Assembly (NCBI GenBank): GCA_025453435.1
Contig: JALOQI010000022.1
Coordinates: 1-7,437, forward strand
Origin: Candidatus Omnitrophota bacterium
GTDB taxonomy: Bacteria; Omnitrophota; Koll11; Gygaellales; Profunditerraquicolaceae
Length of the DNA: 7,437 nucleotides
Direction of reading: 5' to 3'
The notes beneath the pieces were generated by a model that worked only from the letters and a program-made list of their open reading frames with translations, was not told the DNA's origin and did not search any database. Numbering within the stretch: position 1 is the stretch's first letter; each line of letters begins with the position of its first letter. The position numbers and the translations under genes were made by a program. Positions 1 to 7,437 of this stretch are shown here, piece after piece.

Positions 1-349
1 AAAAATTGTCACCGCCCATTACAAGAAAGTCTCCCCTGAAAGATTCTCTTTTGAACACCAGATGCATGTCCCCGACTGCGCCAAGCCTGTCTTCAGGCGA
101 ACGGGTGAGATCGTTGACGATCTCGATCTTCAGAGGGATCTTCAGACCTTTCGCCCATTTTTTAAATGTGTCCGCGAAACGGGCGTTTGTCACTACGATC
201 ACCTTTGATACATCTTGCAGTTGCCGAACCTTCTCTATCAAATATTCTATTATAGGCTTTTTATTAACCTCAAGCAAAGGTTTAGGAAAATGTATTGTCC
301 TCGGATAAAGGCGGGTAGCGTAGCCTGCAGCAAGTATTAATACCTTCAT
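1..349 (-). CDS. Sugar-phosphate nucleotidyltransferase, N-terminal part (cut by window edge)
   Basis: The frame is open from an ATG at 349 to the left edge, giving 116 residues with no stop. Residues 6-26 carry the nucleotidyltransferase signature LAAGYATRL followed by PKPLLEV, with the substrate/phosphate-binding Arg13 and Lys23. Residues 110-116 read VMGGDNF, where Asp114 fits the metal-binding aspartate of the RmlA/GalU-like GT-A fold. These enzymes join a sugar-1-phosphate to an NTP to give an NDP-sugar and pyrophosphate in the cytoplasm, feeding polysaccharide or envelope synthesis. The sugar and nucleotide cannot be told from this fragment; glucose-1-phosphate thymidylyltransferase or mannose-1-phosphate guanylyltransferase type are both possible. 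The start lies 10 bp after the ptsI stop, so it is probably the distal gene of the PTS operon, although its ribosome-binding site is weak. Family call is secure; substrate unknown. Confidence 0.88.
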   Translation of the reverse strand, partial: MKVLILAAGYATRLYPRTIHFPKPLLEVNKKPIIEYLIEKVRQLQDVSKVIVVTNARFADTFKKWAKGLKIPLKIEIVNDLTRSPEDRLGAVGDMHLVFKRESFRGDFLVMGGDNF

Positions 350-359
350 CGCCCGGATC

Positions 360-2090
360 TCACTTGAGTATTTCCTTCAATTTCGACTGCATAAAAGATT
401 CGACGGCCTTGGCGGTGGTCAGGGTCATAGCTTCACCTGCGATCTTTTGCGCTTCGGACATTGTGATCGACCGCAGAATATATTTTATCTGCGGAACCGC
501 AAGAGATGGCATGCTGAATTCATCCAGGCCCAGGCCCAGAAGCACGAGCGTGAACAGCTCGTCTGAAGCCATTTCCCCGCACATCCCCACCCAGATATTA
601 TTTGCATGCGCCGCATCTATTATGTTCTTTATCATGCGCAGGACAGCCGGATGCGCAGGCTCATAAAGATAGGCCACTTTTTCGTTTGTGCGGTCGACCG
701 CAAGCGCGTACTGAATGAGGTCATTGGTGCCTATGGAGAAAAAGTCAACTTCTTTTGCAAGAAGGTCAGCGGTCATAGCAGCCGAAGGGACTTCTATCAT
801 GACCCCTACTTCCAGGTTTTCGTCAAAGGGCTGCCTTAATTTACGCAATTCTTCTTTGCATTCGTCTAATATGGTATTGGCCTGCTTTAGCTCTTCAATT
901 CCCGAGATCATGGGATACATAAGCTTGAGCTTGCCGTAAACCGAAGCCCGCAGTATCGCGCGAAGCTGCATCTTGAATATATCGGGATTCGCAAGGCAGA
1001 AACGTATCGCCCTCCAGCCAAGAAACGGCTTGATCTCCTTTGGCATATCGAACTGGGAAAGGAACTTATCGCCTCCGAGGTCAAGAGTCCTTATGATCAC
1101 GGGATCCGGCTTCATTTCCTCCGCGACATATTTATACGCGTGGAAATGCTCCTCCTCGGTTGGAGCGTCTTTGCGGTTCATGTAAAAAAATTCCGAGCGG
1201 TAAAGGCCTATACCCTGGCCGCCGTGTATTTTCACGGAAGGTATCTCATCCGGAAGTTCTATGTTGGCTGCGACGTTCACTGTCTTGCCGTCAAGAGTTA
1301 CCGCGGGAAGATCCTTGACCTGCAGGAACTTTTCCGCAACACCCCGCAGTTTCTGCTCCTCTTCGCGGTAGATCTTGAGCGTCTCTTCATCGGGATTGAT
1401 TATGACGACGCCCATCGTTCCGTCGACTATAAGAATGTCTCCCGTCTTTATTTTGCTGATGGACTCCCCGAGGCCGACTACAGCCGGGATCTCAAGAGAC
1501 TTTGCCATAATAGCGGTATGAGATGTCTTGCCTCCTATGTCCGTAACAAAAGCGCACACCATCTGCTTGTGCATAGCCGCGGTGTCCGAAGGCGAAAGGT
1601 CATGAGCGACAACTACCACTCTGTCCTGAAGGTCTTTCAGGCTGCGGTGCTCCTTGCCAAGGAGATTCCGCAGGACCCGCTTGCCGACGTCATTGAGATC
1701 GGATATGCGCTCGCGCAAATATTCGTCTTCTATCTTTGAAAAGACCTGTATATATTTCTTCAGGACTTCCGAGAATATGAACGGGACATTGACCTGGTCT
1801 TTTTTGAGCCGGGATATGACCTCCTCGATGAGCATCCGGTCCTCAAGGACCAGAAGATGCGCGTCAAAGATCTGCGCCTCTTCCTGACCCATCTCGGTTG
1901 CAATGCGCTTCTGCAGCTCAATTATTTCCTTGCGGGTAGCGATCAGTGATTCTTCAAACAGCTGTATCTGAACGGGTATCTCTTCGGGCTTGATCGGGGT
2001 CCTGGGTATATCGAACTCTTCTTTGCCGAACTTGTAAGCCGGCGCTATATTAATACCCGGAGCCGCGGCAATGCCTTTTAATGTGATCAT
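360..2090 (-). CDS. ptsI: PTS enzyme I (phosphoenolpyruvate-protein phosphotransferase)
   Basis: This 576-residue protein matches the usual length of enzyme I. It takes phosphate from phosphoenolpyruvate onto a histidine and passes it to HPr in the cytoplasm. The phosphohistidine motif GGKTSHTAIMAKS places the active histidine at residue 191. The C-terminal PEP-binding barrel is complete: GLYRSEFFY near 295-303, the signature DFFSIGTNDLIQYALAVDR at 449-467, and the catalytic cysteine in MCGEMASDE at Cys504. The N-terminal part (about 20-150) is the helical HPr-binding domain. The start codon overlaps the end of ptsH by 4 bp (ATGA), with a GAGG Shine-Dalgarno a few bases upstream, indicating translational coupling. 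No GAF domain is present, so this is the classical PtsI form rather than PtsP. All key residues are intact. Confidence 0.97.
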   Translation of the reverse strand: MITLKGIAAAPGINIAPAYKFGKEEFDIPRTPIKPEEIPVQIQLFEESLIATRKEIIELQKRIATEMGQEEAQIFDAHLLVLEDRMLIEEVISRLKKDQVNVPFIFSEVLKKYIQVFSKIEDEYLRERISDLNDVGKRVLRNLLGKEHRSLKDLQDRVVVVAHDLSPSDTAAMHKQMVCAFVTDIGGKTSHTAIMAKSLEIPAVVGLGESISKIKTGDILIVDGTMGVVIINPDEETLKIYREEEQKLRGVAEKFLQVKDLPAVTLDGKTVNVAANIELPDEIPSVKIHGGQGIGLYRSEFFYMNRKDAPTEEEHFHAYKYVAEEMKPDPVIIRTLDLGGDKFLSQFDMPKEIKPFLGWRAIRFCLANPDIFKMQLRAILRASVYGKLKLMYPMISGIEELKQANTILDECKEELRKLRQPFDENLEVGVMIEVPSAAMTADLLAKEVDFFSIGTNDLIQYALAVDRTNEKVAYLYEPAHPAVLRMIKNIIDAAHANNIWVGMCGEMASDELFTLVLLGLGLDEFSMPSLAVPQIKYILRSITMSEAQKIAGEAMTLTTAKAVESFMQSKLKEILK

Positions 2091-2356
2091 GTATCTGCCT
2101 CGCAGCTTATAACTTTTTCAAGCTCGGATATCGCGGCCTCGGCGTCTTTGCCGTCCGCTTCGATGACTATCTGCGTGCCTTGTTCAGCGCCGAGCATAAG
2201 TATCCCCATTATTGATTTGCCGTTGACCTTTTCGTCGTTATACATCACGGTTACCCTTGAGTCGAATTTATTGGCCACCTGCACGAATAAAGCGGCCGGC
2301 CGCGCGTGCAGCCCCTGCTTATTCTTGACTATGACTTCTTTTTTTATCACCGGCAT
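2087..2356 (-). CDS. ptsH: PTS phosphocarrier protein HPr
   Basis: This 89-residue protein is the size of HPr. The active-site motif GLHARPAA puts the phosphorylatable histidine at residue 17, equivalent to His15 of model HPr proteins. A second regulatory site is also kept: VNGKSIMGILML places Ser48 at the position of Ser46, the residue phosphorylated by HPr kinase/phosphorylase. HPr carries phosphate from enzyme I to EIIA proteins; the serine site suggests an additional ATP-dependent regulatory input, though no hprK is in the window. The start overlaps the yvcK stop by one base (TAATG), with GAGGAA upstream, and the stop overlaps ptsI by 4 bp. It is therefore tightly coupled on both sides. 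Because both His and Ser sites are present, this is HPr and not the His-less paralogue Crh. Confidence 0.97.
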   Translation of the reverse strand: MPVIKKEVIVKNKQGLHARPAALFVQVANKFDSRVTVMYNDEKVNGKSIMGILMLGAEQGTQIVIEADGKDAEAAISELEKVISCEADT

Positions 2357-3594
2357 TATATTTCCTCGAGAAGATCCAGGATCATCCTGGCCAATTTGAT
2401 CGGATCATGGCGGATAAAATCCTGTATCAGAATAGTGTCGTCTTCTATCACCCGGTAGCCCATCTGCTCTATTTTCCTGCGGTCGTTGACTACCTGGAAC
2501 GCCTGCTCCGACGTATAGCGGCTGAGCTGATCCGAGGGGATCTTGCCGGTATTGACGATGCAGTAATCTATAAGAGCGGGATGCGAATGTTCGATCAGCG
2601 CCTTGAGATGATTCGACGCCGAATAGCCGTCAGTTTCTCCCGGCTGGGTCATCACATTGCAAACGTAGACCTTTATCGCACGAGATGCGGCGATGGCTCC
2701 GGTTATATCTTTTATCAAAAGATTCGGTATTATGCTTGTATACAAAGACCCCGGGCCCAGGACAATAAGATCCGCCTCGCGTATGGCGCGCAGAGCTTCG
2801 GGCGTGGCCTCCGAGGCTTCGGGCTTCAGAAAAACTCTTTCTATGGGTCTATTGGCCTTGGGTATTTTATATTCGCCTTCGGTCACAGAGCCGTCTTTGT
2901 GAGAAGCAGCAAGGACCACATTGTTCAAAGTCGAAGGGATGACCTGGCCGCGCAACGCCAATACCTTGCTGGTCTCTCTTATGGCCTTTTCGAAATCCCC
3001 CGTAAGCCTGGTCATAACCGTTATAAAAAGATTGCCGAAGTTATGGCCTGCAAGCTCTGAGCCCTGGTCGAACCTGAACTGAAAAAGATCGCGCATCATG
3101 GTTGATGCGTCCGCAAGAGCTACAAGACAGTTGCGTATATCTCCCGGCGGCAGGATATCGAACTGCTGGCGCAGCCTGCCGCTTGATCCGCCGTCGTCAG
3201 CCACTGTAACGATCGCGGTTATATTAGACGTATATTCCTTAAGGCCCGTTAAAAGCGTGGATAATCCCGTGCCTCCGCCGACAGCTACGATCTTGGGGCC
3301 GCGCGAGAGCTGCTTGCGCTGATAGAGTATATCAACCAGCTCGTCCTGCCTGGATACCGGTATTATTGCAGCAATGAATGCCTGCATCAGGCGCTTTACG
3401 CCCATTATCAGTATGATGACCCCAAGAAACAGGATTATCATATCCAGGACGCGTATGATAAAGAACTGGCGCGACTGCAGGCCGCTGGACCCGATCACAA
3501 GAAGGACCGCGCCGAATGCGGACAACCCCATCCAGCGCTTGATCCCTATACCAGGGTAGAGCCACTTCAAGATTCGTGTGATCTGAGTGAGCAT
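2356..3594 (-). CDS. yvcK: YvcK/CofD-like gluconeogenesis factor with N-terminal membrane anchor
   Basis: The 412-residue product has the YvcK family core starting near residue 100. Visible motifs are KIVAVGGGTGLSTLL (101-115), TVADDGGSSGRLR (130-142), PPGDIRNCL (149-157), HNFGNLFI, and VLGPGSLYTSIIPNLL further on. YvcK proteins bind UDP-sugars and, in Bacillus and mycobacteria, are needed for growth on gluconeogenic carbon sources and for normal peptidoglycan supply; they are related to the CofD transferase. About 95 residues precede the core, including two hydrophobic stretches (about 22-39 and 45-67) that look like membrane helices, an extension absent from the roughly 317-residue Bacillus protein. 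The start has AGGA just upstream and lies 8 bp after the ptsN stop. Neighbouring ptsN, ptsH and ptsI suggest a link to PTS-based carbon control. The exact biochemical reaction is not established for this family. Confidence 0.93.
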   Translation of the reverse strand: MLTQITRILKWLYPGIGIKRWMGLSAFGAVLLVIGSSGLQSRQFFIIRVLDMIILFLGVIILIMGVKRLMQAFIAAIIPVSRQDELVDILYQRKQLSRGPKIVAVGGGTGLSTLLTGLKEYTSNITAIVTVADDGGSSGRLRQQFDILPPGDIRNCLVALADASTMMRDLFQFRFDQGSELAGHNFGNLFITVMTRLTGDFEKAIRETSKVLALRGQVIPSTLNNVVLAASHKDGSVTEGEYKIPKANRPIERVFLKPEASEATPEALRAIREADLIVLGPGSLYTSIIPNLLIKDITGAIAASRAIKVYVCNVMTQPGETDGYSASNHLKALIEHSHPALIDYCIVNTGKIPSDQLSRYTSEQAFQVVNDRRKIEQMGYRVIEDDTILIQDFIRHDPIKLARMILDLLEEI

Positions 3595-3602
3595 CGTTCC
3601 TG

Positions 3603-4070
3603 CTAAATTTTTTCGTCTTCCTGGCTGATGACCTTGACGATCGCTTTCTCATCAACGCAATTGCGCAGGTTGTCGCGAAAGTATTTATCTTTAAACAGAC
3701 GGGAAATGCGGGCTAAAGCCTTCAGGTGAGGGCCGGCCGAATCCTGGGCGGCGAGAAGCATGAAGAATATATACACTGGCTCGCCGTCAAGCGAATCGAA
3801 ATCTACGCCCTTGCGCGACAGGGCGAACGCCCCTACCAGTTTTGATACGCTGTCGGTCTTGGCATGAGGGATAGCTATGCCCTGACCGATTGCGGTCGAG
3901 CCGAGAGACTCGCGCTCCATTAGCGCATCTATTACCTTGCTGCGGTTTGACTTGTCAACCTCGCCCGCCGATATCAAAAGATCCGCCAGCTCTTTTATTA
4001 CGTCTTCTTTTTTTGTGGACTTGATATCAGCCTGGATGGCTGTTTTGGAAAGGAAATCCATTATTTTCAT
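3603..4070 (-). CDS. ptsN: PTS EIIA component, nitrogen-regulatory/fructose type (PtsN-like)
   Basis: The product is a 155-residue, single-domain EIIA of the fructose-mannitol/Ntr family. The phosphorylation motif GIAIPHAKTD places the active histidine at residue 69, preceded by the family-typical RESLGSTAIGQG. A second conserved histidine lies in GPHLKALA at about 115. In Proteobacteria PtsN receives phosphate from a PTS-Ntr chain and controls nitrogen, potassium and envelope functions instead of importing sugar. I chose the ATG at 4070 because it has AAGGAG 8 bp upstream; the frame can be extended to a TTG at 4097, but that would place the Shine-Dalgarno inside the gene. No EIIB, EIIC or rpoN is visible here. 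The gene begins the ptsN-yvcK-ptsH-ptsI run, 72 bp after tRNA-Gly. A fructose-type transport EIIA cannot be excluded without the rest of the genome. Confidence 0.92.
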   Translation of the reverse strand: MKIMDFLSKTAIQADIKSTKKEDVIKELADLLISAGEVDKSNRSKVIDALMERESLGSTAIGQGIAIPHAKTDSVSKLVGAFALSRKGVDFDSLDGEPVYIFFMLLAAQDSAGPHLKALARISRLFKDKYFRDNLRNCVDEKAIVKVISQEDEKI

Positions 4071-4078
4071 ACAGCTGT

Positions 4079-4084
4079 CTCCTT
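4079..4084 (-). promoter_or_regulatory. Ribosome-binding site deciding the ptsN start
   Basis: AAGGAG on the minus strand, 8 bases upstream of the ATG at 4070. It favours this ATG over the upstream in-frame TTG at 4097. Confidence 0.8.
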
Positions 4085-4142
4085 TGTGCCCCTGCAATCA
4101 GGACAGAGATACGCACGAACACGAGTTGTATCGAAATTTTCA

Positions 4143-4215
4143 AGCGGGAGACGGGGGTCGAACCCGCGACAACTACCTTGGCAAGGTAGCACTCTACCAA
4201 CTGAGTTACTCCCGC
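4143..4215 (-). tRNA. tRNA-Gly (anticodon GCC)
   Basis: The 73-nt gene folds as a full cloverleaf. The acceptor stem is GCGGGAG with CTCCCGC, the D arm is ACTC...GAGT, and the anticodon stem CTACC/GGTAG encloses the loop TTGCCAA with anticodon GCC. The T arm is GCGGG TTCGACC CCCGT, with one G-U pair. The discriminator base is U, as usual for glycine tRNAs. CCA is not encoded, so a CCA-adding enzyme must complete the end. It starts 4 nt after the stop of a small ORF and precedes ptsN by 72 nt on the same strand. Confidence 0.97.
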
Positions 4216-4219
4216 AAAA

Positions 4220-4390
4220 TCATATCCGTATTATTATTACTATGATACTGACGCATAAAACTATCAAAGTGCCTATGAGCAGCAAAGCGGCCAGGACATA
4301 CCATCCGGATTTTTCTCCCGCCTCTTCACGGATCTTCTTCGCAAGACCCTTAACCGAAAACATCGCCTGGGGACCGGATATATTACCCAT
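4220..4390 (-). CDS. Small single-span membrane protein, unrecognised
   Basis: This 56-residue ORF starts at ATG 4390 and ends with TGA at 4220-4222. I do not recognise the family. The N-terminal half (about residues 10-29) is charged and probably helical (VKGLAKKIREEAGEKSG). From Trp30 onward the protein is almost wholly hydrophobic (YVLAALLLIGTLIVL, then CVSIIVIIIRI), consistent with one C-terminal transmembrane helix ending in Arg-Ile, and the N-terminal half probably cytoplasmic. It has only a weak purine-rich leader (AAAAAAGATA) as ribosome-binding site. An internal ATG at codon 10 (4363) is an alternative start. The ORF occupies nearly the whole 190-bp gap between tRNA-Leu and tRNA-Gly, ending 4 nt before the latter. 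Evidence that it is a gene: position, fill of the gap, and coherent membrane-protein composition. No function can be assigned. Confidence 0.6.
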   Translation of the reverse strand: MGNISGPQAMFSVKGLAKKIREEAGEKSGWYVLAALLLIGTLIVLCVSIIVIIIRI

Positions 4391-4405
4391 TATCTTTTTT
4401 ATTTA

Positions 4406-4487
4406 TGGGCGGAAGAGGATTTGAACCTCCAAGGGTTTCCCCAATAGCTCCTAAGGCTATCGTGTCTGCCAATTCCACCATCCGCCC
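4406..4487 (-). tRNA. tRNA-Leu (anticodon UAG)
   Basis: The 82-nt gene has acceptor strands GGGCGGA and TCCGCCC with discriminator A. The D arm is GTG...CAC, and the anticodon stem ATAGC/GCTAT encloses loop CTTAGGA with anticodon TAG, read as UAG. A long variable arm (TGGGGAAACCC region) marks a type II tRNA, as expected for leucine. The T arm is GGAGG TTCAAAT CCTCT, with four clear pairs. CCA is not encoded. It lies between the tandem repeat array and the small membrane-protein ORF, all on one strand. Confidence 0.96.
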
Positions 4488-4518
4488 GGATTAACAATGT
4501 GGTATGGCAATGTAACGA

Positions 4519-4831
4519 CCGCGAAGCGGTTGCGATATACGTGAGCTGAGCCCCAAGCTATTACTTCATGGGGCGAAATCCCGCATGCACGTATGATAAT
4601 TTATGCGGGACTCCCGCGAAGCGGCAGCGAGTTAAATGAGCTGAGTCCCCATCTATTACTTCCAGGGACGAAATCCCACATGCGCGTCAGATTACTTAGT
4701 GGGACTCCCGCGAAGCGGTTGCGATATACGTGAGCTGAGCCCCCAATCTATTACTTAAGGGGGCGAAATCCCGCATGCACGTATGATTATTTATGCGGGA
4801 CTCCCGCGAAGCGGTTGCGATATACGTGAGC
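4519..4831. repeat. Tandem array of ~95-bp structured repeats (three full units and one partial)
   Basis: This array fills most of the 339-bp gene-free gap between tRNA-Leu and tRNA-Lys. Units start at 4519, 4614, 4708 and 4804 (lengths 95, 94, 96 and a 28-bp partial). Each full unit has three inverted repeats on the plus strand. The first is CCGC-GAA-GCGG at the unit start. The second is a G(C/T)CCC / GGG(A/G)C stem with a 14-15 nt loop containing CTATTACTT: 4550-4554 with 4570-4574, 4645-4649 with 4665-4669, and 4739-4744 with 4759-4764. The third is TCCC(G/A)C / G(C/T)GGGA: 4579-4586 with 4603-4610, 4674-4679 with 4699-4704, and 4769-4776 with 4793-4800. Units 1 and 3 differ at only about six positions; unit 2 is much more diverged but keeps every stem. 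There is no ORF, T-tract terminator or CRISPR layout. Function unknown; a structured RNA, a small mobile palindromic element, or a recombinogenic repeat are all possible. Confidence 0.93.
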
Positions 4832-4899
4832 CTCCCGCGACTCGAACGCGGCACACCTACCTTAAAAGGGTAGTGCTCTACCAGATGAGCTAGAGGCCC
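4827..4899 (-). tRNA. tRNA-Lys (anticodon UUU)
   Basis: The 73-nt cloverleaf has acceptor GGGCCTC paired with GAGGCTC (one G-U pair) and discriminator A. The D arm is GCTC ATCTGGTA GAGC, the anticodon stem CTACC/GGTAG encloses loop CTTTTAA with anticodon TTT, and the T arm is CCGCG TTCGAGT CGCGG. CCA is not encoded. Its last five bases (4827-4831) coincide with the end of the partial fourth repeat of the adjacent array. Its first eleven bases recur as a direct repeat 55 bp upstream. The gene itself appears intact. Confidence 0.97.
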
Positions 4900-4906
4900 T
4901 ATTTAC

Positions 4907-4954
4907 GAAGCCTCCTTAGTCCCTGGGAGCGAAGCGACCAGGGGCTAGAGGCCC
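4907..4954 (-). repeat. tRNA-Lys-like remnant: duplicated tRNA 5' end plus acceptor-like 3' strand
   Basis: On the minus strand, GGGCCTCTAGC (4954-4944) is an exact copy of the first 11 nt of tRNA-Lys (4899-4889). Downstream, GAGGCTT (4914-4908) resembles the tRNA 3' acceptor strand GAGGCTC and can pair with GGGCCTC using two G-U pairs. Between them, where the D, anticodon and T arms should be, lies only a hairpin. This may be a collapsed tRNA-Lys duplicate or a hairpin inserted beside a short duplication. The 11-bp match is seen directly; the remnant reading is inference. Confidence 0.5.
4921..4943. repeat. GCGAAGC-centred hairpin between frr and tRNA-Lys
   Basis: CCCTGG (4921-4926) and CCAGGG (4938-4943) form a 6-bp stem. 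Inside it lies GA-GCGAAGC-GA, so on the plus strand the stem would continue through two stackable G-A mismatches into the GCGAAGC mini-hairpin (4929-4935). Neither strand has a following T-run, so it is not a standard intrinsic terminator for frr. The same GCGAAGC core occurs in every unit of the nearby array. Confidence 0.75.
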
Positions 4955-4959
4955 ATAGC

Positions 4960-5520
4960 TTAAAATTCCAGGACTTCTTTTTCTTTTAATTTCAGAGATT
5001 CTTCTATCTTCGCCGCGAATTTATCCACCATTTTCTGGACTTCATCCAATCCGCGGAATTTTTCGTCTTCGGATATATGCTTGTCTTTTTCAAGCTTCTC
5101 AAGAAGCGCTTTTGATTCATGCCGCACTGTGCGCAAAGATACGCGGCCTTCTTCAGCCATTTTATGGACTACCTTTGCCAACTCCTGGCGCCTCTCTTTC
5201 GAAAGCTGAGGGACGCTGAGCCTGACGACCTTGCCGTCGTTCGAAGGGGTGATGCCCAGATTAGACTTCATTATCGCCTTTTCGATCTCAACGATAGCGG
5301 TCGGGTCCCACGGCTGGATCAAAAGCATATGAGCGTCGGGAACGGATATCTGCGCCATCTGTTTGAGCATCGTAGGGGTGCCGTAATAATCGATGTGCAG
5401 GCCTTCGACCAGCGCCGGGTTGGCGCGGCCTGTCCTGACTTCGGCGAAGTTGCGCGCCACGAAATCCACGCTTTTTTTCAGCTTATCCTCGGTAGAATGC
5501 AATACTTCCTTTACTGTCAT
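4960..5520 (-). CDS. frr: Ribosome recycling factor
   Basis: The 186-residue product has the length of RRF (about 185). RRF works with EF-G to split post-termination ribosomes in the cytoplasm. Family signatures are visible: FAEVRTGRANPALVEG at about 26-41, DYYGTPTMLKQMAQISVPD, then IQPWDPTAIVEIEKAI, SNLGITPSNDGKVVRLSVP, and the basic helix LSKERRQELAKVVHKMAEEG. The C-terminal region is charged and helical, forming the long three-helix bundle with the N-terminus. I start it at ATG 5520 because AGGAGG lies 5 bp upstream; an in-frame GTG at 5524-5526 overlaps that site and is not a credible start. It begins 19 bp after the pyrH stop, in the common rpsB-tsf-pyrH-frr order. It is the last protein gene of that cluster before the tRNA and repeat district. 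Confidence 0.97.
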   Translation of the reverse strand: MTVKEVLHSTEDKLKKSVDFVARNFAEVRTGRANPALVEGLHIDYYGTPTMLKQMAQISVPDAHMLLIQPWDPTAIVEIEKAIMKSNLGITPSNDGKVVRLSVPQLSKERRQELAKVVHKMAEEGRVSLRTVRHESKALLEKLEKDKHISEDEKFRGLDEVQKMVDKFAAKIEESLKLKEKEVLEF

Positions 5521-5525
5521 ATGCA

Positions 5526-5531
5526 CCTCCT
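5526..5531 (-). promoter_or_regulatory. Ribosome-binding site deciding the frr start
   Basis: Perfect AGGAGG on the minus strand, 5 bases before ATG 5520, in the 19-bp gap after pyrH. It overlaps the in-frame GTG at 5524-5526 and so excludes it as the start. Confidence 0.85.
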
Positions 5532-5539
5532 GAAAAAAA

Positions 5540-6265
5540 TTATTGGACCACAGTGCCGATCTTTTCGCCCAGAAGAACTTTCTTTATATTGCCTGTCTTT
5601 GTCAGGTCGAACACTATTATCGGTAATTTATTGTCCATGCACAGGCTTATCGCGGTAGCATCCATTACGCGCAGCCGGTTTTTAAGAACATCTATATACT
5701 TCAGGCTCTGGAATTTCTTCGCGCCTTTTTCCTTAAGAGGATCGGCGGTGTAAACTCCGTCGACTTTGGTGGCCTTGAGGATGACGTCAGCGCCTATTTC
5801 CATTGCGCGCAGCGCTGCGGCAGTGTCTGTCGTAAAAAAAGGATTGCCTGTCCCTGCGGCAAATATGACAACCCTCCCCTTTTCCAGATGGCGCATGGCC
5901 CTTCGCCTGATATAAGGCTCGGCGATCTTCTGGATCTCTATAGCGGTCATGACGCGCGTCGGTATATTTATTTTTTCAAGCGCATCCTGCAGCGCAAGCC
6001 CGTTTATTACAGTGGCCAGCATTCCCATGTAATCCGCGACTGAGCGGTCCATATCGAGCCCGCGGGAACCTGTGTTCTCCTGGCCGCGGAAAATATTGCC
6101 TCCGCCCAGGACAAGAGCCACTTCGACTTTCATATCCTTTATCTCTTTGATCTGCCGCGCGATGGAAGCAAGCACGGCGTGGTCTATGCCGTGGGATTGT
6201 CTCCCCTGCAGGGCCTCGCCGCTGAGTTTCAGGACTATGCGTTTATATACGGGTTTGCGCGGCAT
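5540..6265 (-). CDS. pyrH: UMP kinase (uridylate kinase)
   Basis: The 241-residue protein is the usual length of bacterial PyrH, an amino-acid-kinase-fold enzyme that phosphorylates UMP to UDP with ATP in pyrimidine nucleotide synthesis. Motifs appear in the expected order: VLKLSGEAL (11-19), LGGGNIFRG (53-61), [13 protein letters not shown] (73-85), [15 protein letters not shown] (136-150), [13 protein letters not shown] (164-176), and MDATAI (201-206). It acts as a hexamer and is commonly feedback-controlled by UTP and activated by GTP in related bacteria. The ATG lies 3 bp after the tsf stop with only a weak Shine-Dalgarno, so it is probably translated by coupling to tsf. All motifs appear intact. 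Confidence 0.97.
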
Positions 6266-6268
6266 GCG

Positions 6269-6790
6269 TCAACCGATCTTATAGCGGGCGAACCTGTTGA
6301 TGACTATTTTCTCGCCCATCTTGGAAACGATACTGCCCATATAGTCGTTGACCGTTATGCTTGGGTCTTTTACAAATACCTGGTTTAAAAGGCAGTGTTC
6401 CTTGTAAAATCTCTCTTTATCTTCCTGCTGGGCCAAAACGTCAGCAGGCACATCTTCTTTTTTTATATAGTCGGGGCTGCATGCGGTGATATGCAGGACC
6501 AGGTCTTTGGTGAACTGGGCGAAATCGGGGTTCTTTGCCACAAAATCCGTTTCGCAGTTAACTTCGAGAATAACGCCGACTTTATTGCCGTGATGGACAT
6601 ATGACTCTATCCTGCCTTCTCTGGCGTTTCGCTCGCCTTTTTTAGCGGCTATCTCAAGGCCGCGTTTACGAAGGGATACAACAGCTTTGGGTATGTCGCC
6701 GTGCGTTTCAACAAGGGCTTTTTTGCATTCCGCCATGCTTGCGGAAGTCAGATTGCGAAGTTCTTTGATGGATTCGACTGAGATTTCCAT
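6269..6790 (-). CDS. tsf: Elongation factor Ts, short form
   Basis: EF-Ts exchanges GDP for GTP on EF-Tu. The N-terminal UBA-like domain is present (IKELRNLTSASMAECKKAL, about 8-26), followed by the linker and the conserved EF-Tu contact motif VNCETDFVAKN at about 77-87. The product is 173 residues, much shorter than the 283 of E. coli, and ends soon after IVINRFARY. It therefore carries one core subdomain, like the short forms of Thermus and several other phyla. The start at ATG 6790 has AAGGTG upstream, overlapping the rpsB stop; only 4 bp separate the two genes. This is a complete gene of the short architecture, not a truncation, since the conserved C-terminal GEKIVINR segment is kept. Confidence 0.95.
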   Translation of the reverse strand: MEISVESIKELRNLTSASMAECKKALVETHGDIPKAVVSLRKRGLEIAAKKGERNAREGRIESYVHHGNKVGVILEVNCETDFVAKNPDFAQFTKDLVLHITACSPDYIKKEDVPADVLAQQEDKERFYKEHCLLNQVFVKDPSITVNDYMGSIVSKMGEKIVINRFARYKIG

Positions 6791-6794
6791 TTGC

Positions 6795-7437
6795 CTACAC
6801 CTTCCTTCTTGTTTTTGTCTTATCAGCCGCTGTTCCGGCAGTATGAACCTTTTTCACGGCCTTGGGGTCTTCCTTGGCTGTCTCTTCCAGGATCTCTTCT
6901 ATTTCCTTGATCTTGACCTCTTCCTCAGGCGCTACCTCAGGCGCTACCACCGGCACCTCTGCGGCTTTTTCTTCCTTTATCTCTACGCCTTCATGGGACA
7001 GATACGAAAGGAATTTTTTTCTTCCTTCTATGATACTGTCGGCAATGAAAGTTGTTATTATGCTTATCGAGCGCGTTGCGTCGTCGTTCCCTGGGATCGG
7101 ATAATTCACAAGATCCGGGTCGGCGTTGGTGTCCAGAAGGCCGATTACGGGAATACCCAGCCTTTTTGCCTCATGCACCGCGGTTTCTTCTTTTTTGGTG
7201 TCAACGATGAACAGAGCCTTGGGCATGCGCTCCATGGCGATTATGCCGTTGAAGCTCTTCTTGAGCTTGCCGAGCTCCTTCTCAAGCAGAGAGACTTCTT
7301 TCTTGGTCAATTTCTCGAAAGTTCCGTCCTGCTTTTTTGTCTCTATTTCCTTAAGCCTGTTGATGCTCTTTTTGATCGTGGCGAAATTCGTGAGCATCCC
7401 GCCGGGCCATCGCTCTGTGACATACAGCATGCCGCAG
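6795..7437 (-). CDS. rpsB: Ribosomal protein S2 (5' end beyond window)
   Basis: The frame is open to the right edge, showing 213 residues; by comparison with E. coli S2 roughly 90 N-terminal residues are missing. S2 is a small-subunit protein that binds near the 30S neck and helps recruit S1. Recognisable blocks are [21 protein letters not shown], the linker [34 protein letters not shown], and [23 protein letters not shown]. The methionine at 7430 is internal, not the start. After [14 protein letters not shown] the protein carries an extra tail of about 60 residues, rich in Glu, Ala, Pro and Val and ending in the basic KTKTRRKV. Such tails vary between phyla. The gene leads into tsf with a 4-bp gap. 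Confidence 0.97.
6924..6947 (-). repeat. 12-bp perfect tandem duplication in the rpsB tail
   Basis: CTCAGGCGCTAC occurs twice back to back on the plus strand. In the rpsB frame this encodes a repeated Val-Ala-Pro-Glu in the low-complexity tail of S2. It is in frame and looks like a replication-slippage product in a region tolerant of length change. Confidence 0.9.

What the first reader, a model, noticed from the sequence alone, without database searches (positions are those of the whole stretch)
4519..4831. Tandem ~95-bp repeat with covarying stems between two tRNA genes
Three full units share three hairpins. In the divergent middle unit, changes come in pairs that keep the helix: stem 2 pair C-G becomes T-A (4646 with 4668), and stem 3 pair G-C (4583 with 4606) becomes A-T (4678 with 4700). 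Two independent compensatory changes among only three copies suggest that the fold, not just the sequence, is maintained. I recognise no known RNA or element family here.
Basis: partly seen in the sequence, partly recalled or inferred. Interest (0 to 1): 0.75.

Follow-up and report, generated by a model that had tools for sequence, protein, structure and literature searches.

The report
Hairpin mobile element inside tRNA copies
The repeat is three tandem copies of a roughly 65-base double-hairpin DNA element lodged in extra copies of a tRNA gene's end; relatives of it are scattered through uncultured Omnitrophota bacteria, about a third of those examined sit inside partial tRNA copies, mostly in their loops, and I found no description of such a habit.

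Summary
The 95-bp x 3.3 array (4519-4831) and both compensatory changes are real. It is not one 95-nt RNA. On the tRNA strand each unit is a 31-bp copy of the tRNA-Lys 3' end and trailer plus a 63-65-bp element, TCCCGC..GCGGGA-TTTC-GCCCC..GGGGC-TCA; without the element the tRNA-Lys end and trailer are continuous again. A covariance model from 11 elements finds relatives in Omnitrophota: 49 of 117 genomes of one order at E<=1e-5 against none of 30 outside genomes below 0.0018. Of 140 examined places, 47 interrupt tRNA-like sequence precisely, without target duplication, against 8 of 420 swapped-flank controls. Of 45 mapped junctions 42 lie inside a T-, D- or anticodon loop (sequence-only expectation about 0.58). 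An intact tRNA of the same isotype lies beside 42 of 45. Best reading: a non-autonomous double-hairpin mobile element that favours tRNA loops, amplified here into an array; covariation keeps the hairpins. Not shown: movement, its enzyme, transcription. The window's own site, in the acceptor 3' strand, is an exception to the loop rule. No Rfam match; no description in eight literature searches; no link to Y1 (RAYT-like) transposases.

The parts
4826..4899 (-). intact tRNA-Lys(UUU) next to the array
   Evidence: ARAGORN, Rfam RF00005 57.4 bits
4801..4831 (-). first 31-bp segment: tRNA-Lys 3' end plus trailer (GCTCACGTATATCGCAACCGCTTC) followed by GCGGGAG; its first bases are the end of the intact gene
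4736..4800 (-). element copy 3 (65 bp, two hairpins)
   Evidence: R1 65.9 bits at 4735-4800 (an R1 training member); boundaries from the rejoined site
4705..4735 (-). 31-bp tRNA-Lys-end/trailer segment, identical to 4801-4831
   Evidence: 31/31 identity
4642..4704 (-). element copy 2 (63 bp, divergent, carries the two compensatory pairs)
   Evidence: R1 57.0 bits at 4641-4704 (training member); 52 of 65 aligned columns identical to copy 3
4611..4641 (-). 31-bp segment, 25/31 identical to the other two
4547..4610 (-). element copy 1 (64 bp)
   Evidence: R1 60.6 bits at 4546-4610 (training member); 60 of 65 aligned columns identical to copy 3
4519..4546 (-). last copy of the tRNA-Lys 3' end and trailer with the trailer hairpin (GCTCACGTATATCGCAACCGCTTCGCGG); array end
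   Evidence: 26-nt exact copy; sequence
4406..4487 (-). tRNA-Leu(UAG), next gene of the cluster
4921..4954 (-). probable second scar on the 5' side of tRNA-Lys: 11-nt copy of the tRNA 5' end (GGGCCTCTAGC) followed by a GC-rich hairpin
   Evidence: read; not an R1 match; a similar arrangement in L014; inference

Best explanation
The array consists of three copies of a small non-autonomous mobile DNA element (63-65 bp here; 45-79 bp for the middle 80% of 140 places) made of two consecutive hairpins joined by a conserved linker (TCCCGC-loop-GCGGGA-TTTCGC-...-GGCTCAA or GGTGCTCAA). Shown from sequence: about a third of the examined relatives lie within tRNA-like sequence that is continuous again when the element is taken out, with no target duplication, mostly in the T-, D- or anticodon loop, in both orientations; the interrupted tRNA is a partial direct repeat next to an intact tRNA. 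In the window the insertion point is GCGGGAG^GCTCACG in a copy of the tRNA-Lys 3' end; a unit of (31-bp tRNA end/trailer + element) is tandemly repeated three times. Inferred: the element moves as hairpin-forming DNA (probably single-stranded, acted on in trans by an unidentified enzyme); only insertions accompanied by a duplication that keeps one working tRNA survive; units then multiply by unequal recombination; paired changes are kept because the hairpins are needed for movement, or by conversion between arms.
For: Unit anatomy and boundaries. Covariance model R1 from 11 elements (3 of the window, 8 from five genomes) finds the family in one order: best E<=1e-5 in 49 of 117 genomes (my count of the table; 5 of the 49 supplied training elements) against a best E of 0.0018, 21.5 bits, in 30 non-Omnitrophota genomes; phylum-wide 27 of 141 at E<=5e-4. 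Empty-site test on 140 non-overlapping places: joining flanks raises the tRNA alignment score by >=6 in 47 of 140 against 8 of 420 swapped-flank joins, by >=8 in 32 of 140 against 2 of 420; without the 11 training elements 42 of 129 and 28 of 129. Junctions mapped for 45: T-loop 22, D-loop 13 plus 2 at its edge, anticodon loop 7, other 1; strictly inside loops 42 of 45, against 0.30 for uniform positions or 0.58 with a site preference learned from 78 non-tRNA matches. Intact same-isotype tRNA in the fetched stretch for 42 of 45, all 42 in direct orientation, 36 within 60 bp; D-loop insertions on its 5' side 15 of 15, T-loop on its 3' side 17 of 19. Arrays of the same design: L123 (109 bp, tRNA-Pro), L208 (94 bp, tRNA-Gln), L101 (122 bp, tRNA-Glu). 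Family covariation. In the syntenic spacer, 9 of 28 relatives with tRNA-Lys carry a second copy of their own tRNA-Lys 3' end, starting at the T-loop in 7 of 9.
Against: 93 of 140 places are not in sequence that my test recognises as tRNA, although the tRNA library (159 distinct, more than half of them Lys, Leu and Gly) is small, so some are missed. The window's three copies score a gain of 5, below my cut of 6, and their site is in the acceptor 3' strand, not a loop. Flanks of non-tRNA copies are only slightly more complementary than controls (mean 4.16 against 3.84), so aiming at hairpin loops in general is not shown. No autonomous copy and no linked enzyme was found: 0 of 50 examined Y1 loci (of 101 matches) carry an element; reverse transcriptase is in 3 of 11 element-rich genomes. 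The closest relative, G001, has no good R1 hit (best E 0.049). The 45 junctions reduce to 24 tRNA-type/orientation/loop classes, 21 of them strictly in loops, and insertions inherited by related species may be counted more than once. The examined places are the better-scoring R1 matches, not all. Movement was never observed; I have no within-species presence/absence data; the genomes are largely draft metagenome bins.
Confidence: 0.74

Rival explanations
1. A structured non-coding RNA or processing signal of the tRNA-Lys/Leu/Gly transcript; the array is kept for RNA function.
For: Array sits inside a same-strand tRNA cluster; minus strand folds better than shuffles; covariation across the family; several related copies end in an SD-like GGTGCTCAA just before start codons.
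Against: Both orientations relative to the tRNA occur (33 to 12); the spacer is not conserved in the closest relative; copies occur at unrelated sites; no Rfam match.
Confidence: 0.1
2. A REP/REPIN-type element moved by a RAYT (Y1 HUH transposase), i.e. a member of a known bacterial system with an unusual target.
For: Short hairpin pairs with one conserved tag-like end; Y1_Tnp domain in 34 of 40 genomes of the order; TCAA at the 3' end recalls the right cleavage site of IS608 (recalled, not from a call).
Against: 0 of 50 examined Y1 loci carry an element within the fetched stretch (51 further matches not examined); all 11 genomes without an element match at E<=0.05 have Y1, while two element-rich bins (G011, G012) show none (bins may be incomplete); no GTAG or CGTC tag and no fixed tetranucleotide 5' of the insertion.
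Confidence: 0.12
3. No mobile element: hairpins and partial tRNA repeats arise by replication slippage and template switching at tRNA palindromes.
For: Tandem tRNA fragments and a shared GCGG between tRNA and trailer at the window duplication; inverted repeats are typical products of template switching (recalled).
Against: A conserved sequence (GCGGGATTTCGC in many copies; CTCAA end at 77 of 140 places) recurs in many species and contexts, which local slippage does not give; junctions are precise and loop-centred.
Confidence: 0.07
4. RNA-level origin: element RNA joined into cut tRNA loops, copied to DNA and recombined beside the tRNA gene.
For: No target duplication; an RNA intermediate was suggested for Allomyces hairpin elements (PMC2800124, passage read); tRNA loops are common RNA cleavage sites (recalled).
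Against: Both orientations; many copies outside recognised tRNAs; reverse transcriptase found in only 3 of 11 element-rich genomes.
Confidence: 0.05

Closest known systems
Double-hairpin / repetitive hairpin-forming elements of fungal and sponge mitochondria (Allomyces DHE; sponge RHE, PMC2800124)
   Same: Short, hairpin or double-hairpin, scattered copies, no flanking duplication reported for Allomyces, mechanism unknown (passages read).
   Different: Mitochondrial; the passages read name no preference for tRNA loops. Here bacterial, with a conserved linker and a tRNA-loop preference.
REP/BIME/REPIN with RAYT transposases
   Same: Bacterial, short, palindromic, often paired or tandem, non-autonomous.
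   Different: REPs are tagged GTAG or CGTC at one end (PMC3733652, passages read); no such tag here, and no element at 50 examined Y1 loci.
Yeast mitochondrial GC clusters (GC42, PMC4478555)
   Same: Short mobile palindromes that can merge (passages read).
   Different: GC clusters carry AG/ACT target duplications; none here.
Rickettsia palindromic elements
   Same: Short palindromes inside genes of bacteria.
   Different: Mentioned in PMC3733652 (passages) as inserted in protein genes; here partial tRNA copies are the favoured recognised site.
tRNA-targeting integrative elements (tyrosine recombinase att sites)
   Same: Use the tRNA anticodon loop, T-loop and 3' end and leave an intact tRNA plus a displaced fragment (recalled).
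   Different: Insert here is about 95-120 bp without any gene, D-loop sites occur, and the extra tRNA fragment matches the host's own tRNA.
Group I introns in bacterial tRNAs
   Same: Interrupt tRNAs without target duplication (recalled; interrupted tRNAs with putative group I introns are named in PMC4853749, passages).
   Different: Far longer and catalytic; here only 9 of 151 empty sites give an ARAGORN tRNA (shifted-removal control 12 of 1399), six of the nine in a tRNA-Pro class where the tRNA is intact anyway.

Membership tests
REP/REPIN (RAYT-mobilised) | GTAG or CGTC tetranucleotide at one end of the hairpin | tested here: not met
   Copies begin TCCC in most cases; 3' ends are CTCAA at 77 of 140 places, then CTCAG, GACAA, TTCAA, CTTGA, CGGGA
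REP/REPIN (RAYT-mobilised) | copies flank RAYT genes | tested here: not met
   50 of 101 Y1_Tnp matches examined; no R1 match above 12 bits
IS200/IS605-type element (PATE) | insertion 3' of one fixed tetra/pentanucleotide, no target duplication | tested here: not met
   No duplication, but the left flank is only pyrimidine-rich: position -2 T or C in 43 of 45, -1 T or C in 35 of 45
Integron attC | RYYYAAC/GTTRRRY core sites at the ends and an adjoining cassette ORF | tested here: inconclusive
   Junctions looked at by eye only, motif recalled; nothing fitting seen
Double-hairpin elements (DHE/RHE kind) | two hairpins, dispersed copies, no flanking duplication | tested here: met
Double-hairpin elements (DHE/RHE kind) | homology in sequence with the mitochondrial elements | not tested
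   No mitochondrial sequence compared
Any Rfam 15 family | score above gathering threshold | tested here: not met
   Only tRNA in the window and in 16 element loci; at E<=5 in 4400-5000 also mir-299, 17.8 bits against a gathering score of 67
MITE of a DDE transposon | target-site duplication | tested here: not met
   Flanks of the tRNA-embedded copies rejoin to tRNA without duplicated bases

The most novel reading that the evidence does not exclude
A family of gene-less double-hairpin mobile elements in bacteria that recognises stem-loops as targets and enters the D-, anticodon and T-loops of tRNA genes without target duplication, with insertion coupled to a partial tRNA duplication that spares the host tRNA, and that multiplies as tandem arrays. 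My eight literature searches showed no such bacterial element; integrase-borne elements are known to use anticodon and T-loop sites (recalled), but they carry genes.
Probability: 0.45. Interest if true: 0.75.

Novelty: new variant of a known kind. Interest (0 to 1): 0.62.

Why it matters
It would explain a recurrent clutter of partial tRNAs and hairpins around Omnitrophota tRNA genes, give a bacterial counterpart to the poorly understood double-hairpin elements of mitochondria, and offer a testable case of insertion guided by hairpin loops. It also warns that covarying stems in a repeat can mark mobile DNA and not a regulatory RNA.

Tried and rejected
Tried and rejected or inconclusive: (a) The 95-mer as one family: BLAST over 15 relatives gave weak partial hits in 9, which led to the element. 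(b) A strict pattern CCCGC-n-GCGGGATTTCGCC over 145 phylum genomes matched in 4, one of them a family member already known (G002); the other three were not pursued. (c) Bacterial tRNA introns: interrupted copies are partial or have broken acceptor ends, with an intact tRNA nearby. (d) RAYT partner: no element at 50 of 101 Y1 matches. (e) RVT_1, Y1_Tnp and Phage_integrase over 22 genomes (11 element-rich, 11 without a match): none separates the two groups. (f) Complementary flanks at non-tRNA sites: no clear excess. (h) Plasmids and phages: no match to the array. (i) E<=0.05 with R1 does not separate: 89 of 117 in the order but also 16 of 30 outside, so I used E<=1e-5. (j) My first counts (151 matches, 47 junctions) held the same palindromic element on both strands in 11 cases; one search merges overlaps to 140 places and 45 junctions, dropping two junctions (L198, L121).

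Papers: passages read of PMC2800124, PMC4478555, PMC10066038, PMC3733652, PMC4853749; PMC3116915 and PMC12306157 only as search listings with abstract starts. Paquin 2000 on Allomyces is recalled and seen only as cited. 'Not described' rests on searches in open-access full texts.

Full report
What is there. The window is chromosomal DNA of an Omnitrophota-like bacterium: its RRF protein is 85% identical to that of a Candidatus Omnitrophota MAG, and 4.2 kb and 2.6 kb around the array align at about 78% and 76% DNA identity to that locus, L001. On the minus strand run rpsB, tsf, pyrH, frr, tRNA-Lys, the array, tRNA-Leu, tRNA-Gly and PTS-type genes (protein gene names by my reading of the translations). 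The array is 95 bp x 3.3 at 4519-4831.

Anatomy. Read on the tRNA strand, the repeat splits into a 31-bp segment (GCTCACGTATATCGCAACCGCTTCGCGGGAG) and a 63-65-bp element that starts TCCCGC or TCCCAC and ends CTCA. The first 24 bases of the segment are the tRNA-Lys 3' end and trailer, and its last seven repeat the GCGGGAG just before the insertion point. A 26-nt exact copy of the tRNA-Lys end and trailer was found at two further places. Taking the element out gives GCGGGAG+GCTCACGTATATCGC, the sequence at the intact gene. Segments 3 and 2 are identical (31/31), segment 1 differs at 6; elements 3 and 1 agree at 60 of 65 columns, 3 and 2 at 52 of 65. A shared GCGG in tRNA and trailer could have seeded the duplication (inference).

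A family. The 95-mer itself gave weak partial hits in 9 of 15 related genomes; several shared the element half and lay next to tRNAs. From 11 elements (3 of the window, 8 from five genomes) I built covariance model R1. No tRNA criterion was applied, but I had seen the contexts, and five of the eight outside elements proved to be in tRNA copies. In the order of G009, 49 of 117 genomes have a best E<=1e-5 (counted by hand; five of them supplied training elements). Outside Omnitrophota, 30 genomes gave nothing below E 0.0018 or above 21.5 bits. At E<=0.05 the two sets do not separate (89 of 117; 16 of 30). A phylum-wide draw gave 27 of 141 at E<=5e-4. The closest relative G001 has no good hit (best E 0.049), though its tRNA-Lys spacer holds a different two-hairpin insert followed by a 24-nt exact copy of its own tRNA-Lys end.

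Insertion into tRNA copies. R1 gave 163 matches in the loci I fetched, which are the better-scoring part of the listed hits; 151 were distinct with at least 30 nt on both sides, and merging overlapping matches on the two strands leaves 140 places. For each I joined the flanks, allowed small boundary shifts, and aligned to 159 distinct Omnitrophota tRNAs on both strands. The gain over the better single flank was >=6 in 47 of 140 against 8 of 420 joins with swapped flanks, and >=8 in 32 of 140 against 2 of 420; without the training elements 42 and 28 of 129. Two of the 47 lacked 6 aligned nt on both sides. The other 45 map to the T-loop 22, D-loop 13 (2 more at its edge), anticodon loop 7, other 1. 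Strictly inside loops: 42 of 45, against 0.30 for uniform positions and 0.58 if positions are weighted by the site preference of 78 non-tRNA matches. The 45 fall into 24 tRNA-type/orientation/loop classes, so they are not all independent. The window's own copies (gain 5, acceptor 3' strand) fall outside this count and outside the loop rule.

A regular layout. For 42 of 45 an intact tRNA of the same isotype lies in the fetched stretch, always in direct orientation, 36 times within 60 bp. D-loop insertions lie on its 5' side (15 of 15), T-loop insertions mostly on its 3' side (17 of 19), anticodon-loop insertions 5 of 7 on its 5' side. In many cases the flank alignment shows an exact copy from the nearer tRNA end to the insertion point. 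So such an event leaves one working tRNA. In the syntenic tRNA-Lys spacer, 9 of 28 relatives carry a second 3' end, copied from their own tRNA, which starts at position 57-59 (0-based, T-loop) in 7 of 9; in a few of the other 19 the contig ends too soon to tell. Arrays of the same design occur elsewhere: L123 with 109-bp units in a tRNA-Pro T-loop copy, L208 with 94 bp in tRNA-Gln, L101 with 122 bp in tRNA-Glu.

Fold. In alignment A3 (99 distinct rows) 97.6% of cells pair; 26 cells are changed on both sides against 2.4 in shuffles, and sliding the partners destroys the pairing. The alignment was fitted to the model, which favours this. A check on pairs outside the model shows one further pair in each hairpin above shuffles (0.74 against 0.57; 0.60 against 0.44), and none clearly beyond.

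How it works. I think this is hairpin DNA moved in trans. Both orientations (33 and 12 of 45), no target duplication and a loose pyrimidine^A-rich site speak against a fixed-target Y1 element and against an RNA inserted in one sense. I found no enzyme: 0 of 50 examined Y1 loci, of 101 matches, have the element, and RVT_1, Y1_Tnp and Phage_integrase do not separate 11 element-rich genomes from 11 without a match. The mobile step, the cause of the tRNA duplication and the growth of arrays are inferences.

Other copies. 93 of 140 places are not in sequence that my test recognises as tRNA; the small tRNA library makes this an overestimate of non-tRNA sites (by eye, L133, L138, L139 and L145 also sit in tRNA copies). 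Several copies end in GGTGCTCAA or GGAGCTCAA at or just before a start codon; three precede an ORF that reads MCGIVGY (L110, L251) or MCGIFGI (L257), glmS by my reading. These may have been put to use as ribosome-binding sites, which leaves room for RNA roles at some sites.

Novelty. No Rfam family matches, and eight literature searches showed no such element in Omnitrophota or in bacterial tRNA loops. The kind, short double-hairpin mobile repeats, is known from mitochondria (PMC2800124, PMC4478555; passages read) and in another form from REP/REPIN; the tRNA-loop habit is the new part.

Noticed in passing
L110 1501-1586, L251 84-169, L257 556-644: 86-89-nt element variants end in GGTGCTCAATG, overlapping the start codon of an ORF beginning MCGIVGY (L110, L251) or MCGIFGI (L257), glmS by my reading; in L110 and L251 a tRNA lies just upstream.
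   Followed up: partly
L024 5644-5731, L206 618-703, L234 546-634, L240 617-704, L224 599-645, L248 572-618: Copies placed immediately before a start codon or a GGAGG motif, so that the element end could serve as ribosome-binding site.
   Followed up: no
window 4921-4954: Copy of the first 11 nt of tRNA-Lys plus a hairpin upstream of the gene, a probable second insertion scar; L014 10568-10633 looks alike.
   Followed up: partly
L104, L111, L134, L218, L255, L264: Copies in front of tRNA-Pro in which the right arm of hairpin 2 is the tRNA-Pro 5' end itself, so the tRNA stays intact.
   Followed up: partly
L152, L216, L226, L235, L245, L247, L253, L263 (G103): A high-copy subfamily with a conserved right flank TAATTC(G/A)C.., suggesting a longer element in that genome.
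   Followed up: no
L364 1-310 (viral contig): Tandem CGGGATTTCGCCCGCATTAG-type repeats in a viral contig, probably unrelated to the element.
   Followed up: no
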